The position numbers and the translations under genes are program-made. The notes beneath the pieces were generated by a model. The model was not told the origin of the DNA. It ran no database searches and saw only the letters and a program-made list of their open reading frames with translations. A stretch of DNA of 64,000 nt from Candidatus Peribacteria bacterium (GTDB taxonomy: Bacteria; Patescibacteriota; Gracilibacteria; Peribacterales; Peribacteraceae): positions 144,436 through 208,435 of the forward strand of contig CP082927.1 of NCBI GenBank assembly GCA_023038255.1, in the 5' to 3' direction. Of this stretch, positions 1 through 64,000 are shown one piece after another (within the stretch, counting starts at the first letter, position 1; each line of letters starts with the position of its first letter).

Positions 1-267
1 GACCAATGCCTGACAATCTGCGATGCGGATCATCAGCGTGAGATTACTTGTATCAGTAATGAGCCCATCCGCGCCGGCCACGCGTCTCTGTGGTTCACGG
101 ACAATCGCCGTGTGATTGCTGTGTGTCTGTTCTGCGGATGCAAAAGAATCAACACCAAGTATACGTGCAGCGTCGTCATCACTTTTAATACCGTCTCTGC
201 GCGTCAGGAAATCAATCTGCAGGCGGTCACTGAAGGGGGCGAAGAGGGGGAACGGCTGATGGATCAC
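1..267 (-). CDS. pgeF: PgeF/YfiH-type laccase-domain protein, partial (C-terminus beyond window)
   Basis: Only the first 89 residues are in the window. They match the start of the PgeF/YfiH (LACC1) family, cytosolic copper-independent purine nucleoside phosphorylases/oxidoreductases linked to correction of peptidoglycan precursors. The family metal ligands are visible: His49 in QTH and Cys85 in ADC, 36 residues apart, the same spacing as His71 and Cys107 of E. coli YfiH; the third ligand (His) lies outside. The segment ADGLIT at 66-71 also fits. I chose GTG at 267 because no other start is in frame. It lies 7 nt after nnrD stops, last in a minus-strand operon, and a TATAAT sits exactly 6 nt before it. 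Confidence 0.8.
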   Translation of the reverse strand, partial: MIHQPFPLFAPFSDRLQIDFLTRRDGIKSDDDAARILGVDSFASAEQTHSNHTAIVREPQRRVAGADGLITDTSNLTLMIRIADCQALV

Positions 268-273
268 ACTTGC

Positions 274-279
274 ATTATA
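274..279 (-). promoter_or_regulatory. -10 box (TATAAT) of a predicted leaderless pgeF transcript
   Basis: A perfect TATAAT on the minus strand overlaps the nnrD stop codon and ends 6 nt before the GTG of pgeF. Transcription would begin at the start codon. No clear -35 box is seen. It may be an internal promoter of the operon. Confidence 0.45.
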
Positions 280-1063
280 GACTATCCGGACTGAACTCCT
301 GCAGGAGGAATGGAATCTGTTCGATTACATCCATCGTCGTATAGCGGAAGCCCTGTTCCTCAAACAGTCTGTCGCCCGCGGCTTTCATCACTTTACTCGC
401 AAGAATCGCGGCATCAGTCGGCTGCATCCGTTGTGCAATGAGCCCTGCAGTCAGTCCTGCAAGTGCGTCGCCTGTTCCGCCGACTGTCAGTCCGGCGTTC
501 CCGCCTTTACTCTCATGTGTTTCACCATCGGGTCCCGTGATCAGATCGGTGACACCTTTCAGCAGGAAGGTGGAGTTTGCAACTTTTGCACGCTGCACAA
601 TGTCTTCCGGCAACAGACCCATGCGTTCGAGTTCGCCCAGGTGCGGCGTGAGCACAGAGCCTCTGCCGGCAACCGATGCGAGTGTGGATGTCTGGAGAGC
701 GGTAGCATCAATCACGAGCGGACACGGCGCGCCGCCTATCACCTGTTCGATGGCGTTCAGTGTATCCGGATGACGCGACAAACCCGGACCGACAACTGCA
801 CAGTCCATAATCGCCAATATCTGGAGCATTGGTCCCACGTCTTTTTTCAGAAGTTCCTCGCCATCAAACGTGAATACCTGAAAATTCAGGGATGCGTTTT
901 TGGCGACATTCTCATGGGCAGTGGGCAGCGCGATGTATACAAGATCCACCCCGCTCGCCTCCGCAGCCAGCGCGGAAAAAATCGGTGCACCATGCATCCG
1001 GCGAGATCCGCCGATGACTGCAACTTTGCCGTTTTCGCCTTTGTGGGAGGATGGAGAGCGCAT
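275..1063 (-). CDS. nnrD: ADP/ATP-dependent NAD(P)H-hydrate dehydratase
   Basis: NnrD removes water from damaged NAD(P)H hydrates using ADP or ATP; it is a cytosolic metabolite-repair enzyme of the ribokinase-like YjeF C-terminal family. Seen: an N-terminal KVAVIGGS strand, VVGPGL near residue 95, LTPHLGELERM, LLKGVTDLI, and the nucleotide/catalytic GGTGDALAG near residue 200 with the expected Asp. The NnrE epimerase domain, often fused at the N-terminus, is absent. ATG at 1063 is preferred because its A is the last base of the preceding TAA (TAATG overlap), a sign of translational coupling; a TTG at 1072 is possible. The stop is 7 nt before pgeF. Confidence 0.88.
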   Translation of the reverse strand: MRSPSSHKGENGKVAVIGGSRRMHGAPIFSALAAEASGVDLVYIALPTAHENVAKNASLNFQVFTFDGEELLKKDVGPMLQILAIMDCAVVGPGLSRHPDTLNAIEQVIGGAPCPLVIDATALQTSTLASVAGRGSVLTPHLGELERMGLLPEDIVQRAKVANSTFLLKGVTDLITGPDGETHESKGGNAGLTVGGTGDALAGLTAGLIAQRMQPTDAAILASKVMKAAGDRLFEEQGFRYTTMDVIEQIPFLLQEFSPDSL

Positions 1064-2556
1064 TATCTGCAATAAATATAGAGATTCGGTCCGAGCATAC
1101 GGGTTTCAAAGACAAAGGCCAGCGGCCACTCGACGGCGTTCCAGAGGAAGGGGCTTTTGTTTTCCGCAAAATAATAGGCGTAGCGTGAAGAGATGAACGA
1201 TGCGCAGAGCGGAATACCCGGAAGATTTTCTTCCTGATTACTGACAATAAACGTTGCATCCGGCAGCTGTGTATCTGACTGGATAAAACGTTCTACAGGC
1301 AGTGTGAGGAAATATCCCGGAATGGTGACCGCAATCATGCCGGTTTTGTCGCGCATGAAATCACTCGCACGATCAAACGTATCGGGCATGAATCCAAGGT
1401 ACGCACACTGTGTGTAGACCAGAATAAAACACACCGTGAGTGCTGGACGCACGTATGTGGGAAGTCTGATAAACGCCATGCTGCCGATGAGCGCCCACAG
1501 CGGAAAAAGCGGAAGAAAGAAACGCGTCGCGGTGATGGGCTGCGCAATGAAGGCCAACAGGAAAACAGCGCTGTAACAGACTGCTGGAAAAAGCGGATGA
1601 CTGCGAAATGCCTGTTGTCTGAAAAGTTGTATGCTTCCCATCACTACAAACACACCGAGCACAAGTTCGGATATAAACAGCGACCAGAGCTTCACAGGAA
1701 TCAGTGCCGGCGTAAAAGCAAATCCGATGTCGTGCCCCAGGCTGGTATCGAGCGCACCGCTCTGTGTGTGCAAAATGCCATGAAGTAAAAACGGATAGCC
1801 GCCGATTGCGCCCACCAGAAAAAAGAATGCCCCTGCACAGAGAATGATTGCACTGTTTTTCTTTGTGAACCCGTGCTGCAGCACCGCCCAAACCGGAAAG
1901 AGAAAGGCAAAAATACCGCTTTGCAGTGTCATGAAAGCACAAGCTGCTGCGGCGAATGAAAAAATAATCCGTGCAACCGACAGTCTGTCACGCAACCGCA
2001 ACGAACAGTAGTACGAAAGGATAGTCCAGAACATCACAGCGCCATGCGGACGGACTGCTGTTGCAAAAAGAAAAAAGAGCAGGCTCGAAAAAAGCAGAAG
2101 CAGGACATCGGTCTGCCGCAGCTTCACATACCGTGCAGTCAGTATCAGCAACAGAATAGTGCCAAGTGTATACAGCAGTGTCACGATGCGTGCTGCAAGG
2201 TGATACATGGGCAACGTGACGTTATCTGCTCCTCTCAACACAATTTCCAATCCTTTGTATACACCTGCAAACGGTGCAATGTATCCCATCGGATACTTGC
2301 GTGGCGGCATATCCGTCAGCCATTTTGCTGCTTTATTCTCCGCGAGGGCATCGAGAAATTCTCCGGCATACCGGATACCCTGCGTGTCGTACTGCGGATT
2401 TTTTTCGAGTGCATGTGTCAGAAATGCGAACGTTGCAACCGCCCATGCCACACAGAGAACGGAAAAAAGCAGATTCGCCTGTATGGCTTTTTTTGCGCGT
2501 GTAAAAGCATCTGTAAGCACGGGGTGGATGCTACCGCTCTCTGTATCTGTCTGCAA
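1063..2556 (-). CDS. Polytopic membrane protein, probable GT-C type glycosyltransferase
   Basis: A 497-residue integral membrane protein with about ten hydrophobic segments starting near residue 30, separated by short basic loops. A loop of about 70 residues after the first segment (NPQYDTQGIRYAGEFLDAL) and the VRPHGAVMFW segment resemble GT-C/PMT-like transferases that use lipid-linked sugars outside the membrane. I do not see an unmistakable catalytic acidic pair, so the enzyme class is inferred from topology and from the GT4 gene 4 nt upstream. It overlaps nnrD downstream by one base. It could instead be a membrane subunit of a polysaccharide assembly system. Confidence 0.6.
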   Translation of the reverse strand: MQTDTESGSIHPVLTDAFTRAKKAIQANLLFSVLCVAWAVATFAFLTHALEKNPQYDTQGIRYAGEFLDALAENKAAKWLTDMPPRKYPMGYIAPFAGVYKGLEIVLRGADNVTLPMYHLAARIVTLLYTLGTILLLILTARYVKLRQTDVLLLLFSSLLFFLFATAVRPHGAVMFWTILSYYCSLRLRDRLSVARIIFSFAAAACAFMTLQSGIFAFLFPVWAVLQHGFTKKNSAIILCAGAFFFLVGAIGGYPFLLHGILHTQSGALDTSLGHDIGFAFTPALIPVKLWSLFISELVLGVFVVMGSIQLFRQQAFRSHPLFPAVCYSAVFLLAFIAQPITATRFFLPLFPLWALIGSMAFIRLPTYVRPALTVCFILVYTQCAYLGFMPDTFDRASDFMRDKTGMIAVTIPGYFLTLPVERFIQSDTQLPDATFIVSNQEENLPGIPLCASFISSRYAYYFAENKSPFLWNAVEWPLAFVFETRMLGPNLYIYCR

Positions 2557-2560
2557 TCAG

Positions 2561-3682
2561 CTATAGGCGGCGGAACGAGCCATCACAAAATGCACGATAC
2601 TGTGTTTCTACTATCTGACGGATATCGCGACGGAAGCGGTCTTCGGAAAACTGCATCGCGTGTGAGCGAATCAGTTCGCGGTTCCAGGTGTGATTCGAAA
2701 AACGTGTGACGGCATCACGCACGCTGTCTGTGGTCTGCGCATCAAAAAAGATACCGGTCTTTCCGTCGTGAATCATATCTTTCGCACCGCCCGCGTTATA
2801 CGCGATGACGGGAGTGCCTGTTGCCTGGGCTTCCAGCAGCACGATGCCAGCGTCTTCGTACTGCGGAAAAAAGAGTGCAGTCGCATTTGCGTACAGTCCC
2901 GGCAGATCCGCTTCCGGCACAAATCCGAGGAATTCCACCGTGGGTCCGGCCAGGGCGCGGAGACGCTTTTCATCCTGCCCTCTACCTGCAATTTTTAAGG
3001 GGAGCTGCAATTCATTTGCAACCTGGATAAGAAGATCGAACCTCTTGTATGGAACCATACGGCCGACAGCAAGATAGTAGTGTTCAGCTTTCAGTGTTCG
3101 GCTTTCAGTTTTGAAAAATCTGTCGCTAACTGGAGGAGGAATCACGTCGCTCTCTCTGTTGTAAATCCTCTTGATGCGCTCCTGTGTTGTTGTTGAGTTT
3201 GCAATATATGCATCAACGCGCTTGGCGCTTGTGAGATCCCAGCGGCGGATTTTGCTCAGTTCTTTGCGTACGCGCTTCTGTATCCAGTGCGGCACACGGA
3301 AATCACGCAGGTACTCATCTTCCATTTCCCAAGCGTAGCGGACGGGCGTGTGGCAGTAACAAAGGTGCAGCGTGGATGCATCGACAATCACTCCTTTTGC
3401 AACGGCGTGCGACGAACTCAGGACAATGTCGTATCCGCGCAGATCAATCGTCTCAATCGCGCGCGGCATCCAGGGCAGTAAAATCTGGTACTGATGTGTG
3501 AGCGTATAGAGGCGCTGCAAATATGTCGTGCGGATATCGGCGTCATTCAGCAAGCCGAGTGAGCCGTGCCGTGCGACTGTCGTAAAAATCGGCGCCTGCG
3601 GAAACATCGCGTGGAATTCGGCGATGACGTGTTCCGCTCCACCGAATGTAGTGAGCCAATCTGCGACAAGTGCAATGCGCAT
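2561..3682 (-). CDS. Glycosyltransferase family 4
   Basis: A retaining GT-B glycosyltransferase expected to transfer a sugar from a nucleotide-sugar donor to an envelope glycan or lipid on the cytosolic face. The N-terminal half starts MRIALVADWLTTFGGAEHV. The C-terminal donor domain has YLAVGRMVPYKRFDLLI, KIAGRG, VEFLGFV and FPQYEDAGIVLLEAQATGTPVIA, which holds the ExxxxxxxE-like region of GT4. ATG at 3682 is chosen because it begins the conserved first strand; an upstream in-frame start would add 15 unconserved residues. It is the first gene of a four-gene minus-strand operon and diverges from the ftsQ-like gene 29 bp away. Confidence 0.88.
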   Translation of the reverse strand: MRIALVADWLTTFGGAEHVIAEFHAMFPQAPIFTTVARHGSLGLLNDADIRTTYLQRLYTLTHQYQILLPWMPRAIETIDLRGYDIVLSSSHAVAKGVIVDASTLHLCYCHTPVRYAWEMEDEYLRDFRVPHWIQKRVRKELSKIRRWDLTSAKRVDAYIANSTTTQERIKRIYNRESDVIPPPVSDRFFKTESRTLKAEHYYLAVGRMVPYKRFDLLIQVANELQLPLKIAGRGQDEKRLRALAGPTVEFLGFVPEADLPGLYANATALFFPQYEDAGIVLLEAQATGTPVIAYNAGGAKDMIHDGKTGIFFDAQTTDSVRDAVTRFSNHTWNRELIRSHAMQFSEDRFRRDIRQIVETQYRAFCDGSFRRL

Positions 3683-3711
3683 AGGGAGAGGATACAGTAT
3701 GATTCCCTCCG

Positions 3712-4656
3712 ATGCTCCGCAAACCAAAGCCTCTTCCTCAGCGGTTTAATCGTACTGTGACGCCGCAAACGCGCCGTTTGGTGCAGCGCAGACATACCGA
3801 GCGACGCAAGTATAAATGGCAGCGGTGGAAACGGGCGATGCAGCAGTGGCAACGAAAACTCGCGCGGCTCCGTCCGTTTCTGACACGTATTCTTGCCGGC
3901 TGTGTTGTTGCGGTCCTCATTCTCATTGTCTGTCTCGCGCTCTTCTCTCCCATTCTTGATGTGCGCGAAATTGTTGTTGCACGTTCTGATCCGCGACTCA
4001 ACAGTGTGCTCATTCAGGATGCCATCCGTCCGCTCTTCGGCCGCCGCCTGCCACTTCTGTCTGTCGAAGAAATTCCTTCGCTGCTCACGACGGAATTGCC
4101 GGATATGCACAGAAGTGCAGTTCCCGATCTGGCAACGGTCACCATCCGCAAAGATTATCCGTCATCGCTGCAGATCCGTCTGACACTACGCCCGCTTGCC
4201 TATCGCCTGTCCATCGAAACCACAGGTCAGACAACGGCGCCCGTCACGCCGTCTGCTGCGAGTGGATCAGATTTCCTCACGAAGGATGGACTCTATGTGT
4301 CCTACACTGCAGCACAGGCCGGAAGTGGCACGATGTTGCCGCAGCTCACGATTGTGGACTGGGGTGTAAAACCTGATCCCTGGAAACCGCTTGTCGGCGC
4401 CGATGTGCTGAGTGCAATGCAAAAGACAGAAGCCGCCCTCGCAACAGATTTCACGCAGACCGTCCGCAGCCGCACCGTGTATCTGCGCGCACGCGAGTAT
4501 CATTTGCAGACAGAGTCTCTCATGCTGTGGTTCGATATGAAGAGCCCGATTGAAGAACAGCTCGCCCGCTATCGTCTGTTTTTGGACACGGTGCCGGCAG
4601 GAACGGCGAAGCAGTACGTGGACCTGAGGATCACCGGAAAACTGATTTATAGATAA
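3712..4656 (+). CDS. ftsQ: FtsQ/DivIB-like cell division protein (POTRA domain)
   Basis: A 314-residue bitopic protein: an Arg/Lys-rich cytoplasmic tail of about 58 residues, one membrane helix at about 59-81, then an extracytoplasmic region that begins DVREIVVARSDPRLN, the pattern of a POTRA domain, and VTIRKDYPSSLQIRLTLRPLAY, typical of the POTRA/beta junction in FtsQ and DivIB. These proteins link the FtsBL complex to the septal synthase. Sequence conservation is weak in this family, so the call rests on topology plus these segments. A TATGAT lies 8 nt before the ATG. It sits with wall-hydrolase genes on the same strand, which fits a division/wall role. Confidence 0.65.
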   Translation: MLRKPKPLPQRFNRTVTPQTRRLVQRRHTERRKYKWQRWKRAMQQWQRKLARLRPFLTRILAGCVVAVLILIVCLALFSPILDVREIVVARSDPRLNSVLIQDAIRPLFGRRLPLLSVEEIPSLLTTELPDMHRSAVPDLATVTIRKDYPSSLQIRLTLRPLAYRLSIETTGQTTAPVTPSAASGSDFLTKDGLYVSYTAAQAGSGTMLPQLTIVDWGVKPDPWKPLVGADVLSAMQKTEAALATDFTQTVRSRTVYLRAREYHLQTESLMLWFDMKSPIEEQLARYRLFLDTVPAGTAKQYVDLRITGKLIYR

Positions 4657-4671
4657 GAGACGGAAAACTCG

Positions 4672-4727
4672 AAACTCTAATACATACTCAAATAAGACGA
4701 GAATTTAGTATGTCGAATTTAGAGTTT
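4672..4727 (+). terminator. Imperfect hairpin after ftsQ-like gene
   Basis: AAACTCTAA at 4672-4680 pairs with TTAGAGTTT at 4719-4727, with further pairing of CATACT and AGTATG inside. It starts 15 nt after the stop and is followed by only a short T-rich tail, so termination is plausible but not strong. Confidence 0.45.
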
Positions 4728-4809
4728 TATGACCTAAACCCCTTGCAGCTACAAAATTTTTATGAAATCTAATTTGCCGCAACCGGTTTCCAGCTCTTCC
4801 CGGTCTTGG

Positions 4810-4815
4810 TAAACT
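4810..4815 (+). promoter_or_regulatory. Extended -10 box of a predicted leaderless carboxypeptidase gene
   Basis: TAAACT preceded by TGG (extended -10 type) ends exactly 6 nt before the ATG at 4822. No SD sequence lies upstream of that start. Confidence 0.4.
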
Positions 4816-4821
4816 CTAACA

Positions 4822-5703
4822 ATGTACGGTCCACTCCTTTCGGTTCTGCTGATGGGGATGGTTCCCGTGTGGGGGCTGCAGGCAAGTGTCCGCCCTCTCA
4901 CCCGTGAATTGTCCGTCGCTCCGCCCGCACTCTCTGCGGATGCCAGAATCGCCCTTCAGACCATCGGTCAATCGCTCTCCGCTTCGGGGGTCATTATTAC
5001 GGACCTCGAAAGCGGTCAGGTGCTGTTTGAACGTAACGCGGATATCTCCCGCCCGATGGCCAGTCTGACCAAGCTGATGACGGCACTCATCATCGTCGAA
5101 AATCATCCGCTGGATACGCTGGTAAAAGTGCCGATGGATATTTTAAAAACGGCAGGCAATGACTATGAACATCTTCCCCCGGGAGACACCTTCACCGTCG
5201 GTGATCTGCTCTCTGCCATGCTCATCAATTCATCGAATGATGCTGCCGTGACGCTCGCAAAATTCCACAGCGGTACCATCGCAGACTTCGCAACCGTGAT
5301 GAACGACCGCGCCGCATCACTCGGATTGCTCCACACATCCTACGAAAACCCGATCGGCTTCGATGCGCCACTCCAGGATTCCACGCCGCAGGATCTTGCG
5401 TGGCTCGCAATGTACGTGCTTCGCTATCCGGACATCCGTGCAAGAATGGGCATTGCCCAGACGCAGATCAAAAGCATCAGCGGATTTTCGATGATCCTCA
5501 GCCATACCCACGAACTTCTGCACGAAGACCGCTTTATCATCGCCGGAAAAACCGGCACAACCGATGAGGCGGGCCAGTGCCTTCTTTCCATCGTCGAAGT
5601 CGAAGGCCGCCGCTATGTCGTCGTCCTGCTCCATTCACGCGACCGTTACGCTGACATGCGCAGCGTGCTCTCCGGTCTCCGCTCTGTTATTGCCTCACAG
5701 TAA
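4822..5703 (+). CDS. Serine-type D-alanyl-D-alanine carboxypeptidase (PBP5-like, peptidase S11)
   Basis: Trims the terminal D-Ala of peptidoglycan stem peptides outside the cell membrane. All three S11 active-site motifs are present: SLTK at 81-84 (nucleophile Ser81, base Lys84), SSN at 136-138 and KTG at 242-244. Residues 1-20 form a hydrophobic signal segment. At 293 residues it lacks the long C-terminal beta domain and amphipathic anchor of PBP5, so it is a minimal version. The M23 peptidase gene begins 3 nt after its stop, which suggests one transcript for wall remodelling. Confidence 0.9.
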   Translation: MYGPLLSVLLMGMVPVWGLQASVRPLTRELSVAPPALSADARIALQTIGQSLSASGVIITDLESGQVLFERNADISRPMASLTKLMTALIIVENHPLDTLVKVPMDILKTAGNDYEHLPPGDTFTVGDLLSAMLINSSNDAAVTLAKFHSGTIADFATVMNDRAASLGLLHTSYENPIGFDAPLQDSTPQDLAWLAMYVLRYPDIRARMGIAQTQIKSISGFSMILSHTHELLHEDRFIIAGKTGTTDEAGQCLLSIVEVEGRRYVVVLLHSRDRYADMRSVLSGLRSVIASQ

Positions 5704-5706
5704 TCC

Positions 5707-6726
5707 GTGCTCCATACGCCCCTTCGCCATTGGCTGTCTCTGCGTGTGCGTTTGGCATGTGTTCTTATCTTTGTGGTCAGCGCACTCCTGCCGCCGTATA
5801 TCCCCAAAGAAGCACTCGCGCAGACCGGCGTGGATCTTACGGGAGACGTACCGCAGTATCTGCTGGTGGAAGACGGATTCCTGATGAAATCCAGTTCGCT
5901 CACCGAACAGGGCTCCCGCCGCGCGTACGCCCAGGGGCTCCTCTACACCGTGCAGAACAACGACAGTCTGGAGAAGATTGCGGCGCAGTATCACATCAAA
6001 GCTGAAACCATTCGCTTCGCGAATAATCTCGGAGACAATGCACAGCTTAAGCCCGGACAGGAACTCGTGATTCTTCCTGTGGATGGCGTGCTGCACACGG
6101 TCACACGCGGACAGACACTCGGACGTATTGCAGAACTCTACAGTATCGCATCTGCAGAGATTGCAAGTCAGAACAACATTGAAGGCGGATTCATTCTTGC
6201 CGGTCAGGAACTGATTATCCCCGGCGGCAAACCGATCGTTGCCAAGCCGACAACCGTTGCGCAGACACCGAAGCCCGGGACCCCCACAAAGCCTGCAACC
6301 ACAACAAAGCCCGCAAAGCCATCCAAGGCCGGAGATGCTGCAGTGCCTACAGGAACCATCCTCCAGATGCCGTGTGAGAAGTGTTCCTTCACGCAGTACT
6401 TCCGCCCGGGACACTACGCGGTCGACATTCAGGAAAAAGGCGGTGGTCCTATCTACGCTGCAGAAGCAGGAACCGTTATCCGTGCGGACTACGGCTGGAA
6501 CGGAGGCTACGGAAACGTGATTGAAATCGATCACGGCAATGGCCTGGTCACGCTCTATGGACATAACAAAGAGCTGTACGTGAAGAAGGGCGACGCCGTC
6601 ACCCGCGGCCAGAACGTTGGTGCTATGGGAAATAGTGGACGTGTGTATGGTGTGACGGGTATTCACGTGCACTTTGAGGTACAGGTGAAAGGAGAGAAGA
6701 AGAATCCGCTTCTCTATTTAAAGTAG
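5707..6726 (+). CDS. LysM-LysM-M23 peptidase (peptidoglycan endopeptidase)
   Basis: An exported murein hydrolase or hydrolase activator. Order seen: membrane/signal segment at 15-30; LysM repeat 1 at about 79-124 (LYTVQNNDSLEKIA to KPGQELVILP); LysM repeat 2 at about 129-172; a Pro/Thr/Lys-rich linker at about 175-205; and an M23 lysostaphin-like domain with zinc ligands H236 and D240 (HYAVD) and the catalytic HVH at 320-322. All catalytic residues are intact, so it is probably an active endopeptidase rather than an EnvC-type activator. It starts with GTG only 3 nt after the carboxypeptidase, with no SD site. Confidence 0.9.
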   Translation: MLHTPLRHWLSLRVRLACVLIFVVSALLPPYIPKEALAQTGVDLTGDVPQYLLVEDGFLMKSSSLTEQGSRRAYAQGLLYTVQNNDSLEKIAAQYHIKAETIRFANNLGDNAQLKPGQELVILPVDGVLHTVTRGQTLGRIAELYSIASAEIASQNNIEGGFILAGQELIIPGGKPIVAKPTTVAQTPKPGTPTKPATTTKPAKPSKAGDAAVPTGTILQMPCEKCSFTQYFRPGHYAVDIQEKGGGPIYAAEAGTVIRADYGWNGGYGNVIEIDHGNGLVTLYGHNKELYVKKGDAVTRGQNVGAMGNSGRVYGVTGIHVHFEVQVKGEKKNPLLYLK

Positions 6727-6730
6727 TTGT

Positions 6731-6753
6731 CACCCTGAGCCCGTCGAAGGGTG
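6731..6753. repeat. Palindromic intergenic repeat (GAGCCCGTCGAA type)
   Basis: CACCCT and AAGGGTG arms flank GAGCCCGTCG. The core resembles short GAGC..TCGAA palindromes that recur between genes in many bacteria. A relative with different arms lies at 46405-46434. Confidence 0.5.
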
Positions 6754-6801
6754 TGCTGTTTGTGGTTGTTTTGTTTGTTGATCTGCCCCCCCTCGGGGAT
6801 T

Positions 6802-6946
6802 GTTCTTTCTTGTCTCCCCGACAAGAAAGAACCAAAGAAACGCACCGTCGCCAAACGCCTCTCCACCTGCCGCAACACCCCTCCTTGGCGACGGGAACCC
6901 CCCTCGTGCCTCTTAGACTATGTATTCTGTCAGCTCATTTTTATGA
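6802..6946 (+). repeat. Triple-hairpin dispersed element, copy A
   Basis: Three hairpins in series. Hairpin 1: GTTCTTTCTTGTC (6802-6814) pairs perfectly with 6820-6832. Hairpin 2: CGTCGCCAA (6846-6854) pairs with TTGGCGACG (6885-6893) around a C-rich loop. Hairpin 3: a short CTCAT/ATGAG stem at about 6933-6946. Copies B (35951-36144) and C (46489-46626) keep the same layout. No credible protein is encoded. Confidence 0.65.
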
Positions 6947-6956
6947 GAACAAACAA

Positions 6957-7010
6957 AACTCCCCTCTCCCGCGGCAAGTGGGTGGTTTGGAGAGAGGCTG
7001 GGGTGAGGCA
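6957..7010 (+). repeat. CCCCTCTCC...GAGAGGCTGGGGTGAGG repeat, copy 1
   Basis: An imperfect inverted repeat running from ACTCCCCTCTCC to GGCTGGGGTGAGGC. It directly follows triple-hairpin copy A. A copy in the opposite orientation is at 30452-30507 and a shortened one at 46672-46702. Confidence 0.55.
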
Positions 7011-7097
7011 AAAAAACAACAACAAACATTCCTGAAAGCCGGAAGCTTTTCAGTATTTGCTAAAAATATAGAAATATGTTATTATAATAAAGAACCT

Positions 7098-7235
7098 ATG
7101 TCCACACAAACACCCCAGAAACTGATCCCTATTCGCACTCTTGAGCGTGAAATGCTTGTTGCAAGCATTGTATGGGTTATGCTTGGCGCCCTGTGTGTTT
7201 TTGCGGCGAATGCGTGGGCAGCAGGAAGCCTATAA
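7098..7235 (+). CDS. Small membrane protein (45 aa)
   Basis: I do not recognise this gene. It encodes 45 residues: a polar N-terminus with a basic patch (RTLERE) and one hydrophobic helix from about residue 19 to 43 (MLVASIVWVMLGALCVF onward), so a single-pass membrane peptide is likely. The ATG at 7098 lies 9 nt after a perfect TATAAT (7083-7088), which supports it as a real, short-leader or leaderless gene rather than part of the longer open frame. It lies alone between a repeat cluster and tRNA-Asp. Confidence 0.55.
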   Translation: MSTQTPQKLIPIRTLEREMLVASIVWVMLGALCVFAANAWAAGSL

Positions 7236-7348
7236 GTGATGATTTGATATTGCGGCAGCCTGACGCTGCTGATACTGTTTCCGGGCTCTGACAAAGCAGG
7301 TGACGCGGTTTTTGTCGTCCGGACAGCACCTTGAAACGTTCACATCAT

Positions 7349-7425
7349 GGTTCCGTAGCTCAATTGGTTAGAGCGCTTCCCTGTCACGGAAGAGGTCGCG
7401 GGTTCGAGTCCCGTCGGGACCGCCA
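7349..7425 (+). tRNA. tRNA-Asp (anticodon GTC), CCA encoded
   Basis: The cloverleaf is complete: acceptor GGTTCCG/CGGGACC with one G-U pair, D-arm with GG in the loop, anticodon stem CTTCC/GGAAG with loop CTGTCAC (GTC at 7383-7385), a five-base variable loop, and T-arm GCGGG/CCCGT with TTCGAGT. Discriminator G73 is followed by an encoded CCA. It is the only tRNA I found in the window. Confidence 0.97.
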
Positions 7426-7519
7426 TATACAATCGCCGTGCAATCACGTGGCACTGCCTTTTCTCGTAGAAAAATTGCCAGGAATAGAGTATACTAAACA
7501 CAACATCCACACCCACTCC

Positions 7520-7780
7520 ATGAAGCCTTCTTTTACAGAGAAATACGCAACCGCTCTTCTGATTGCCACCGCTGTTCTGCTTGTCGGAGCGCTCTTTGCC
7601 GTTGAGCGTTTCCAGATGCTGCCACTCCAGGGTCAGGCCACGCCGATGTATGGATCGATGCCTACTCCTGTTCTCCGCAAGCGTTCCTCCTCGTCTGCAA
7701 AACCGAGTCGTGTTTTGCTTCGTAAAACAGTCCGCAAAAGCAGCAAGTCGTCTGTGCCCGCACGATCCGTTGTGCGCTGA
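7520..7780 (+). CDS. Small bitopic membrane protein with basic Ser-rich tail (86 aa)
   Basis: Not recognised. One hydrophobic helix at about residues 11-28 (ALLIATAVLLVGALFAV) is followed by a short linker and a strongly basic, Ser-rich tail (KRSSSSAKPSRVLLRKTVRK). The tail would face outward or inward depending on topology and could bind DNA, RNA or anionic wall polymer. The ATG at 7520 is chosen over an open frame that reads through the tRNA. A TATACT lies about 22 nt upstream. Confidence 0.55.
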   Translation: MKPSFTEKYATALLIATAVLLVGALFAVERFQMLPLQGQATPMYGSMPTPVLRKRSSSSAKPSRVLLRKTVRKSSKSSVPARSVVR

Positions 7781-7797
7781 AGAGAGAATAGAAAAGC

Positions 7798-7822
7798 GCC
7801 AGCCTCCACGAGGGAGGCCGGC
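7798..7822. terminator. Hairpin between convergent genes
   Basis: A GC-rich stem (GCC, GCCTCC paired with GGGAGGC, GGC; one bulge each side) with loop ACGA lies 17 nt after the small membrane protein and between convergent genes. The T-tract is weak on both strands. Confidence 0.5.
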
Positions 7823-7859
7823 TAGTTTGTCTGATCGGTGTATCTTCCGTGATGCGGCT

Positions 7860-8228
7860 CTAGAAGTCTGCAAGCGCCTTCTCCACCGTCTCCTTGATTG
7901 TGAATTGCGTATGGAGACCGTGTGACGTGAACGTCTCGAGGATGTCAGGACTTATGGCGCACAGCACCATTTTTCCTGTCGACACCTGATCAAGATGTGT
8001 CTTGAGCCGACAGAAAGGCGCAAAACATTCCTGGTTGACCTGCTGTACTTCTGTGAAGTCCACAATGAAGCGGGTCACATTGTCCTCCATGAAGCAAGAT
8101 GACAGAAATTCATCCATCTTTCCTGCCGTTCGACCACTGACCAGCGTTCTCAACTGAATCGTGAGAATGGCGATTTTCCCCTGCATTCGCAAAGCGAATA
8201 CTGTTGGGGCGGCGGCAACAGATTGCAT
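7860..8228 (-). CDS. STAS-domain protein (anti-sigma factor antagonist-like)
   Basis: About 122 residues forming one STAS domain: a first strand GKIAILTIQLRTLVSGRTAG, VTRFIVDFTEVQQVNQECFAPFCRL where the SpoIIAA-type phosphorylated Ser/Thr would lie (here around Asn/Gln, not a clear Ser), then KMVLCAISPDILETF. STAS proteins of this size usually bind partner kinases or phosphatases. No partner is nearby. ATG at 8228 is chosen because AAAGGA lies 10 nt upstream and a TTGACA promoter lies beyond it. A second STAS protein is at 17448-17801. Confidence 0.75.
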   Translation of the reverse strand: MQSVAAAPTVFALRMQGKIAILTIQLRTLVSGRTAGKMDEFLSSCFMEDNVTRFIVDFTEVQQVNQECFAPFCRLKTHLDQVSTGKMVLCAISPDILETFTSHGLHTQFTIKETVEKALADF

Positions 8229-8289
8229 GAGTTCAATCCTTTCAATGATCAGACAAAATTCGTAAAGCAGACAATTCTGCACTTCCGAA

Positions 8290-8318
8290 AATATCCGCCT
8301 CCGGTTTTGGGTTGTCAA
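8290..8318 (-). promoter_or_regulatory. Sigma70-type promoter of the STAS gene
   Basis: Minus-strand TTGACA (8313-8318), a 17-bp spacer and GATATT (8290-8295). It would give a leader of about 55 nt containing the AAAGGA SD site. Confidence 0.6.
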
Positions 8319-8361
8319 TGTGGATCAACAATACCAATACTACTGATACAGTGCAGCTATT

Positions 8362-8514
8362 TTAGCCTTCAGCAGGATCGCTATCCGTATCAATCATACA
8401 GACGCATCCGTCTTCCGCCCTGTCCGGACAACCGTCTGAACAAATAAGTCCGCCGCAGTCGGGACAGGTTTCAATCGCAAGTCCGCAGGCTCCGCAGGTG
8501 TGATGAGAACTCAT
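8362..8514 (-). CDS. Cys-rich zinc-ribbon-like mini-protein (50 aa)
   Basis: Not assigned to a named family. It has paired cysteines CGACG, CPDCGG, CSDGC and CVC, with an acidic tail DTDSDPAEG, the pattern of a small zinc ribbon or treble clef. Such proteins often bind nucleic acid or act as adaptors. The start is uncertain: ATG at 8514 keeps the Cys core; ATG at 8553 would add 13 aromatic and charged residues. It is divergent from the ATPase operon. Confidence 0.5.
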   Translation of the reverse strand: MSSHHTCGACGLAIETCPDCGGLICSDGCPDRAEDGCVCMIDTDSDPAEG

Positions 8515-8706
8515 GGGAAAAAAAGAAAAAGGGAAGTCTGTATCATACTTCATTTGCCTTTTTAGGCAATAATATTTCAGCCAAAACAGGTATTTGCCTT
8601 TTTGTACGAGGATGATAATTCATTTGGAAGGCACCCCTTACAGTCTTGATTTTTATCCGAAAAGAAGGTACTAACGCGCCTAACAAGTTCATTTTCACTT
8701 ACATTT

Positions 8707-8712
8707 TACTAT
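8707..8712 (+). promoter_or_regulatory. -10 box of the ATPase operon (predicted leaderless first gene)
   Basis: TACTAT ends exactly 6 nt before the ATG at 8719, with T-rich sequence around it and no SD site. The AT-rich region 8555-8700 upstream also holds a small hairpin TTGCC/GGCAA near 8564-8580. Confidence 0.45.
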
Positions 8713-8718
8713 CTTTTT

Positions 8719-9069
8719 ATGTCCACACAGACCCATTCGTCGCACGAAGAGAGTGTTTCTGCGCTTCTTAACCACGAAACGGCCGAGCGCAATCGTATCG
8801 AACAGGCAGAGGCAAAGAATGCACAGGAGATGAGCGCATTGCACGACATGCAGCATGAAGAGAAAAAGAAGTTGGAGCAGGACGAGCGTGCAAAAGCGCA
8901 GGCAGAACTGCAGTCTTTTATGGATGAAGAGCTTTCGAAGATCGGCGAAGCGTCTGCTGCCGCACGCGCAGAGGCATTGAACCACGTGGAGTCACATGCA
9001 AAGAAAGCGCTTCCCAAAGCGCTGAACACCCTTCTGGACAAAGCAGTCTCAGGCGCCCTTATTCAGTAA
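8719..9069 (+). CDS. ntpF: V-type ATPase peripheral stalk subunit G/H (NtpF-like)
   Basis: A 116-residue, almost wholly helical coiled coil rich in Glu, Ala and Lys (AEAKNAQEMSALHDMQHEE, then KKKLEQDERAKAQAELQ). It fits the subunit that pairs with subunit E to make the peripheral stalk. Position supports this: it is first in an operon with the exact order F-I-K-E-C-G-A-B-D of the Enterococcus ntp genes. Sequence alone would not identify it. Confidence 0.75.
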   Translation: MSTQTHSSHEESVSALLNHETAERNRIEQAEAKNAQEMSALHDMQHEEKKKLEQDERAKAQAELQSFMDEELSKIGEASAAARAEALNHVESHAKKALPKALNTLLDKAVSGALIQ

Positions 9070-9087
9070 TTTTTTCTCTTTCTACTT

Positions 9088-10848
9088 ATGGCTATTGTAC
9101 CAATGCAAAAAGTTGCCGTCGTCGCCCACAAGGCACATGAGGCAGAACTGCTGGAGCTTCTCCACCAGGAAGGGGTGATGGAAATTTCGGAACTGCCCGA
9201 CAGCGCGCAGATCAACACCGATGCCCTGCCGTATCACACTGCAGAGCTCGATCATGTCATTGCGCTTTTAATGCCACACGCAGCGAAAGAGACGATTGCC
9301 GTTCTGAACGACCCTGCAACGCCTGCAGAAATCGCCAAGGCGGGAAAGAGCGACAAAGTCCGCACGATCATCGACCGCATCCACACTATCGAACAGCAGG
9401 ACAGTGAATTGAAGCAGCAGTTGAGCGAACTTGACCATGGACGTTTGCCGGAAGACACATCCAAGCTCGCTGCGTCTGCAGATGAAGGAACGTACTTCAC
9501 CTCACCAAAAATAAAAGGAGATTTGTCGAAATTCGGAGGAGATGCTGCTCCCGCTCCCGCATCTGCTCAGGTTGTTGCAGCTCGCTCTGCTGAAGTGCAC
9601 ACAATGATGGAGAAGCTTCACAAGGAACTGGCTCAACTCTCCGCTGAATTGCCTCTCCTTTCCCGTGCACGCCAGTTTGTCCGCTGGATGAATGAAATCG
9701 AGGCTGCGCGCAGAGCAACCAAAGTGACACACTCCACCGTCACGCTCTTCGGATGGATTGCAAAAAGTCTCTTCGAACCGCTGGAGCGTAAGCTCGCCGC
9801 CATTTCCCCGGCAACCGCTGTGTTGAAAGTGCAGCCGGATGAAGGGGAACAGGCGCCGATCCTCATCAAGAACCCAGCCTGGCTCAAGCCGTTTGAAAGC
9901 GTTACGCTGCTCTATGGTTTGCCGCAGTCCGGTGAACTCGACCCGACGCCGCTCCTGGCGCCCTTCTTCATTCTCTTCTTTGCATTGTGTCTCACAGATG
10001 CGGGGTACGGACTCGTGCTCGCCATTGTAATGGCGCTCTTTATCTGGAAAAAGAAAATCAAACTACAGGATTCACCCCTCTGGTGGCTCCTGATGATTGG
10101 TGGAGTCCTGACATTCTTCGTCTCTATTCCGTTCGGAGGATGGTTTGGTATGACACCGGATCAGGCTCCTGCATTTATGACGGAAACCCGAGCAGACGGC
10201 TTAATGTGGTTCAAGGGGCAGATCTGGAACCTCGGTGCAACACCGGGTATCACCTTCCTGCAAAATCTCTCACTCGTCCTCGGTCTCATTCACCTCTCCT
10301 TCGGTATGTTCCTTGGAGGTGTCTCCAAAGGATTGCGCGGCAGTTGGATTGAAGGCTTCTGGATGGATTGGACCCCCCTCTTCCTGATCGGGACAGCCAT
10401 TGCGTATTTCTTTGTTCCTGCCGAATTCCAGCAGATGGCGCTTATCGGCATCTATGCCTCCCTCGCACTCGTGATCTGGGGTAAGGGTTACGGATCCAAA
10501 TGGTATCTCCGCCCGGTTTTCGGATTGCTTGGTCTGCTGAACCTTGTGATGGGCATGATGAGCAACGTCCTCAGCTATCTGCGCCTCCTTGCGCTTGGTC
10601 TTGTAACCGGTGCACTCGCTCTCGCGGTGAACCTTGTGGCCCAGCAGATCGGAGGATTCTTCCCGCCGATCCTCGGTATTCCGATCGCTATTATTATCTA
10701 TATCGGCGGACATACCCTTAACATTGCCCTCAACGTACTCGGAGCCTTCATTCACTCTGGTCGTCTGCAGTTCGTCGAGTTCTTCAGCCAGTTCTTTGAA
10801 GGCGGCGGACGTCCGTTCACGCCTTTCAAACGTTCTAAATCTTTGTAA
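9088..10848 (+). CDS. ntpI: V-type ATPase membrane subunit I (a-subunit)
   Basis: The 586-residue stator subunit. The N-terminal half is soluble and coiled coil (residues about 1-290), and the C-terminal half has about seven to eight membrane helices (from FFILFFALCLTDAGYG onward). The segment MMSNVLSYLRLLALGLVTGAL contains the family's conserved Arg in SYLRL that faces the rotor ion site. GGHTLNIALNVLGAFIHSGRLQFVEFF is the typical C-terminal helix. The start is preceded by a pyrimidine-rich leader without SD. Confidence 0.95.
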   Translation: MAIVPMQKVAVVAHKAHEAELLELLHQEGVMEISELPDSAQINTDALPYHTAELDHVIALLMPHAAKETIAVLNDPATPAEIAKAGKSDKVRTIIDRIHTIEQQDSELKQQLSELDHGRLPEDTSKLAASADEGTYFTSPKIKGDLSKFGGDAAPAPASAQVVAARSAEVHTMMEKLHKELAQLSAELPLLSRARQFVRWMNEIEAARRATKVTHSTVTLFGWIAKSLFEPLERKLAAISPATAVLKVQPDEGEQAPILIKNPAWLKPFESVTLLYGLPQSGELDPTPLLAPFFILFFALCLTDAGYGLVLAIVMALFIWKKKIKLQDSPLWWLLMIGGVLTFFVSIPFGGWFGMTPDQAPAFMTETRADGLMWFKGQIWNLGATPGITFLQNLSLVLGLIHLSFGMFLGGVSKGLRGSWIEGFWMDWTPLFLIGTAIAYFFVPAEFQQMALIGIYASLALVIWGKGYGSKWYLRPVFGLLGLLNLVMGMMSNVLSYLRLLALGLVTGALALAVNLVAQQIGGFFPPILGIPIAIIIYIGGHTLNIALNVLGAFIHSGRLQFVEFFSQFFEGGGRPFTPFKRSKSL

Positions 10849-10879
10849 TATTCTCCTATTCTCTTTTCCCCATATTTCT

Positions 10880-11461
10880 ATGAAGAAATTCCTTCCCTTC
10901 GCAGCTGCTGCAGTCGCACTCATGCCTGTTGCCGCTTTTGCACAGGATGCAGTTCTTGCAACTGAGACTGTCAACTACTGGGGTCTGGCATTCGCCCTGC
11001 TCGGTGCTGCGCTCGCAACAAGCCTCCCGTGTATCGGTTCCTCTATCGGTGTGTCCACTGTAGGACAGGCTGGTTCCGGACTGCTCACAGAAAAGCCGGA
11101 GTTGGCTGGTAAGGTCATTACCCTCGCCGTTCTTCCTGGTTCCCAGGGTCTGTACGGAATGGTGATCTCCCTGCTCTTCCTCTTCAGCTTCGGTGGTCCG
11201 CTCCTCTCCGGAGACATTAACCTCGATCTGCCTGCTGGCATCGCTCTCTTCGCAGCATTCATGCCCGTGACGATCGCTGCTGCTATGTCTGCTCCTGCAC
11301 AGGGAAAAGTCTGTGCTGCCGGTATGCACATGCTTGCACGTGACTCCCGCCTTGCTGGTCGTGTGATCACACTCGCCGCTCTTGTGGAAACATACGCACT
11401 TCTCGGATTCCTGATCTCCTTCTTCATGCTCAACGCCCTCAAGGATTCTCTCCTGAGCTAA
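10880..11461 (+). CDS. ntpK: V-type ATPase rotor ring subunit K, four-helix, sodium-type site
   Basis: A 193-residue duplicated c-subunit with two helical hairpins, preceded by an unusual signal-like N-terminus (MKKFLPFAAAAVALMPVAAFA). The ion ligands known in Enterococcus NtpK (Leu61, Thr64, Gln65, Gln110, Glu139) align with Leu85, Ser88, Gln89, Gln141 and Glu170, and the Gln-Glu distance of 29 is identical. The first hairpin has LPGSQGLYG and no carboxylate, so there is one carboxylate per four helices. This pattern suggests sodium translocation; that is inference from ligands. ATG at 10880 begins the signal-like segment. Confidence 0.93.
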   Translation: MKKFLPFAAAAVALMPVAAFAQDAVLATETVNYWGLAFALLGAALATSLPCIGSSIGVSTVGQAGSGLLTEKPELAGKVITLAVLPGSQGLYGMVISLLFLFSFGGPLLSGDINLDLPAGIALFAAFMPVTIAAAMSAPAQGKVCAAGMHMLARDSRLAGRVITLAALVETYALLGFLISFFMLNALKDSLLS

Positions 11462-11480
11462 TCTCCCACCCTCACCTCCC

Positions 11481-12032
11481 ATGGCACTCACGCACATCCG
11501 CCAGGCAATCACATCCGAAGCAGATGCCACTATCAAGAGGCTCGCAGCGGATCATGCCGCAGCTGTTCAGTCTCTCAACGACGCTCACAAGCAGAGTCTC
11601 CAGGCACTGCGTACATCCCTGCTCCAGCAGAAAACACAGAAGCTGCACCAGATGCGCTCACGCGCTGAAGGACATGCAGGCATGCTGACACGCCATGCTG
11701 TTCTGCAACGCAAGCAGGAGATCCTGAACGATCTCTATACATCCGTTGCCGAATCGCTCGCAAAGCAGCCTGAGGCAGACCTCGAAAAAATGCTGCGCAA
11801 CTGGATTGATACCCTGCCTGAAGGAGGGACCATCCTTCCGGCAAAGCCGCATGCAGCACTTCTCAAAAAGCTCTGCGGCAGCAAGTATGAACTCGGAGAT
11901 CCGATCCTTGCTACAGGCGGCTTCCGCTACGTCGGCAAGAAAGAGAACAGAGACTGCACATTTGAATTCATTGTGCAGGAAGTTCTGCGTCCTGAAACTG
12001 AAATTTCCATTGCTGCACAACTCTTCGCGTAA
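11481..12032 (+). CDS. ntpE: V-type ATPase peripheral stalk subunit E
   Basis: 183 residues: a long N-terminal helix rich in Gln, Ala and Lys (about residues 1-85) followed by an alpha/beta C-terminal domain (MLRNWIDTLPEGG, DPILATGGFRYVG, CTFEFIVQEVLRP). This is the architecture of the E subunit that partners the coiled-coil subunit at 8719 and caps the A3B3 head. It starts 19 nt after ntpK behind a pyrimidine-rich, SD-free leader. Confidence 0.88.
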   Translation: MALTHIRQAITSEADATIKRLAADHAAAVQSLNDAHKQSLQALRTSLLQQKTQKLHQMRSRAEGHAGMLTRHAVLQRKQEILNDLYTSVAESLAKQPEADLEKMLRNWIDTLPEGGTILPAKPHAALLKKLCGSKYELGDPILATGGFRYVGKKENRDCTFEFIVQEVLRPETEISIAAQLFA

Positions 12033-12035
12033 TAC

Positions 12036-13037
12036 ATGTCCTCTTCTTTCCTCCAGTCACGGCAGACACATGCCTACGGCCATGGCCGCATGGGTGTCTT
12101 GCAGGAATATCTTCTGACACAGATGGATGTTGAGAGATTGGTTGCTGCACGCGATACCGCAGAACTCGCCCGACTCCTGACCGAGCTGAAGCTTAGTTCA
12201 CATGTGGAGTACAACAGTAACCCGCACCGCTTTATCAATAACCTCGAACACTGGTTGAAGCAGGAAGTAGAGTCGATGGTGAAAGATTCTGAAAAAGAGA
12301 TATTCAATATTCTCTGGCTGAAAGATGACGCTGCACTTCTGTCTTACCTGTTAAAAAAGCAGCATGGTTTTACATCTGATATCAGTGCTGAGCCGCATGT
12401 AGGAGCTACAGCTTACGATCCCGCAGACCTCCGTTTACTTGTGAAAGGCGGTGACGTCTCTACTGCGCCGGCATCTCTGACTGAGTTCATTGATACAATG
12501 CGCGAGGACGCAGCGCTTACGCCCCAGCAGATTGATACGCGTGTTGCGCAGTTTAATGCACATGAGCAGCTGGCTCTTGCAAAAAAATCAAGCGAAGCCA
12601 TCCGCCTATACGTTGCGCATCACATTGATCTGCAGAACATCCGTACAGCGCGACGTTTGCGCAATGACGAAAATCCTGCAGAGCATCTAATCTCCGGTGG
12701 GGAAATTGATATCGCGCGCTTCAGTCTCGATCCTGCAAAACTTGCTGATCTGGTGCGGGCTTCCCATTTGGGTGCGGAACTTGCAGACAATATCCAGACC
12801 GCCGCTGATTCAACCATCATTCTTGAGCGCGGTCTTGCAAAGGCGATTGCAGTCGATATTGCCCGCATGCGCTCCAAGATCCTTACACTCGATCCTATCT
12901 TTGCGTTTGCAGCCATTGCGCAATCCCAAATGAAACTGCTGCGCACCATTCTGGTTGGCAAATCGGCACATCTGTCCAAGGACGAACTCCAGAGACTGCT
13001 GCCGCCCTTCCTGTCCGCCTCTCCTTTCGTTGCCTAA
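12036..13037 (+). CDS. ntpC: V-type ATPase subunit C (central axle adaptor, d-like)
   Basis: 333 residues, mostly helical, matching subunit C that sits on the rotor ring and couples it to the D-F axle. Typical segments: YGHGRMGVLQEYLLTQMDVERLV near the N-terminus and YVAHHIDLQNIRTARRLR in the middle, the conserved D.xN.rt.xRgk-like region. It starts 3 nt after ntpE and its TAA is followed directly by the ATG of the next gene. Confidence 0.88.
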   Translation: MSSSFLQSRQTHAYGHGRMGVLQEYLLTQMDVERLVAARDTAELARLLTELKLSSHVEYNSNPHRFINNLEHWLKQEVESMVKDSEKEIFNILWLKDDAALLSYLLKKQHGFTSDISAEPHVGATAYDPADLRLLVKGGDVSTAPASLTEFIDTMREDAALTPQQIDTRVAQFNAHEQLALAKKSSEAIRLYVAHHIDLQNIRTARRLRNDENPAEHLISGGEIDIARFSLDPAKLADLVRASHLGAELADNIQTAADSTIILERGLAKAIAVDIARMRSKILTLDPIFAFAAIAQSQMKLLRTILVGKSAHLSKDELQRLLPPFLSASPFVA

Positions 13038-13385
13038 ATGTCCTACCGCATTGCCATTGTCGGGTCCCGTGATGCCGTTGCTGGCTTCGCACTCCTCGGT
13101 GTGGACGTTGTTGCTGTCACTGACAACACCGACGTCCCTGCCGAACTCTTCAGGCTCAAGAAGTCTCTGCGCATGGAAAACGGTAAGGAGCGCAACACCT
13201 ACGGTATTGTCTTCGTATCCGAAGAGCTGCTGCAGTCACTTCCCGCAGAAGACATGAAGCGTTTGAGCAAAGGTGCTCTCCCTGCTGTCATTCCCCTTCC
13301 CAGTCATCACGGTTCCTCCGGCTATGGACTCGCACGTCTGAAGTCCATCGTCGAACGCGCTGTTGGCTCAGACATCCTCAAGTAA
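13038..13385 (+). CDS. ntpG: V-type ATPase subunit F (NtpG)
   Basis: 115 residues with a CheY-like fold pattern: [23 protein letters not shown] at the N-terminus, [11 protein letters not shown] in the middle, and [30 protein letters not shown] at the C-terminus, all typical of the F subunit that binds the central shaft. It abuts ntpC with no gap. Confidence 0.9.
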
Positions 13386-13419
13386 TTATCAATTCTTCAT
13401 TATCAATCCCAATCCTTCT

Positions 13420-15180
13420 ATGTCCAAAGCAGTCATCACCAAAGTCGCAGGACCGCTCGTTGTTGCCTCCGGTATGCAGCAGGCAAAAATGTACGAAGTT
13501 GTCCGCGTGGCGAATGAAAAACTCGTCGGAGAAGTTATTGAACTGCACGGCGACACCGCCTCCATCCAGGTCTATGAAGAAACATCCGGTGTGAAACCGG
13601 GAGAGCCTGTGGAGCTCACGGGACAGACACTGTCTGTAGAGCTTGCTCCGGGTCTCCTGACCTCCATCTTCGACGGTATTCAGCGTCCGCTGGAGCTTAT
13701 CGAACAGAAGGCAGGCAGCCCGTTCATCACCCGTGGTATTGAAGTGCCGAGTTTGAACCGTTCTACGAAGTGGGACTTCGTTGCGAAGGCCTCCAAAGGG
13801 GACGTGGTGAACGAAGGCGATATCCTCGGAACCGTGCAGGAAACAACCCTCATCGAGCACCGCGTGATGGTGCCGGTCGGAGTCTCCGGAACTATCAAAT
13901 CTATTTCTTCCGGCAAGTTCACGATTGAAGAAACGATTGCAGAAATTGAATCTGCGGACGGCAAGGTGGAGAAAGTGATCATGCTGCAGAAGTGGCCGAT
14001 CCGTATCCCCCGCCCTGTGAAAGGAAAGACTGTGCCGACCGATATTCTGGCAACAGGAATGCGCATTCTGGACACACTCTTCCCGATGGCCAAAGGAGGT
14101 GCCGGCGCAATCCCGGGACCGTTCGGAGCCGGAAAGACAGTGACGCAGCAGTCACTCGCCAAGTACTGCAACGCGCAGGTGATTGTGTATATCGGTTGTG
14201 GAGAGCGTGGAAACGAAATGACAGAAGTGCTCACGGAATTCCCGCACCTCATTGACCCGAACACGGGGGAAACTCTCATGAAGCGCACCGTGCTGATTGC
14301 CAATACATCGAACATGCCGGTCGCCGCCCGCGAAGCATCTGTCTACACGGGTATCACCATCGCCGAATACTACCGCGACATGGGCTACGACGTGGCTCTC
14401 ATGGCGGACTCCACCTCACGCTGGGCGGAGGCTATGCGCGAAATGTCCGGACGCTTGGAAGAAATGCCTGGTGAAGAAGGATATCCGGCGTACCTCGGTT
14501 CCCGCACGGCAGGATTCTACGAGCGTGCCGGTGCTGTGAACTGTCTGGGAGCTGATGACCGCAAAGGAACCCTCTCCGTCATTGGTGCGGTGTCCCCTCC
14601 CGGTGGAGACTTCTCGGAGCCTGTCACGCAAAACACCCTCCGCGTGACCAAAGTCTTCTGGGCTCTGGATGCAAAGCTTGCGTACAAGCGCCACTTCCCT
14701 GCCATCAACTGGCTGCAGAGCTACACGCTCTACACCGAAAACCTTGCAGACACATTCAATGCACAGTTTGCACAGGACTTCATGGAAAACCGCGAACGCG
14801 CTCTCACGATTCTGCAGCAGGAAAGCAAGCTCGAGGAAATCGTGCGCCTTGTCGGAACGGACGCCCTCTCCCCAAAGGAGCAGCTCACCCTCGAAACCGC
14901 CCGCATGATCCGCGAAGACTTCCTCTTCCAGAACGCGTTTGACCCGAACGACGCCTACACCTCCATCAAGAAGCAGTACCGCATTCTCCGCGCTATTCTC
15001 GGCTTTATGGATGAAGCATTGCCGGTGGTCGAGCAGGAGGACTTTGAGTTCAGCAAACTGCGCACCGTTGCAGTCAAAGATGAAATGGCCAAGGCACACC
15101 TCTATGCAGAAACAGAGCTCGATAAGTTCGATGCGCTCGAGACAGCTATCCAGACCGAACTGCGCTCCATGATAATCTAA
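13420..15180 (+). CDS. ntpA: V-type ATP synthase/ATPase catalytic subunit A
   Basis: The nucleotide-hydrolysing or synthesising head subunit, 586 residues. The P-loop GPFGAGKT lies at about 233-240, the catalytic Glu region at GCGERGNEM near 270, and the V-type A non-homologous insert lies between the N-terminal barrel and the P-loop ([14 protein letters not shown] region). [32 protein letters not shown] is unmistakable for A subunits (positions about 328-360). ATG at 13420 is used; an open frame extends 19 codons upstream but begins inside ntpG. Confidence 0.97.
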
Positions 15181-15220
15181 GCATTCTTTTCTCCTCTTCC
15201 TACAACTCCCCCGCAATCCC

Positions 15221-16639
15221 ATGTCACTCTCCGCTTACAAGACCGTTAAGAGCGTTGCCGGCCCCCTCCTGATGGTGGAAGGCATCGACGGCATCGCCTA
15301 CGATGAGCTCTGCGAAGTCACCCTCGTGAACGGCGAAAAGCGCCTTGGTAAAGTGCTCGAGTCCCGCAAGGGTCTGGCTGTTGTGCAGCTCTTCGAAGCG
15401 ACACAGGGCCTGCAGACGGAAGACACGACTGTCCGCTTCCTCGGACGCACGTTCCAGTTCGGTGTGTCAGAAGACATGCTTGGACGCATTTTCAACGGAT
15501 CAGGAAACCCGATTGATGGAGGACCTGCTGTGCTTCCGGAAAAGCGCATTGATATCAACGGTTACCCGATCAACCCTGCTTCCCGCGAATTCCCGGATGA
15601 CTTTATCCAGACAGGAATTTCCACCATCGACGTGCTCAACACGCTTGTGCGCGGACAGAAGCTTCCGATCTTCTCCGGTGCCGGTCTGCCACACTCCAAG
15701 CTTGCTGCACAGATTGCCCGCCAGGCACGTGTGCTCACCCAGAAAGAAGTGGATACACAGGGCGCGGAAATGGGTGAAGAGGAAGAAGGAAAGTTTGCTG
15801 TCGTCTTTGCTGCCATGGGTGTCACGTTCGAAGAGGCGCGCTTCTTCCAGCAGGAATTTGAAAAGACAGGAGCCCTCAGCCGCGCTGTGCTCTTCCTGAA
15901 CACCGCTGGAGACCCTGTGGTTGAACGTATTGCCACACCGCGTCTGGCCCTGACTGTTGCGGAATACCTCGCTTACGAAAAGGACTACCACGTCACCGTG
16001 ATCCTCACCGACATGACCAACTACTGTGAAGCCCTCCGTGAAGTCTCCGCTGCACGCAAAGAAGTGCCGGGACGCCGCGGTTACCCTGGATACATGTACA
16101 CCGACCTTGCCACCATTTACGAGCGCGCAGGACGCATCCGCGGACGCAAGGGTTCCATCACCCAGATTCCGATCCTCACGATGCCGGAAGATGACGTGAC
16201 CCACCCGATCCCCGACCTTACCGGATATATTACCGAAGGTCAGATCCGTCTGGATCGCGGTCTCAACCAGAAAGGAATGTATCCATCCGTCATCCCGATG
16301 GGTTCCCTCTCCCGTCTGAAAGGAAAGGCGCAGGGCGACAGAACACGCGAAGATCACTCCGGCATGGATGCTCAGCTCACTGCCTGCTACGCACGCGGTG
16401 TCGAAGTCCGCGAACTCGCGGTTATTCTCGGTGAATCGTCTTTGAATGATACAGACAAGGCGTACCTGACATTTGCCACAGCCTTCGAAAAAGAATTTAT
16501 CGCGCAGGGCGAACACGAGAACCGTTCCATCTTCGATTCTCTGAACATCGGCTGGAAACTGCTCGCACTTGTGCCGAAGTCCGAACTCAAGCGTGTGAAG
16601 GGCGCACACATCGAGAAGTATCTGAAGTCCGCCGAATAA
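15221..16639 (+). CDS. ntpB: V-type ATP synthase/ATPase regulatory subunit B
   Basis: The non-catalytic head subunit, 472 residues. It has the B-type degenerate nucleotide region [19 protein letters not shown] at about 147-165 in place of a P-loop, [37 protein letters not shown] region near 265-300, and [21 protein letters not shown]. All are diagnostic. The leader before the ATG is C/T-rich without SD. Confidence 0.97.
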
Positions 16640-16667
16640 TAATCCGAACCCCTAACCTCGACCTCAC

Positions 16668-17321
16668 ATGGCTATCCTCCAGGTCAACCCAACGCGCATG
16701 GCACTCATGGACCTTAAACGGTCCACGAAGTCCGCTGAACGCGGCCACAAACTGCTGAAAGACAAGCAGGACGGACTCATGCAGCAGTTCCTGCTGATCA
16801 TCCGCACGGCCAAGGACCTGCGCACGCGCGTGGAAAACGAACTGGGAGACGCCTTCATGAGCTTTTTGATGGCCTCAGCCTGGTTATCCGATGCCGAGGT
16901 CGAAAACGCTCTCAGCAGCCCTCAGGCGACCATAGAACTGGATGTGGAGACCAAGAGCGTGATGGGTGTGAAGATTCCCTTCTTCAAACTGAAAAAAGAA
17001 GGAATCGTCCGCAACTACGGATACGCTCATACCAATACCCTGCTGGATACTGCTATCGATTCGTTCGACTCCGTCTTCGCGCTGCTCATTGAACTCGCGC
17101 AGATTGAAAAGCAGGCGGAAAACATGGCCATCGAACTGGAGACCACCCGCCGCCGTGTGAACGGACTGGAGCACAAGATCATTCCCGACATGAAGCAGAC
17201 CGTGAAGTACATCAAAATGCGTCTGGATGAATCCGAGCGCGCGGGCATCATCGCTACCATGCGTATCAAGGCCGGTATGGAGGCTGCGGAGGCGCAGGCA
17301 CTGGCGGCTGCAAAGCAGTAA
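16668..17321 (+). CDS. ntpD: V-type ATPase central shaft subunit D
   Basis: 217 residues forming the long antiparallel coiled coil of the rotor shaft. The N-terminus VNPTRMALMDLKRSTKSAERGHKLLKDK region and the C-terminal RRRVNGLEHKIIPDMKQTVKYI region are conserved D-subunit segments. It is the last gene of the operon. No terminator with a plus-strand T-run is obvious; the hairpin at 17388-17418 is better placed for the convergent STAS gene. Confidence 0.93.
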   Translation: MAILQVNPTRMALMDLKRSTKSAERGHKLLKDKQDGLMQQFLLIIRTAKDLRTRVENELGDAFMSFLMASAWLSDAEVENALSSPQATIELDVETKSVMGVKIPFFKLKKEGIVRNYGYAHTNTLLDTAIDSFDSVFALLIELAQIEKQAENMAIELETTRRRVNGLEHKIIPDMKQTVKYIKMRLDESERAGIIATMRIKAGMEAAEAQALAAAKQ

Positions 17322-17387
17322 GCAGGCACAATGAGTCATCAAACTTTTGTTTGCAGACTTTTTCTGTGAATCTTTTCTTTTTCAATC

Positions 17388-17418
17388 AAAAATCGCCGAT
17401 CCCAAAAATGAGATCGGC
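17388..17418 (-). terminator. Intrinsic terminator of the second STAS gene
   Basis: GCCGATC (17395-17401) pairs with GATCGGC (17412-17418). Read on the minus strand it is followed by GATTTTTG. It may also stop the ATPase transcript from the other side. Confidence 0.65.
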
Positions 17419-17447
17419 TAGAATAATGATCAGGAGAGAACAGTAAG

Positions 17448-17801
17448 TCAGAAGTCTAACAGAGCGTCGTATCGTGTAGCCTTAATATCGAAGAGCTTGT
17501 TAAGACGGGTAACGGCCAGCACTTCGTAAATATCGGGATGCATGTTGCAGAACCTCCATTTGCCTTTTGCTTTCTTGATTGCAGTATCTGTTCGGATAAG
17601 ACCTTGGAGCATCTCGCTGGATTGATAGGTGACCCCCTTATAATCCAGCACAATTTTGATGCCGTCTTGAATCAAGCCCAACAACTCTGTTTTGATCCGG
17701 CCAATTAATACTGAATCCAGAATTTGCTTTGAGCGAAAGGTAAGGACTGTGACATTATTTTCCATTTCCAGATCGAATTCCCGCAGTTCCGCAGCGTCCA
17801 C
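17448..17801 (-). CDS. STAS-domain protein (anti-sigma factor antagonist-like)
   Basis: 117 residues, a single STAS domain: VTVLTFRSKQILDSVLIGRIKTEL, then IKIVLDYKGVTYQSSEMLQGLI, where Ser-Ser fits the SpoIIAA phosphorylation position, then KWRFCNMHPDIYEVL and a final helix. The start is GTG with AAGGAG 8 nt upstream, a canonical SD site unlike the ATPase genes. It is convergent with ntpD. The Ser here, absent from the STAS protein at 7860, suggests this copy may be switched by a Ser/Thr kinase. Confidence 0.78.
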   Translation of the reverse strand: MDAAELREFDLEMENNVTVLTFRSKQILDSVLIGRIKTELLGLIQDGIKIVLDYKGVTYQSSEMLQGLIRTDTAIKKAKGKWRFCNMHPDIYEVLAVTRLNKLFDIKATRYDALLDF

Positions 17802-17859
17802 GATGTTTCTCCTTTTGAATGATCGGTTTATTCATGGTGCAGAAAAGCCTGCAACAAAA

Positions 17860-17890
17860 ATACTATTCGCCTTTTTCATAAAGCGGTCAA
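17860..17890 (-). promoter_or_regulatory. Possible promoter of the second STAS gene
   Basis: Minus-strand TTGACC (17885-17890) and TAGTAT (17860-17865) are 19 bp apart, longer than ideal; AATAGT gives 17 bp. The leader of about 50 nt holds AAAGGAG. Confidence 0.4.
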
Positions 17891-17947
17891 TACATGTCCT
17901 CCAGAGACTCCTTCACGAAGTCCTCCATTTGTACTATGGTGCCCTCC

Positions 17948-18466
17948 ATGGATACCCCTTTCATCACAATTGCAGAAGCGACAGAGAAGACGGGCCGCTC
18001 TGCATCCACCATTCGCCGTCTCATCCGCACGATTACGGAAACAGAGAATCACGTTGATCGTGAAGGCATTGAACCAGATGCAAAGAAAGTAGCTGCCTTC
18101 AAGAAAAAAGGGGAAAACTTCACCTGGAAGGTGCGCGAAGACATCATCACCAAGCATTTCAGTTCAGCCCCAGTGCAAGACAAAAAGTCGGCACCACAGG
18201 TGGGTGCAAATATTCTCGATATTCTCCAGAACGAGCTCTCGCTCAAAAACCAGCAGATTGAGAAGCAGTGGGAAGTCATCCACGCTCTGAACGACCGTCT
18301 GCGCGAAGGAAATATCCTGATGGGCTCTCTGCAGCAGCGTCTGGGTCCCCCGCCAGCAGAATCCCCTATTGAGCAGCCTGTTGATGTCTCCACCACAGAC
18401 GCGAAGGAGCCCGCCACGGTGTCCTCCACCAAGAAGCGTCGCCTCTTTGGGTGGCGACGTAAATAA
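17948..18466 (+). CDS. Helix-turn-helix protein with coiled coil
   Basis: 172 residues, no named family. Residues about 5-28 (FITIAEATEKTGRSASTIRRLI) form a clear MerR/excisionase-like helix-turn-helix that would read DNA. Residues about 90-140 (LSLKNQQIEKQWEVIHALNDRL onward) form a coiled coil likely used for dimerisation. The tail is disordered and ends in a basic KKRRLFGWRRK. This domain order resembles plasmid- or phage-type repressors and partition adaptors, but no such genes are near. ATG at 17948 lies 10 nt after TACTAT (17932-17937). Confidence 0.6.
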   Translation: MDTPFITIAEATEKTGRSASTIRRLIRTITETENHVDREGIEPDAKKVAAFKKKGENFTWKVREDIITKHFSSAPVQDKKSAPQVGANILDILQNELSLKNQQIEKQWEVIHALNDRLREGNILMGSLQQRLGPPPAESPIEQPVDVSTTDAKEPATVSSTKKRRLFGWRRK

Positions 18467-18512
18467 AGGTCATTAGATTCTTTAGGTATTTTAGGTTTCT
18501 TACTTTCTTTGT

Positions 18513-19775
18513 ATGTCTGACGTTTATCAGGATTCATTGGTGTTTCATAAGACTGGAAAGCCCGGAAAATTGGAGATTGTCGCAACGAAGCCACTCCTCA
18601 CTCAGCGTGATTTATCACTCGCCTACAGCCCCGGAGTCGCGCAGCCTTGTCGCGAGATAGCGGCCGATCCAGATGCTGCGTATGAATATACCGCCAAAGG
18701 CAATCTTGTCGCTGTTATCAGCAACGGTACTGCGATTCTTGGCCTCGGCAATCTGGGAGCCCTCGCATCGAAGCCCGTCATGGAGGGCAAGGCTGTACTC
18801 TTCAAGCGCTTTTCCGGCATTGATAGCATCGATCTTGAGCTGAAGACCGAAGATCCGCAGGCATTTATCAATGCAGTCGAATTACTGGAGCCGAGTTTTG
18901 GAGGCATCAACCTGGAGGACATCAAGGCACCGGAGTGCTTCATCATTGAACGTGAATTGAAAAAGCGGATGAACATCCCTGTCTTTCACGACGACCAGCA
19001 CGGGACCGCCGTCGTAGCCAGTGCCGGCCTCCTCAATGCCCTCCACCTGACCAACCGGAGCATCCAGGAGACCTCCATTGTCATTAATGGAGCCGGTGCC
19101 GCCGGCATCGCGATTGCAGAAATGCTCTTGGCGCTGGGCTCCCCGAAGGATCGCATTACACTCTGTGATTCACAGGGCGTGATTTATGAAGGCCGCCAGG
19201 AGGGCATCAACGAATACAAAGCACCGTTTGCCCGTCAAACAGGTGCCCGCAGTCTCGCCGATGCACTGAAAGGCACGGATGTCTTTATCGGCGTCTCAAA
19301 AGCAGGCGCACTAACAGAAGACATGCTCCTCAGTATGGCGGAGAAGCCGATTGTCTTTGCGCTCGCGAATCCCGATCCTGAAATCCCCTATCACACTGCC
19401 AAGGCTGCGCGCCCGGATGTGATTATGGCCACCGGACGGAGTGATAACCCGAATCAGATCAATAACGTCCTCTGTTTCCCCTTCCTCTTCCGTGGAGCCC
19501 TCGATACGCGTGCCACGGCCATTAACGAGGCAATGAAGGTTGCTGCTGCCCATGCACTTGCAGGACTGGTCCGTGAGGAGGTGCCGGCTTCTGTTCTCGC
19601 AACCTACGGCCTCCAGAGCCTGAGCTTTGGTTCTGAGTACATTCTGCCAAAGCCCTTCGATCCGCGCCTCCTTAGCGTCTTATCGCCCGCTGTCGCACAG
19701 GCCTCCATGGAGAGCGGCGTTGCACGGAAGGCTTTGGATATTCCCGCATATACCGCATCTCTTGTGTCACTCTGA
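18513..19775 (+). CDS. Malic enzyme (oxaloacetate-decarboxylating malate dehydrogenase)
   Basis: Converts malate to pyruvate and CO2 with reduction of NAD(P)+, in the cytosol. At 420 residues it is the short bacterial form without a phosphotransacetylase domain. Seen: [12 protein letters not shown] near residue 38, the catalytic-Lys region [15 protein letters not shown] near 85-99, metal ligands in [11 protein letters not shown] and [11 protein letters not shown], and the Rossmann motif [10 protein letters not shown] near 192. [24 protein letters not shown] closes the active site. It is monocistronic, followed by a strong bidirectional terminator. Confidence 0.95.
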
Positions 19776-19796
19776 GCGGAGCTGAAGAGGACACAT

Positions 19797-19824
19797 AAAA
19801 AGAGCCCCGTTTCAGGAGCTCTTT
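19797..19824. terminator. Bidirectional intrinsic terminator
   Basis: AAAAGAGCCCC and GGAGCTCTTTT pair around GTTTCA between the convergent malic enzyme gene and the minus-strand gene at 19845. Both strands end in a T-run. Confidence 0.85.
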
Positions 19825-19844
19825 TCTGGAATCAAAGAGGAGGA

Positions 19845-20720
19845 TTAGTCTGCAATCTTAATCGTTGCACCGACATCCGGCTTGCTGAATTGCAGGTAGC
19901 TGCTGCGGTACAGACGTGTGTAGCTGTCTTCGTCTGCCATCCACTTGCGGAGGATATCGATGTCATGGTTCTTGTAGACCACGAGTGCTCCTGGATCTGC
20001 GTCTTTCAGGCTGGTTCCGAGGAAGACAGTCTGGCTGACGTTTCCAACAATCAGCTTCAGGGTGTTATTGGCATCGGCACGGGAGGTGATTTCCTTCCAC
20101 TTCTTCTCGACATCCTTCGTGTAGGTCACCATGTTTCCGAAACGGTCGACGTACGCGAGTTCCCACTTGTCCTCCGGGTAGTCAGGGATGATATCGATGG
20201 AGTCCTCCACCATATCGATTCCGTGATCCGGGTGGAGCAGGAACGGCGTGTAGCTGGAGCGGAACTGTTCAGTGTTTCCGTAGACAATGTTCTTGTCGTT
20301 ATCGAGGTGGCTCAGGCTCTGAATTTTATCCTTGATGGTCGAGAGGCAGGTGAGGCTGGTGGTCACGATGCGGATGTTATCAACCGTCGCCAGGTAGAAG
20401 GGGCTACCGTTCTCGCGGGTGAGGCGGGGGGCGGAGTTGATGAAAATACCGGTCGTGGTCTGTGCGAATTCGTCTTTCACAGCCTGCGGCAGATACGGAG
20501 AGTTCTTGGTTTTCTCGTTAAGGCTGAGGGTCATGCGGAGAATGTGCTCCACAATGCTTTCGCGTCCGTAAATGTCGAACTCACGGCGGACTGTTTCGAG
20601 CGGAGTGCTGCGGAAGTCCGTGGAAATGAGTGCGTCGGCGTCATCCTGCAAAAACGGGTTCTTGCTGCGGCCGTAGGTATCTGAGAAGAGATACAAGCGG
20701 CGGAGGAGGGAGTACGCCAT
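19845..20720 (-). CDS. Uncharacterised protein with SAM-hydroxide adenosyltransferase-like segments
   Basis: 291 residues, soluble, no signal peptide. Two segments resemble the DUF62 family (S-adenosylmethionine hydroxide adenosyltransferase): TTGIFINSAPRLTRENGSPFYL near 90-111 and WELAYVDRFGNMVTYTKDV near 190-208, where DRFGN is characteristic of the C-terminal barrel. The classic N-terminal TTDFG motif is not evident, so activity is uncertain. It ends the fba-rnpA-yidC-gatC-gatA strand block but is separated from gatA's end by 145 bp. A TATAAT lies about 35 nt upstream of the start. Confidence 0.4.
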   Translation of the reverse strand: MAYSLLRRLYLFSDTYGRSKNPFLQDDADALISTDFRSTPLETVRREFDIYGRESIVEHILRMTLSLNEKTKNSPYLPQAVKDEFAQTTTGIFINSAPRLTRENGSPFYLATVDNIRIVTTSLTCLSTIKDKIQSLSHLDNDKNIVYGNTEQFRSSYTPFLLHPDHGIDMVEDSIDIIPDYPEDKWELAYVDRFGNMVTYTKDVEKKWKEITSRADANNTLKLIVGNVSQTVFLGTSLKDADPGALVVYKNHDIDILRKWMADEDSYTRLYRSSYLQFSKPDVGATIKIAD

Positions 20721-20865
20721 AATGTGAGAAAGGGACGGGAAATAGGGGCGCGGGCATAATAATGAAAATTATAGAAATGCCAAGAAAATTAGAATTAAGT
20801 CCTCCAAGAAGGCTTCAGGCTTTGTTTAATCCAGCTTTCCCGTCTTCCACACTCAGGGTCTCATC

Positions 20866-22320
20866 TTATAAAACAGGCTTCCTTGTGTGCCACTCCGTCG
20901 CTTTCTCATACGCATCCGCCACTTTCAGGATCGTCGCTTCTCCCCAGTGCGGACCCATCAGCTGGAGACCGATCGGGAGATTGTTTGAGCTGAAGCCGCA
21001 CGGAACGGAGAGACAGGGGATTCCTGCCATCGGCTGGGCGCAGAGGTATATGTCTTCCAGGTACATTGCCACGGGATCGTTCGCATGGGCGCCGACGGCG
21101 AAGGCAGGAGTGGGGGAGACAGGTGAGAGGATGACATCCACCTTCTTGAAGGCCTCCGCGAAGTCCTGCTTGATGAGCGTGCGGACTTTCTGTGCCTGGC
21201 GGTAATACGCGTCAAAATAGCCTGCAGAGAGCGCGTAGGTGCCGATCATGATGCGACGCTTCACCTCGGCTCCAAATCCTTCGCTGCGGGTCTTCTCGTA
21301 GTAATCAATCAGGGATGCAGGGTTGTCAGTAGTATGTCCGTACCGGATGCCGTCGTAGCGGGCCATATTGGAGCTCACTTCGCACGGGGTAATCACGTAG
21401 TAGGTAGCAACAGCGTACTTGGTGTAGGGGAGGCTGATGTCGACAATCTCTGCGCCCATCGATTCATACTGCTTTGCCGCCTCGCGCACAGCCTTTTCCA
21501 CTTCCGGATCAATACCGTCCGCAAAGTATTCGCGGGGGAGTCCGATCTTCATGCCTTTCACATCGCCTGTGAGCGCGGCACGGTAGTCGGGGACCGCCAC
21601 ATCGCCTGTTGTGCCATCCATCGGATCTTTGCCGGCAATCGCCTGCAGAATGATCGCGAGATCCTCCACGCTCTTGGCCATCGGGCCGATTGTATCCAGT
21701 GAGCTCGCCATGCTCATCACGCCAAAGCGGCTGGTGCGGCCGTAGGTCGTGCGAATACCTGCGATACCGCAGTATCCCGCAGGCTGACGGATCGATCCTC
21801 CTGTGTCTGTTCCCAGTGCAAAGATACATTCATCCGCACTCACCGCAGCTGCTGATCCGCCGGACGATCCACCGGCAACGCGTGATGTATCGAATGGGTT
21901 TCTGGTCACACCGTAGCAGGAGGTCTCCGTGGAGGCTCCCATGGTGAACTCATCGGTATTCACTTTTCCCAGACTGATGGCACCGACGGCCTTCAGGCGC
22001 TTGGTGGTGGTGGAGTCGAAGGGGGGAGTGTACGTCTTATTCCGCAGCACGTTGCTGCAAGCCGTGGTTGGAACACCCTCTTCGCAGTACACATCTTTCG
22101 CCAGATAGGGAATACCCGAGAGGGGATGCGAAAAGTCGCCGCTTGCATCCACTTTTTTGGCTTCATCAAGGGCTCTCTCGAAATTCCGGTATACCACTGC
22201 GTTGATCTTTTCATCGACTGCCTCAATGCGTGCAATGGAGTCCTTCACGATGTCCTCCGCGCTGATCTCTTTGGAGGCTAGCTTCTTATGAGCTTCGGTG
22301 ATGGTGAGGGCGTTTAACAT
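20866..22320 (-). CDS. gatA: Asp-tRNA(Asn)/Glu-tRNA(Gln) amidotransferase subunit A
   Basis: Releases ammonia from glutamine for the GatCAB complex that makes Gln-tRNA (and Asn-tRNA) by transamidation. 484 residues with the amidase signature: Lys in GIPYLAKDV (near 78), GGSSGGSAAAV (near 150) and GTDTGGSIRQPAG holding the nucleophilic Ser (near 175). It follows gatC with a 50-bp gap that contains GGTTAT repeats. gatB is not in the window, which is unusual since the three are often clustered. Confidence 0.96.
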   Translation of the reverse strand: MLNALTITEAHKKLASKEISAEDIVKDSIARIEAVDEKINAVVYRNFERALDEAKKVDASGDFSHPLSGIPYLAKDVYCEEGVPTTACSNVLRNKTYTPPFDSTTTKRLKAVGAISLGKVNTDEFTMGASTETSCYGVTRNPFDTSRVAGGSSGGSAAAVSADECIFALGTDTGGSIRQPAGYCGIAGIRTTYGRTSRFGVMSMASSLDTIGPMAKSVEDLAIILQAIAGKDPMDGTTGDVAVPDYRAALTGDVKGMKIGLPREYFADGIDPEVEKAVREAAKQYESMGAEIVDISLPYTKYAVATYYVITPCEVSSNMARYDGIRYGHTTDNPASLIDYYEKTRSEGFGAEVKRRIMIGTYALSAGYFDAYYRQAQKVRTLIKQDFAEAFKKVDVILSPVSPTPAFAVGAHANDPVAMYLEDIYLCAQPMAGIPCLSVPCGFSSNNLPIGLQLMGPHWGEATILKVADAYEKATEWHTRKPVL

Positions 22321-22324
22321 CGAC

Positions 22325-22355
22325 GGGTTATGAGTTATCGGTTATGGGTTATGGG
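22325..22355. repeat. GGTTATG-type simple repeat between gatC and gatA
   Basis: Imperfect tandem GGTTATGA/GGTTATGGGTTATGGG units. Related arrays are at 28399-28450, 36837-36870, 55432-55535 and 56343-56421. Confidence 0.6.
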
Positions 22356-22370
22356 ATCACCGTAGAAAGA

Positions 22371-22667
22371 TTATCCGTGGGCAGAAGGAGTTTCGATTTG
22401 ATGATCGACAATTGGCAGAGGACTTGTTGCAAGTAATGCATCAGGCGTGGCGATCTGTTCCGTGATGGTGTCAGGTCGGAGGCTGTTTGTGAGTCCTGTT
22501 ACCTGCTCCGTAGGCTCGACGCCTGTGGTATCGACTTCGCTCAGGAGATCGATATAGCCAATAATCTTCGTGAGCTCGCCTGTGTACCGCTCAGCTTCGC
22601 TGTCTGTCAGCTGGAGCCGTGCGAGTTTTGCGATATGCCGGACCTGTTCTGGTGTCAGGGAAGCCAT
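22371..22667 (-). CDS. gatC: Asp-tRNA(Asn)/Glu-tRNA(Gln) amidotransferase subunit C
   Basis: 98 residues. GatC stabilises GatA and GatB. Typical N-terminus LTPEQVRHIAKLARLQLTDSE and ELTKIIGYIDLLSEVDTTGVEPTEQV region, ending in the conserved RPD motif (LRPDTI). It lies between yidC and gatA on the same strand. Confidence 0.93.
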   Translation of the reverse strand: MASLTPEQVRHIAKLARLQLTDSEAERYTGELTKIIGYIDLLSEVDTTGVEPTEQVTGLTNSLRPDTITEQIATPDALLATSPLPIVDHQIETPSAHG

Positions 22668-22716
22668 GTTGGGACGCAGGATACTAAGATGTTCCGAAAG
22701 AGTCCAAGGAAACCGC

Positions 22717-23970
22717 TTACGCCTTGATGTGCTCGCGGTTCACAATGATCTGCTGACCAATTGCAAACAGGGTCGAAATACCCCAATAGAGCGACACGGC
22801 GGATGGGAATTGCAGGGCAAAGTATCCGATCATCAGTGGCAATGCGTAGAGCATAACCTTTTGCTGGAGTTCCATACCGGTCGCCGCTTCGGCTTTCTCA
22901 ATCTGCTTCGCCTTTTTCTTGTCTGCAATTTTGAAGCTCAGCCACATCTGCAGGAACTGCAGTACCACCAGCAATGGCGGGAAGATCCACATGTGCGGCT
23001 GGGTGAGATCGAGTCCCAGGAAGTTCGTGCTGAAGTTCCAGTCCAGGTGTTGGTACACCGGGTAAATGAGGTCTTTGGAGAGTGCAAGGTTCGATCCATC
23101 ACGGATCACATAGAAGAGACCGATCAGGACCGGAAACTGCACCAGAATCGGCAGGCAGGACTGCAGGGGATTCACGCCGTGCTCTTTCCAGAGGCGCATG
23201 GTTTCCTTCTGCATCTGTTCGGGGTTGTCTTTGTACTGCTTCTTCACGGCCTCCAGTTTCGGCTGCAGGAGCTGCATTTTCTTCTGACCTTCCAGTGCAT
23301 GCTGCGTGGGGATAAAGAGCAGGAGTTTCACAATGAGTGTCAGGATAATAATGCCGAGCCCCAGGTTATGCCCTGGAATAACAGACGCCGTCAGGATGAG
23401 GAAATTCAGGAATGGCTTTGTGATGAGCGAGCGGAAGAGTTTGATGAACATGTTCGGTTCATTCACGGAGAAACGAGCCATAATCGCACTGCCAGAACCA
23501 TTCGTCATCTCTGCATCTCCAAGCATGGAGCCCTCCGGGAGTCTGATTTCATAGATACCTGTTTTTGAGAATGCGGAATATTTCCACGGATTCAGATCCA
23601 CTTTTGCTGAGTCGCCCGGAGCAATAGGCTCCACAACCGGAATATCTGCGCAGGGGATTGCGGTACCACTCGCACTTACAGGTGTCGTCGTACTGTTTCC
23701 TGTGTCGCCGGATACTGTGAAGACATCAAACGGGAGCTGCGGACAGCGGGAGGGGAGTGTGAAAGTCTGATCGGTATCGTTTTTGATTGTGACAATCACG
23801 CCACCTGCACCCAAGCGGACGTTCGATGCCTGCAATTGCACGCCCGTTGGAGCACCTTCTTTGTTTGCAGGAAAGAACTGGTACATCACCAGCTGCACAA
23901 TGGCGTACACGAGAGCAAATGCTATCGCGAAGTCGAGGAGGCGGGAGGAACGCTTTTTGGATTCTGCCAT
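22717..23970 (-). CDS. yidC: YidC/Oxa1 membrane protein insertase
   Basis: Inserts membrane proteins with or without SecYEG. 417 residues: one N-terminal membrane helix (about 13-32), a beta-rich extracytoplasmic domain of about 140 residues, then the Oxa1 core with five helices (from KLFRSLITKPFLNFLILTASV). The cytosolic hairpin EGQKKMQLLQPKLEAVKKQYKDNPEQMQKE and SCLPILVQFPVLIGLFYVI are diagnostic. It overlaps rnpA by 49 bp, the usual rnpA-yidC pairing. Confidence 0.95.
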   Translation of the reverse strand: MAESKKRSSRLLDFAIAFALVYAIVQLVMYQFFPANKEGAPTGVQLQASNVRLGAGGVIVTIKNDTDQTFTLPSRCPQLPFDVFTVSGDTGNSTTTPVSASGTAIPCADIPVVEPIAPGDSAKVDLNPWKYSAFSKTGIYEIRLPEGSMLGDAEMTNGSGSAIMARFSVNEPNMFIKLFRSLITKPFLNFLILTASVIPGHNLGLGIIILTLIVKLLLFIPTQHALEGQKKMQLLQPKLEAVKKQYKDNPEQMQKETMRLWKEHGVNPLQSCLPILVQFPVLIGLFYVIRDGSNLALSKDLIYPVYQHLDWNFSTNFLGLDLTQPHMWIFPPLLVVLQFLQMWLSFKIADKKKAKQIEKAEAATGMELQQKVMLYALPLMIGYFALQFPSAVSLYWGISTLFAIGQQIIVNREHIKA

Positions 23971-24323
23971 GTGTTGGTTGCGGAAAGGAATGTCCGAACG
24001 TCGGATTCTATCTGTTCAAAAGGAGTCACCAGCGTACCGATTTTTGGCGTAACCAACAACTGTGCGGTCACCAGATCGTCCTGATTTTTCACGAGCCTGC
24101 GAAACGCTTCGCGGCACCGTCTGCGCATGCGGTTGCGCTTCACGGCAGATTTATCCAGCTTCGCGGATGCGTATGTCCCCAGATACAACCCGGCAGGCTG
24201 GGGACCTTCTTTCTTCGGCGCTCCCGGTAACCAGCGCACAATCATCGTTTTTCCTTTCCACACAGAGCCTTTGCGCATGATGACATCACACGCTTTGCGG
24301 CTGCGGATATGGAGAAGTTTCAT
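23922..24323 (-). CDS. rnpA: Ribonuclease P protein component
   Basis: 133 residues. The RNR signature is intact in KSAVKRNRMRRRCREAFRRL (about residues 59-78), preceded by ASAKLD. It binds the RNase P RNA for 5' maturation of tRNAs. The C-terminus is about 20 residues longer than usual and lies in the overlap with yidC. The rpmH gene usually upstream is replaced by aldolase, 2 nt away. Confidence 0.9.
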   Translation of the reverse strand: MKLLHIRSRKACDVIMRKGSVWKGKTMIVRWLPGAPKKEGPQPAGLYLGTYASAKLDKSAVKRNRMRRRCREAFRRLVKNQDDLVTAQLLVTPKIGTLVTPFEQIESDVRTFLSATNTWQNPKSVPPASSTSR

Positions 24324-24325
24324 GA

Positions 24326-25393
24326 TTAGGCGACCGTGACCTCTGGACAGAGATACACATCCTGAATGGCATTCAGAATCTCAATTCCCTGATCCATCGG
24401 CTTCTGGAATGCTTTGCGGCCGGAGATGAGACCAGCTCCACCTGCGCGCTTGTTGATAACTGCGGTCATCACTGCCTGCTGCAGATCGTTCTCGCCGGAG
24501 GCTCCACCGGAGTTGATCAGGCCGATGCGTCCCATGTAACAGTTCGCCACCTGGTAACGGGTGAGATCAATCGGATTATCTGTCGTGAGGTTTTCGTAAA
24601 TGCGCTTGTCGGTTTTGCCGTAGCTGCTTTCCTGATTGAGCACTGTGTAACCGCCGTTTGTTTCCGGCAACTTCTGCTTGATGATGTCTGCTTCAATCGT
24701 GACGCCCAAGTGATTGGCTTGTCCGGTCAAATCCGCTGCGAGGTGATAGTCCACACCGTCTTTTTTAAAGGCGGAGTTTCGGAGGTAGCACCACAGCACC
24801 GTAAACATACCGAGTCTGTGGGCCTCCGCGAAGGCCTTCGACACCTCCACAATCTGGCGTCCGGATTCCGGGGAGCCAAAGTAGATCGTCGCACCAACGC
24901 CGAGTGCACCCATGTCTTTTGCCTGCTGCACGTCGGCAAACATCACCTGGTTGGCGATGTTCGGGTAGGTGAGGAGTTCGTTGTGGTTGATTTTGACGAT
25001 AAACGGAATCTTGTCTGCGTATTTCTTCGCAATGATTCCCATGCCGCCGAGCGTGGATGCAAACGCGTTGCAGCCTCCATCGATTGCCAGCTTCACAAGA
25101 TTCTCCGGATCAAAATAATCCGGGTTCTTCGCAAAACTCGCACCCCCCGCATGCTCAATGCCCTGGTCGACGGGCAGGATGCTCAAATATCCTGTGTTTG
25201 CCAGCCTTCCGTGGCCGTATAACGCGAGGAGATTGTTGATGACCTTATTCGGGCGGTCAGAGATTTCAAACACTTCCTGCACGGTCTGCATGCTCGGGAT
25301 GTGGAGTTTCTCTTTGGCAAATGTCGTGGACACATGGGTGAGGAGGCTTTTCTTGTCTCCAAGGAGGGATTCGATGTCAGTGTATTGCAGCAT
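24326..25393 (-). CDS. fbaB: Class I fructose-bisphosphate aldolase (DhnA/FbaB type)
   Basis: Cleaves fructose 1,6-bisphosphate in glycolysis through a Schiff base. 355 residues with [18 protein letters not shown] near 70, [12 protein letters not shown] with a buried Lys, [20 protein letters not shown], and [15 protein letters not shown] and [12 protein letters not shown] near the C-terminus that bind phosphate. It heads the minus-strand block with rnpA and yidC, an unusual partner for RNA-processing genes. Confidence 0.92.
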
Positions 25394-25475
25394 GAGTGCG
25401 GGGGAAAAGGATCACGCCAAAGGCTAGCAGATTGCCCCTCAAAGCGAAATACCGGTGTAGATATGCTAAGAATGA

Positions 25476-25503
25476 TTGACAATTTGTGGTAGCCGCAGAT
25501 AAT
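25476..25503 (+). promoter_or_regulatory. Near-consensus sigma70 promoter
   Basis: TTGACA (25476-25481), a 16-bp spacer and GATAAT (25498-25503). It predicts a leader of about 75 nt for the gene at 25587. Confidence 0.75.
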
Positions 25504-25586
25504 GCCGCGGCTTTTCAGCGGTGGAACATATGCAGAGGCATACGGACGCAGAAGAGCAAAGGTGCATAGAAAAAAGGAATCGCACC

Positions 25587-25880
25587 ATGATCACAGAGAA
25601 GCGCACTGTTCTTGTACAACGCCGCGAGCCGTACGTCGAAGATGGACTCACTATCGAAGTCGTTGCCACCAGCAAGATCATTCTGAACATGAATAATGTC
25701 AGAGTGGATTGTCCCAAAGGCAAAGGCGTGTGGGACAATCATCTTGTCGATGCTGTCTTGAAGGGTGGAGACATCGAAGTGACAATCTATCCGGAAGGCG
25801 CATCACGGCCCGTTGCACGAGCAGTCGTTCGGGAAGGACTGACACAGGATCAAGTCCGAACTGCTCTAAAAATGGCCTAG
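25587..25880 (+). CDS. Hypothetical protein with strong SD site (97 aa)
   Basis: Not recognised. A soluble 97-residue protein beginning MITEKRTVLVQRREPY, with alternating strands and a C-terminal helix (GLTQDQVRTALKMA). The ATG at 25587 is supported by AAAAAAGGA 8 nt upstream and by the promoter at 25476. A strong terminator follows 31 nt after the stop, so it is a clean single-gene transcript. It belongs to the SD-led small gene class of this window. Confidence 0.65.
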   Translation: MITEKRTVLVQRREPYVEDGLTIEVVATSKIILNMNNVRVDCPKGKGVWDNHLVDAVLKGGDIEVTIYPEGASRPVARAVVREGLTQDQVRTALKMA

Positions 25881-25911
25881 AGCCAGAGCCCAGCGCGCAT
25901 ACTGTGTCGAC

Positions 25912-25948
25912 ACCGTCTTGAGGAGTTTTCCTCCAGACGGTTTTTTTT
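25912..25948 (+). terminator. Strong intrinsic terminator
   Basis: ACCGTCT and AGACGGT arms with an inner AGGAG/CTCCT pairing, followed by eight T. Confidence 0.9.
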
Positions 25949-26064
25949 AAATAGAAACTGATGTGCTTTCTACAAGAGGATCCGGAGAGCACTGTAAGTA
26001 GATACAGCGCTCTCCGGAAAAATTGGGTGGGAGGCATCAACGAGATGCCTAAATGCGGGAGGGA

Positions 26065-26307
26065 CTAGCGACCAATGATTGCTGTTTGGCGGCGGCCTTT
26101 GCGGGTTCGCGTAGTCTTTGCAGACTTCCTCGTTTTACCCTTCGGCGGAGCAGAGCTTTCAGGAGTATTGTTTTCCGTCTGCTCTGTCTGTCCCGGCTGG
26201 AACTTTTTCAGAAACTTCTGAAATTCCGTGCCGGTGGCGGGTGAACGATGTTTCTTTTCCGCGAATGCCGCGCTTGCAGCCAGTGCCAAACCACGTCGTT
26301 GATTCAT
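26065..26307 (-). CDS. Small basic protein (80 aa), H1-like tail
   Basis: Not recognised. From ATG 26307 it begins MNQRRGLALAASAAFAEKK and ends in a Lys/Arg/Thr/Pro-rich tail (PPKGKTRKSAKTTRTRKGRR), expected to bind nucleic acid. AAAGGGA lies 8 nt before the ATG, which decides this start over a longer open frame to 26610. The terminator at 25912 lies beyond its end on the other strand. Confidence 0.5.
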   Translation of the reverse strand: MNQRRGLALAASAAFAEKKHRSPATGTEFQKFLKKFQPGQTEQTENNTPESSAPPKGKTRKSAKTTRTRKGRRQTAIIGR

Positions 26308-26486
26308 CACTTCCCTTTCAACCCAAATGTGCTTCCGCGGGTAGAGTCTCCATGACCATACGTAAAACGCAGAGAGCACATCATTTTCTATTCTCTGATG
26401 TTTTGAAGGACCAACCTTCTCCGTACCGTTACAAGATTGCGGGCATTTTAGTCCTTTTTCGGACGGTGCAAAGAGAATCTGACAAT

Positions 26487-26825
26487 TCAGGTTTTTTGGC
26501 TGAATACAGGCAAAGAACGCAGGTTTCTGGCTATGCCGCTTTGTGCCGTATAGATGTGTTGGTCCCCCAGATCCATGTCTATTCTCTCCGAAAGCTTTCG
26601 TGCATCCCATAGTGTCAGATCCGTTACCACCCGGAGCAGATATCCGCCTGCCAGTGCATCAGCAACAAGCCTGCGGCAGTCTGCGCGGGATTCTGCAATG
26701 TGAATCGCGGGTTCGTAGTAGGGGAGAGATCCTCCATCCGACACAACGGTCTGCGCCATCACCACGACAGCACAACATTGAGGGTCACTTACATCCGGGA
26801 AGAATTCCTGAAGACGGTTCTGCAT
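26487..26825 (-). CDS. Hypothetical protein (112 aa)
   Basis: Not recognised. The reading frame gives a mixed, soluble-looking protein (CCAVVVMAQTVVSDGG near 18-33; ADCRRLVADALAGGYLLRVV near 48-67). There is no SD site and no clear promoter, so coding status rests on composition only. It would overlap nothing else convincing. Confidence 0.35.
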   Translation of the reverse strand: MQNRLQEFFPDVSDPQCCAVVVMAQTVVSDGGSLPYYEPAIHIAESRADCRRLVADALAGGYLLRVVTDLTLWDARKLSERIDMDLGDQHIYTAQSGIARNLRSLPVFSQKT

Positions 26826-26931
26826 ACAAAAAAGGGGAGGAACAAAAACCGATCTGCTTTCTTCAAAATTTTCCGGAACCCCAATGATGGGATTCCGGAA
26901 AGACCGTCAGCGCATCCATGCGCATTGCTCC

Positions 26932-27102
26932 TTATTCTCCAAAGCCAGTCGTATCTTGGTCATCATTGGCGTCCGATTTCGGTGGTCCTTTCGGAACTTG
27001 TGGAGTTGTGGGTTCGGGCACGTTTGGATCGAATCCATGTTCGTTGTTCGGATTTTCACACATAGCGCATTTTTCCTTTGCGTTGACGGAACTACTTTTC
27101 AC
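26932..27102 (-). CDS. Possible 56-aa acidic Cys-motif protein
   Basis: A GTG at 27102 with GGAG 10 nt upstream opens a frame encoding KEKCAMCENPNN (a CxxC pair) then a Pro- and Asp-rich acidic tail (VPEPTTPQVPKGPPKSD, then DQDTTGFGE). The composition looks like other mini-proteins of this window, but it is short and lacks a family. A perfect hairpin GGGTGTGC/GCACACCC at 27106-27126 lies just upstream of the start. Confidence 0.3.
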   Translation of the reverse strand: MKSSSVNAKEKCAMCENPNNEHGFDPNVPEPTTPQVPKGPPKSDANDDQDTTGFGE

Positions 27103-27200
27103 TATGGGTGTGCTCCGTGCACACCCTACGAAAAGCAGGTCGGTTTTTACTCAAACGGTGATTTCAATGATCAACAGAGACTGATCCGCATTCAAAGGAT

Positions 27201-27233
27201 GGGCTCCAGATCATCCTTTTTGATCTGGAGCCC
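27201..27233 (-). terminator. Hairpin after the 24-aa gene
   Basis: A 13-bp perfect stem, GGGCTCCAGATCA with TGATCTGGAGCCC, begins 12 nt after the stop at 27245 on the minus strand. The following T-run is short (ATCCTTT). Confidence 0.6.
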
Positions 27234-27244
27234 TTTGTCAGAAA

Positions 27245-27319
27245 TCACTTCCTTACGATGGGAATGGATGTGCCTCGAACGCCACCACGCATGTCTTTTA
27301 CTTTTATACGTTCATGCAT
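27245..27319 (-). CDS. Predicted 24-aa basic microprotein with strong SD
   Basis: ATG 27319 is preceded by AAAGGAGG at 6 nt spacing, one of the best SD sites in the window. The product is 24 residues and basic: it begins MHERIKVKDMRGGVRGT and ends IPIVRK. A hairpin (CCGATAG/CTATCGG, about 27354-27373) precedes the SD and a 13-bp stem follows the stop, so the unit has start, stop and terminator in about 130 nt. It is too short to place in a family. Confidence 0.5.
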   Translation of the reverse strand: MHERIKVKDMRGGVRGTSIPIVRK

Positions 27320-27432
27320 GTTGACCCTCCTTTCTGACTCTGCACGCATGCCCGATAGTTCCAGCTATCGGTTATGGCATGAATGCGGATCGGTTACTGC
27401 TGAGTGATGGTGTGAAAGGATCAAGTTGGCTC

Positions 27433-27465
27433 AAAAAAAGCCCCGGTCTTGTGGAGGGGGGCTTT
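27433..27465. terminator. Bidirectional terminator, no gene assigned
   Basis: AAAAAAAGCCCC and GGGGGCTTTTT pair, giving T-runs on both strands. No coding gene ends beside it. The stretch 27466-27732 holds no supported gene besides a leader. Confidence 0.6.
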
Positions 27466-27732
27466 TTGAAGTGCGGTTTACAGCGTCCGCGCATCACTCA
27501 AGGCCCCCGCAATCGCAGGTATCCTTGCAAATGACGATGATGGCGAAGCGGTGAGTCATTGCGGCGATGCTACGCCGGGTTATGGTGTTGTCAATATTTC
27601 TTGAAAAATGGCTCTAAAAAGACTTAAAACACTGGACAGGCTGTTAAATATTCTTATCATCCCCCCAGTTCCCGGCCAGTGACATGGGGTCATTGGTATC
27701 AGTGGAATGGGTCTCTTCATGGAGGATCTCTC

Positions 27733-27909
27733 ATGGATTATCGATTGCTTATTGCAATGATCAACGCGTGTCTTGGCCCGTATGCAGACAGCCTGAAGCC
27801 CGATGACTACAAGTTGATTATTCAGGAGCAGATACACCTCTATGGCGTGAGGAAAAAAAATCTCGCGCCGTCCTGGCCTCAGTCGCATGGCGATTGTCGC
27901 CTGAATTGA
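27733..27909 (+). CDS. Small orphan protein (58 aa) with strong SD
   Basis: Not recognised. It starts MDYRLLIAMINACLGPYAD and continues DSLKPDDYKLIIQEQIHLYG, two probable helices, with a basic C-terminus. GGAGG lies 7 nt before the ATG and a GC-rich terminator begins 4 nt after the stop. The upstream sequence 27600-27730 would be a leader. Confidence 0.55.
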   Translation: MDYRLLIAMINACLGPYADSLKPDDYKLIIQEQIHLYGVRKKNLAPSWPQSHGDCRLN

Positions 27910-27913
27910 TCCC

Positions 27914-27954
27914 GCCGCTCCAACTTCCCTCTGGAAGTTGCGAGCGGCATCTTT
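27914..27954 (+). terminator. Intrinsic terminator of the 58-aa gene
   Basis: GCCGCTC with an inner AACTTCC pair with GGAAGTT and GAGCGGC, followed by ATCTTT. Confidence 0.8.
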
Positions 27955-27980
27955 ACGAACAATGATCTGCATTCAAAGTG

Positions 27981-28012
27981 GTCCGGCGTTTCTAAAAAAA
28001 GAAACGCCGGAC
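27981..28012 (-). terminator. Hairpin after the 65-aa minus-strand gene
   Basis: GTCCGGCGTTTC and GAAACGCCGGAC form a perfect 12-bp stem with an A/T-only loop, starting 5 nt after the stop at 28017 on the minus strand. Confidence 0.6.
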
Positions 28013-28016
28013 GATG

Positions 28017-28214
28017 TCAGCGTCGACCACCGGCCGAAGCGAATGACATGCCTTTCAGCACAACATGAACACGACCGTGTTGAATGTGGCGCTCTTCACC
28101 GGGCAAACGTGCGGGGCCTCGCGGGGGCAATTCCGACTGCTGCTCACGGCGTTGACATCCTGGAAGATGCGAAGCATGTGAACGATTCGGATGGGCGGGG
28201 AGTAGTACTGTCAT
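28017..28214 (-). CDS. Small basic His-rich orphan protein (65 aa)
   Basis: Not recognised. ATG 28214 is preceded by GGAG at 8 nt. The product is rich in Pro, Arg, His and Gln (HPNRSHASHLPGCQRRE near the start; RHIQHGRVHVVLKGM near the end), probably disordered and nucleic-acid or metal binding. A near-consensus promoter at 28330-28358 gives a leader of about 110 nt. It ends at a strong hairpin. Confidence 0.5.
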   Translation of the reverse strand: MTVLLPAHPNRSHASHLPGCQRREQQSELPPRGPARLPGEERHIQHGRVHVVLKGMSFASAGGRR

Positions 28215-28329
28215 GGCCAATTCTCCATTAGGCTGACACTTTTTCCCTGCATCTTCTATCCACCGCTATGGACAGAACGCAGGTCATTGTTTGTATCTGT
28301 ATGTTTTGAAAGATCATCCTTACATAAAT

Positions 28330-28358
28330 ATTATACAATAATTTACTAAATATGTAAA
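28330..28358 (-). promoter_or_regulatory. Near-consensus sigma70 promoter
   Basis: Minus-strand TTTACA (28353-28358), a 17-bp spacer and TATAAT (28330-28335), in an AT-rich stretch. It points to the 65-aa gene at 28214. Confidence 0.7.
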
Positions 28359-28398
28359 TAAACAGGATTATAAGCACCAGAAACGCTCATTGCAGGAG

Positions 28399-28450
28399 CC
28401 AATACACCAATAACCAATTACCAATAACCAATTACCAATACACCAATACC
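28399..28450. repeat. CCAATAACCAATTA simple repeat upstream of cysS
   Basis: Tandem AACCAATTACCAAT-type units, followed by a looser CAATTCTCCATTCT series to 28488. It is the reverse orientation of the GGTTAT/GGTAATT arrays seen elsewhere in the window. Confidence 0.65.
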
Positions 28451-28488
28451 CTTTTCAATTCTCCATTCTCAATTCCTCATTCTCCATT

Positions 28489-28494
28489 CATACT
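28489..28494 (+). promoter_or_regulatory. -10 box of a predicted leaderless cysS transcript
   Basis: CATACT ends exactly 6 nt before the ATG at 28501; no SD site is present. Confidence 0.35.
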
Positions 28495-28500
28495 ACAAAC

Positions 28501-29973
28501 ATGCCTTCCTCAAACCCGCTCCGCCTCTATAACTCCCTCACCAAACACGAAGAGGATTTCGTTCCGCAAAATGGAAAAGATGTGACGATGTATACGTGCG
28601 GTCCCACGGTCTACGGACGCCCGCACATCGGCAACTACTCGAGTTTCCTGATGGCGGATTTGCTGCGCAGATGGCTGGAGGTGCGCGGACACACGGTGCA
28701 TCACGTGAAGAACATTACGGACGTCGGACACCTGGTTGCAGATGCGGAGAGTGGCGAGGATAAAATCGAGAAGCAGGCGAGAGAAGAGAAGGCAGATCCG
28801 CTCGCAATTGCGCGTCACTACACGGAGCAATATTTGGCAGATGAAAAGGCGCTGAACATGCTCGAACCAGAAGCGCGCCCGCGTGCGACAGAGACGATTT
28901 CGGAGATGATTGAGATGATTGAATCACTCCTCAAAAACGGGCATGCGTACGAGACGGAAGATGGTGTGTATTTCGATGTCACAAGCTTTCCGAAATACGG
29001 AGAATTATCGGGCAACACACTCGACAATATTGACGCCGGTGCGCGTGTGAAAGTCGATGAAAAAAAGAAGCATCCTGCAGACTTCGCGCTCTGGAAAAAA
29101 ACAGTGGGGGAGAATGCGCATCACATGCTGAAGTGGCCGTCACCGTGGGGCGAAGGATTTCCGGGCTGGCACATTGAGTGCAGTGCGATGAGTAGAAAAT
29201 TTCTGGGCAACACGATCGATATTCACACCGGTGGCGAAGATAATATTTTCCCGCATCATGAATGTGAAATCGCGCAGAGCGAATGTGTGACACATCTCCC
29301 CTTCGTACACACATGGTTACACAAGCGCCGCATTGATATGGGCGACGAAAAGATGTCAAAGAGTCTTGGCAACGTGTTAACTATTCCGGACATCATTGCC
29401 CAAGGCTACGATCCAATGGATCTGCGGTACTACCTGCTTTCCGTGCATTACCGTACGCGTTTGAAGTTTACGGAAAAAGGAATGGATGACAGTCGCAAAG
29501 CGCGCGAAAAGATTGTCGCGTGGATGGAGGAAGTGATGCAGGAAGTGGAGAAGAGAAGTGCGATGAATGATGATGAAAATGATCACTGTGATCATCATGA
29601 AAATGATCAGGAAATGCTCGCAAAATTGTATGGTGATTTTCGTGATGCAATGAACAGCGATCTCAATACACCCGCCGCACTCGCGGCAATTTTTGAGATG
29701 ATCTCATGGTACAGAAACAGTGCACATCTTTGTGCAGATACACTCGCGGATTTGCATATGGTCATCACCTTTATCCGTCACACCTTTGGCTGCTTCGATG
29801 CTTCGGAAAATGCGGTAGAAATTTCTGCCGATGTGCAGGAGCTTTTGGATGCCCGTGAGACGGCGCGCGCGGAGAAAAATTTTGCAGAATCAGATCGTCT
29901 GCGTGATGCAATTTTAGAGAGGGGATTTGTCGTGAAGGACACAGCAGACGGTCAGACGGTTACTCCTGCTTAA
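28501..29973 (+). CDS. cysS: Cysteinyl-tRNA synthetase
   Basis: 490 residues, class Ia. HIGH-type PHIGN at 41-45, zinc ligands Cys33 (YTCGPTVYG), Cys in IECSAMS and HHECE, and KMSKS ([10 protein letters not shown], near 281). It charges tRNA-Cys in the cytosol. A low-complexity acidic His/Asn insertion ([16 protein letters not shown]) lies near residues 358-374, just before the C-terminal helical domain; its DNA is an imperfect tandem GATGAAAATGATCA repeat, so it probably arose by local duplication. Confidence 0.96.
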
Positions 29974-30021
29974 AGGGCGGAAAAGACGGGGCGTTTGTCC
30001 CCAGAAATTTGTAAAATAGAC

Positions 30022-30050
30022 TTGTCATTTCCTTGGTGTACCTCTAGCAT
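30022..30050 (+). promoter_or_regulatory. Promoter of csrA
   Basis: TTGTCA (30022-30027), a 17-bp spacer and TAGCAT (30045-30050), giving a leader of about 65 nt with a strong GAGGAGG SD site. Confidence 0.65.
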
Positions 30051-30121
30051 CCGGGCCTCTTTGGTATTTTGCCAAAGTGGAATCAATCGAATCGTTCCTT
30101 TCCTTTTGAGGAGGCCGTGAC

Positions 30122-30364
30122 ATGTTAGTACTCTCGAGGCAACGCGACGAAGGCATCATTATCGGTGATAACATCGTGATCACAGTGGTGGACATCCGGG
30201 GCGACAAAGTGCGCCTTGGCATCAATGCCCCCACGGAGATTCCGGTCCACCGACAGGAGGTCTATGAAGCCATTCAGCGCGAGAATCAGCGCGCTGCAGG
30301 CACTGGACCGGATGATGCAGCCAACCTGACTAACTCGAAGTTCCCCAAGGGTGCACAGCCTTAA
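30122..30364 (+). CDS. csrA: Carbon storage regulator CsrA (RNA-binding protein)
   Basis: 80 residues, cytosolic homodimer that binds GGA motifs in leader hairpins and blocks or stabilises mRNAs. The N-terminal [17 protein letters not shown] and [22 protein letters not shown] are near-consensus; the conserved Arg in PVHR that contacts RNA is present. The C-terminal 20 residues are a variable tail. The SD GAGGAGG ends 7 nt before ATG and itself contains GGA, which would allow autoregulation. It is a single-gene unit with terminator. Confidence 0.95.
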
Positions 30365-30410
30365 GGAATGAGAGGGTCAACTGCCCCACATGGAAGTAGG
30401 GGAATGATTC

Positions 30411-30443
30411 CAAGGACCAGACGCATGATGCGCTTGGTCCTTT
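30411..30443 (+). terminator. Terminator of csrA
   Basis: AAGGACCA and TGGTCCTT enclose a second CGCATGATGCG pairing, followed by a short T-run. Confidence 0.7.
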
Positions 30444-30451
30444 GACTTATG

Positions 30452-30507
30452 TGCCTCACCCCCAGCCCCTCTCCGAACCCCAACCGCACGCCACCGGAGA
30501 GGGGAGT
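30452..30507 (-). repeat. CCCCTCTCC repeat, copy 2 (reverse orientation)
   Basis: The reverse complement runs from ACTCCCCTCTCC to GGGCTGGGGGTGAGGC and aligns along its length with 6957-7010. Confidence 0.55.
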
Positions 30508-30548
30508 AATTTTCGTTCCAATTCTTAACCCAAACCCTATTCTTAACC

Positions 30549-30571
30549 TTATCCACAGGGCCTGTGGATAT
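30549..30571. promoter_or_regulatory. Paired inverted DnaA-box-like sites in a palindrome
   Basis: TTATCCACA (30549-30557), a perfect DnaA box, faces TGTGGATAT (30563-30571), one mismatch, as arms of a palindrome. No cluster of further boxes or dnaA/dnaN gene is seen, so this may be a DnaA-controlled site or a hairpin. The region 30575-31160 is AT-rich and holds no supported gene. Confidence 0.35.
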
Positions 30572-31164
30572 CCCCGTGCTTGTATGGGCTTTTTAGCCTG
30601 TTTGTATGGGAATAGTGACTGCAAAGTTATGTTTTCTATACATATCAGAGGGAAAATCAGGCGAATCACAAAAGCGGGAAAGAGGATTTGTATGTAATAC
30701 TTAACATCTCCTATCTGCGTTTATGCAGGCCTTCTCATGCGTTTAAGGCGTGATATGAAACGTTTCTGCGGTAGATACGTCCTTTTCATGCGCAATACAT
30801 GCCTGAGAGCCCTGTATGGAGAAGGCGCGATTCGGTCTTTTATATGGTACATATGAGAGGATTTGAACGATTATCAGTTTTTTTGAGTCTGAAATGTTAA
30901 GTTTAATTACATAACCATAAGTTTTCTTTACAGGTTTTTGTAAAAAATGCGACTTCCGACCACAAGAGTGGAAATTTTCAACACTGAATTTCACACAAAT
31001 GCGACATATCAAACCATGCAATTCGCTGGTGAATTCTAAACTGAAATGTCGATTTGATGTATTTTGTATGTGCAAAACGACAAAGAAAAGTAGGGGTCTT
31101 TCGTAACACTGTCCGCTTCTGCGCGTTTAAAGGGATGCACGGAAGTTGTCTGTGGCTTGTGCCA

Positions 31165-31410
31165 CTATGGCACTTCTCGGTAGTATCTCCGACGGTCCAC
31201 TCCCCATTTTTTGGGTAGGGATCTGTGCACGGATCCTTCACACATCGGCACGTCGCCTTTCTCGTTACAGTTAGGTCGACCTCCTCCACATTCTTCCCTC
31301 CATTTTTCTCCCTCGGGAGACACTCGGACGACTTCCTTATATATAGGGGCCGCAAGAAGGGTCGTGATTTCCCCGTCCGGATTAGTAGTCTCTGCGCCAA
31401 AGATGCGCAC
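31165..31410 (-). CDS. Possible small protein upstream of the S-layer gene (81 aa)
   Basis: A GTG-initiated minus-strand frame giving a plausible soluble protein (RIFGAETTNPDGEITTLL near the start; ECGGGRPNCNEKGDVPMCEG in the middle with three Cys). There is no clear SD site. It is antisense to the likely leader of the S-layer mRNA, so coding status is uncertain. Confidence 0.3.
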   Translation of the reverse strand: MRIFGAETTNPDGEITTLLAAPIYKEVVRVSPEGEKWREECGGGRPNCNEKGDVPMCEGSVHRSLPKKWGVDRRRYYREVP

Positions 31411-31454
31411 GCTGTATCAGTGGTGTCCCTCTCTTTATTTTTAAGGAGGCGAGC

Positions 31455-31640
31455 ATGCGGATATTTCCGTTCCAGCTCCTCTCAACACAGATGCGGTTAC
31501 GAAGAAAGATTCCCGGACCGGTTCCCCTCACTTTGTTTTTATTTCTACAAACTTCTCTCATCTCTTATGGACATTTCTCGTATGAAGAAATTGTTCGCTG
31601 GAGTGTCAGCTGTTGCAATCTCGCTCACCCAGGTTGGTAG
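31455..31640 (+). CDS. Short open frame with strong SD overlapping the S-layer start
   Basis: AAGGAGG lies 5 nt before ATG 31455, the best SD site near the S-layer gene. The frame encodes 61 residues (MRIFPFQLLSTQMRLRRK at the start), reads in a different frame from the S-layer protein and ends 73 nt inside it. It may be a leader peptide coupling ribosome entry to the S-layer start, which itself lacks an SD site. It has no family. Confidence 0.35.
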   Translation: MRIFPFQLLSTQMRLRRKIPGPVPLTLFLFLQTSLISYGHFSYEEIVRWSVSCCNLAHPGW

Positions 31641-34600
31641 CGTCTTTGCTGCTTACAGCGACGTCCCAGCGGGAGTCTGGTTTGAAGACGCGGTTGATGC
31701 ATTCACGGATGCAGGATACCTCGATGCTTCACAGACTCGCTTCCGCGGTAGCGACAACGCTAACCGTGCGGAGTTCACAAAGCTCGTTGTCGAGCTCAAT
31801 GGTGGTATTCTCTCCACCCCTCCTGCTGTCGCTAGCTTTGACGATGTCAAGGCAGGTGCATGGTACTACGGCTACATGGAAGAGGCCGGAAAGGAAGGTT
31901 GGGTCAAGGGTGACAACAACTGTTACGGCACCCACCCATGTTACGCACGCCCAAGCGCAAACATTAACCGCGCTGAGGCTGCAGCCCTGATCGTCCGCGC
32001 TTTCGGCCTGGACGCTACGGGTGACGCTGGTTCCTTTGTCGACGTTCCGGCAGGCCAGTGGTACACATCTGCAGTTCAGACTGCAGCTGACCACTGTGTC
32101 CTCCAGGGTGACGACTCCACGGGCCGCGCTCGTCCTTCTGACTTCATGAACCGCGCTGAAATGGTTGTGATGCTCCACCGTGTGGATCAGAACATGACCT
32201 TCGGTGTTGATTGTGGAACAGAGAACACTGTGACTCCGGCTATCCGCTCTGTCACAGCTGTTACGACATCCACAGTTGAAGTCGACTTCAACGTGAACCT
32301 TGACCAGACCGCTATGGTTGATGCTGGCGCCTACATGGTGTCCGGTGATGCAAACATCACGGTCAGCAGTGTCAAGATGCTCGATGCATCTTCCGTTGAA
32401 CTGACACTTGCAACATCCACTGTTGCAGGAGGCCGCTACACCCTGTCCGTTGAGGACATGGAGACGGCTGACGGCGACATGTTCTCCGACACCATGGACT
32501 TCTCCGGCTACAGCCCGATTGTCCAGGGTAACGGAACACTCGAAGTGTCCCTCGCTTCCACCAACCCGGTTGGTGACACAGTTCCCCGTGGTGCAAACGG
32601 TGTGGTCATGGCTTCCATGGACCTCACTGCTTCCTGCGATGACTCTGTGACGATCTCTAACCTCACCACCCTCCACGAGGGCTTCGGTGATTCCGGCGAC
32701 ATCGTTGGTCTCTACGCTACCGTTGACGGTGCACGCGTAAGCCGCCGCCGCACGATCGATTCCCAGAATCAGACAACAGACGTCCGCTTCATCACCCCGC
32801 TCGTCGTGGCTGCATGTAAGACGGTGACTGTTGATATCGTTGCTGACTTCAGCTCCACAGCAGTTGTCTCTGCAGAGCACAACCTTTCCGTTGAGCTCCC
32901 GACAGACCTCCTGACCAACGCTAAGAAGGTTCAGGGCAACTTCCCGCTCCGTGGCAACACCTTCAAAGTTGGTGCTGTGACAAGCGGAATGGTGACTGTT
33001 GACTACCGCTCTGTTACCCCGAGCACACGCTCCGTTGGTGACACAGGTGTGAACCTCGGTCGCTTCCAGGTAACCGCTAACTCCGTTGAGGATCAGACCA
33101 TCTACTCCGTTACATTGGAGCAGAATGGTTCCGCAAAGGATGGCGATGTTACAAACCTCAAGATCCGCCGCTCTGACGGAACAGTTGTGACAAACACTGT
33201 CTCCGCTATGGTTGGTGATCACGCTACATTCGTCTTCGATCCTCCTTTGACAGTCCTCCAGGGTGACCAGATCACACTCGAGGTTGTTGGTGATATCGTT
33301 GGCGGTGCAGCTGAGACTGTTCAGCTTCGCTTCGAAGAGAGCTCCGATCTGTTCGCAGTCGGTTCCCTCTACGGTTACGGCGTAAACGGACAGCTCTACG
33401 GTTCCCAGATTGCTATCACAACGTCTCCTCTCGCAGGAATCGTCACAATCAAGGCTGGTGAATTCACCGTCGAGATTGATGGTCCGGTCCAGCAGAAGTT
33501 CACGCGCACACAGAACAACGCTAACCTCGCTAACATCGTCATGACGACAGCAGGTGACGCTATTGACGTCCGCAGCATGTACATCGCTATCCAGGGTCAG
33601 ACCTCCACAGGTGCTGGCTTCGGTGTCGGTACATACGCAAACGTCAACGATTCTTTGAACAACGTCCAGCTCCGCAACTCCAAGACAGGACAGTCCATCT
33701 CGGGTGTTCGTCTGACGACAAGCGGAACAGACTACGCATCTGGAACAGCTAGCTCTTCCACATACCAGATCTACCGCTTCGACGACTTCACCGTTCAGGG
33801 CCAGTACACCTGGAACCTCAACGTTGACTTCATCGATAACGGCTCTGGAAACCACCCAAGAAGTGGTGACCAGTTCCGCGTACACGTCTGTACAACTCCT
33901 GATGCAAACACAACCGCTGGTTGTTTCGCAGGAATCGGTAGCTTCGACGCTACAACAGGCACACGTGCGTACAACATGGATGTCCAGGGTCTGACAACTG
34001 GTGATGACGTCTCCGACGTTCGCCCAGGTGGAACGATCTCTGGAAACTTCCAGCGCATTGCTGCTCCGACATTGAACGTTGCCGTTCAGTCCATCGGTGA
34101 CAGCGACACCGCTGTGAAGAACTCCAAGAACATCACACTCCTCCGCTTCCAGGCTCGCGCTGGTGAAGCTGAAGATGTGCTCTTCACATCCGCTATCTTC
34201 CGCTCACAGTCTGGTTCCCTCCTCAACGGACAGAACTACGCTCTGTGGGTAGATACAGACACAGACGGCGTCGTCGACACCATCCTCCAGAAGGGTGTTG
34301 CCGCTCAGAGCGACCTCGTAACCTTCAATGACCTCGCAGGTGGTGGCTACGTCATCCCGGCTGAGGCAACGGTTATCTTCGAAGCTCACGCTGACATTGC
34401 GTCTAACCTCACAAATGATGACCTCCGCCTCGCTTTCGCTACAGGATCCACAATCGGTTCCTACATCGAAGCTGAGCAGGTCCAGAACGGTTCCACACTC
34501 TCCGGAATCAACACGTTCTCACCGACAGGTGCTGACGTTTCCGGCGACTGTGATTCCAACTGTGATATCACTGTGAACATTGTCTTCTCCAAGGTTTGGT

Positions 34601-35796
34601 CTCTCGTGAGCCAGGGTGATCTGTTCGTTACACGCGATCAGCAGCCTCGTTCCCGCCAGCTCCTTGGTGGTTCCCTTGGTGACGAAATCCTCCGCCTGCA
34701 GCTCCGCGCTCAGAACGAAGATATCGACGTGACCAACCTTCAGTTCAACTCCTCCGGTTCCACAGCAACGTCTGTTGACCGCCTCGAGCTCTACAAGCTC
34801 GGTGCAACAACACCGTTTGCTACGGCTACAACAGGAGGTTGTGGATCTGATGATGTCCTCACGGTAAACATCGGAACAAGCGTCACGACAACAACAGCAG
34901 CTTTCTGTGCTTCCATGCAGAGTCAGCAGCTCGTCGTCAAGGACGGTCAGAACCAGATCATTACGGTTCGCCCGCGCTTGAAGTCTGACGAACAGGGTGC
35001 AACGTCCAACCAGAACATTCAGTTCTTCTTGACGAAGCAGGCTGTTTCCAACAACGTTACCGGTTCCGGTTCCGTTCGCGCTCGTGGTCTCCAGTCCAGC
35101 AACAACCTCGGTGCAAACGATCAGGACTCGTCTAACGAAGGAGAAGTCTTCATCGGAGTCGACACTGTTACGTCTAACGCTAACATTGCAGGTTCTATGA
35201 ACAAGACTGTTCTCTCCAAGATCACATCCATTGCTAACGCAAACCCGGATGCTGATAACACGAACGTTCCGACCGGTATTTCTCCGTTCGGTCAGTTCAC
35301 ATTCACAGCTGCAACGAACACGAACACACTCAACGGTCTGAACAAGGCTACGTTGTCCGGTGTGGTCTTCAACGTTAACGCTACGAACGTGATCATCGAT
35401 GGTTCCACCTTCAAGTTCTACAACAAGGCGGATTCCTCGAACAAGGTTGCATGTACAGCTCGCAACACCGCAGGTTCCGTTGTCACAGGAAACGCCTCTG
35501 GCTCACTCCTCGTTGACTGTAAGGGGCTCAAGGGAAGCATTGTTGATACACGCATCCCGTCCGGTGCTAGCATGACCTTTGTGCTCGAAGGTAACGTCAC
35601 CAACTCTAAGGTTGGTACGTCCACCTCCGGCCTCCAGGCTGCTATCCAGGACTTCACGACTCTCTCTGCCACGTCGTACGGTACCGCTAGCGGTAACTCG
35701 CACATTGACTGGGCTGATGAGGACACCTCCGCAACTTACTTCAAGTGGGTTGAGTACGGTGACACGTCTGTTAAGTCCACAAGCTACAAGAGCTAA
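31567..35796 (+). CDS. S-layer protein: three SLH domains plus long beta-rich region
   Basis: 1409 residues. A signal peptide (MKKLFAGVSAVAISL, cleaved near SVFA-AYSD) is followed by three SLH domains at about 27-215 (YSDVPAGVWFEDAVDAF; FDDVKAGAWYYGYMEEA; FVDVPAGQWYTSAVQTA), which anchor to wall polymer. An Ig-like domain follows (ATTSTVEVDFNV region: VTAVTTSTVEVDFNVNLDQ) and then about 1000 residues rich in Thr, Ser, Asn, Gly and Val, typical of self-assembling lattice proteins. Codon choice is strongly biased (GCT, GGT, ACA, TCC), as in highly expressed genes. Start is ATG 31567 or, losing five residues, ATG 31582. Confidence 0.9.
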   Translation: MDISRMKKLFAGVSAVAISLTQVGSVFAAYSDVPAGVWFEDAVDAFTDAGYLDASQTRFRGSDNANRAEFTKLVVELNGGILSTPPAVASFDDVKAGAWYYGYMEEAGKEGWVKGDNNCYGTHPCYARPSANINRAEAAALIVRAFGLDATGDAGSFVDVPAGQWYTSAVQTAADHCVLQGDDSTGRARPSDFMNRAEMVVMLHRVDQNMTFGVDCGTENTVTPAIRSVTAVTTSTVEVDFNVNLDQTAMVDAGAYMVSGDANITVSSVKMLDASSVELTLATSTVAGGRYTLSVEDMETADGDMFSDTMDFSGYSPIVQGNGTLEVSLASTNPVGDTVPRGANGVVMASMDLTASCDDSVTISNLTTLHEGFGDSGDIVGLYATVDGARVSRRRTIDSQNQTTDVRFITPLVVAACKTVTVDIVADFSSTAVVSAEHNLSVELPTDLLTNAKKVQGNFPLRGNTFKVGAVTSGMVTVDYRSVTPSTRSVGDTGVNLGRFQVTANSVEDQTIYSVTLEQNGSAKDGDVTNLKIRRSDGTVVTNTVSAMVGDHATFVFDPPLTVLQGDQITLEVVGDIVGGAAETVQLRFEESSDLFAVGSLYGYGVNGQLYGSQIAITTSPLAGIVTIKAGEFTVEIDGPVQQKFTRTQNNANLANIVMTTAGDAIDVRSMYIAIQGQTSTGAGFGVGTYANVNDSLNNVQLRNSKTGQSISGVRLTTSGTDYASGTASSSTYQIYRFDDFTVQGQYTWNLNVDFIDNGSGNHPRSGDQFRVHVCTTPDANTTAGCFAGIGSFDATTGTRAYNMDVQGLTTGDDVSDVRPGGTISGNFQRIAAPTLNVAVQSIGDSDTAVKNSKNITLLRFQARAGEAEDVLFTSAIFRSQSGSLLNGQNYALWVDTDTDGVVDTILQKGVAAQSDLVTFNDLAGGGYVIPAEATVIFEAHADIASNLTNDDLRLAFATGSTIGSYIEAEQVQNGSTLSGINTFSPTGADVSGDCDSNCDITVNIVFSKVWSLVSQGDLFVTRDQQPRSRQLLGGSLGDEILRLQLRAQNEDIDVTNLQFNSSGSTATSVDRLELYKLGATTPFATATTGGCGSDDVLTVNIGTSVTTTTAAFCASMQSQQLVVKDGQNQIITVRPRLKSDEQGATSNQNIQFFLTKQAVSNNVTGSGSVRARGLQSSNNLGANDQDSSNEGEVFIGVDTVTSNANIAGSMNKTVLSKITSIANANPDADNTNVPTGISPFGQFTFTAATNTNTLNGLNKATLSGVVFNVNATNVIIDGSTFKFYNKADSSNKVACTARNTAGSVVTGNASGSLLVDCKGLKGSIVDTRIPSGASMTFVLEGNVTNSKVGTSTSGLQAAIQDFTTLSATSYGTASGNSHIDWADEDTSATYFKWVEYGDTSVKSTSYKS

Positions 35797-35833
35797 TTCT
35801 TAGCTTACGTAGTCTCATTGCATCGCAATGAAC

Positions 35834-35865
35834 CAAAGGGCTCCCTCGAAAGAGGGGGCCTTTTT
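35834..35865 (+). terminator. Terminator of the S-layer gene
   Basis: AAGGGCTCCCTC and GAGGGGGCCTT pair around GAAA and are followed by five T. Confidence 0.85.
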
Positions 35866-35950
35866 GGTATATGTGGTTTTTTCTGTGTGTCATGCTGCTT
35901 GCCGGCCGTCGCTTTTAGCGAAGGCTGGAGGACACTCGAAGCATGAGTTC

Positions 35951-36144
35951 GTTCTTTCTTGTCTGCCCGACAAGAAAGAACCAAAGAAGCGCATCCCCCT
36001 TCGCTAAAGCTACGGAGGACAGGCCGTCGCCAAGCGCTCCTCCACCTGCCGCAACACCCCTCCTTGGCGACGGGAGCCACCCCTTGTGCCTCTTAGACTG
36101 TGAGGTCTGTCAGGACGGGGCTTCATTTTCACTTCATGAAAATG
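35951..36144 (+). repeat. Triple-hairpin dispersed element, copy B
   Basis: Hairpin 1: GTTCTTTCTTGTC (35951-35963) with 35969-35981. Hairpin 2: CGTCGCCAA (36025-36033) with TTGGCGACG (36064-36072). Hairpin 3: CATTTTC (36124-36130) with GAAAATG (36138-36144). It is nearly identical to copy A between hairpins, but carries an extra segment of about 30 bp (TTCGCTAAAGCTACGGAGGA) between hairpins 1 and 2. Confidence 0.65.
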
Positions 36145-36217
36145 TTCTTGGTGGAATTCTTTATTTTACATCGGCAACATCGATCCCTTCGGAAGTCTTA
36201 ATCTCTCTTCAAATAGA

Positions 36218-37237
36218 TCATCCCATAACCTTCCTCTTCATCTGCAGCAGCATTTTTATAAACGGCTTCAGTACAATTTCTTTTTCTGCAGGATAGGAAA
36301 GAACAGTGCCACCGAACTTCGCTTTAAAATCGCTGATTCCTGCCCACGGGTGATCATTCCCTGTGTCCGGGGGTGCAATTCCCAGGAGATCGTAGTGTGT
36401 GCATCCTGCGGCCTTACAGTGCTGAATTGCCTGCCACTGGAGCAGGTACGGAGCCATGAGGGATCGGTGTTGATAGTCGGAGGCGCCGTAGTAGTAGATG
36501 CCTGTCTTCCCATAGGTAACACCAATCAATCCGGCGATAGGAGCAGGGGAATGATCCGCGTATGCAAGGAGGAGGAAGCTGCCCGGAATCTTTTCCAGGA
36601 ATGTTTTGTATCGTTTCACTGATCCGCCACTAAACCCATCGCGTTTTGCGGTATCGGATGCAAGTGTTGCGTAGGCTGCAACATCGGCGGATTGCTCGAT
36701 CCGTATGCCGTTTTTCTGCGCCACTTTCATGTTATAGCGACCTTTCTGGTGCATTTGCTTTAGAAGATCGTCATCACTGAGTGTGAGATCAAGAATGCGC
36801 GTAGCCTCGGGCTGTTCGTGGCGTGTTGAAGGGTGGGTTATTGGTAATTGGTCATTGGTCATTGGGGAAAGAAAAATGCTGATGCATTTGTCTTTCTTTG
36901 CATCGACAATAATCTTTTCCAGAAATTCTCTAAAAGCTGAAAGCTGAAAGCCAGAAGCTACCACCGGTCCCCGCTGCATATCCCAAGTCGAAAACCCACC
37001 CGTGGTCCTATCAATCACCACCATCGCACTCGCCCCAATTTCCGACTTGTCCGACAGAGCTTTAGCGTAGTTGGATTTCCCATCACCAATTTCCACATAC
37101 ACCCGTACAGTCCGCCCCAATGCTTCCTGGTATGTTTTCCATTCCAGCGATTGCCACAGTGTGCCGTCCGGATGCTGTGCAATCCAGGTACTGTAGAGCG
37201 CCAGATCCTCGGCCGATGTCAGAAGGCGGATAGTCAT
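36218..37237 (-). CDS. FemAB/FemX-like aminoacyltransferase (lipid II interpeptide bridge)
   Basis: 339 residues with the two GNAT-like halves of Fem transferases, which add amino acids from aminoacyl-tRNA to peptidoglycan precursors. Seen: TLWQSLEWKTYQEALGR near 26-42, KQMHQKGRYNMKVAQKNGI (the typical R.NIrkA.k.G segment), AGLIGVTYGKTGIYYYGASDYQHR, and HYDLLGIAPPDTGNDHPWAGISDFKAKFGG, all characteristic. An insertion near 110-140 overlaps a GGTAATTGGTCATT repeat (36837-36870), so that stretch of protein is encoded by repeat DNA. It is a single gene. Confidence 0.85.
   Translation of the reverse strand: MTIRLLTSAEDLALYSTWIAQHPDGTLWQSLEWKTYQEALGRTVRVYVEIGDGKSNYAKALSDKSEIGASAMVVIDRTTGGFSTWDMQRGPVVASGFQLSAFREFLEKIIVDAKKDKCISIFLSPMTNDQLPITHPSTRHEQPEATRILDLTLSDDDLLKQMHQKGRYNMKVAQKNGIRIEQSADVAAYATLASDTAKRDGFSGGSVKRYKTFLEKIPGSFLLLAYADHSPAPIAGLIGVTYGKTGIYYYGASDYQHRSLMAPYLLQWQAIQHCKAAGCTHYDLLGIAPPDTGNDHPWAGISDFKAKFGGTVLSYPAEKEIVLKPFIKMLLQMKRKVMG
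36837..36870. repeat. GGTTATTGGTAATTGG simple repeat inside the FemX-like gene
   Basis: Units GTTATTGGTAATTGGTCATTGGTCATTGG lie in frame within the coding sequence of the FemX-like protein and encode an MTNDQLPIT-like peptide. The family of arrays is otherwise intergenic here. Confidence 0.55.
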
Positions 37238-37338
37238 TACAGGAAGTATACCCGAATTATATGTTCATAATCCTTGATTCTCCGTTTATGAAGCCTAGTA
37301 TTGATGTACTATCACTTTGAATCCTTCCCACGCTTCTT

Positions 37339-37944
37339 ATGCCACATGCGCTCCCGAATCTGCCGTATACCTATGCTGCCCTTGAGCCGCATATTGATGC
37401 ACGCACCATGGAGGTTCATTACAAGAACCATCATCAGACCTATGTTGATAAATTAAATGCTGCCATTGAGAAGCATCCGGAGCTTGCGGATAAGTCTGTG
37501 GAGGAACTGGTGGCTGATCTCGACATGGTGCCGGAAGACATCCGTACCGCTGTCCGCAATCACGGCGGGGGGCATCTGAACCATAGTTTGTTCTGGACCA
37601 TTCTCTCTCCGACAAAATCCGAGCCGAGCGCTGCACTCGCTGCCGCACTTGAGGCAAAGTTCGGGTCAGTGCAGGACTTCAAGGTACAGTTCTCCGAAAA
37701 GGCGACACTGCTCTTCGGATCCGGATGGGTGTGGCTTGTTGTTGATGGAAAAGATCTCGCGATTGTCACGACGCCAAACCAGGACAATCCGGTCACAGAC
37801 GGCAAGACACCGATTATGGGTATCGATATCTGGGAGCACGCGTACTACCTGAAGCACCAGAACCGCCGCCCGGAATACGTTGCTGCATTCTGGGAAGTGG
37901 TGAACTGGGGCGAGGTCTCACGCAGATTTGCAGAGGCGCAGTAA
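37339..37944 (+). CDS. sodA: Superoxide dismutase, Mn-type
   Basis: 201 residues. Metal ligands are His27, His82, Asp163 and His167 (DIWEHAYY). [11 protein letters not shown] has the Gly-Gly pair usual in Mn or cambialistic enzymes, where Fe enzymes have Ala-Ala/Gln. There is no signal peptide, so it acts in the cytosol against superoxide. Upstream, TTGATT and TAGTAT with a 16-bp spacer (about 37274-37301) form a possible promoter. It is convergent with a small minus-strand gene 5 bp away. Confidence 0.95.
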
Positions 37945-37949
37945 GGCTG

Positions 37950-38186
37950 TCATTCATCTGTGCTTTCCAGATACTGCATCAGCAAATAGCGTTCGTAACT
38001 CTCTGATTCCATCAGCGAGAAAACGGCAGAGCGTTGTCGTGCCAGACACCGGTCAAGCATGAGCTGTTTTTCAGAGAGATTCAGAGAGTGAAAGCCTGTG
38101 CGGAGCCACTGCACATCTTCGTGACTGACCCATGAAGATTGCTGAATATGAGAGGGGAGATCAATGGTGGAGCTGGGTGCATGCAT
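37950..38186 (-). CDS. Hypothetical protein (78 aa)
   Basis: Not recognised. Soluble and probably helical (EDVQWLRTGFHSLNLSEKQL; ERYLLMQYLESTDE at the end). No SD site precedes ATG 38186. Its end lies 5 bp from the end of sodA, a tight convergent arrangement that supports it. The stretch 38187-38380 holds a long stem GGGCGCATCG/CGATGCGCCC (about 38325-38372), which may end the DUF892 transcript. Confidence 0.45.
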   Translation of the reverse strand: MHAPSSTIDLPSHIQQSSWVSHEDVQWLRTGFHSLNLSEKQLMLDRCLARQRSAVFSLMESESYERYLLMQYLESTDE

Positions 38187-38380
38187 AAGAAAAAGGGTAC
38201 AAAAAAACGAACCTCACGTGGGAAGGAGGCTCTGCTTCAGGATTCATTTTTCCATTACGCAGCCAGCCGCCTTCCCGCAAGAAGGAGGTTAAGGGTGAGC
38301 GTAAGGGAGAGGAATTTCTTCACGGGCGCATCGTACGCAATTTCTTTATTGAGTCAAGATGCGATGCGCCCGCTCCATAT

Positions 38381-38899
38381 TTATGCCACTGCAGACAGTG
38401 ACTTGTGCAGAGTTTTTGCGATCTGTGACAGTGTCTGATCCGCTTTTCCTTCTTCCTGCAGAGTGGAGTTCAGAAGAGCGGCAACATCGGTAAAGCCAAG
38501 AACTTTCGCATGTTCACGTGCACAGCCATACGCCGCCATCTCATAGTGTTCCACGCGCTGGCAGGCGCCAATCAGTGCATCATCTTTCACATTCGCTTCC
38601 ATCTCGCCGTGGATCACATGGTCACCTTCTTTCAGGACACCTTTCATGCCGTCACACCCGATACGCTCGGGTTTCATATCCAGCATATTGAAACAGTCTT
38701 CCAGGCGTGTGATGTGCGTTTCAGTTTCGCGTATGTGTTCTTCGAGAGCCTTTTTCAGGTCAAGATCCGTTGCCTGCTCAATGACTTTTGGCAGGGCGTC
38801 CATAATCTGAAATTCTGCGTCGTATAAATCCTTCAGTTCGTGCGCGAGGAGAACGTGCAAAGACGGCGCATCGACTTTTCCGGGGTGGAGGAGGGACAT
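38381..38899 (-). CDS. DUF892/YciE-like ferritin-like protein
   Basis: 172 residues. The family is a four-helix ferritin-like bundle with a di-iron site, linked to stress responses. Seen: LAHELKDLYDAEFQIMDALPKV near 18-39, LEEHIRETETHITRLEDCF near 52-70, VEHYEMAAYGCAREHAKVLG near 117-136 and LQEEGKADQTLSQIA near 148-162, which hold the Glu and His ligands. It lies near superoxide dismutase, which fits an oxidative-stress pairing. Confidence 0.88.
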   Translation of the reverse strand: MSLLHPGKVDAPSLHVLLAHELKDLYDAEFQIMDALPKVIEQATDLDLKKALEEHIRETETHITRLEDCFNMLDMKPERIGCDGMKGVLKEGDHVIHGEMEANVKDDALIGACQRVEHYEMAAYGCAREHAKVLGFTDVAALLNSTLQEEGKADQTLSQIAKTLHKSLSAVA

Positions 38900-38981
38900 A
38901 GAAATACAGGGAAGGGGATAATCACTACTAAGACGTGTTGAGTAGCCGCGTCTGTCGTACTTCCTGCAGAAAGAGGGGGAA

Positions 38982-39009
38982 TTGACGAAAGTAAATTTTA
39001 ATTTACAAT
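38982..39009 (+). promoter_or_regulatory. Promoter with palindromic operator for the TIM-barrel gene
   Basis: TTGACG (38982-38987), a 16-bp spacer and TACAAT (39004-39009). The perfect 16-bp palindrome GTAAATTTTAATTTAC (38991-39006) fills the spacer and overlaps the -10, the position expected for a repressor site. The leader would be about 230 nt. Confidence 0.7.
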
Positions 39010-39245
39010 ATGCAACTTCTTTGCAGACTCTGCAGAGGAGATGGTCTTTGGCTTCACTGGCTTATCATCTCTTCGACGTTGGTTTCCTGTGCATGACATT
39101 TTCGTGCATATAGAACCAATGTTGATGAGATGTGTTATCTCTCAAAGTCACTCTTTTTATAGAAAGGAAAATTTGGAGCGTCAGTCTGAAACATTGGTGG
39201 TGAAGAGTATGAGCATTTCAAATTTCACAGAGGAATCAAAGCATT

Positions 39246-40379
39246 ATGTCACATGTAAGTAGCATCAAGGGGCCTGCAATTTTCTTGGCGCAGGGCTGGG
39301 GCAAGCCGGGATGGAAAACACTTCCGGAGTGCGCGAAGACTGCCGCAAGCCTCGGGTACAAAGGCATGCAAGCGCCCTTGTGGACGGGGAGCGGTATCGA
39401 TGTCGAAAAGGCAGCAGGCTCGCAATCATACTGCGAGGATCTGCAGGCAGAAGTGACTGCTGCCGGATGTCCCATTGTGGAACTTGCCAATCACTGCGAG
39501 ACGCAATTGGTACGGTGTGCGCCGGTCTATCTGGAGCTGCATCAATGGCCTGTGCCTCCTACACTGCATGGCAATCACACAGCCATTCAAGAGTGGGCAC
39601 GGATTCGGGCGCGGCAAAGCATTTTGGCTGCCAAGAATTTCGGCTTCAACCGCGTTGCCGCCTTCAGCGGTACCGGCATGTTTCACCTGATGTATCCGTG
39701 GCCGCAGCGGCCCGCCGGATTGGTGGAAGCAGGATTCAACGCCTTGGCAGATGCGTGGCGACCGATTTTCGACTTCGGTGGCGAGCACGGTGTTGATGTG
39801 TGTTTCGAATTGCACCCCGGGGAAGACCTGATGGACGGTAACACGTTCAATCAGTTTCTCGGGTACGTCGACAATCATCCGAAGTGCAATATCCTGCTGG
39901 ATCTCAGCCACTCGGTTTTGAGCGGCATGGGCCTCCGGCAGATGCTTGGGTTCATCGTTGCAAATAAGGAGCGTATCAAGATGTTCCATGTCAAAGACGC
40001 CGAATTCAACCCAACCGAGGGCGGCGGCGTCTACGACGGATACCGCAGCTGGAAAGATCGCGCTGGCAGGTTCAGGAGTCTTGGTGATGGTCAGATCGAC
40101 TACTCTGCTGTCATCGCTATGCTCGATCATCTGGGCCTGGATTTGTGGGCCGTGCTCGAATGGGAATGCTGCTTCAAAGGATGGAATCAGGGGGTGGAGG
40201 AAGGGGCCAAGTTCATCGAAGCGTGGATCAACGGAACAACTCCTCCCACCAAGGCCGATGTCATTCCTCACAATGAAGGTGCCTTCGACGACTTTGCCGC
40301 CGGCAAGATCGACAAGGGTGTCATCAGCAGGCTGATTGGAGTGAAAGAATCTGAAGTGAATACGAAGGTTGCTTCGTAG
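39246..40379 (+). CDS. Sugar phosphate isomerase/epimerase-like TIM-barrel enzyme
   Basis: 377 residues of the xylose isomerase-like TIM barrel family (AP_endonuc_2). Metal-binding positions: Glu in CFELHPGEDL, Asp-His in NILLDLSHSVL, His-Asp in MFHVKDAEFNPTEGGGVYDG, and Glu in AVLEWECCFKGW. The substrate cannot be told; this clade includes inositol and keto-sugar epimerases. GAGGA lies 12 nt upstream of the ATG. It has its own promoter with palindromic operator and a strong terminator, so it is a regulated single gene, and its bulk sequence resembles enzymes common in non-CPR bacteria, hinting at transfer. Confidence 0.8.
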   Translation: MSHVSSIKGPAIFLAQGWGKPGWKTLPECAKTAASLGYKGMQAPLWTGSGIDVEKAAGSQSYCEDLQAEVTAAGCPIVELANHCETQLVRCAPVYLELHQWPVPPTLHGNHTAIQEWARIRARQSILAAKNFGFNRVAAFSGTGMFHLMYPWPQRPAGLVEAGFNALADAWRPIFDFGGEHGVDVCFELHPGEDLMDGNTFNQFLGYVDNHPKCNILLDLSHSVLSGMGLRQMLGFIVANKERIKMFHVKDAEFNPTEGGGVYDGYRSWKDRAGRFRSLGDGQIDYSAVIAMLDHLGLDLWAVLEWECCFKGWNQGVEEGAKFIEAWINGTTPPTKADVIPHNEGAFDDFAAGKIDKGVISRLIGVKESEVNTKVAS

Positions 40380-40415
40380 ATTCAGAGAAGATACGGAAGC
40401 TGGTTGCCAAAGAAG

Positions 40416-40446
40416 AACCGGGTGTCGCGAGATACCCGGTTTTTTA
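40416..40446 (+). terminator. Terminator of the TIM-barrel gene
   Basis: AACCGGGT and ATACCCGGTT pair and are followed by five T. Confidence 0.88.
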
Positions 40447-40517
40447 TGTTCTTAAAGATCATCCCAGCCGCACATGTCGACTGGGATGCCTCTGAAACGT
40501 ACGGACGTGGATACTTT

Positions 40518-40676
40518 TTACGGAGCCCTTTTGACGGTTTTCATTTTCCGTGATCCCTTTTTCTTTTCGAGATGATTACCTGGCTGATTGGGAAAAGTCG
40601 GGTCCGGTTTTACCACTTTTTTCTTGGGGACAACTGCATTCCTGGTCGGTGGGAGTGGTCCTTTTTTCTTAGCCAC
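40518..40676 (-). CDS. Small Lys/Pro-rich protein (52 aa)
   Basis: Not recognised. A very basic, probably disordered protein starting AKKKGPLPPTRNAVVPKKK and ending in KMKTVKRAP. It starts with GTG, with CAGGAG 7 nt upstream; the same CAGGAGCTC leader motif precedes the next gene. The promoter is at 40722-40749. A longer frame from 40778 would begin with promoter sequence and is rejected. Confidence 0.55.
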   Translation of the reverse strand: MAKKKGPLPPTRNAVVPKKKVVKPDPTFPNQPGNHLEKKKGSRKMKTVKRAP

Positions 40677-40721
40677 GATAGAGCTCCTGAAAGTGTGAAA
40701 AAGCCTCAGAGACGTAGTGTC

Positions 40722-40749
40722 ACTATAAAATATCTTTATGAAATAGCAA
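40722..40749 (-). promoter_or_regulatory. Promoter of the 52-aa gene
   Basis: Minus-strand TTGCTA (40744-40749), 16-bp spacer, TATAGT (40722-40727). The -35 overlaps the T-run of the preceding terminator. Confidence 0.6.
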
Positions 40750-40786
40750 AAAAACCACCCAGGCGACAAACGCGTCACTTGGGTGG
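40748..40786 (-). terminator. Terminator of the 49-aa gene
   Basis: CCACCCA and TGGGTGG pair around a loop with GTGACGCG, and seven T follow on the minus strand. The loop sequence resembles that of the hairpin at 41060. Confidence 0.85.
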
Positions 40787-40807
40787 GCAGATCACTGAGC
40801 TCTGCGA

Positions 40808-40957
40808 CTACTTCCTGCTTTTCTTCTTTTTAATGCGCTTCTTCATAATGCGCACCTTCTTCTGGATAAATACCTTGCTCTTCTTGCGGGACGGCACATA
40901 GATCGTCATGACGACGATATCGCCCCAGCGGTTCTTGCGCTTTACATGCTTGTGCAC
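40808..40957 (-). CDS. Small highly basic protein (49 aa)
   Basis: Not recognised. GTG start at 40957 with CAGGAG 6 nt upstream. The product begins VHKHVKRKNRWGDIVVMTI, has a short strand-forming centre, and ends in a run of Lys and Arg (KKVRIMKKRIKKKKSRK). It looks like a nucleic-acid-binding or ribosome-associated peptide. It has its own promoter (41009-41036) and terminator, which argues strongly that it is a real gene. Confidence 0.6.
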   Translation of the reverse strand: MHKHVKRKNRWGDIVVMTIYVPSRKKSKVFIQKKVRIMKKRIKKKKSRK

Positions 40958-41008
40958 AATGAGCTCCTGTTTTTTGAAGTAGCAAAACGGTCACAGTGAT
41001 TAAATAGA

Positions 41009-41036
41009 ATTATAGAATATTAATACAATAAAACAA
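41009..41036 (-). promoter_or_regulatory. Promoter of the 49-aa gene
   Basis: Minus-strand TTGTTT (41031-41036), 16-bp spacer, TATAAT (41009-41014), then ATTTAATCAC just downstream, similar to the sequence after the promoter at 41543. Confidence 0.65.
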
Positions 41037-41059
41037 TATCCTATGACTGATCTTTCAAT

Positions 41060-41092
41060 CCCCCCAAGCAACACAACGTGTCACCTGGGGGT
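41060..41092 (-). terminator. Hairpin after the 114-aa gene
   Basis: ACCCCCAGG and CTTGGGGGG pair around a GTGACACG-containing loop on the minus strand, without a long T-run. Its loop resembles the terminator at 40748. Confidence 0.6.
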
Positions 41093-41122
41093 AAGTCACT
41101 TCGCTGTCGACTCAGTGAATCC

Positions 41123-41467
41123 TTAGCCTGGAATCCGATGTAAGCGGACGATGCATGGAGCACCATCTCCATTGTCTTCCCAGACAGTTTCTTGCAGATT
41201 CATTTCCTGCAACTTCTCATTGAGCCACTTCTCGTAGACAGGCTCAATTTCGGGATGGGTCAATGCGATTTGGGGATAGCCGTTCTTCTTGTCTCCAACA
41301 TCGCGTACACAGACAGCCCATTTCTCTCTCCCCGGGATGCTGCAAACCGGGCGAAAACAGAGCTCAAGCGGATAGACGATATCTTCGTCTGGATCACTGC
41401 TAGGCTTTTGCATCTGAATTCCTGTCCCATACATTTCCGGTGGGAGTGTTGGGGGTGCTTTTGCCAT
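41123..41467 (-). CDS. Hypothetical protein (114 aa)
   Basis: Not recognised. A soluble mixed protein starting MAKAPPTLPPEMYGTGI, with a core REKWAVCVRDVGDKKNG and EPVYEKWLNEKLQEMNL. GAAAGATG upstream of the ATG is a weak SD site. The promoter at 41543-41570 gives a leader of about 70 nt. It is the first of three minus-strand single-gene units between the TIM-barrel gene and rpoB. Confidence 0.6.
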   Translation of the reverse strand: MAKAPPTLPPEMYGTGIQMQKPSSDPDEDIVYPLELCFRPVCSIPGREKWAVCVRDVGDKKNGYPQIALTHPEIEPVYEKWLNEKLQEMNLQETVWEDNGDGAPCIVRLHRIPG

Positions 41468-41542
41468 TTTTCATCTTTCTTGCTTTATGAATACTGAGCC
41501 GACGCTGTGAAAAACCAATTTTTTCACGTGTGACTAAATATG

Positions 41543-41570
41543 ATTATACAATATTGGTAAAAACTAGCAA
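41543..41570 (-). promoter_or_regulatory. Promoter of the 114-aa gene
   Basis: Minus-strand TTGCTA (41565-41570), 16-bp spacer, TATAAT (41543-41548), followed by ATTTAGTCAC. Confidence 0.7.
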
Positions 41571-41755
41571 CATCATTGGCTAAATAATTGACCAATCGCC
41601 AAATCTGAGTACAATTTCCGGGTCTTACAGCTGGCTTTGACTGTGTTTTGAGCGCTGCCTGACCTCCTTCGTTTTGTGGTAAACACAAGCAAAGGCGGTT
41701 CCTGGCGGGGTTTTCTTTGTTTTGATACCCCGATCCAGTCCTCTATCCCCATCCC

Positions 41756-41761
41756 TTTACT
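41756..41761 (+). promoter_or_regulatory. Possible -10 box of leaderless rpoB transcript
   Basis: TTTACT ends exactly 6 nt before the ATG at 41768. The match to TATAAT is modest, but spacing agrees with the other leaderless candidates. Confidence 0.3.
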
Positions 41762-41767
41762 CCCATT

Positions 41768-44700
41768 ATGGCTGCAAAAAAGCCCGCTAAAAAAGCTGCA
41801 AAGCCTGCGAAGAAAGTGGTAAAGAAGGTCGCTGCGAAGCCTGTAAAGAAGGCTCCGGCCAAGAAAGCCGCTCCGAAGAAGGTTGCGAAGCCTGCAAAGA
41901 AAGCTGCCCCAAAGGCCGCTCCTAAAAAGGTCATCAAAGCCGCTCCGGTCAAAAAGCCAGAACCTGCTCCGAAAAAGGAGGCGCCGAAGGCTGCTGCTCC
42001 GGAAAAGAAGGTTGCTGTGGTTGCCAAAGTTGCCGCTCCTGCAAAGAAGCAGCAGGATATTCTGAAAAAGCCTGCTGGCGCGAAAGCTGTATACCAGATG
42101 GATGTCGAACAGAGCATTCTGCCGCAGATTATCCCGCACCTTCAGCCACCTTTGGATAAGGTTCCGGATTCCATCAAGGATCTTCCGGCTGATATTGCTG
42201 CGAAAAAAGTGATTGAAGGCCGCGTGTTCATTGTGGATGACCAGGGCGTCTCGCACGTGCCGTCCCTCATTGAAATGCAGCTCGAAAGCTACAAGTGGTT
42301 CCTCACAGAGGGTCTCAAAGAACTCCTCCAGGAAATCACCCCGATTACAGACTTCTCCGGCAAGAAGATGGAACTGAGAATCCTCGGCCACACCTTCGAT
42401 GCGCCGAAGTACGATCCGGAAACCTGCAGCCGCAGAAACCTCAGCTACGAGGCGGCTATGAAGGGTCACGTTCAGCTTATCAACAAAGAGACCGGTGAAA
42501 TCAAAGAGCAGGATGTGTTCCTCGGTTCCATTCCTCTCATGACGAACAATGGTACCTTCATCATCGGAGGTATCGAACGTGTCGTTGTGCACCAGCTCGT
42601 CCGTTCGCCGGGTGTGTTCTTCTCTACCATGCCGGATTATCCAAAGTTCCACGCCGCAAAGATCATCCCGAAGCGCGGTGTGTGGCTCGAAATTGAAACG
42701 GATCGCCGCGGTGTCATCACCTGCAAAATCGATCGCAAGCGCAAGATTCCCATCACGCAGCTCCTCCGCGTGTTTGGCTACACAACAGAATCCCAGATGA
42801 TGGATCTCTTCAGTGACCTCGTCTCCGAAGAGCACGATTTCATTCTGAAGACTCTCGAAAAGGACACTGCTTCCACGCTCGAAGACGCCTACCAGAGCAT
42901 CTACCGCCGCATTCGCCCGGGCGACTACGCCACGCCGGAAAACGCAAAGCAGCTCATTGACGGTCTCTTCTTCGACTTCAAGAAGTACGACATGGGAACG
43001 ATCGCCCGCTACAAACTCAACCGCCGCTTCGGTGTCGAAACACCGAGCGATGAGCAGCACCGCGTATTCCAGGTGAAAGACTTTATCGAAATTCTCCGCG
43101 AACTCATCCGCCTGAATAACGGTATCGGTACACCGGATGATATCGACCACCTCTCTAACCGCCGCGTCCGTTCCGTTGGTGAACTTGTGCAGAACAAGTA
43201 CCGCGTGGGACTCGTGCGCACCGAGCGTATTGTGAAAGATCGTATGACTGTCATGGATCTTGAAACCGTGACACCGACACAGCTTATCAACTGCCGTCCG
43301 GTCACTGCTGCGATGCGCGAATTCTTCGCCAGCTCCCAGCTGTCCCAGTTCATGGACCAGACAAACCCGCTCTCCGAACTTGCTCACAAGCGTCGCCTCT
43401 CCGCGATGGGTCCGGGTGGACTCTCCCGCGAGCGCGCATCCTTCGACGTCCGCGACGTGCACACCAGCCACTACGGCCGTATCTGTCCGATTGCGACTCC
43501 GGAAGGACCGAACATCGGACTTGTCGTTCACTTGGCAGGTTTCGCCCGCGTGAACCCGTACGGATTTTTGGAGACACCGTACAGAGAAGTGTTGCATGAC
43601 GTTGCACTCGATGCAGACGCCATGCTTGGACGCATTATCGACGAAACGGTGAAGGACGGCCGCAAGGTCATCATCAAAGAAGGCGATACCATTGATTCCA
43701 AAGAGACAGCACGCCAGATTATTTCTCTCCTCAAAAAAGAGAAGCGCGACACCGTGCACGTCCGTGCATTCGCAACCGGAAAGGTGATCTTCATGGATGC
43801 GGAACAGGAGCGCAGACTCATCATCTCCCAGGCTCAGGAAACAGGAACACTCAGCGAATTCGGTGAGTTTATGGAGCCCCGCGTGTCCGCACGCAAGGGT
43901 GGAGAAGCGACACTGTCCGATGTCCGCGATGTCACACACATCGACGTGTCCCCGAAGCAGATTCTCTCGATCTCAACCTCTCTCATTCCGTTCCTCGAGC
44001 ACGATGACAACACACGTGCATCCATGGGAACGAACATGCAACGTCAGGCTGTGCCGCTCGTGAAGCCGCATGCACCGCTCGTCGGTACAGGTCTCGAAGG
44101 ACTCGCTGCGCGCGCGTCCGGACATGCGTTGCTTGCAGAGGAAGACGGAGAAGTAACCTACGTCGACGCCGACCAGATCAGCATTGTGTACAAGACCGGT
44201 CGCAAAGAGACGTACAAGATGAAGACATTCCTCCGCTCAAACCAGGGAACATGTTTCCACATGCGCCCGCTCGTGGCTCATGGACAGAAGATTCACAAGG
44301 GCCAGACACTTGCAGACGGTTCTGCAGTGGAAGGCGGTGAACTCGCCCTCGGACAGAACCTGCTTGTGGCGTATATGTCCTGGCAGGGATACAACTTCGA
44401 AGATGCCATCATCATTTCTGATCGCATTGTGGAGCAGGGCTACTTCGATTCCATTCACATTGAGAGCTACATTACAGACGTGCGTGAAACCAAGCTGGGT
44501 CCTGAGACAGTGACCCGCGACATCCCGAACGTTGGTGAAGGAAAGCTCAAGGACCTCGACGTCGACGGTATTGTCCGCATTGGTGCAACCGTTCACGAAG
44601 GAGACATCCTTGTCGGTAAAATCACACCGAAGGGTGAGACGGAACTGACACCGGAAGAGCGCCTCCTGCAGGCAATCTTCGGCGACAAGGCGAAGGACGT

Positions 44701-45811
44701 GAAAGACTCTTCCCTCCGCCTCCCGGGTGGAGCAGGAGGAAAGGTGGTCGACGTGCATATCTTTGACCGCGCACTCGGAGACGAGCTCCCGACAGGTGTG
44801 ATGAAGCAGATCGAAATCTTCGTTGCCCAGACCCGCAAGACACAGGTCGGAGACAAGATGGCCGGTCGCCACGGTAACAAGGGTGTCATCTCCCGCATTG
44901 TGCCGAAGGAAGACATGCCGTTCATGGAAGACGGAACACCGGTCGACATTATCCTGAACCCGCTCGGTGTGACATCCCGTATGAACATCGGACAGATTCT
45001 CGAAACTCACCTTGGTTGGGCCTGTCAGATCCTCGGTATCAAGATCGCAACGCCTGCGCTCGACGGTATCTCCCCGGATCAGATCACCGGATTCCTGAAG
45101 GCAGCCGGTCTGCCGGAAGGAGGAAAGGTGCAGCTCACGGACGGTCGCACGGGCGAGCACTTCGCACACAAGACCACCGTCGGAATGGTGTACATGTTGA
45201 AACTGCTCCACCTCGTTGAAGATAAAATTCACGCCCGCTCAGTCGGTCCGTACTCTCTCGTCACACAGCAGCCTCTCGGAGGAAAGGCGCAGCACGGAGG
45301 ACAGCGCTTCGGAGAAATGGAAGTGTGGGCACTCGAAGCATACGGTGCCGCCTATACGCTCCAGGAAATGCTCACCATCAAGTCCGATGACGTGATCGGA
45401 CGCAGCAAGGCCTACGAGGCTATTGTGAAGGGTGAGACGATCCAGCGCCCGAGCATCCCTGAATCCTTCAACGTTCTTGTGAAAGAACTCCAGGCTCTCG
45501 GACTCAAGGTCGAACTCCTGAAGTTCAAGGACGAAGTGGTACCGGAAGAGCGCGCTATCCTTAGCCCTGATGAAATTGAAACCGTCGAACTCGCATCCCG
45601 CGTGGACAGCGAAGATCTCGAAGATGCTCTGCCGGTCGGTGACAAGATTGCTGAACTGAGCGAGGAGATCGCAATGGCGGAAGGCGAATCTGAAGACGAA
45701 GTGATTGCAGCTGTCGAAGGAGGAGAGATCGGCGATGACGGTGCAGTCGGCGTCACACAGAAGGATGAAATGGAAGAGGCAGTCAGTGAAGAGTCGATGA
45801 ACGACGCGTAA
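41768..45811 (+). CDS. rpoB: RNA polymerase beta subunit with histone-H1-like N-terminal extension
   Basis: 1347 residues. From about residue 115 it is a normal beta subunit: [15 protein letters not shown], the RNFDVRD-like region [33 protein letters not shown] around the rifampicin pocket, [28 protein letters not shown] and the C-terminal [18 protein letters not shown]. Residues 1-95 are instead an Ala/Lys/Pro-rich tail (repeats such as [11 protein letters not shown] and KAAPKKV) like histone H1 or mycobacterial HupB tails, without aromatic residues. The C-terminus adds about 60 acidic residues. rpoC is not downstream: a terminator follows, then ssb. rplJ and rplL are not upstream either. 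Confidence 0.96.
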   Translation: [1347 protein letters not shown]

Positions 45812-45828
45812 GTCATCATATCGACCGT

Positions 45829-45868
45829 AAAAAACAGGTGTTCTATGTAATAGTAGAACACCTGTTTT
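45829..45868 (+). terminator. Terminator of rpoB
   Basis: AAAACAGGTGTTCTA and TAGAACACCTGTTTT form a 15-bp perfect stem 17 nt after the rpoB stop. Confidence 0.88.
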
Positions 45869-45983
45869 CGTGTAGGCGTAGATAAAAATAAGACTCTGGA
45901 CTTCAGGGGTCATCAATTGTCTTATTCGCTGATGGGCGTTGTGCTTTTACGCTGAAAGCATTCATTTCCTTCCAATTATTTCT

Positions 45984-46343
45984 ATGTTCAATGTGAACAG
46001 AATCACGCTTCTCGGGAACGTCACCCGCGACCCCGAAGCAAAGACGGCAAAGACGGGTACATCTATTACCAGCATCGGTCTGGCGACCAATCGTCCTGTG
46101 AAAGACGAGCGGGGGAACACTGTGCAGGAGGCAGAGTTTCATAACCTCGTCTGCTTCGGTTCCCTTGCGGATTTTTCCGGCAAGGCGGTGAAGAAGGGGT
46201 CACCTCTCTATGTCGAGGGACGCATTCATACGTCGCGGTATCAGACGAAGGATGGGAAAGATGCCAGTAAGACCGAAGTGGTTGTCGAGAAGCTCGTGCT
46301 GCTTTCTTCCAAGAAAGGGGAGATTGCGGCGGAGGGCGCGTGA
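45984..46343 (+). CDS. ssb: Single-stranded DNA-binding protein, short paralogue 1
   Basis: 119 residues, one OB fold: NVNRITLLGNVTRDPEAK, ITSIGLATNRPV, EFHNLVCFGSLADF, GSPLYVEGRIHTSRY. It binds single-stranded DNA in replication or repair. The usual acidic C-terminal tip that recruits partners is missing: it ends KKGEIAAEGA. That suggests an accessory role or a need for the paralogue at 46825. ATG 45984 is chosen because it starts the OB fold. Confidence 0.9.
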   Translation: MFNVNRITLLGNVTRDPEAKTAKTGTSITSIGLATNRPVKDERGNTVQEAEFHNLVCFGSLADFSGKAVKKGSPLYVEGRIHTSRYQTKDGKDASKTEVVVEKLVLLSSKKGEIAAEGA

Positions 46344-46372
46344 CCGCAGGGGTTTTATTTTTTTGACAGAAG

Positions 46373-46396
46373 AGGCGTCGGGAAGGCGCCTTTTTT
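46373..46396 (+). terminator. Terminator of ssb paralogue 1
   Basis: AGGCGTC pairs with GGCGCCT (one G-U) and a T-run follows. Confidence 0.7.
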
Positions 46397-46404
46397 GTTG
46401 TATG

Positions 46405-46434
46405 TGTCATGGTGAGCGGAGACGAACCATGACA
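46405..46434. repeat. Palindromic intergenic repeat (GAGCGGAGACGAA type)
   Basis: TGTCATGGT and ACCATGACA arms flank GAGCGGAGACGA. It is of the same kind as 6731-6753, with different arms and a similar core. Confidence 0.55.
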
Positions 46435-46488
46435 TTCGGCTATAGACTTTTTCTCTGGTACCCCTCCGGGGGCCGCTGCCGCGGGGGC

Positions 46489-46626
46489 ATTCTTTTTGCC
46501 CGTGCAGCAAAAAGAATCAAAAAGTGCGGTCCGGGCCAGCCGCCCCTCCGCTTGCCCCTTCACCCCCCGGGTGGCCGGACTCCACCCCGACGAACGACGG
46601 GACTTCATTTTCGCTTTGCGAAAATG
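46489..46626 (+). repeat. Triple-hairpin dispersed element, copy C (diverged)
   Basis: Hairpin 1: ATTCTTTTTGC (46489-46499) with GCAAAAAGAAT (46507-46517). Hairpin 2: GTCCGGGCCA (46529-46538) with TGGCCGGAC (46572-46580), one bulged G. Hairpin 3: CATTTTCGC with GCGAAAATG (46606-46626). The arms differ from copies A and B on both sides, so pairing is kept although sequence is not. Confidence 0.6.
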
Positions 46627-46671
46627 TTTCTGGTGGAACTTCTTTTTTATTAGAAAAAACAGAACTCCCTC

Positions 46672-46702
46672 GCCCGTTCCGGGAGAGGGGCGGGGGGAGG
46701 GC
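46672..46702 (+). repeat. CCCCTCTCC-type repeat, short copy 3
   Basis: ACTCCCTCGCCCGTTCCGGG then AGAGGGGCGGGGGGAGGGC. As at 6957, it directly follows a triple-hairpin element. Confidence 0.45.
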
Positions 46703-46824
46703 TTAGTCCCGCTCTTATCCCTTAATCTCTTTCCTCAACATAGAAAAATCTTCCACGTCTACTTGCATGTACTTTTTCTATGGGTGTATGATCGTACAAT
46801 CCTTAGCATTTTCACTCACAAATT

Positions 46825-47277
46825 ATGAAGTCAGTGAACAAAGTAATCCTCCTCGGAAACGTGACGCGCGATCCGGAACTGAAGGCCACAGCGAACGGAC
46901 AATCGGTGGCGACTTTTGGGTTGGCGACGAACAGAGTGTGGAAGGATCACACAGGGGAGAAGCAATCACTCGCGGAATATCATAACCTTGTGGCGTGGGG
47001 TGGGCTTGCTGATTTCTGTGCGCAGAATATCCGGAAGGGGAAACCGCTCTACATAGAGGGGTATTTAAAGACGCGCAGCTGGGATGGACCGGAGGCGTCT
47101 AAAATCTTCCGCACAGAGATTGTGGTGGAGAATCTCGTGCTGCTTGGCCCGCGTGATGGAATGGAAAATGGTATGCATCAGGATTCCCCGGTGATGGACA
47201 TGCATCAGGAGCATCCGGTGGAGGCAATGCCGTCTGCGCCGCAGACTATTATGGAAGGGGATATCCAGCCGATGTAG
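46825..47277 (+). CDS. ssb: Single-stranded DNA-binding protein, paralogue 2
   Basis: 150 residues with an OB fold (SVNKVILLGNVTRDPELK, VATFGLATNRVWKD, AEYHNLVAWGGLADF, GKPLYIEGYLKTRSW) and a His/Met-rich linker ending in EGDIQPM, which resembles the DDDIPF tip of bacterial SSB in a weakened form. It is therefore the better candidate for the main replication SSB. It is separated from paralogue 1 by a 480-bp cluster of dispersed repeats. Confidence 0.92.
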   Translation: MKSVNKVILLGNVTRDPELKATANGQSVATFGLATNRVWKDHTGEKQSLAEYHNLVAWGGLADFCAQNIRKGKPLYIEGYLKTRSWDGPEASKIFRTEIVVENLVLLGPRDGMENGMHQDSPVMDMHQEHPVEAMPSAPQTIMEGDIQPM

Positions 47278-47510
47278 GCTGTGTTTTGTGAGCCCGGCGT
47301 TGCAGGGGACATCTGAAAAATCCCGACTTGAGAAATCTTTCGCATACAATGCCGATGTATTTCTCGTTCTTATGAGCGATGGTTTTTTGTCCTGCTTTCC
47401 TATAAATGCAAAATAATGGCCAGAAAAGAGGATTTATGATCTTCAAGATATACGGAGGACTGCATGTGTTCATGGATTGGTATTGAGTACATAAATTGTA
47501 TTTTTTGTCC

Positions 47511-47538
47511 TTGACCCTCCTTGTTTTCCCTATAGAAT
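47511..47538 (+). promoter_or_regulatory. Promoter of the 23S-5S operon
   Basis: TTGACC (47511-47516), 16-bp spacer, TAGAAT (47533-47538). It lies about 350 bp before the 23S gene, in the right orientation. Confidence 0.6.
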
Positions 47539-47544
47539 CTCCCT

Positions 47545-47770
47545 ACTCTATGTTGCTTCGCGACCACCCGTAGGATCAGCTGTGAACTAAGTATCTGATT
47601 CTGCGGGTGTGCGTGAGCCACCCGCTTTTTGTTTCTGCCTAGCAGGAACAGCCCCGAAGCTTCCCGTAGGGTTTGCACCCTCCCCGAAGATTCCAGGCAG
47701 CGGACGCTTTCCTCACCTCGCCCATTGGAAGCATCGGCTGACATGCATCGAACCTCTTCTCAGGTTCGAT
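47545..47770 (+). ncRNA. Structured leader with competing hairpins (attenuator-like) before 23S
   Basis: ACCCGTAGGATCAG (47566-47579) pairs over 14 positions (two G-U) with 47595-47608. The 3' arm overlaps GCGGGTG (47603-47609), which pairs with CACCCGC (47619-47625) followed by five T. The two structures exclude each other, as in transcription attenuators. Further on, CTGCCT/AGGCAG (47635-47640, 47695-47700) encloses AGGGT/ACCCT, and ATCGAACCT/AGGTTCGAT (47747-47770) ends the region. It may be a leader or a separate small RNA; a minus-strand RNA is not excluded. Confidence 0.45.
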
Positions 47771-47892
47771 ACATACTGTAAAGATTAATTATAAATTCAA
47801 TTTTCAATTTTAAATTAAGATGATTCATTACCCTGTTCCGTGAACGTCGTGGGCATATTCTGCCCTCTGCGTGGCACGTGAACAGTACAAAG

Positions 47893-51402
<3,510 letters not shown>

Positions 51403-51598
51403 AATTCTGTATTGTATCTGAGGAATTCCGCAAGGAAGACCGATGATGCACACACTGAATAGTGTACTGTTCATGTGTCATAGCCAGCGGGCAGAACATG
51501 CTCATGGCAGGGACACTGAATCATTCTTTACAGTCTCTGCGTGTCAGTCGATGAGTTTCCGGGTTATGCCGGTCATTCACATCAACGTCTCCGATAGT

Positions 51599-51722
51599 TC
51601 TGTCCTGGTGTCTCGAGCGGAGGGGTCACACCTGATCCCTTACCGAACTCAGCAGTTAAGCCCTCCAGCGCCGATGGTAGTGGTGCTTTTGCGCCGCCAG
51701 AGTAGGCCGATGCCAGGACAGA
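51599..51722 (+). rRNA. rrf: 5S ribosomal RNA
   Basis: TCTGTCCTGG and CCAGGACAGA form the closing helix. Internal blocks TCACACCTGATCCC and CCGAACTCAGCAGTTAAG are typical. It lies 196 nt after 23S; the spacer holds no tRNA. Confidence 0.95.
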
Positions 51723-51749
51723 GCAATCCAGAATCGCGTTGAAAACCTC

Positions 51750-51777
51750 CGTCACATACGAAAGTATGGGGCGTTTT
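51750..51777 (+). terminator. Probable terminator of the rRNA operon
   Basis: CGTCACATAC and GTATGGGGCG pair (one G-U, one mismatch) around GAAA, followed by TTTT. Confidence 0.6.
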
Positions 51778-51808
51778 GCATGTTTAGTAGATATTCACAG
51801 AATGATGG

Positions 51809-51814
51809 TACACT
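51809..51814 (+). promoter_or_regulatory. Extended -10 box before a small gene pair
   Basis: TGGTACACT: an extended -10 with TACACT ending 8 nt before the ATG at 51823. The identical TGGTACACT precedes the surface protein gene at 62568. Confidence 0.4.
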
Positions 51815-51822
51815 GCACCCAT

Positions 51823-52041
51823 ATGGTTCTCTCTGCAAATTCTCTCGAACAAACGCTTATCCAGTATGGTCAGGCTATAAAAAATCCTGATGTTTCTGCT
51901 GAGGATTTTTTGGAGATCGGTGAGGCAATAGAAGTCTTACTAAAGACGCAGAGAAGAGAGGTGGAGAAGGCACTGGCGACTATCGATCCGGCGTTGCAGG
52001 GTGCCTGGCAGGGATACATTGATTCACATGACGCGCCATGA
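51823..52041 (+). CDS. Small helical protein (72 aa)
   Basis: Not recognised. Soluble and helical (SLEQTLIQYGQAIKNPDV; EDFLEIGEAIEVLLKTQRR; DPALQGAWQGYID). ATG 51823 is supported by an extended -10 box 8 nt upstream; the open frame upstream of it overlaps the rRNA terminator. The stop overlaps the next start as ATGA, so the two genes are coupled. Confidence 0.55.
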   Translation: MVLSANSLEQTLIQYGQAIKNPDVSAEDFLEIGEAIEVLLKTQRREVEKALATIDPALQGAWQGYIDSHDAP

Positions 52042-52247
52042 TTATTCTGAAAAACACATCTGAAACTGGTCACATAGAACATCAGCACGATCCGTATGCC
52101 ATTGATCCCCGTTTGATGCTGCATGTCAGACAGTCTCTAGCAGCAGTTATGCAGCACAATAGAGCAACGCATGTATTTCACGATGCAGACCTCGCTGATG
52201 CACGTGCAGAGGAGCTCAGGCTCAGAGAGTGGGCACAATCACTGTAG
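52038..52247 (+). CDS. Small protein (69 aa) coupled to the preceding gene
   Basis: Not recognised. Polar and His-rich (MIILKNTSETGHIEHQHD, then LMLHVRQSLAAVMQHNRAT), with a C-terminal charged helix. It overlaps the upstream gene by 4 nt (ATGA), so both are probably translated from one mRNA. Its end overlaps the convergent secreted-protein gene by 9 nt. Confidence 0.5.
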   Translation: MIILKNTSETGHIEHQHDPYAIDPRLMLHVRQSLAAVMQHNRATHVFHDADLADARAEELRLREWAQSL

Positions 52248-53654
52248 CATCTCATCAATCCGTTCCTGCAGATCAGTCCTGCCGGTTGCCTCAAGCGTTT
52301 TCTTCATTTCATCGCGCATCGTCTCCAGTTCAGAAATCACGCGGTCGAGGCCCGCACATTCACCGGCTGTCTTCAGACAGGCGGTTTTTGTCGTGCCATA
52401 CACACTCGCAGCAGAGAGATACGCATTGGCAGCATCGCGGCTGACAGGTGCGCCCTGTTCCTGCAGGAAGGCAAATACAGACGGAAGAGTGGCAAAGATC
52501 CTGTCTAACGTTCCAAGGACGCCGGTGGGGCGTGGAGTGGGTGGTTTCAGGGAAGTGGCAACCGCTTGGGTGGTCGCTTCCAGGCGCTGTTTCAACTCTA
52601 CGGCCTTTTCCCCAATCTGACTGTCTGTCTGCGGATTGGTCGTGAGCTCGCTCAGGAGGGCGCTGATCCAGTCGTGTGTTTGCAGAATGGTTATTTTTGT
52701 ACTTTCAGACAAAGGACTATTCAAGAGGTGCTGCATGCGCTCAAGAGCGTCTGTCGCCGTCTGCAGCAAGCCGCTCAGTGCATCGGGCTGCGGCTGTTCG
52801 TTTGGGTGGAAAATCTCGCGGAAGGCTTCCTGGAGTGCGGAATCTTTGCGGTCATCTTCAATGCTCGTGCGCTGTGCCTGATCTGCAGGTGAGACTGTTG
52901 TGTTTCCTGTATCACGCGGAGCGCTGGAGGAGGTGTTCTCTATAAATGGCTGCGCCCCTGTGGGACGTCTTTCACCTGTAGAGAGCACAGGAAGAAATGT
53001 GGACTGGTCTTCTGCGCAAGCGGAACGATCTGTGGTCCAGGTACCGTTTGCAGAGTAACAGCCAAGTGGGGTTGATTCATTTCGCCCGGAGCCGCTTGTT
53101 CCGTTTGAGTCCGTTGAGGGGCTTCCTGAAGGGCCACTGTTGTCATTCCGTGTTGTATCAATAACAGGACTCTGTCCGGAAGAATCAGGGCGGACTGTTG
53201 AGGACCCGGCAGTGGAAGGACCTGTTGTTTGAATGGCTTTCGTACAGACGGCACGGCCATCGGTACAACGGCTGTCATTGCATTTTCCTTGGATGAATAT
53301 CGGCGCTTCCAGACAGGCGGGGTCGGACGGACTGCACCGGTTCATGCGCAGAATACATCTTTCATCCGAGTCCCTATCACCGTCATCGTCTTCATCGGGG
53401 TCATCGTCATCGCTCTCTTCTGTGGAACCAGTGACGGTTGTTGTTTTTCCACTAACTCCACTGCTTTCGTTTCTGTCATCAGTCGTTGTTGTTTGGATGG
53501 TAGTGGGGTTACTGCCGGTGTTATTGCTCAGAATGGTCAAATCGCCCAGGAGAGGCGCATAAAAAATGCTGGAGGCATAGACTGCCGATACCGCTGTCGA
53601 TAGCGCAAAGGCTACCACGAGAATCGCTCGTTCATGCGTCTGTGTATGTCGCAT
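52239..53654 (-). CDS. Secreted Ser/Thr-rich protein with acidic run and helical C-terminus
   Basis: About 471 residues. An N-terminal hydrophobic segment (ILVVAFALSTAVSAVYA) is a signal peptide or anchor. Then follow a Thr/Ser-rich stretch, an acidic run (EESDDDDPDEDDDGDRDSDE) that could bind calcium, a small Cys-rich region (about 105-145), more Ser/Pro/Asn-rich linker, and from about residue 270 a helical domain (LLQTATDALERMQHLLNSPL, LETMRDEMKKTLEATGR). No family is recognised. Start MRHT at 53654 is preferred, since TATGCT lies 7 nt upstream. It diverges from the histidine kinase gene. Confidence 0.65.
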   Translation of the reverse strand: MRHTQTHERAILVVAFALSTAVSAVYASSIFYAPLLGDLTILSNNTGSNPTTIQTTTTDDRNESSGVSGKTTTVTGSTEESDDDDPDEDDDGDRDSDERCILRMNRCSPSDPACLEAPIFIQGKCNDSRCTDGRAVCTKAIQTTGPSTAGSSTVRPDSSGQSPVIDTTRNDNSGPSGSPSTDSNGTSGSGRNESTPLGCYSANGTWTTDRSACAEDQSTFLPVLSTGERRPTGAQPFIENTSSSAPRDTGNTTVSPADQAQRTSIEDDRKDSALQEAFREIFHPNEQPQPDALSGLLQTATDALERMQHLLNSPLSESTKITILQTHDWISALLSELTTNPQTDSQIGEKAVELKQRLEATTQAVATSLKPPTPRPTGVLGTLDRIFATLPSVFAFLQEQGAPVSRDAANAYLSAASVYGTTKTACLKTAGECAGLDRVISELETMRDEMKKTLEATGRTDLQERIDEMLQ

Positions 53655-53741
53655 GGGTGACAGCATATCGGATGCGATTCAGCGAAGCCAGCAGCAGCTT
53701 CCGTGGATCATCAAAAAATGGTATAATATCCTGATAAAACC

Positions 53742-55427
53742 ATGTCTACAGACACACCCACAAAAACGGGCACTCTTCATCCGTTCAGTCATGCACTGCG
53801 CTGGGCGCTGCCGTTCTTTGCTGCCCTGCTTCCCATTATGCTTCTCAGTGTCTATGCACTGCGCACAGCGTCCTCGTCCGTGCAGACACTTGTGGAATCT
53901 GCGAACGTTTCTGCTGCGGCCAATGTCTCACAGCTTCTCAATGATGACATCACCCAAATGGTTCGGCTTGCACATGCGGTCGCCTCCGTACCGGGAACAA
54001 TGGATGCAGCGGAGACGCGCGACGCTCTTACAATGAATATCCGTCTGAAGGCGCTTGTCCTTGCGTACCCGCAAATCCAGCGTGCATTTGTGACAGACAG
54101 CGGCAGCAGTCTCTGGAGTGACTACCCTGCTATTCCCGGTTCCTACGGTGAAAGTCAGGCGAACATGGAGTGGTACAAAGGACTCTCCGCGAACTGGATG
54201 CCCTTTATTTCCGGTGTGTATGTCCCGTACGAAGGAGCACGTTCCCCCGCTGTTGCCATCAGCGTTCCTATCCGGCGCGGCAGTGGTGCCGTGATCGGGG
54301 CATTGGTATTGGAGTACCGCACGGAACAGGTCACACGGTGGCTGGAAAATATTCACCTCGGGCAGACCGGCTATGTGTATGTGGTGGATCAGAAGGGGAT
54401 AGTGGTCGCGCATCCGCACCTGGAATCCACTGATCGTTTGTATGATGCATATGCAGGCATTCTCGGTATTACCACTGCCCTGAAATCGGGGCTCACCACA
54501 AAGCAGTATCTGGATCCGCTTACCAACGAACCGACTATCGCCACCTTCCAGCCGGTTTCCGTCGGAGGGCATACGTGGGTGATTGTGGCCGGACAGCCTG
54601 AAGCAGAAGCGTATCTGCCGCTGCATACTGTCACGCTGCGCATCAGTGTTGCGGGTGGCGTCCTGACGCTCCTGACTCTTGGCATGGTGATCGCACTTGC
54701 CGTCATGAGCATGCGCAACGAACATCTGACCAATGCGCTCTCCGCAAAAAACAAGACACTCCAGGACATTACATCATTCGTCTCACATCAGCTCCGCGCC
54801 CCCGTGACCGCCATGCGCTGGACAATTGAGTCTATGCTCGACGGGGACTACGGAAAGGTAAACAAGGAACTCGAAGAACCGCTCACATCCCTCAAAGATG
54901 TCGCAATCCAGAACGGCAATCTCATCAACGATATTCTGAACGTTTCCCGCATCGACCGCGGCGTGATCGACGTTGCGGTGGCAGCCGTTCCTCTGTCCGA
55001 GATCGCCGACCGGGCCCTGCGTGATTACCGCATAGCTCTCGAAAAAGCAGGTCTCTCACTCACGCTCAAAGATGATAAAAGTATCACCGTTCTGGCAGAC
55101 AAAGAGAAGATGGCCGAAGCCGTCACGAACTCCATCAGTAACGCCATCAAACACACGAAGGTCGGCGGCATCACGCTCACGCTCCGTAAAGATGAACACT
55201 TCGGATACATCGACGTGTCCGATACCGGTGAAGGTATGACCCCAGACATCCTCGGTAAATTGTTCGACCGCACAGGAATGACCGGCAAGAACACAGACTC
55301 TGCATCGAGCACGGGACTTGGTCTCTACATTGCGCGCAATTTTATGAGATTACAGAAAGGGGATATCACCGTAGCGTCGGTTCCGGGAAAGGGGAGTACG
55401 TTTACGTATAGTGTGCCGCTTTCGTGA
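53742..55427 (+). CDS. Membrane sensor histidine kinase with extracellular double Cache domain
   Basis: 561 residues: helix 1 at about 21-41, an extracellular double Cache domain at about 45-300 (SGVYVPYEGARSPAVAISVPIRR; GQTGYVYVVDQKGIVVAHPH), helix 2 at about 303-325, then a kinase core. The H-box is FVSHQLRAPVTAMRW with phospho-His near 347; N-box NSISNAIKHTKVGG, G1 DVSDTGEGMTPDIL and G2 STGLGLYIARNFM are intact. No HAMP domain is evident. No response regulator gene is adjacent, so it is an orphan. A TGGTATAAT extended -10 lies 14 nt before the ATG. Confidence 0.92.
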   Translation: MSTDTPTKTGTLHPFSHALRWALPFFAALLPIMLLSVYALRTASSSVQTLVESANVSAAANVSQLLNDDITQMVRLAHAVASVPGTMDAAETRDALTMNIRLKALVLAYPQIQRAFVTDSGSSLWSDYPAIPGSYGESQANMEWYKGLSANWMPFISGVYVPYEGARSPAVAISVPIRRGSGAVIGALVLEYRTEQVTRWLENIHLGQTGYVYVVDQKGIVVAHPHLESTDRLYDAYAGILGITTALKSGLTTKQYLDPLTNEPTIATFQPVSVGGHTWVIVAGQPEAEAYLPLHTVTLRISVAGGVLTLLTLGMVIALAVMSMRNEHLTNALSAKNKTLQDITSFVSHQLRAPVTAMRWTIESMLDGDYGKVNKELEEPLTSLKDVAIQNGNLINDILNVSRIDRGVIDVAVAAVPLSEIADRALRDYRIALEKAGLSLTLKDDKSITVLADKEKMAEAVTNSISNAIKHTKVGGITLTLRKDEHFGYIDVSDTGEGMTPDILGKLFDRTGMTGKNTDSASSTGLGLYIARNFMRLQKGDITVASVPGKGSTFTYSVPLS

Positions 55428-55431
55428 TGAT

Positions 55432-55535
55432 TTGGTTATGGGTGTATGGGTTATGAGTAATGAGGGATTGGGATTTCTTTTTTGATTTTCTCGATTATTT
55501 CCCCATAACCCATAACCAATAACCCATAACCATTC
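55432..55535. repeat. GGTTATGGGTGTATGG / CCATAACCCATAACC inverted simple repeats
   Basis: GGTTATGGGTGTATGGGTTATG on the left faces CCCATAACCCATAACCAATA on the right with AT-rich sequence between, so the transcript of the kinase gene would end in a long hairpin. Confidence 0.65.
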
Positions 55536-55580
55536 CACATCTTGAGTATAGAAGAATGTCGAGTACTATAGACACCACCG

Positions 55581-56345
55581 ATGCGACGCATTGCACTCTC
55601 TCTGGCTGGCATCCTCTTTGCTTTTGCGACTGTGACAGGAGTCCGCGGATTTTTTGATCAGCTGGATTCCATGAGAGCGGAGCTGGCAGTCTGGCAGACC
55701 ACGCACGCCGCTGATTTCAGTGATCTCCTGAGTACGCTCGACAATCTCTCTGGTGGCACATTCAATGACGTTGCGGAAGGGGATTGGTTCAGTCCCTACG
55801 TTGCCACTGTCAGCGGATGGGGCGTGGTATCCGGCTACCGCGATGCAGAGGGTCGGCCGCTCGGACAGTTCGGTCCGGCAAACCCTGTCACCGTTGCGGA
55901 ACTTTTGAAAATGTCTTTCAAGGCTGCGCAAATTGATACTGCTACCTGCGGACTGGTTCCCCCGACACACAGTCAGGCAATCGGACACTGGGCGCAGGAA
56001 TTTGTGACGTGCGGCGAACAGATGAAGCTGCGTATTCTGCAGGACCCGAAACTATCCATCGACCGCAAGGCATCGCGTGCGGAAGTGGTTGCTGTTTTGA
56101 ATGATGTCTTCGGGGAAAATGTTCCGCCGCTTTACTCGAACTTCCGCGATACACAGGGGCACAAACTCGAGGCCGATATCGCCTATGCGTACACGAGAGG
56201 CGTGGTGTCCGGTGACAAAGACAGCAAGGGGATTGAGACCGGACTCTTCCGTCCGAACGATGCGATCAACCGTGCGGAAGTCGCAAAAATCATTTACGAA
56301 TGGACAAAGGTGCGGGTGAAAGAGGGGGTGACGGCGAAAGCATGA
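55581..56345 (+). CDS. Secreted SLH-domain protein
   Basis: 254 residues: signal peptide (MRRIALSLAGILFAFATVTG), a short helical spacer, then SLH-like repeats at about 60-250 (FNDVAEGDWFSPYVATVSGWGVVSGY; an unusual second repeat with GHWAQEFVTCGEQ; FRDTQGHKLEADIAYAYTRGVVSGD and RPNDAINRAEVAKIIYEW). It would attach to the wall polymer that also holds the S-layer protein. It has almost no other domain, so it may be an S-layer accessory or adaptor. Confidence 0.82.
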   Translation: MRRIALSLAGILFAFATVTGVRGFFDQLDSMRAELAVWQTTHAADFSDLLSTLDNLSGGTFNDVAEGDWFSPYVATVSGWGVVSGYRDAEGRPLGQFGPANPVTVAELLKMSFKAAQIDTATCGLVPPTHSQAIGHWAQEFVTCGEQMKLRILQDPKLSIDRKASRAEVVAVLNDVFGENVPPLYSNFRDTQGHKLEADIAYAYTRGVVSGDKDSKGIETGLFRPNDAINRAEVAKIIYEWTKVRVKEGVTAKA

Positions 56346-56421
56346 CGGGTTATGGGTTATGGGTTATGGGTTATGGGGAGGCTTGAAGTGGGTTATTGGT
56401 GATTGGTAATTGGTTATAGGG
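56343..56421. repeat. GGGTTATGGGTTATGG tandem repeat
   Basis: Four perfect GGGTTAT heptamers at the left end grade into GGTTATTGGTGATTGGTAATTGGTTATAGG. It lies between the SLH gene and the pseudouridine synthase gene. Confidence 0.75.
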
Positions 56422-56455
56422 GTCTTGAATAGCGGTTTGGTTCAAGAAAATGGGT

Positions 56456-56461
56456 TATACT
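56456..56461 (+). promoter_or_regulatory. -10 box of a predicted leaderless gene
   Basis: TATACT ends exactly 6 nt before ATG 56468. If the upstream ATG at 56450 were used, this box would be inside the coding sequence. Confidence 0.5.
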
Positions 56462-56467
56462 TTGAGT

Positions 56468-57181
56468 ATGTTGGAACGATTGCAAAAAATACTATCGGCT
56501 AGAGGCATCGCATCCCGGCGCAAGTCTGAGGAATACATCACCGCGGGGCTGGTGAAGGTGAACGGCAAGGTGGCGACACTGGGACAGAAGGCGGACCCGG
56601 AAGTGGATACGATTGAAGTGGACGGCAAAGTGATGAGTGAGCGTGCGGAGATGCTGTATTACGTGATCAATAAACCCGTCGGTATTGAGACGACGAACGC
56701 CACAAAAGAAGATCAGCAGACCGTGAAAGATCTGCTTCCCGAGAACCTGAAGGGGTTGATTGTGCCGGTTGGCAGACTCGATAAAGACAGCGGGGGATTG
56801 CTGCTGCTCACCAATGACGGCGTGCTCGCCTACCGCCTCACGCATCCGAAGTTTGATCATGAGAAAGAATATGAAATCGTTCTGTATGAACCGATCAAAG
56901 ACGGTGCACTCCAGAAAATCCGTGATGGTGTCATGATTGATGGATCGAAAACAAAACCTGCGCTCATCACACGGCTCGCACCCGACAGTTTCCGCATTAC
57001 GCTCACGGAAGGCCGCAACCGCCAGATCCGCCGCATGTGTCAGAAAGTGGGATCAACCGTGACGCAACTCACACGCATCCGCATTATGACGCTCACCGAT
57101 CCGCATCTGAAACCCGGGAAACTGCGGCAGCTGACCACTGCGGAGAAAGGGGCATTGTTGCAATCAGTAGGGCTGGAATAA
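56468..57181 (+). CDS. Pseudouridine synthase, RsuA/RluB family
   Basis: 237 residues. An N-terminal S4 RNA-binding domain (MLERLQKILSARGIASRRKSEEYI region) is followed by the catalytic domain with Asp in VGRLDKDSGGLLLLTNDG (near 100-117), HEKEYEIVLYEPI and LTEGRNRQIRRMCQKVG near 180. It isomerises uridine in rRNA; whether 16S (RsuA-like) or 23S (RluB-like) cannot be told. ATG 56468 begins at the S4 domain and lies 6 nt from the -10 box. Confidence 0.92.
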   Translation: MLERLQKILSARGIASRRKSEEYITAGLVKVNGKVATLGQKADPEVDTIEVDGKVMSERAEMLYYVINKPVGIETTNATKEDQQTVKDLLPENLKGLIVPVGRLDKDSGGLLLLTNDGVLAYRLTHPKFDHEKEYEIVLYEPIKDGALQKIRDGVMIDGSKTKPALITRLAPDSFRITLTEGRNRQIRRMCQKVGSTVTQLTRIRIMTLTDPHLKPGKLRQLTTAEKGALLQSVGLE

Positions 57182-57185
57182 GAAC

Positions 57186-57476
57186 TCAGACTTCACCGTT
57201 GCCATCCAGTATGCCACGCACTTTTGCGCAGATGCTGCGAACAATCATTTGCCGCACCATTTCCTGCGCAGGGTGTTTTTTCATTTGTAGAACTGCTCTC
57301 AGAAAAGCGGATTCATTTTCTGTGCGTAGTTGGAATAGTTCTGTATCTGTATCTGTCGGGTCACGTGCATCATCGGCATTCTTTTGTGTTCTTTGAAAGA
57401 TGTCACATATGCGCCTTTCCATACTGGCAATAGCTTCGGGGCTGGTGTCGGTGCTGATTTGAGAGATGGATTTCAT
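57186..57476 (-). CDS. Hypothetical protein (about 96 aa)
   Basis: Not recognised. Polar and helical (SPEAIASMERRICDIFQRTQ; AQEMVRQMIVRSICAKVRGI near the end). Several in-frame ATG codons exist; ATG 57476 is chosen as the first residue of the polar domain. It ends 4 bp from the convergent pseudouridine synthase gene and diverges from the beta-CASP gene. Confidence 0.5.
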   Translation of the reverse strand: MKSISQISTDTSPEAIASMERRICDIFQRTQKNADDARDPTDTDTELFQLRTENESAFLRAVLQMKKHPAQEMVRQMIVRSICAKVRGILDGNGEV

Positions 57477-57536
57477 GTGAAAGGAAGGGGAAGAGTATGA
57501 CATATATTTTGTAGTTTCCCAATCCACTCATATCTG

Positions 57537-57542
57537 TATCAT
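57537..57542 (+). promoter_or_regulatory. -10 box of a predicted leaderless gene
   Basis: TATCAT ends exactly 6 nt before ATG 57549, with no SD site between. Confidence 0.4.
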
Positions 57543-57548
57543 GCGCCC

Positions 57549-58949
57549 ATGAAGATCATCACACACGGCGCTGCGCGCGAAGTCACAGGCACTTGTCATG
57601 AACTGCAGGTAAACGGATACAGAATCCTTCTCGACTGCGGACTGTTTCAGGGAAAGCGCGAAGAATCATCGGTGAAAAATGCCACCTTTGCATTCAATCC
57701 TGCAGCAGATATTGACGCCCTGGTCCTGAGCCATGCACACATGGATCACGTCGGGCGTATTCCGCTTTTGTGGAAGAAAGGGTTCCGGAAGCCTGTGTAT
57801 TGCACCTATGCCACGAGAGATCTGTCCGAAGTGATGCTCGCGGACGGCGGCTACATTCAGGAGAAAGATGAAGAATTCCACTGCAAGCACCTGGCACAAT
57901 CCATGATGCAGTGCGATGGTCCGCTCTACACCCAGCAGGATGCGATGGATTGTATGGAGGTGTTTAAAGGCCAGAACTATAATCAGTGGTTCCAGGTGGT
58001 GCCGGGGGTGAAGGTCAAATTTATTGATGCCGGACACGTGCTGGGTGCCGCAATGGTGCTCATCGACGTGGAAGAGAACGGACAGACTCGCCACATTGCA
58101 TTCTCCGGAGATATCGGCAGAAACACGCTTCCTATTATCCGTGATCCGGCTGAGATGCCGCCGGTTGAACTGCTCATTTGTGAGTCGACCTACGGAAACC
58201 GCAATCACGAAGACCTTGCAACCGCAAAAGACCGCCTGAAAGAGATTGTTGCCAAAACAGCAGCGCGCGGCGGAAAACTGATCATCCCCGCATTTTCTCT
58301 CGAACGCACGCAGCAGCTTGTCTACGACCTCCACCTGCTGCACGACGCGAACGAAATGCCGCCGATTCCCATCATCATCGACTCCCCGCTGGCATCAAAA
58401 GTCACGGATGTCTTTATGAAGCACCCTGAGTGCTACGACCAGCTGATGTTCGATCAGTTCCTCGCACGCGCCCACAATCCGTTCCAGTTCTCACTGGTGC
58501 GTTACACGGAAGATGCGGAAGAGAGCAAGGCACTCAACGGCCGTCCGGGTCCGTATATCATCATGGCGGGTTCGGGTATGTGTGAGGCAGGACGTATCCG
58601 TCATCATCTGAAAAACGAGATTGAAGATCCTAAAAATACGGTGCTGGCAGTCGGCTTTATGGCCAAAGACACGCTCGGTGCGCGCATTGTGGATCCGACT
58701 GTGTTCGAAGTGAAAATCTTTGACCAGATGTATCGCAAAAAAGCGGAGATCCAATACATCGACGCCTACTCCGGACATGCCGGTATGGATGAGCTGGATG
58801 CGTATGTCCGCAATATTGATGGCCTGAAGAATGTCATTCTCGTGCACGGTGAAGCTGAGGCGATGGACGCATTCGCTGCGCGCATCAGAACATTCAAAAC
58901 AGGATGCACGGTGTATACGCCGGAGAAAGAAGAGGAGATAGAGGTATAA
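57549..58949 (+). CDS. Metallo-beta-lactamase/beta-CASP ribonuclease
   Basis: 466 residues of the CPSF/YSH1-like RNA-processing family. Zinc motif HAHMDHVGR is at 62-70 (His62, His64, Asp66, His67); further ligands lie in DAGHVLGAAM and FSGDIGRN. The beta-CASP insertion carries ESTYGNR and IPAFSLERTQQLVYDL, and the C-terminal motifs include IIMAGSGMCEAGRIRHHL and SGHAGMDEL. It probably cuts or trims RNA; it lacks the KH or extra domains of RNase J. A terminator follows. Confidence 0.93.
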   Translation: MKIITHGAAREVTGTCHELQVNGYRILLDCGLFQGKREESSVKNATFAFNPAADIDALVLSHAHMDHVGRIPLLWKKGFRKPVYCTYATRDLSEVMLADGGYIQEKDEEFHCKHLAQSMMQCDGPLYTQQDAMDCMEVFKGQNYNQWFQVVPGVKVKFIDAGHVLGAAMVLIDVEENGQTRHIAFSGDIGRNTLPIIRDPAEMPPVELLICESTYGNRNHEDLATAKDRLKEIVAKTAARGGKLIIPAFSLERTQQLVYDLHLLHDANEMPPIPIIIDSPLASKVTDVFMKHPECYDQLMFDQFLARAHNPFQFSLVRYTEDAEESKALNGRPGPYIIMAGSGMCEAGRIRHHLKNEIEDPKNTVLAVGFMAKDTLGARIVDPTVFEVKIFDQMYRKKAEIQYIDAYSGHAGMDELDAYVRNIDGLKNVILVHGEAEAMDAFAARIRTFKTGCTVYTPEKEEEIEV

Positions 58950-58967
58950 GAAAAGAATGTATCTGAA

Positions 58968-58994
58968 ATAGAGTGTCAACGACACTCTATTTTC
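58968..58994 (+). terminator. Terminator of the beta-CASP gene
   Basis: AATAGAGTGTC and GACACTCTATT form an 11-bp stem with a two-base loop and a T-run. Confidence 0.85.
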
Positions 58995-59021
58995 TGTGGC
59001 ATTTTCTTTGCCGGATTTCGC

Positions 59022-59027
59022 TATACT
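59022..59027 (+). promoter_or_regulatory. -10 box of the giant surface protein gene (leaderless)
   Basis: TATACT ends exactly 6 nt before GTG 59034. Confidence 0.5.
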
Positions 59028-59033
59028 CCGGGC

Positions 59034-62000
59034 GTGTCTCGCCTGTGGGTCCTAACCGGCGTCTCTGTTGTCGTAGTGTTGACTGTTCTTTCTGTATGGC
59101 AAACAAAAGAAAATTCTGCACCGCCACTTCTGGGCCAGGCAGCCTGTGCGTGGCCGATGGTGAATGGATGTCCTGCGGGTTATGGTGCGTGTAATGGGCG
59201 GCCGGATTGCTGTTGTGAATTGTGCGGAGAGGTAAATGGTTTATGCGGCGGACAGTGTGACCCGGGCCAGACGTGTGTGGGAACAGGAGTACCGGGCGCG
59301 CAAGCCTGTGCCTGTATGACAGCGCCGGGTGCATCTTCGACGGCATCCACTCCTTTGGGATCCAGCCAGGCAACAAGTACGCCCGGAAATTCATCGAGCA
59401 GTGCCATATTTATTCCGCCAGGATCATCCGCAAATCCCCCTGCGTCCTTCCCGGCAATGTCCTCGGCAAATCCACCGACATCCTCCCCGAATCCACCCGG
59501 ATCATCCGCTGCCAATTCTGCACCCACATCGAATCCTGCCGCATCATCCGCTGCCCCGCAGACATCATCAACCCCTGGCGGGTCTCAGGCATCCCAGGGG
59601 GCGTCCAGTGCGCCAGCAGGGTCATCTGCACAGGCACAATCTTCTACGGCCAATGCATCGCAAAGCAGCCGCGCGTCATCAACAGGAAACTCCTCAACCC
59701 AAAGCAGCCGCGCTTCATCCAGAGGGACATCGCAGGGGTCGTCTGTCACCTGTATACAACAGGGAAGAGGATGCGCTTCCTGCCGCAGTACCGGCTGTCT
59801 CCCGAATTGCCGCACTGCACCGGGCGGATCTATTGTCTGTACCGCAACCTGCGGGCCTGGTTCGTTCCAGCTGCAATACCCCGATGGAACCAGCTGCACA
59901 CCCTGTACGATCGAGCAGATGCTGAATGAACCGCCGATGTGTCCGGTGAGTGCGTCGTCTGCCGCGCAGTCATCGCGTTCATCCCGCGTGTCGTCGACAC
60001 CCGCATGTCCCGATCCGGGGCGTCGGTGTGCGGATTGTGTGCAGACACAGGTCTGTATTTGTAACAATGCAGAATGCTGGCCGATGGGTGCGTGGAATAA
60101 CTGTCCGAACTTTGCACCGGGCACATGTGGCAGCAGTAGATTCGGAGGACAGGGAGGAGCAATCTGCGGATACACACATCGTGACGGAACGCCGACGCCA
60201 TACGAATTCCCCGACAGAGCATCCTGCACGCCCTGCACCTCGCAGGAAGCGCAGGACCAGGCGGCGGCTTGTGCAGCAGCAAGCGGATCCACGGGTTCAG
60301 CCGGATCAAACGGAAGCGGGGCGTCAGGAGGAAACAATTCAGCCGGATCAAACGGGAGCAATGCGTCCAATACCTGTTTCCAACCGGGCGTGTCCTACAG
60401 GTGCGTGCAGGGGACGCCTTTTTGTTGCGGCAACACCCCGACCTGTCCGAATTGTGGTCCGAACGGGTGTATACAAACCTGTCCTACATCATCCGGAGGG
60501 TCTGCTGCCAGTAACGGGTCCAATGCATCCGGCGGAAGCAATGCCTCCGGCGGTTCAAATGGCAGCAATGGTTCGGGAGGTTCAAACGGAAGTAATGGGT
60601 CAGGCACATCGAACGGCAATACCTCAAACGCATCAGGAGGAAGCAATGGCTCCAGCGGCAGCAATGGTTCGGGAGGTTCAAACGGAAGTAATGGGTCAGG
60701 CACATCGAACGGCAATACCTCAAACGGTTCCAATGGCTCCGGTGGATCAAATGGTTCAAACGGCAGTGGAGGAAATACATCATCGCAGGGGCCGGGCTTC
60801 TGCTGCATCGGACTCTTCTGTGGCGGTCCTGTGATGGGTTGCACACATCCAAGCTGCAATGCATGTGCCCCCGCTGCATCATCCTCTTCCGGAGGAAGCA
60901 GGGCATCGGGCGGGAGTGCGGCATCAGCCTGCACCAATGTTCCTCCATATCTTCCATCGAACTGCACTATCCCGTCCGGCTTTACCTGTCCTGCCGGCGA
61001 AACGCCTTCCTGTGCCAATGAAGACGGAGATACGTGGTGCCGTGGCACAACGCCCTGCACACCGGAATGTATAACAACGACGCGTTGCAGCAATCAGTCT
61101 TCTGCAGGATCTGAAGGATCTACGGGATCCACATCATCCGATACCCCTCCTGTCTGTAATCCGCTTTCCTGTGGTGAGACGCTTGGTGGGACACGCTTCT
61201 GTCAGGAAGTGATCGGACTGCCTGTCTGTACGGTCATCGACGATCTGCCCTGTATTGCATGCTCCGATTATCCGTCGTCAGGCAGTTCATCGTCGAATGG
61301 AAATGGTGCATCGTCTGATGGAAATGGATCTGCCAGCAGTGCCAGTTCATCGTTCAATGCATGTCTGAGCATCTGCGGCAACGGTGGCCGCGAATGCAAT
61401 GAAGAATGCGATGATGGCAATACACGCAATGATGACGGCTGTAACGGCAGTTGTTACGTCGAAGGCGGATTCTGCGGAGATGGAATCATCCAGTCGCTCC
61501 GCGGTGAAAACTGCGAGCCGAATCTCACAGACCCATCGACTGATTGCAACGGCGACACCTGTCGTCTGATTACAATCGCGCCGCAGCCTCCCGTTTGTGG
61601 CAACAGCAGGCGTGAGGGAATGGAGGAATGTGATGACGGTAATCTGAATGGCGGCTTTAACAGTTTCTGCAATACATCCTGCAAGCGCACATCCGGTTAC
61701 TGCGGGAACGGTATTGTGGAATCGGGCCGCGGTGAAGACTGTGAACCGTCACTCGTGTCATCCGACGCGCCGCTTTCCTGTTCGTCATCCTGCAGGTATG
61801 ACTACTTTGTGAATGCGTCATCCGCTCCCGCGCTGATCCCGGATAGTCCGCAATGTGCAGGGAATGAATGCAGTCTGGGCGGATCTGATTTCTGTGGAAG
61901 TATGAGGTGCGAAGCCATCAGTGAATTGCCGTGTCTGCAATGTGTGGGTGGTGCCTGTTTCACTGATGCCGACTGTACAGATGGCGCCGTCTGCCGTGAT

Positions 62001-62552
62001 GGAGTCTGTATACTGTCTTTCACCCCCGGTGCAGATGGAGGAATTGCCCGATCGTCTGCTTCCTCGCGTTCGTCGCTCGTCTCATCATCCGCTGCCTCAA
62101 CGCCGCTCTTCGTAGCAATGGCCGGCTGTGGTAACGGAGAGTTGGGAGCGGGTGAACAGTGCGATGAGGGCAGAGAAAATTCATTACTCCCGAACGCCTT
62201 CTGTCGTCCGGATTGTACGTTTAGCCGCTGTGGCGATACGGTGATTGATGCGCCATTGGAAACATGTGACGACGGTTCACGGAACGGCCTTCTTGTCTCT
62301 GAGTGCAGCGCGTTCTGCCGCCTGGATCATTCTGCCCCCGGCGTTCTTCCTGCAACACTTATTGAATTGCCGTTCATGCCTGTATCAGGCTCCAATCAAA
62401 ATGGAACCACAACCGGTATCGGGGGGTCGGACAGTGTCTTTATACCCGGTTCACAGATGCCACCCAGTACAACAGCGTCCGGCCCTGCGACTGTTGCCAT
62501 TATGGCTGCCGGTGCTGCAGCGGGATATGCGTGGATGAGACGCAGGAGATAA
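59034..62552 (+). CDS. Giant Cys-rich, Ser/Gly/Asn-repeat surface protein with DUF4215-like repeats
   Basis: 1172 residues. Helix at about 4-20 (signal or anchor), a Cys-rich module (about 37-95), then Ser/Ala/Pro-rich linkers alternating with small Cys-rich modules; a (G)SNGS-type repeat region at about 410-590; and three DUF4215/Myxo-disulfide-like repeats at about 780-1110 (CNEECDDGNTRNDDGC; EGMEECDDGNLNGG; GAGEQCDEGREN). The C-terminus is a hydrophobic helix and basic end (VAIMAAGAAAGYAWMRRRR), like a membrane stop or sorting signal, but no LPXTG is seen. It probably forms a stalk-like cell-surface adhesin. It starts with GTG, predicted leaderless. Confidence 0.82.
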   Translation: MSRLWVLTGVSVVVVLTVLSVWQTKENSAPPLLGQAACAWPMVNGCPAGYGACNGRPDCCCELCGEVNGLCGGQCDPGQTCVGTGVPGAQACACMTAPGASSTASTPLGSSQATSTPGNSSSSAIFIPPGSSANPPASFPAMSSANPPTSSPNPPGSSAANSAPTSNPAASSAAPQTSSTPGGSQASQGASSAPAGSSAQAQSSTANASQSSRASSTGNSSTQSSRASSRGTSQGSSVTCIQQGRGCASCRSTGCLPNCRTAPGGSIVCTATCGPGSFQLQYPDGTSCTPCTIEQMLNEPPMCPVSASSAAQSSRSSRVSSTPACPDPGRRCADCVQTQVCICNNAECWPMGAWNNCPNFAPGTCGSSRFGGQGGAICGYTHRDGTPTPYEFPDRASCTPCTSQEAQDQAAACAAASGSTGSAGSNGSGASGGNNSAGSNGSNASNTCFQPGVSYRCVQGTPFCCGNTPTCPNCGPNGCIQTCPTSSGGSAASNGSNASGGSNASGGSNGSNGSGGSNGSNGSGTSNGNTSNASGGSNGSSGSNGSGGSNGSNGSGTSNGNTSNGSNGSGGSNGSNGSGGNTSSQGPGFCCIGLFCGGPVMGCTHPSCNACAPAASSSSGGSRASGGSAASACTNVPPYLPSNCTIPSGFTCPAGETPSCANEDGDTWCRGTTPCTPECITTTRCSNQSSAGSEGSTGSTSSDTPPVCNPLSCGETLGGTRFCQEVIGLPVCTVIDDLPCIACSDYPSSGSSSSNGNGASSDGNGSASSASSSFNACLSICGNGGRECNEECDDGNTRNDDGCNGSCYVEGGFCGDGIIQSLRGENCEPNLTDPSTDCNGDTCRLITIAPQPPVCGNSRREGMEECDDGNLNGGFNSFCNTSCKRTSGYCGNGIVESGRGEDCEPSLVSSDAPLSCSSSCRYDYFVNASSAPALIPDSPQCAGNECSLGGSDFCGSMRCEAISELPCLQCVGGACFTDADCTDGAVCRDGVCILSFTPGADGGIARSSASSRSSLVSSSAASTPLFVAMAGCGNGELGAGEQCDEGRENSLLPNAFCRPDCTFSRCGDTVIDAPLETCDDGSRNGLLVSECSAFCRLDHSAPGVLPATLIELPFMPVSGSNQNGTTTGIGGSDSVFIPGSQMPPSTTASGPATVAIMAAGAAAGYAWMRRRR
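60561..60726 (+). repeat. Exact 70-bp direct repeat, period 96 bp, inside the surface protein gene
   Basis: 60561-60630 and 60657-60726 are identical over 70 bp. They encode the same Gly/Ser/Asn/Thr-rich peptide. The exact identity, including third positions, points to recent duplication. Confidence 0.9.
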
Positions 62553-62555
62553 TGG

Positions 62556-62561
62556 TACACT
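62556..62561 (+). promoter_or_regulatory. Extended -10 box of the last surface protein gene
   Basis: TGGTACACT; TACACT ends exactly 6 nt before GTG 62568. It starts immediately after the stop of the preceding gene. Confidence 0.5.
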
Positions 62562-62567
62562 CCCACA

Positions 62568-64000
62568 GTGAACCGCTTCCGATCGCTGCTCAAAGAATAC
62601 GGCGTTCTCTCCCTCCTGTTTTTTCTGGCAGTGGGACTGACAGTGTTGCAGCGCATCGTTGTGCAGCAGAAGAATACAATCACGGCCCAGGTAGGAATCG
62701 GTGGCTCTTGTGCAACGAATACGGATTGTGCAGGCGGTGCACTTTGTATTGGCAGCAAATGTGGATCAGTCGATTTCAAAGCATTCGAGACATTGTGTAC
62801 CGGTCTGGGATACCAGTTCTATCTGTCGGAAGGATGTCATGACGGCATCAGTGGAAATGGAGCAACCGTGGAAGCGAAGGGCAGCAATAACAGAGATAAA
62901 ATTTTTGCCGTGTGTCAGGCGGTTGTGTGTCGAGAGCAAACATCCCCGGGTGTATATGGCCCATGGAAAGATAACAGCAGTTGTACCGCCAGTGATGCCC
63001 AGATTTCCTATACACCTGTCTGGTGGACGCAGGATCCTCCTTCTACTCCAACCAGTGGGGAAGCTGCATTGTATAATTTTTGCCAGACTAATAAGGGAAG
63101 TTATAGTTACGTAGGGTCCGGAGATGGAGGAAGGCCAATGTATTATTGCGGCGGCGGCGCAGGTGCTACGACTGATTATTTTGGAAATATCCCCGGAGGG
63201 TATTGCGGCTTTGCCATTTGTCCAAAGTCTTTGTGCAGCGATGGAAGTCAGATGACTATTCCCCAGGGGCAGCCAGTGCCGATTCGTATGGGATATGCAA
63301 ACGGATGTGCAATTCTTGCTCCGTATGATGCCGGTGGAAAGTTCCAGCCCACCGGACTCAATTGTTCCAGCGTCTTTACCGGCTGTACCACCAACTCGCA
63401 ATGCAGTGATGGCAATGCCTGTACCGATGATCTCTGTATTTCCGGACAATGTACAAACCCGAACAAGGCAGATGCCACCCCCTGTGGTCCTATGCCGACC
63501 GGGACCAACTGTGAGGAGGAGGAAAATGTCTGTCTGACAACAAACGGTGCCATTGCCTGTGTGACCAGACAGCGTACCGATTGCCGCTGTTTTGGAGGGC
63601 CGGGTTCATACAATCAGAAGGTTATTGCTTCCACGTTGGATCTTTCCCTCAACCGCAACACAGCGATGCTTGCAACGGCCGGCGCTTGTACCAACAATGA
63701 CACGACCAGCTGTAATTTTCCTGATAGCTGCAATAAAGTGGAGTATACAAACACCTGGTCCGGCCCCGGCTGTTGTGATGGAGGTGGCAGTAAAACCATG
63801 ATTCTCACCGCAGATCCCGGACAGAATTATGCGACTCTGAATTTTAATGATGCGTGTAACGGCCAGGGAACCGGTTCGAAACAGGTGCCCGTCTGTCCCT
63901 GCGCTGGCAGTTCCTCATCCGCCAATTCGTCCGGATCCTCCCGGTCCAGTACATCTTCCCGGTCCAGTGGGTCCTCCCGCTCCAGCACATCATCCAGAGG
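62568..64000 (+). CDS. Second Cys-rich, Ser-rich surface protein, partial (runs off window)
   Basis: An uninterrupted frame from GTG 62568 to the window end, 477 residues so far. It begins NRFRSLLKEYGVLSLLFFL with a membrane/signal helix at about 13-31, then GSCATNTDCAGGALCIGSKCG, a dickkopf/EGF-like Cys pattern also seen in surface proteins, several Cys pairs, CSDGNACTDDLCISGQCTNP, and finally a (SSRSS)n linker reaching the end. Start and architecture match the gene before it, so these are paralogous surface proteins in tandem. The rest, including any C-terminal anchor, is outside the window. Confidence 0.8.
   Translation, partial: MNRFRSLLKEYGVLSLLFFLAVGLTVLQRIVVQQKNTITAQVGIGGSCATNTDCAGGALCIGSKCGSVDFKAFETLCTGLGYQFYLSEGCHDGISGNGATVEAKGSNNRDKIFAVCQAVVCREQTSPGVYGPWKDNSSCTASDAQISYTPVWWTQDPPSTPTSGEAALYNFCQTNKGSYSYVGSGDGGRPMYYCGGGAGATTDYFGNIPGGYCGFAICPKSLCSDGSQMTIPQGQPVPIRMGYANGCAILAPYDAGGKFQPTGLNCSSVFTGCTTNSQCSDGNACTDDLCISGQCTNPNKADATPCGPMPTGTNCEEEENVCLTTNGAIACVTRQRTDCRCFGGPGSYNQKVIASTLDLSLNRNTAMLATAGACTNNDTTSCNFPDSCNKVEYTNTWSGPGCCDGGGSKTMILTADPGQNYATLNFNDACNGQGTGSKQVPVCPCAGSSSSANSSGSSRSSTSSRSSGSSRSSTSSR

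Follow-up and report, generated by a model that had tools for sequence, protein, structure and literature searches.

How rRNA synthesis is matched to the need for ribosomes has been debated for decades, with ppGpp, NTPs and "ribosome feedback" under discussion. In the trpL leader of E. coli, a ribosome that has reached the stop of the leader covers segment 2, which allows the 3:4 terminator to form. The bmrB-bmrCD attenuator of B. subtilis has a 53-codon leader and controls a drug transporter; undisturbed translation of the leader ORF favours the terminator and disturbed translation the antiterminator, so that general translation is sensed and not one amino acid (PMC4191407). In ermC-type leader peptides, a short leader ORF likewise senses the state of the ribosome, and the step controlled is translation of the mRNA for a 23S methylase (PMC4191407). 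Transcription of the E. coli rrn leaders is controlled by antitermination at boxB-boxA-boxC with NusB and S10, where a protein complex acts at boxA and there is neither a translated ORF nor a competing terminator (PMC10250234). Helices between leader and trailer are normal for rRNA (PMC10250234).

The 23S rRNA leader in the window

The window, which is the whole 64,000-nucleotide stretch of DNA that was analysed, is part of a 1.24-Mb single-contig genome of a Candidatus Peribacteria bacterium, a member of a group of very small, uncultured bacteria. The single 16S gene of this genome lies at C1:1200676-1202141, apart from the 23S, so the 23S is unlinked and has a promoter of its own. The features of the 23S unit are as follows.

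47511..47516, + strand, -35 box of the 23S promoter, TTGACC; from sequence, hexamers in 63/63 family members
47533..47538, + strand, -10 box, TAGAAT, after a 16-nt spacer; from sequence, hexamers in family members
47545, + strand, predicted transcription start; a purine 7 nt past the -10 box in 56/63 members
47550..47573, + strand, near-leaderless mini reading frame ATG...TAG, MLLRDHP*; from stop placement, with the ATG position constant in members
47565..47579, + strand, segment A, 5' arm of the antiterminator, CACCCGTAGGATCAG; covariation with B
47595..47609, + strand, segment B, the shared arm, CTGATTCTGCGGGTG; three-way covariation
47619..47625, + strand, segment C, 3' arm of the terminator, CACCCGC; covariation with B
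47626..47630, + strand, U-tract of the intrinsic terminator (TTTTT); from sequence, T-rich tract also in relatives
47732..47747, + strand, leader strand of a pre-23S leader-trailer helix; pairs with 51538-51553, 16 bp
47871..47889, + strand, leader strand of a pre-23S leader-trailer helix, including the family-conserved GTGAACAG; pairs with 51463-51481, 19 bp
47893..51403, + strand, 23S rRNA gene, the gene predicted to be regulated; Rfam RF02541
51604-51718, 5S; Rfam

The two hexamers form a sigma70-type promoter (TTGACC-16-TAGAAT, 47511-47538). Downstream of it, the last 7 nt of B are able to pair with either A or C. The 14-bp pairing of 47566-47579 with 47595-47608 is exact, and one further pair (47565-47609) extends A:B to 15 bp. 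The terminator stem, 47603-47609/47619-47625, is also exact and carries a GNRA-type loop, followed by U5. The fold of the 231-nt region beats 200/200 dinucleotide shuffles (z -4.8). Two mutually exclusive hairpins had been placed here by the first-pass annotation; they are confirmed at these positions and are strongly conserved. That annotation had also described a nested structured domain extending to 47770. Part of this region does fold locally, but the domain overlaps the leader strand at 47732-47747, which pairs with the trailer.

Several neighbouring features were observed. A group I intron lies within the 23S gene at 50074-50336 (Rfam RF00028). Upstream, an rpoB-like gene (41768-45811) is separated from the 23S unit by two adjacent ORFs (45939-46343 and 46825-47277), which by eye resemble single-stranded-DNA-binding proteins.

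Conservation and covariation of the paired segments

The core was first found ahead of the 23S in relatives by blastn, and a covariance model was built from 19 sequences. Of the 74 Peribacteraceae genomes, 62 have a match to the model, including 53 of the 57 of good quality; the other 12 have none, which may reflect an assembly gap or loss. Close relatives of the leader element are in genomes named Candidatus Peribacteria or Peregrinibacteria (Peribacteraceae). There is one sense-strand copy per genome, except for G006, which has two on different contigs; these copies (L007 and L068) differ from each other and contamination is listed as 5%, so two organisms may be present. Model matches on the minus strand are the inverted repeat read from the opposite side. 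At every locus that reaches a 23S gene, this gene lies downstream of the element on the same strand.

Another family of the class, f9, has a diverged form that the covariance model also detects, and a broader model finds the element in 10 of 18 f9 genomes (E below 0.004). In the f9 form the promoter lies ~90 nt upstream of its ATG, and near-leaderless initiation would therefore be limited to the Peribacteraceae form. Four model matches (L116 and L118-L120) were dropped because the architecture was absent. Outside the class, three weak matches (L173-L175) had no 23S in the retrieved stretch and were taken as chance. Similar competing hairpins with a GGGGUG core are seen in a third family, f7 (L187 and L188, the former ahead of a 23S). 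They have no AUG, and a CTG at the matching place, a possible start, opens a frame ending before B; both loci were left out of the counts. In the 16S leaders examined, no element of the same type was found before 16S.

Over the 69 homologous leaders, a mean of 13.9 of the 15 A:B pairs and 6.9 of the 7 B:C pairs are formed. Covariation was scored on 52 distinct ungapped rows, many of them related, in which C, and in part A, had been located by pairing to B. The f9 rows provide an independent check, as the pairing-located A begins exactly 6 nt ahead of the ORF stop in 6/6. For A:B, both-sided changes occur in 9 of 15 pairs (76 cells, against a shuffled mean of 21.7), and the covariation score is 0.396, compared with 0.195 for shuffled and at most 0.111 for slid controls. 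For B:C, both-sided changes occur in 4 pairs (25 cells, against 4.9 shuffled), and the stem is paired in 99.6% of cells over the 52 sequences.

All seven B bases are pairable both ways in 47 of the 52 rows, and at three positions the A/B/C triple changes as a unit. The first position goes from U/C-G-C (UGC/CGC) to UAU in 12 sequences, the second from GCG to UAU in 6 and the fourth from CGC to UAU in 6. This three-way covariation would be hard to explain without alternative pairing and indicates a mutually exclusive antiterminator that shares one arm with the terminator. Both stems are thus conserved in relatives, covarying far above the shuffled and slid controls, in the alignment check that the first-pass annotation had proposed. 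These comparisons strongly support its central claim, that a switch resembling an attenuator lies between the promoter and the 23S gene.

A strong terminator hairpin with a U-tract could also be a plain terminator that insulates the 23S against transcription entering from upstream, or could mark where a small RNA ends, with A:B as a secondary feature. The terminated leader RNA would measure ~85 nt. However, the promoter precedes the terminator and the 23S is the next gene, A:B covaries in 9 pairs with B covarying with A and C jointly, and the geometry of the ORF would not be required. We regard this explanation as very unlikely. The stand-alone small RNA suggested earlier does not hold as the main product; the terminated leader would be a by-product.

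A classical rrn antitermination site, with a boxB-like hairpin and then a degenerate boxA loaded with NusB/S10, would account for the U-rich stretch after a GNRA-type hairpin. NusB is mostly present, and boxA-like motifs occur in the 23S leaders of other families. In the aligned cores, inspected by eye, there is only a U-tract and no boxA consensus 3' of the hairpin, whereas the 16S leader of the same genome has the boxA-like CGCTCTTTGAG. Such a site predicts neither the competing A arm nor the ORF, and it is improbable to a similarly high degree.

Among the 16S leaders, a 23-nt motif, TTCACAGCATCGTGTAGTAGAGA (at most 4 differences), was observed 86-225 nt before 16S in 12/12 genomes examined, namely in the genome's own 16S leader (L121, ~760-782) and in L150-L160. 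It is a candidate for a role in processing or antitermination.

The leader reading frame and the predicted switch

The leader reading frame begins at a nearly constant place. Its ATG lies 10-13 nt past the -10 box in 62 of the 63 family members (11 nt in 49) and 8 nt past it in the remaining member; given the predicted start, the 5' UTR ahead of the AUG would be ~5 nt. The frame is 7-25 codons long and enters segment A, and the UAG stop of the window ORF falls inside A. The front edge of a terminating ribosome was placed 13 nt downstream of the first stop-codon base, a footprint size borrowed from E. coli. By this measure, the frame-0 stop lies past the start of A with the ribosome edge short of B in 69/69 leaders from 41 genera, with an overlap of one nt with B in a single leader. 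The same placement is found in only 4 and 13 of the 69 leaders for frames +1 and +2. The stop codons are UAG in 49 leaders, UGA in 11 and UAA in 9.

A stop within A is common to 40 leaders, and RNA pairing could account for that stop. Since the codons in the arm are then set by RNA pairing, conservation of the peptide is no independent proof of translation. The other 29 leaders (17 genera), which lack the UAG of the arm, all stop before B; the corresponding counts for the two alternative frames are 3/29 and 7/29. Shuffling of the A-B loop alone in this subset gives a product of ~9e-8 over the 17 genera, treated as independent, and the position of the stop, which ranges from 30 to 78 nt past the ATG, follows that of B (rho 0.91 across genera). 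In some genera the ORF is 3 nt longer with the frame preserved. In genera g11, g18 and g23 it passes A in another frame and still stops before B. In g18 the stop lies 61 nt beyond the first base of A, where a terminating ribosome could hinder A:B only from between A and B.

Codons 2-5 of the leader ORF are variable and without repeats, and no run of codons for one regulating amino acid, of the trp or his type, was found in it. As the codons are not conserved, translation itself, and not one amino acid, would be the signal. An ATG at the matching place is present in 0 of the 11 family 16S leaders with a recognised promoter; the promoters and first bases of the 16S leaders resemble those of the 23S leaders. 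Sequence comparison shows the switch itself, its location ahead of the 23S, the ORF and where that ORF stops.

The 3' end of the 16S (L121, ~2440-2466) reads CATCTCCTTA, where E. coli has CACCTCCTTA. A Shine-Dalgarno-like motif was seen at 10 of the 43 gene calls in the window, for which both the calls and the start positions are crude. Together, these observations suggest that starts independent of a Shine-Dalgarno sequence may be common.

Folding of the free leader RNA gives the A:B antiterminator in 68/69 leaders. When everything up to the ribosome edge is masked, so that A is covered, the B:C terminator folds in 69/69. For the window, the predicted energies are -24.3 kcal/mol for the A:B hairpin and -16.3 kcal/mol for the terminator, and with A masked the terminator folds once C is made. 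The comparison of free and masked folding suggests that antitermination is the default and that translation leads to termination. Stop placement and masked folding together show that the ORF is placed for a ribosome to decide between the hairpins. In addition, the bases just 5' of A may pair with the terminator loop and so lengthen the antiterminator. Support for this pairing is moderate, as 23/5000 permutations were as good, or 224/5000 with one sequence per genus.

We infer from this arrangement that the ORF is translated, and likewise the direction of control and its physiological role. RNA polymerase would start ~5 nt ahead of the AUG, and the leader RNA would be translated nearly leaderless. 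A ribosome reading the 7-codon ORF would sit on A as B emerges; B, denied A, would pair with C, and transcription would halt at the U-tract ahead of the 23S. On a leader without a ribosome, when ribosomes or initiation are scarce or inhibited, A:B would form in place of the terminator and the 23S would be transcribed. Ribosome availability would then be the signal, giving negative feedback on 23S synthesis. We put the probability that the 23S rRNA gene is subject to ribosome-mediated transcription attenuation, without a ligand, at roughly three in four. We also lean, if only slightly, towards a wider reading, in which the 23S of Peribacteria would be under direct feedback in cis: initiation on the mini-ORF would read free ribosomes, terminate the 23S and set the supply of 50S independently of the unlinked 16S.

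A gene preceded by two exclusive hairpins is also reminiscent of the expression-platform terminators of riboswitches, in which a metabolite would bind the leader and shift A:B versus B:C. The leader has no conserved unpaired domain that could serve as an aptamer, as the A-B loop ranges from 11 to 74 nt and is variable in sequence, and a search of Rfam at a permissive threshold gave only chance matches for the leader element. The ligand sensing considered in the first-pass annotation is therefore unsupported. The conserved sensor would be the mini reading frame, which had been overlooked, and a riboswitch is hardly credible.

An attenuator switched by a protein that attaches to the antiterminator or to the terminator hairpin, such as a ribosomal protein or a Nus factor, would leave the ORF incidental. 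The terminator loop, (U)GC-GNRA-GC, is better conserved than a plain terminator requires, and NusB is encoded in 14 of 15 genomes. The loop conservation is partly explained by the pairing with the bases just before A, and a protein switch would leave unexplained why the ATG is invariant, why the stop is correctly placed in every leader and why it tracks B. Mimicry of a binding site in 23S or 16S was rejected, since the element matches either rRNA no better than shuffles do. Control by a protein is thus unlikely, and a ribosome on the leader ORF is the preferred switch.

Loss of stringent control was also considered as a reason for the element and was rejected, because RelA/SpoT domains are found in 15/15 genomes. 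With RelA/SpoT kept and NusB mostly kept, the element would add to the usual controls and not replace them.

Comparison with known attenuators

No report of an rRNA gene preceded by a leader ORF was found in the open-access literature, which was the scope of the search, subscription papers lying outside it. The type of mechanism is already known, and its use on an rRNA gene appears to be new. If the proposal is correct, a ribosome that translates seven codons stops the synthesis of its own 23S, which is a very simple feedback loop, and leader-ORF attenuation extends to rRNA genes. The proposal would also illustrate how 50S output can be regulated when the 16S and 23S genes are unlinked. The element is short and would act in cis, and it can be tested ahead of a reporter in a laboratory strain.

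The 23S leader shares with E. coli rrn antitermination an action on transcription of an rRNA leader, as well as the leader-trailer helix; it differs in the translated ORF and the competing terminator, and in E. coli the proteins at boxA take their place (PMC10250234). With the ermC-type leader peptides it would have in common a short ORF that senses the ribosome, although the step controlled there is translation and not transcription of the 23S (PMC4191407). Segments A, B and C correspond to segments 2, 3 and 4 of trpL. There is neither a segment 1 nor a run of regulatory codons, so an untranslated 23S leader should read through and not terminate. By analogy, the 23S leader would work most like the bmrB attenuator, as both would respond to general translation, with undisturbed translation of the leader ORF favouring the terminator (PMC4191407). 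In contrast to bmrB, it has an rRNA target, an ORF of 7-25 codons that begins ~5 nt into the predicted transcript, and no anti-antiterminator.
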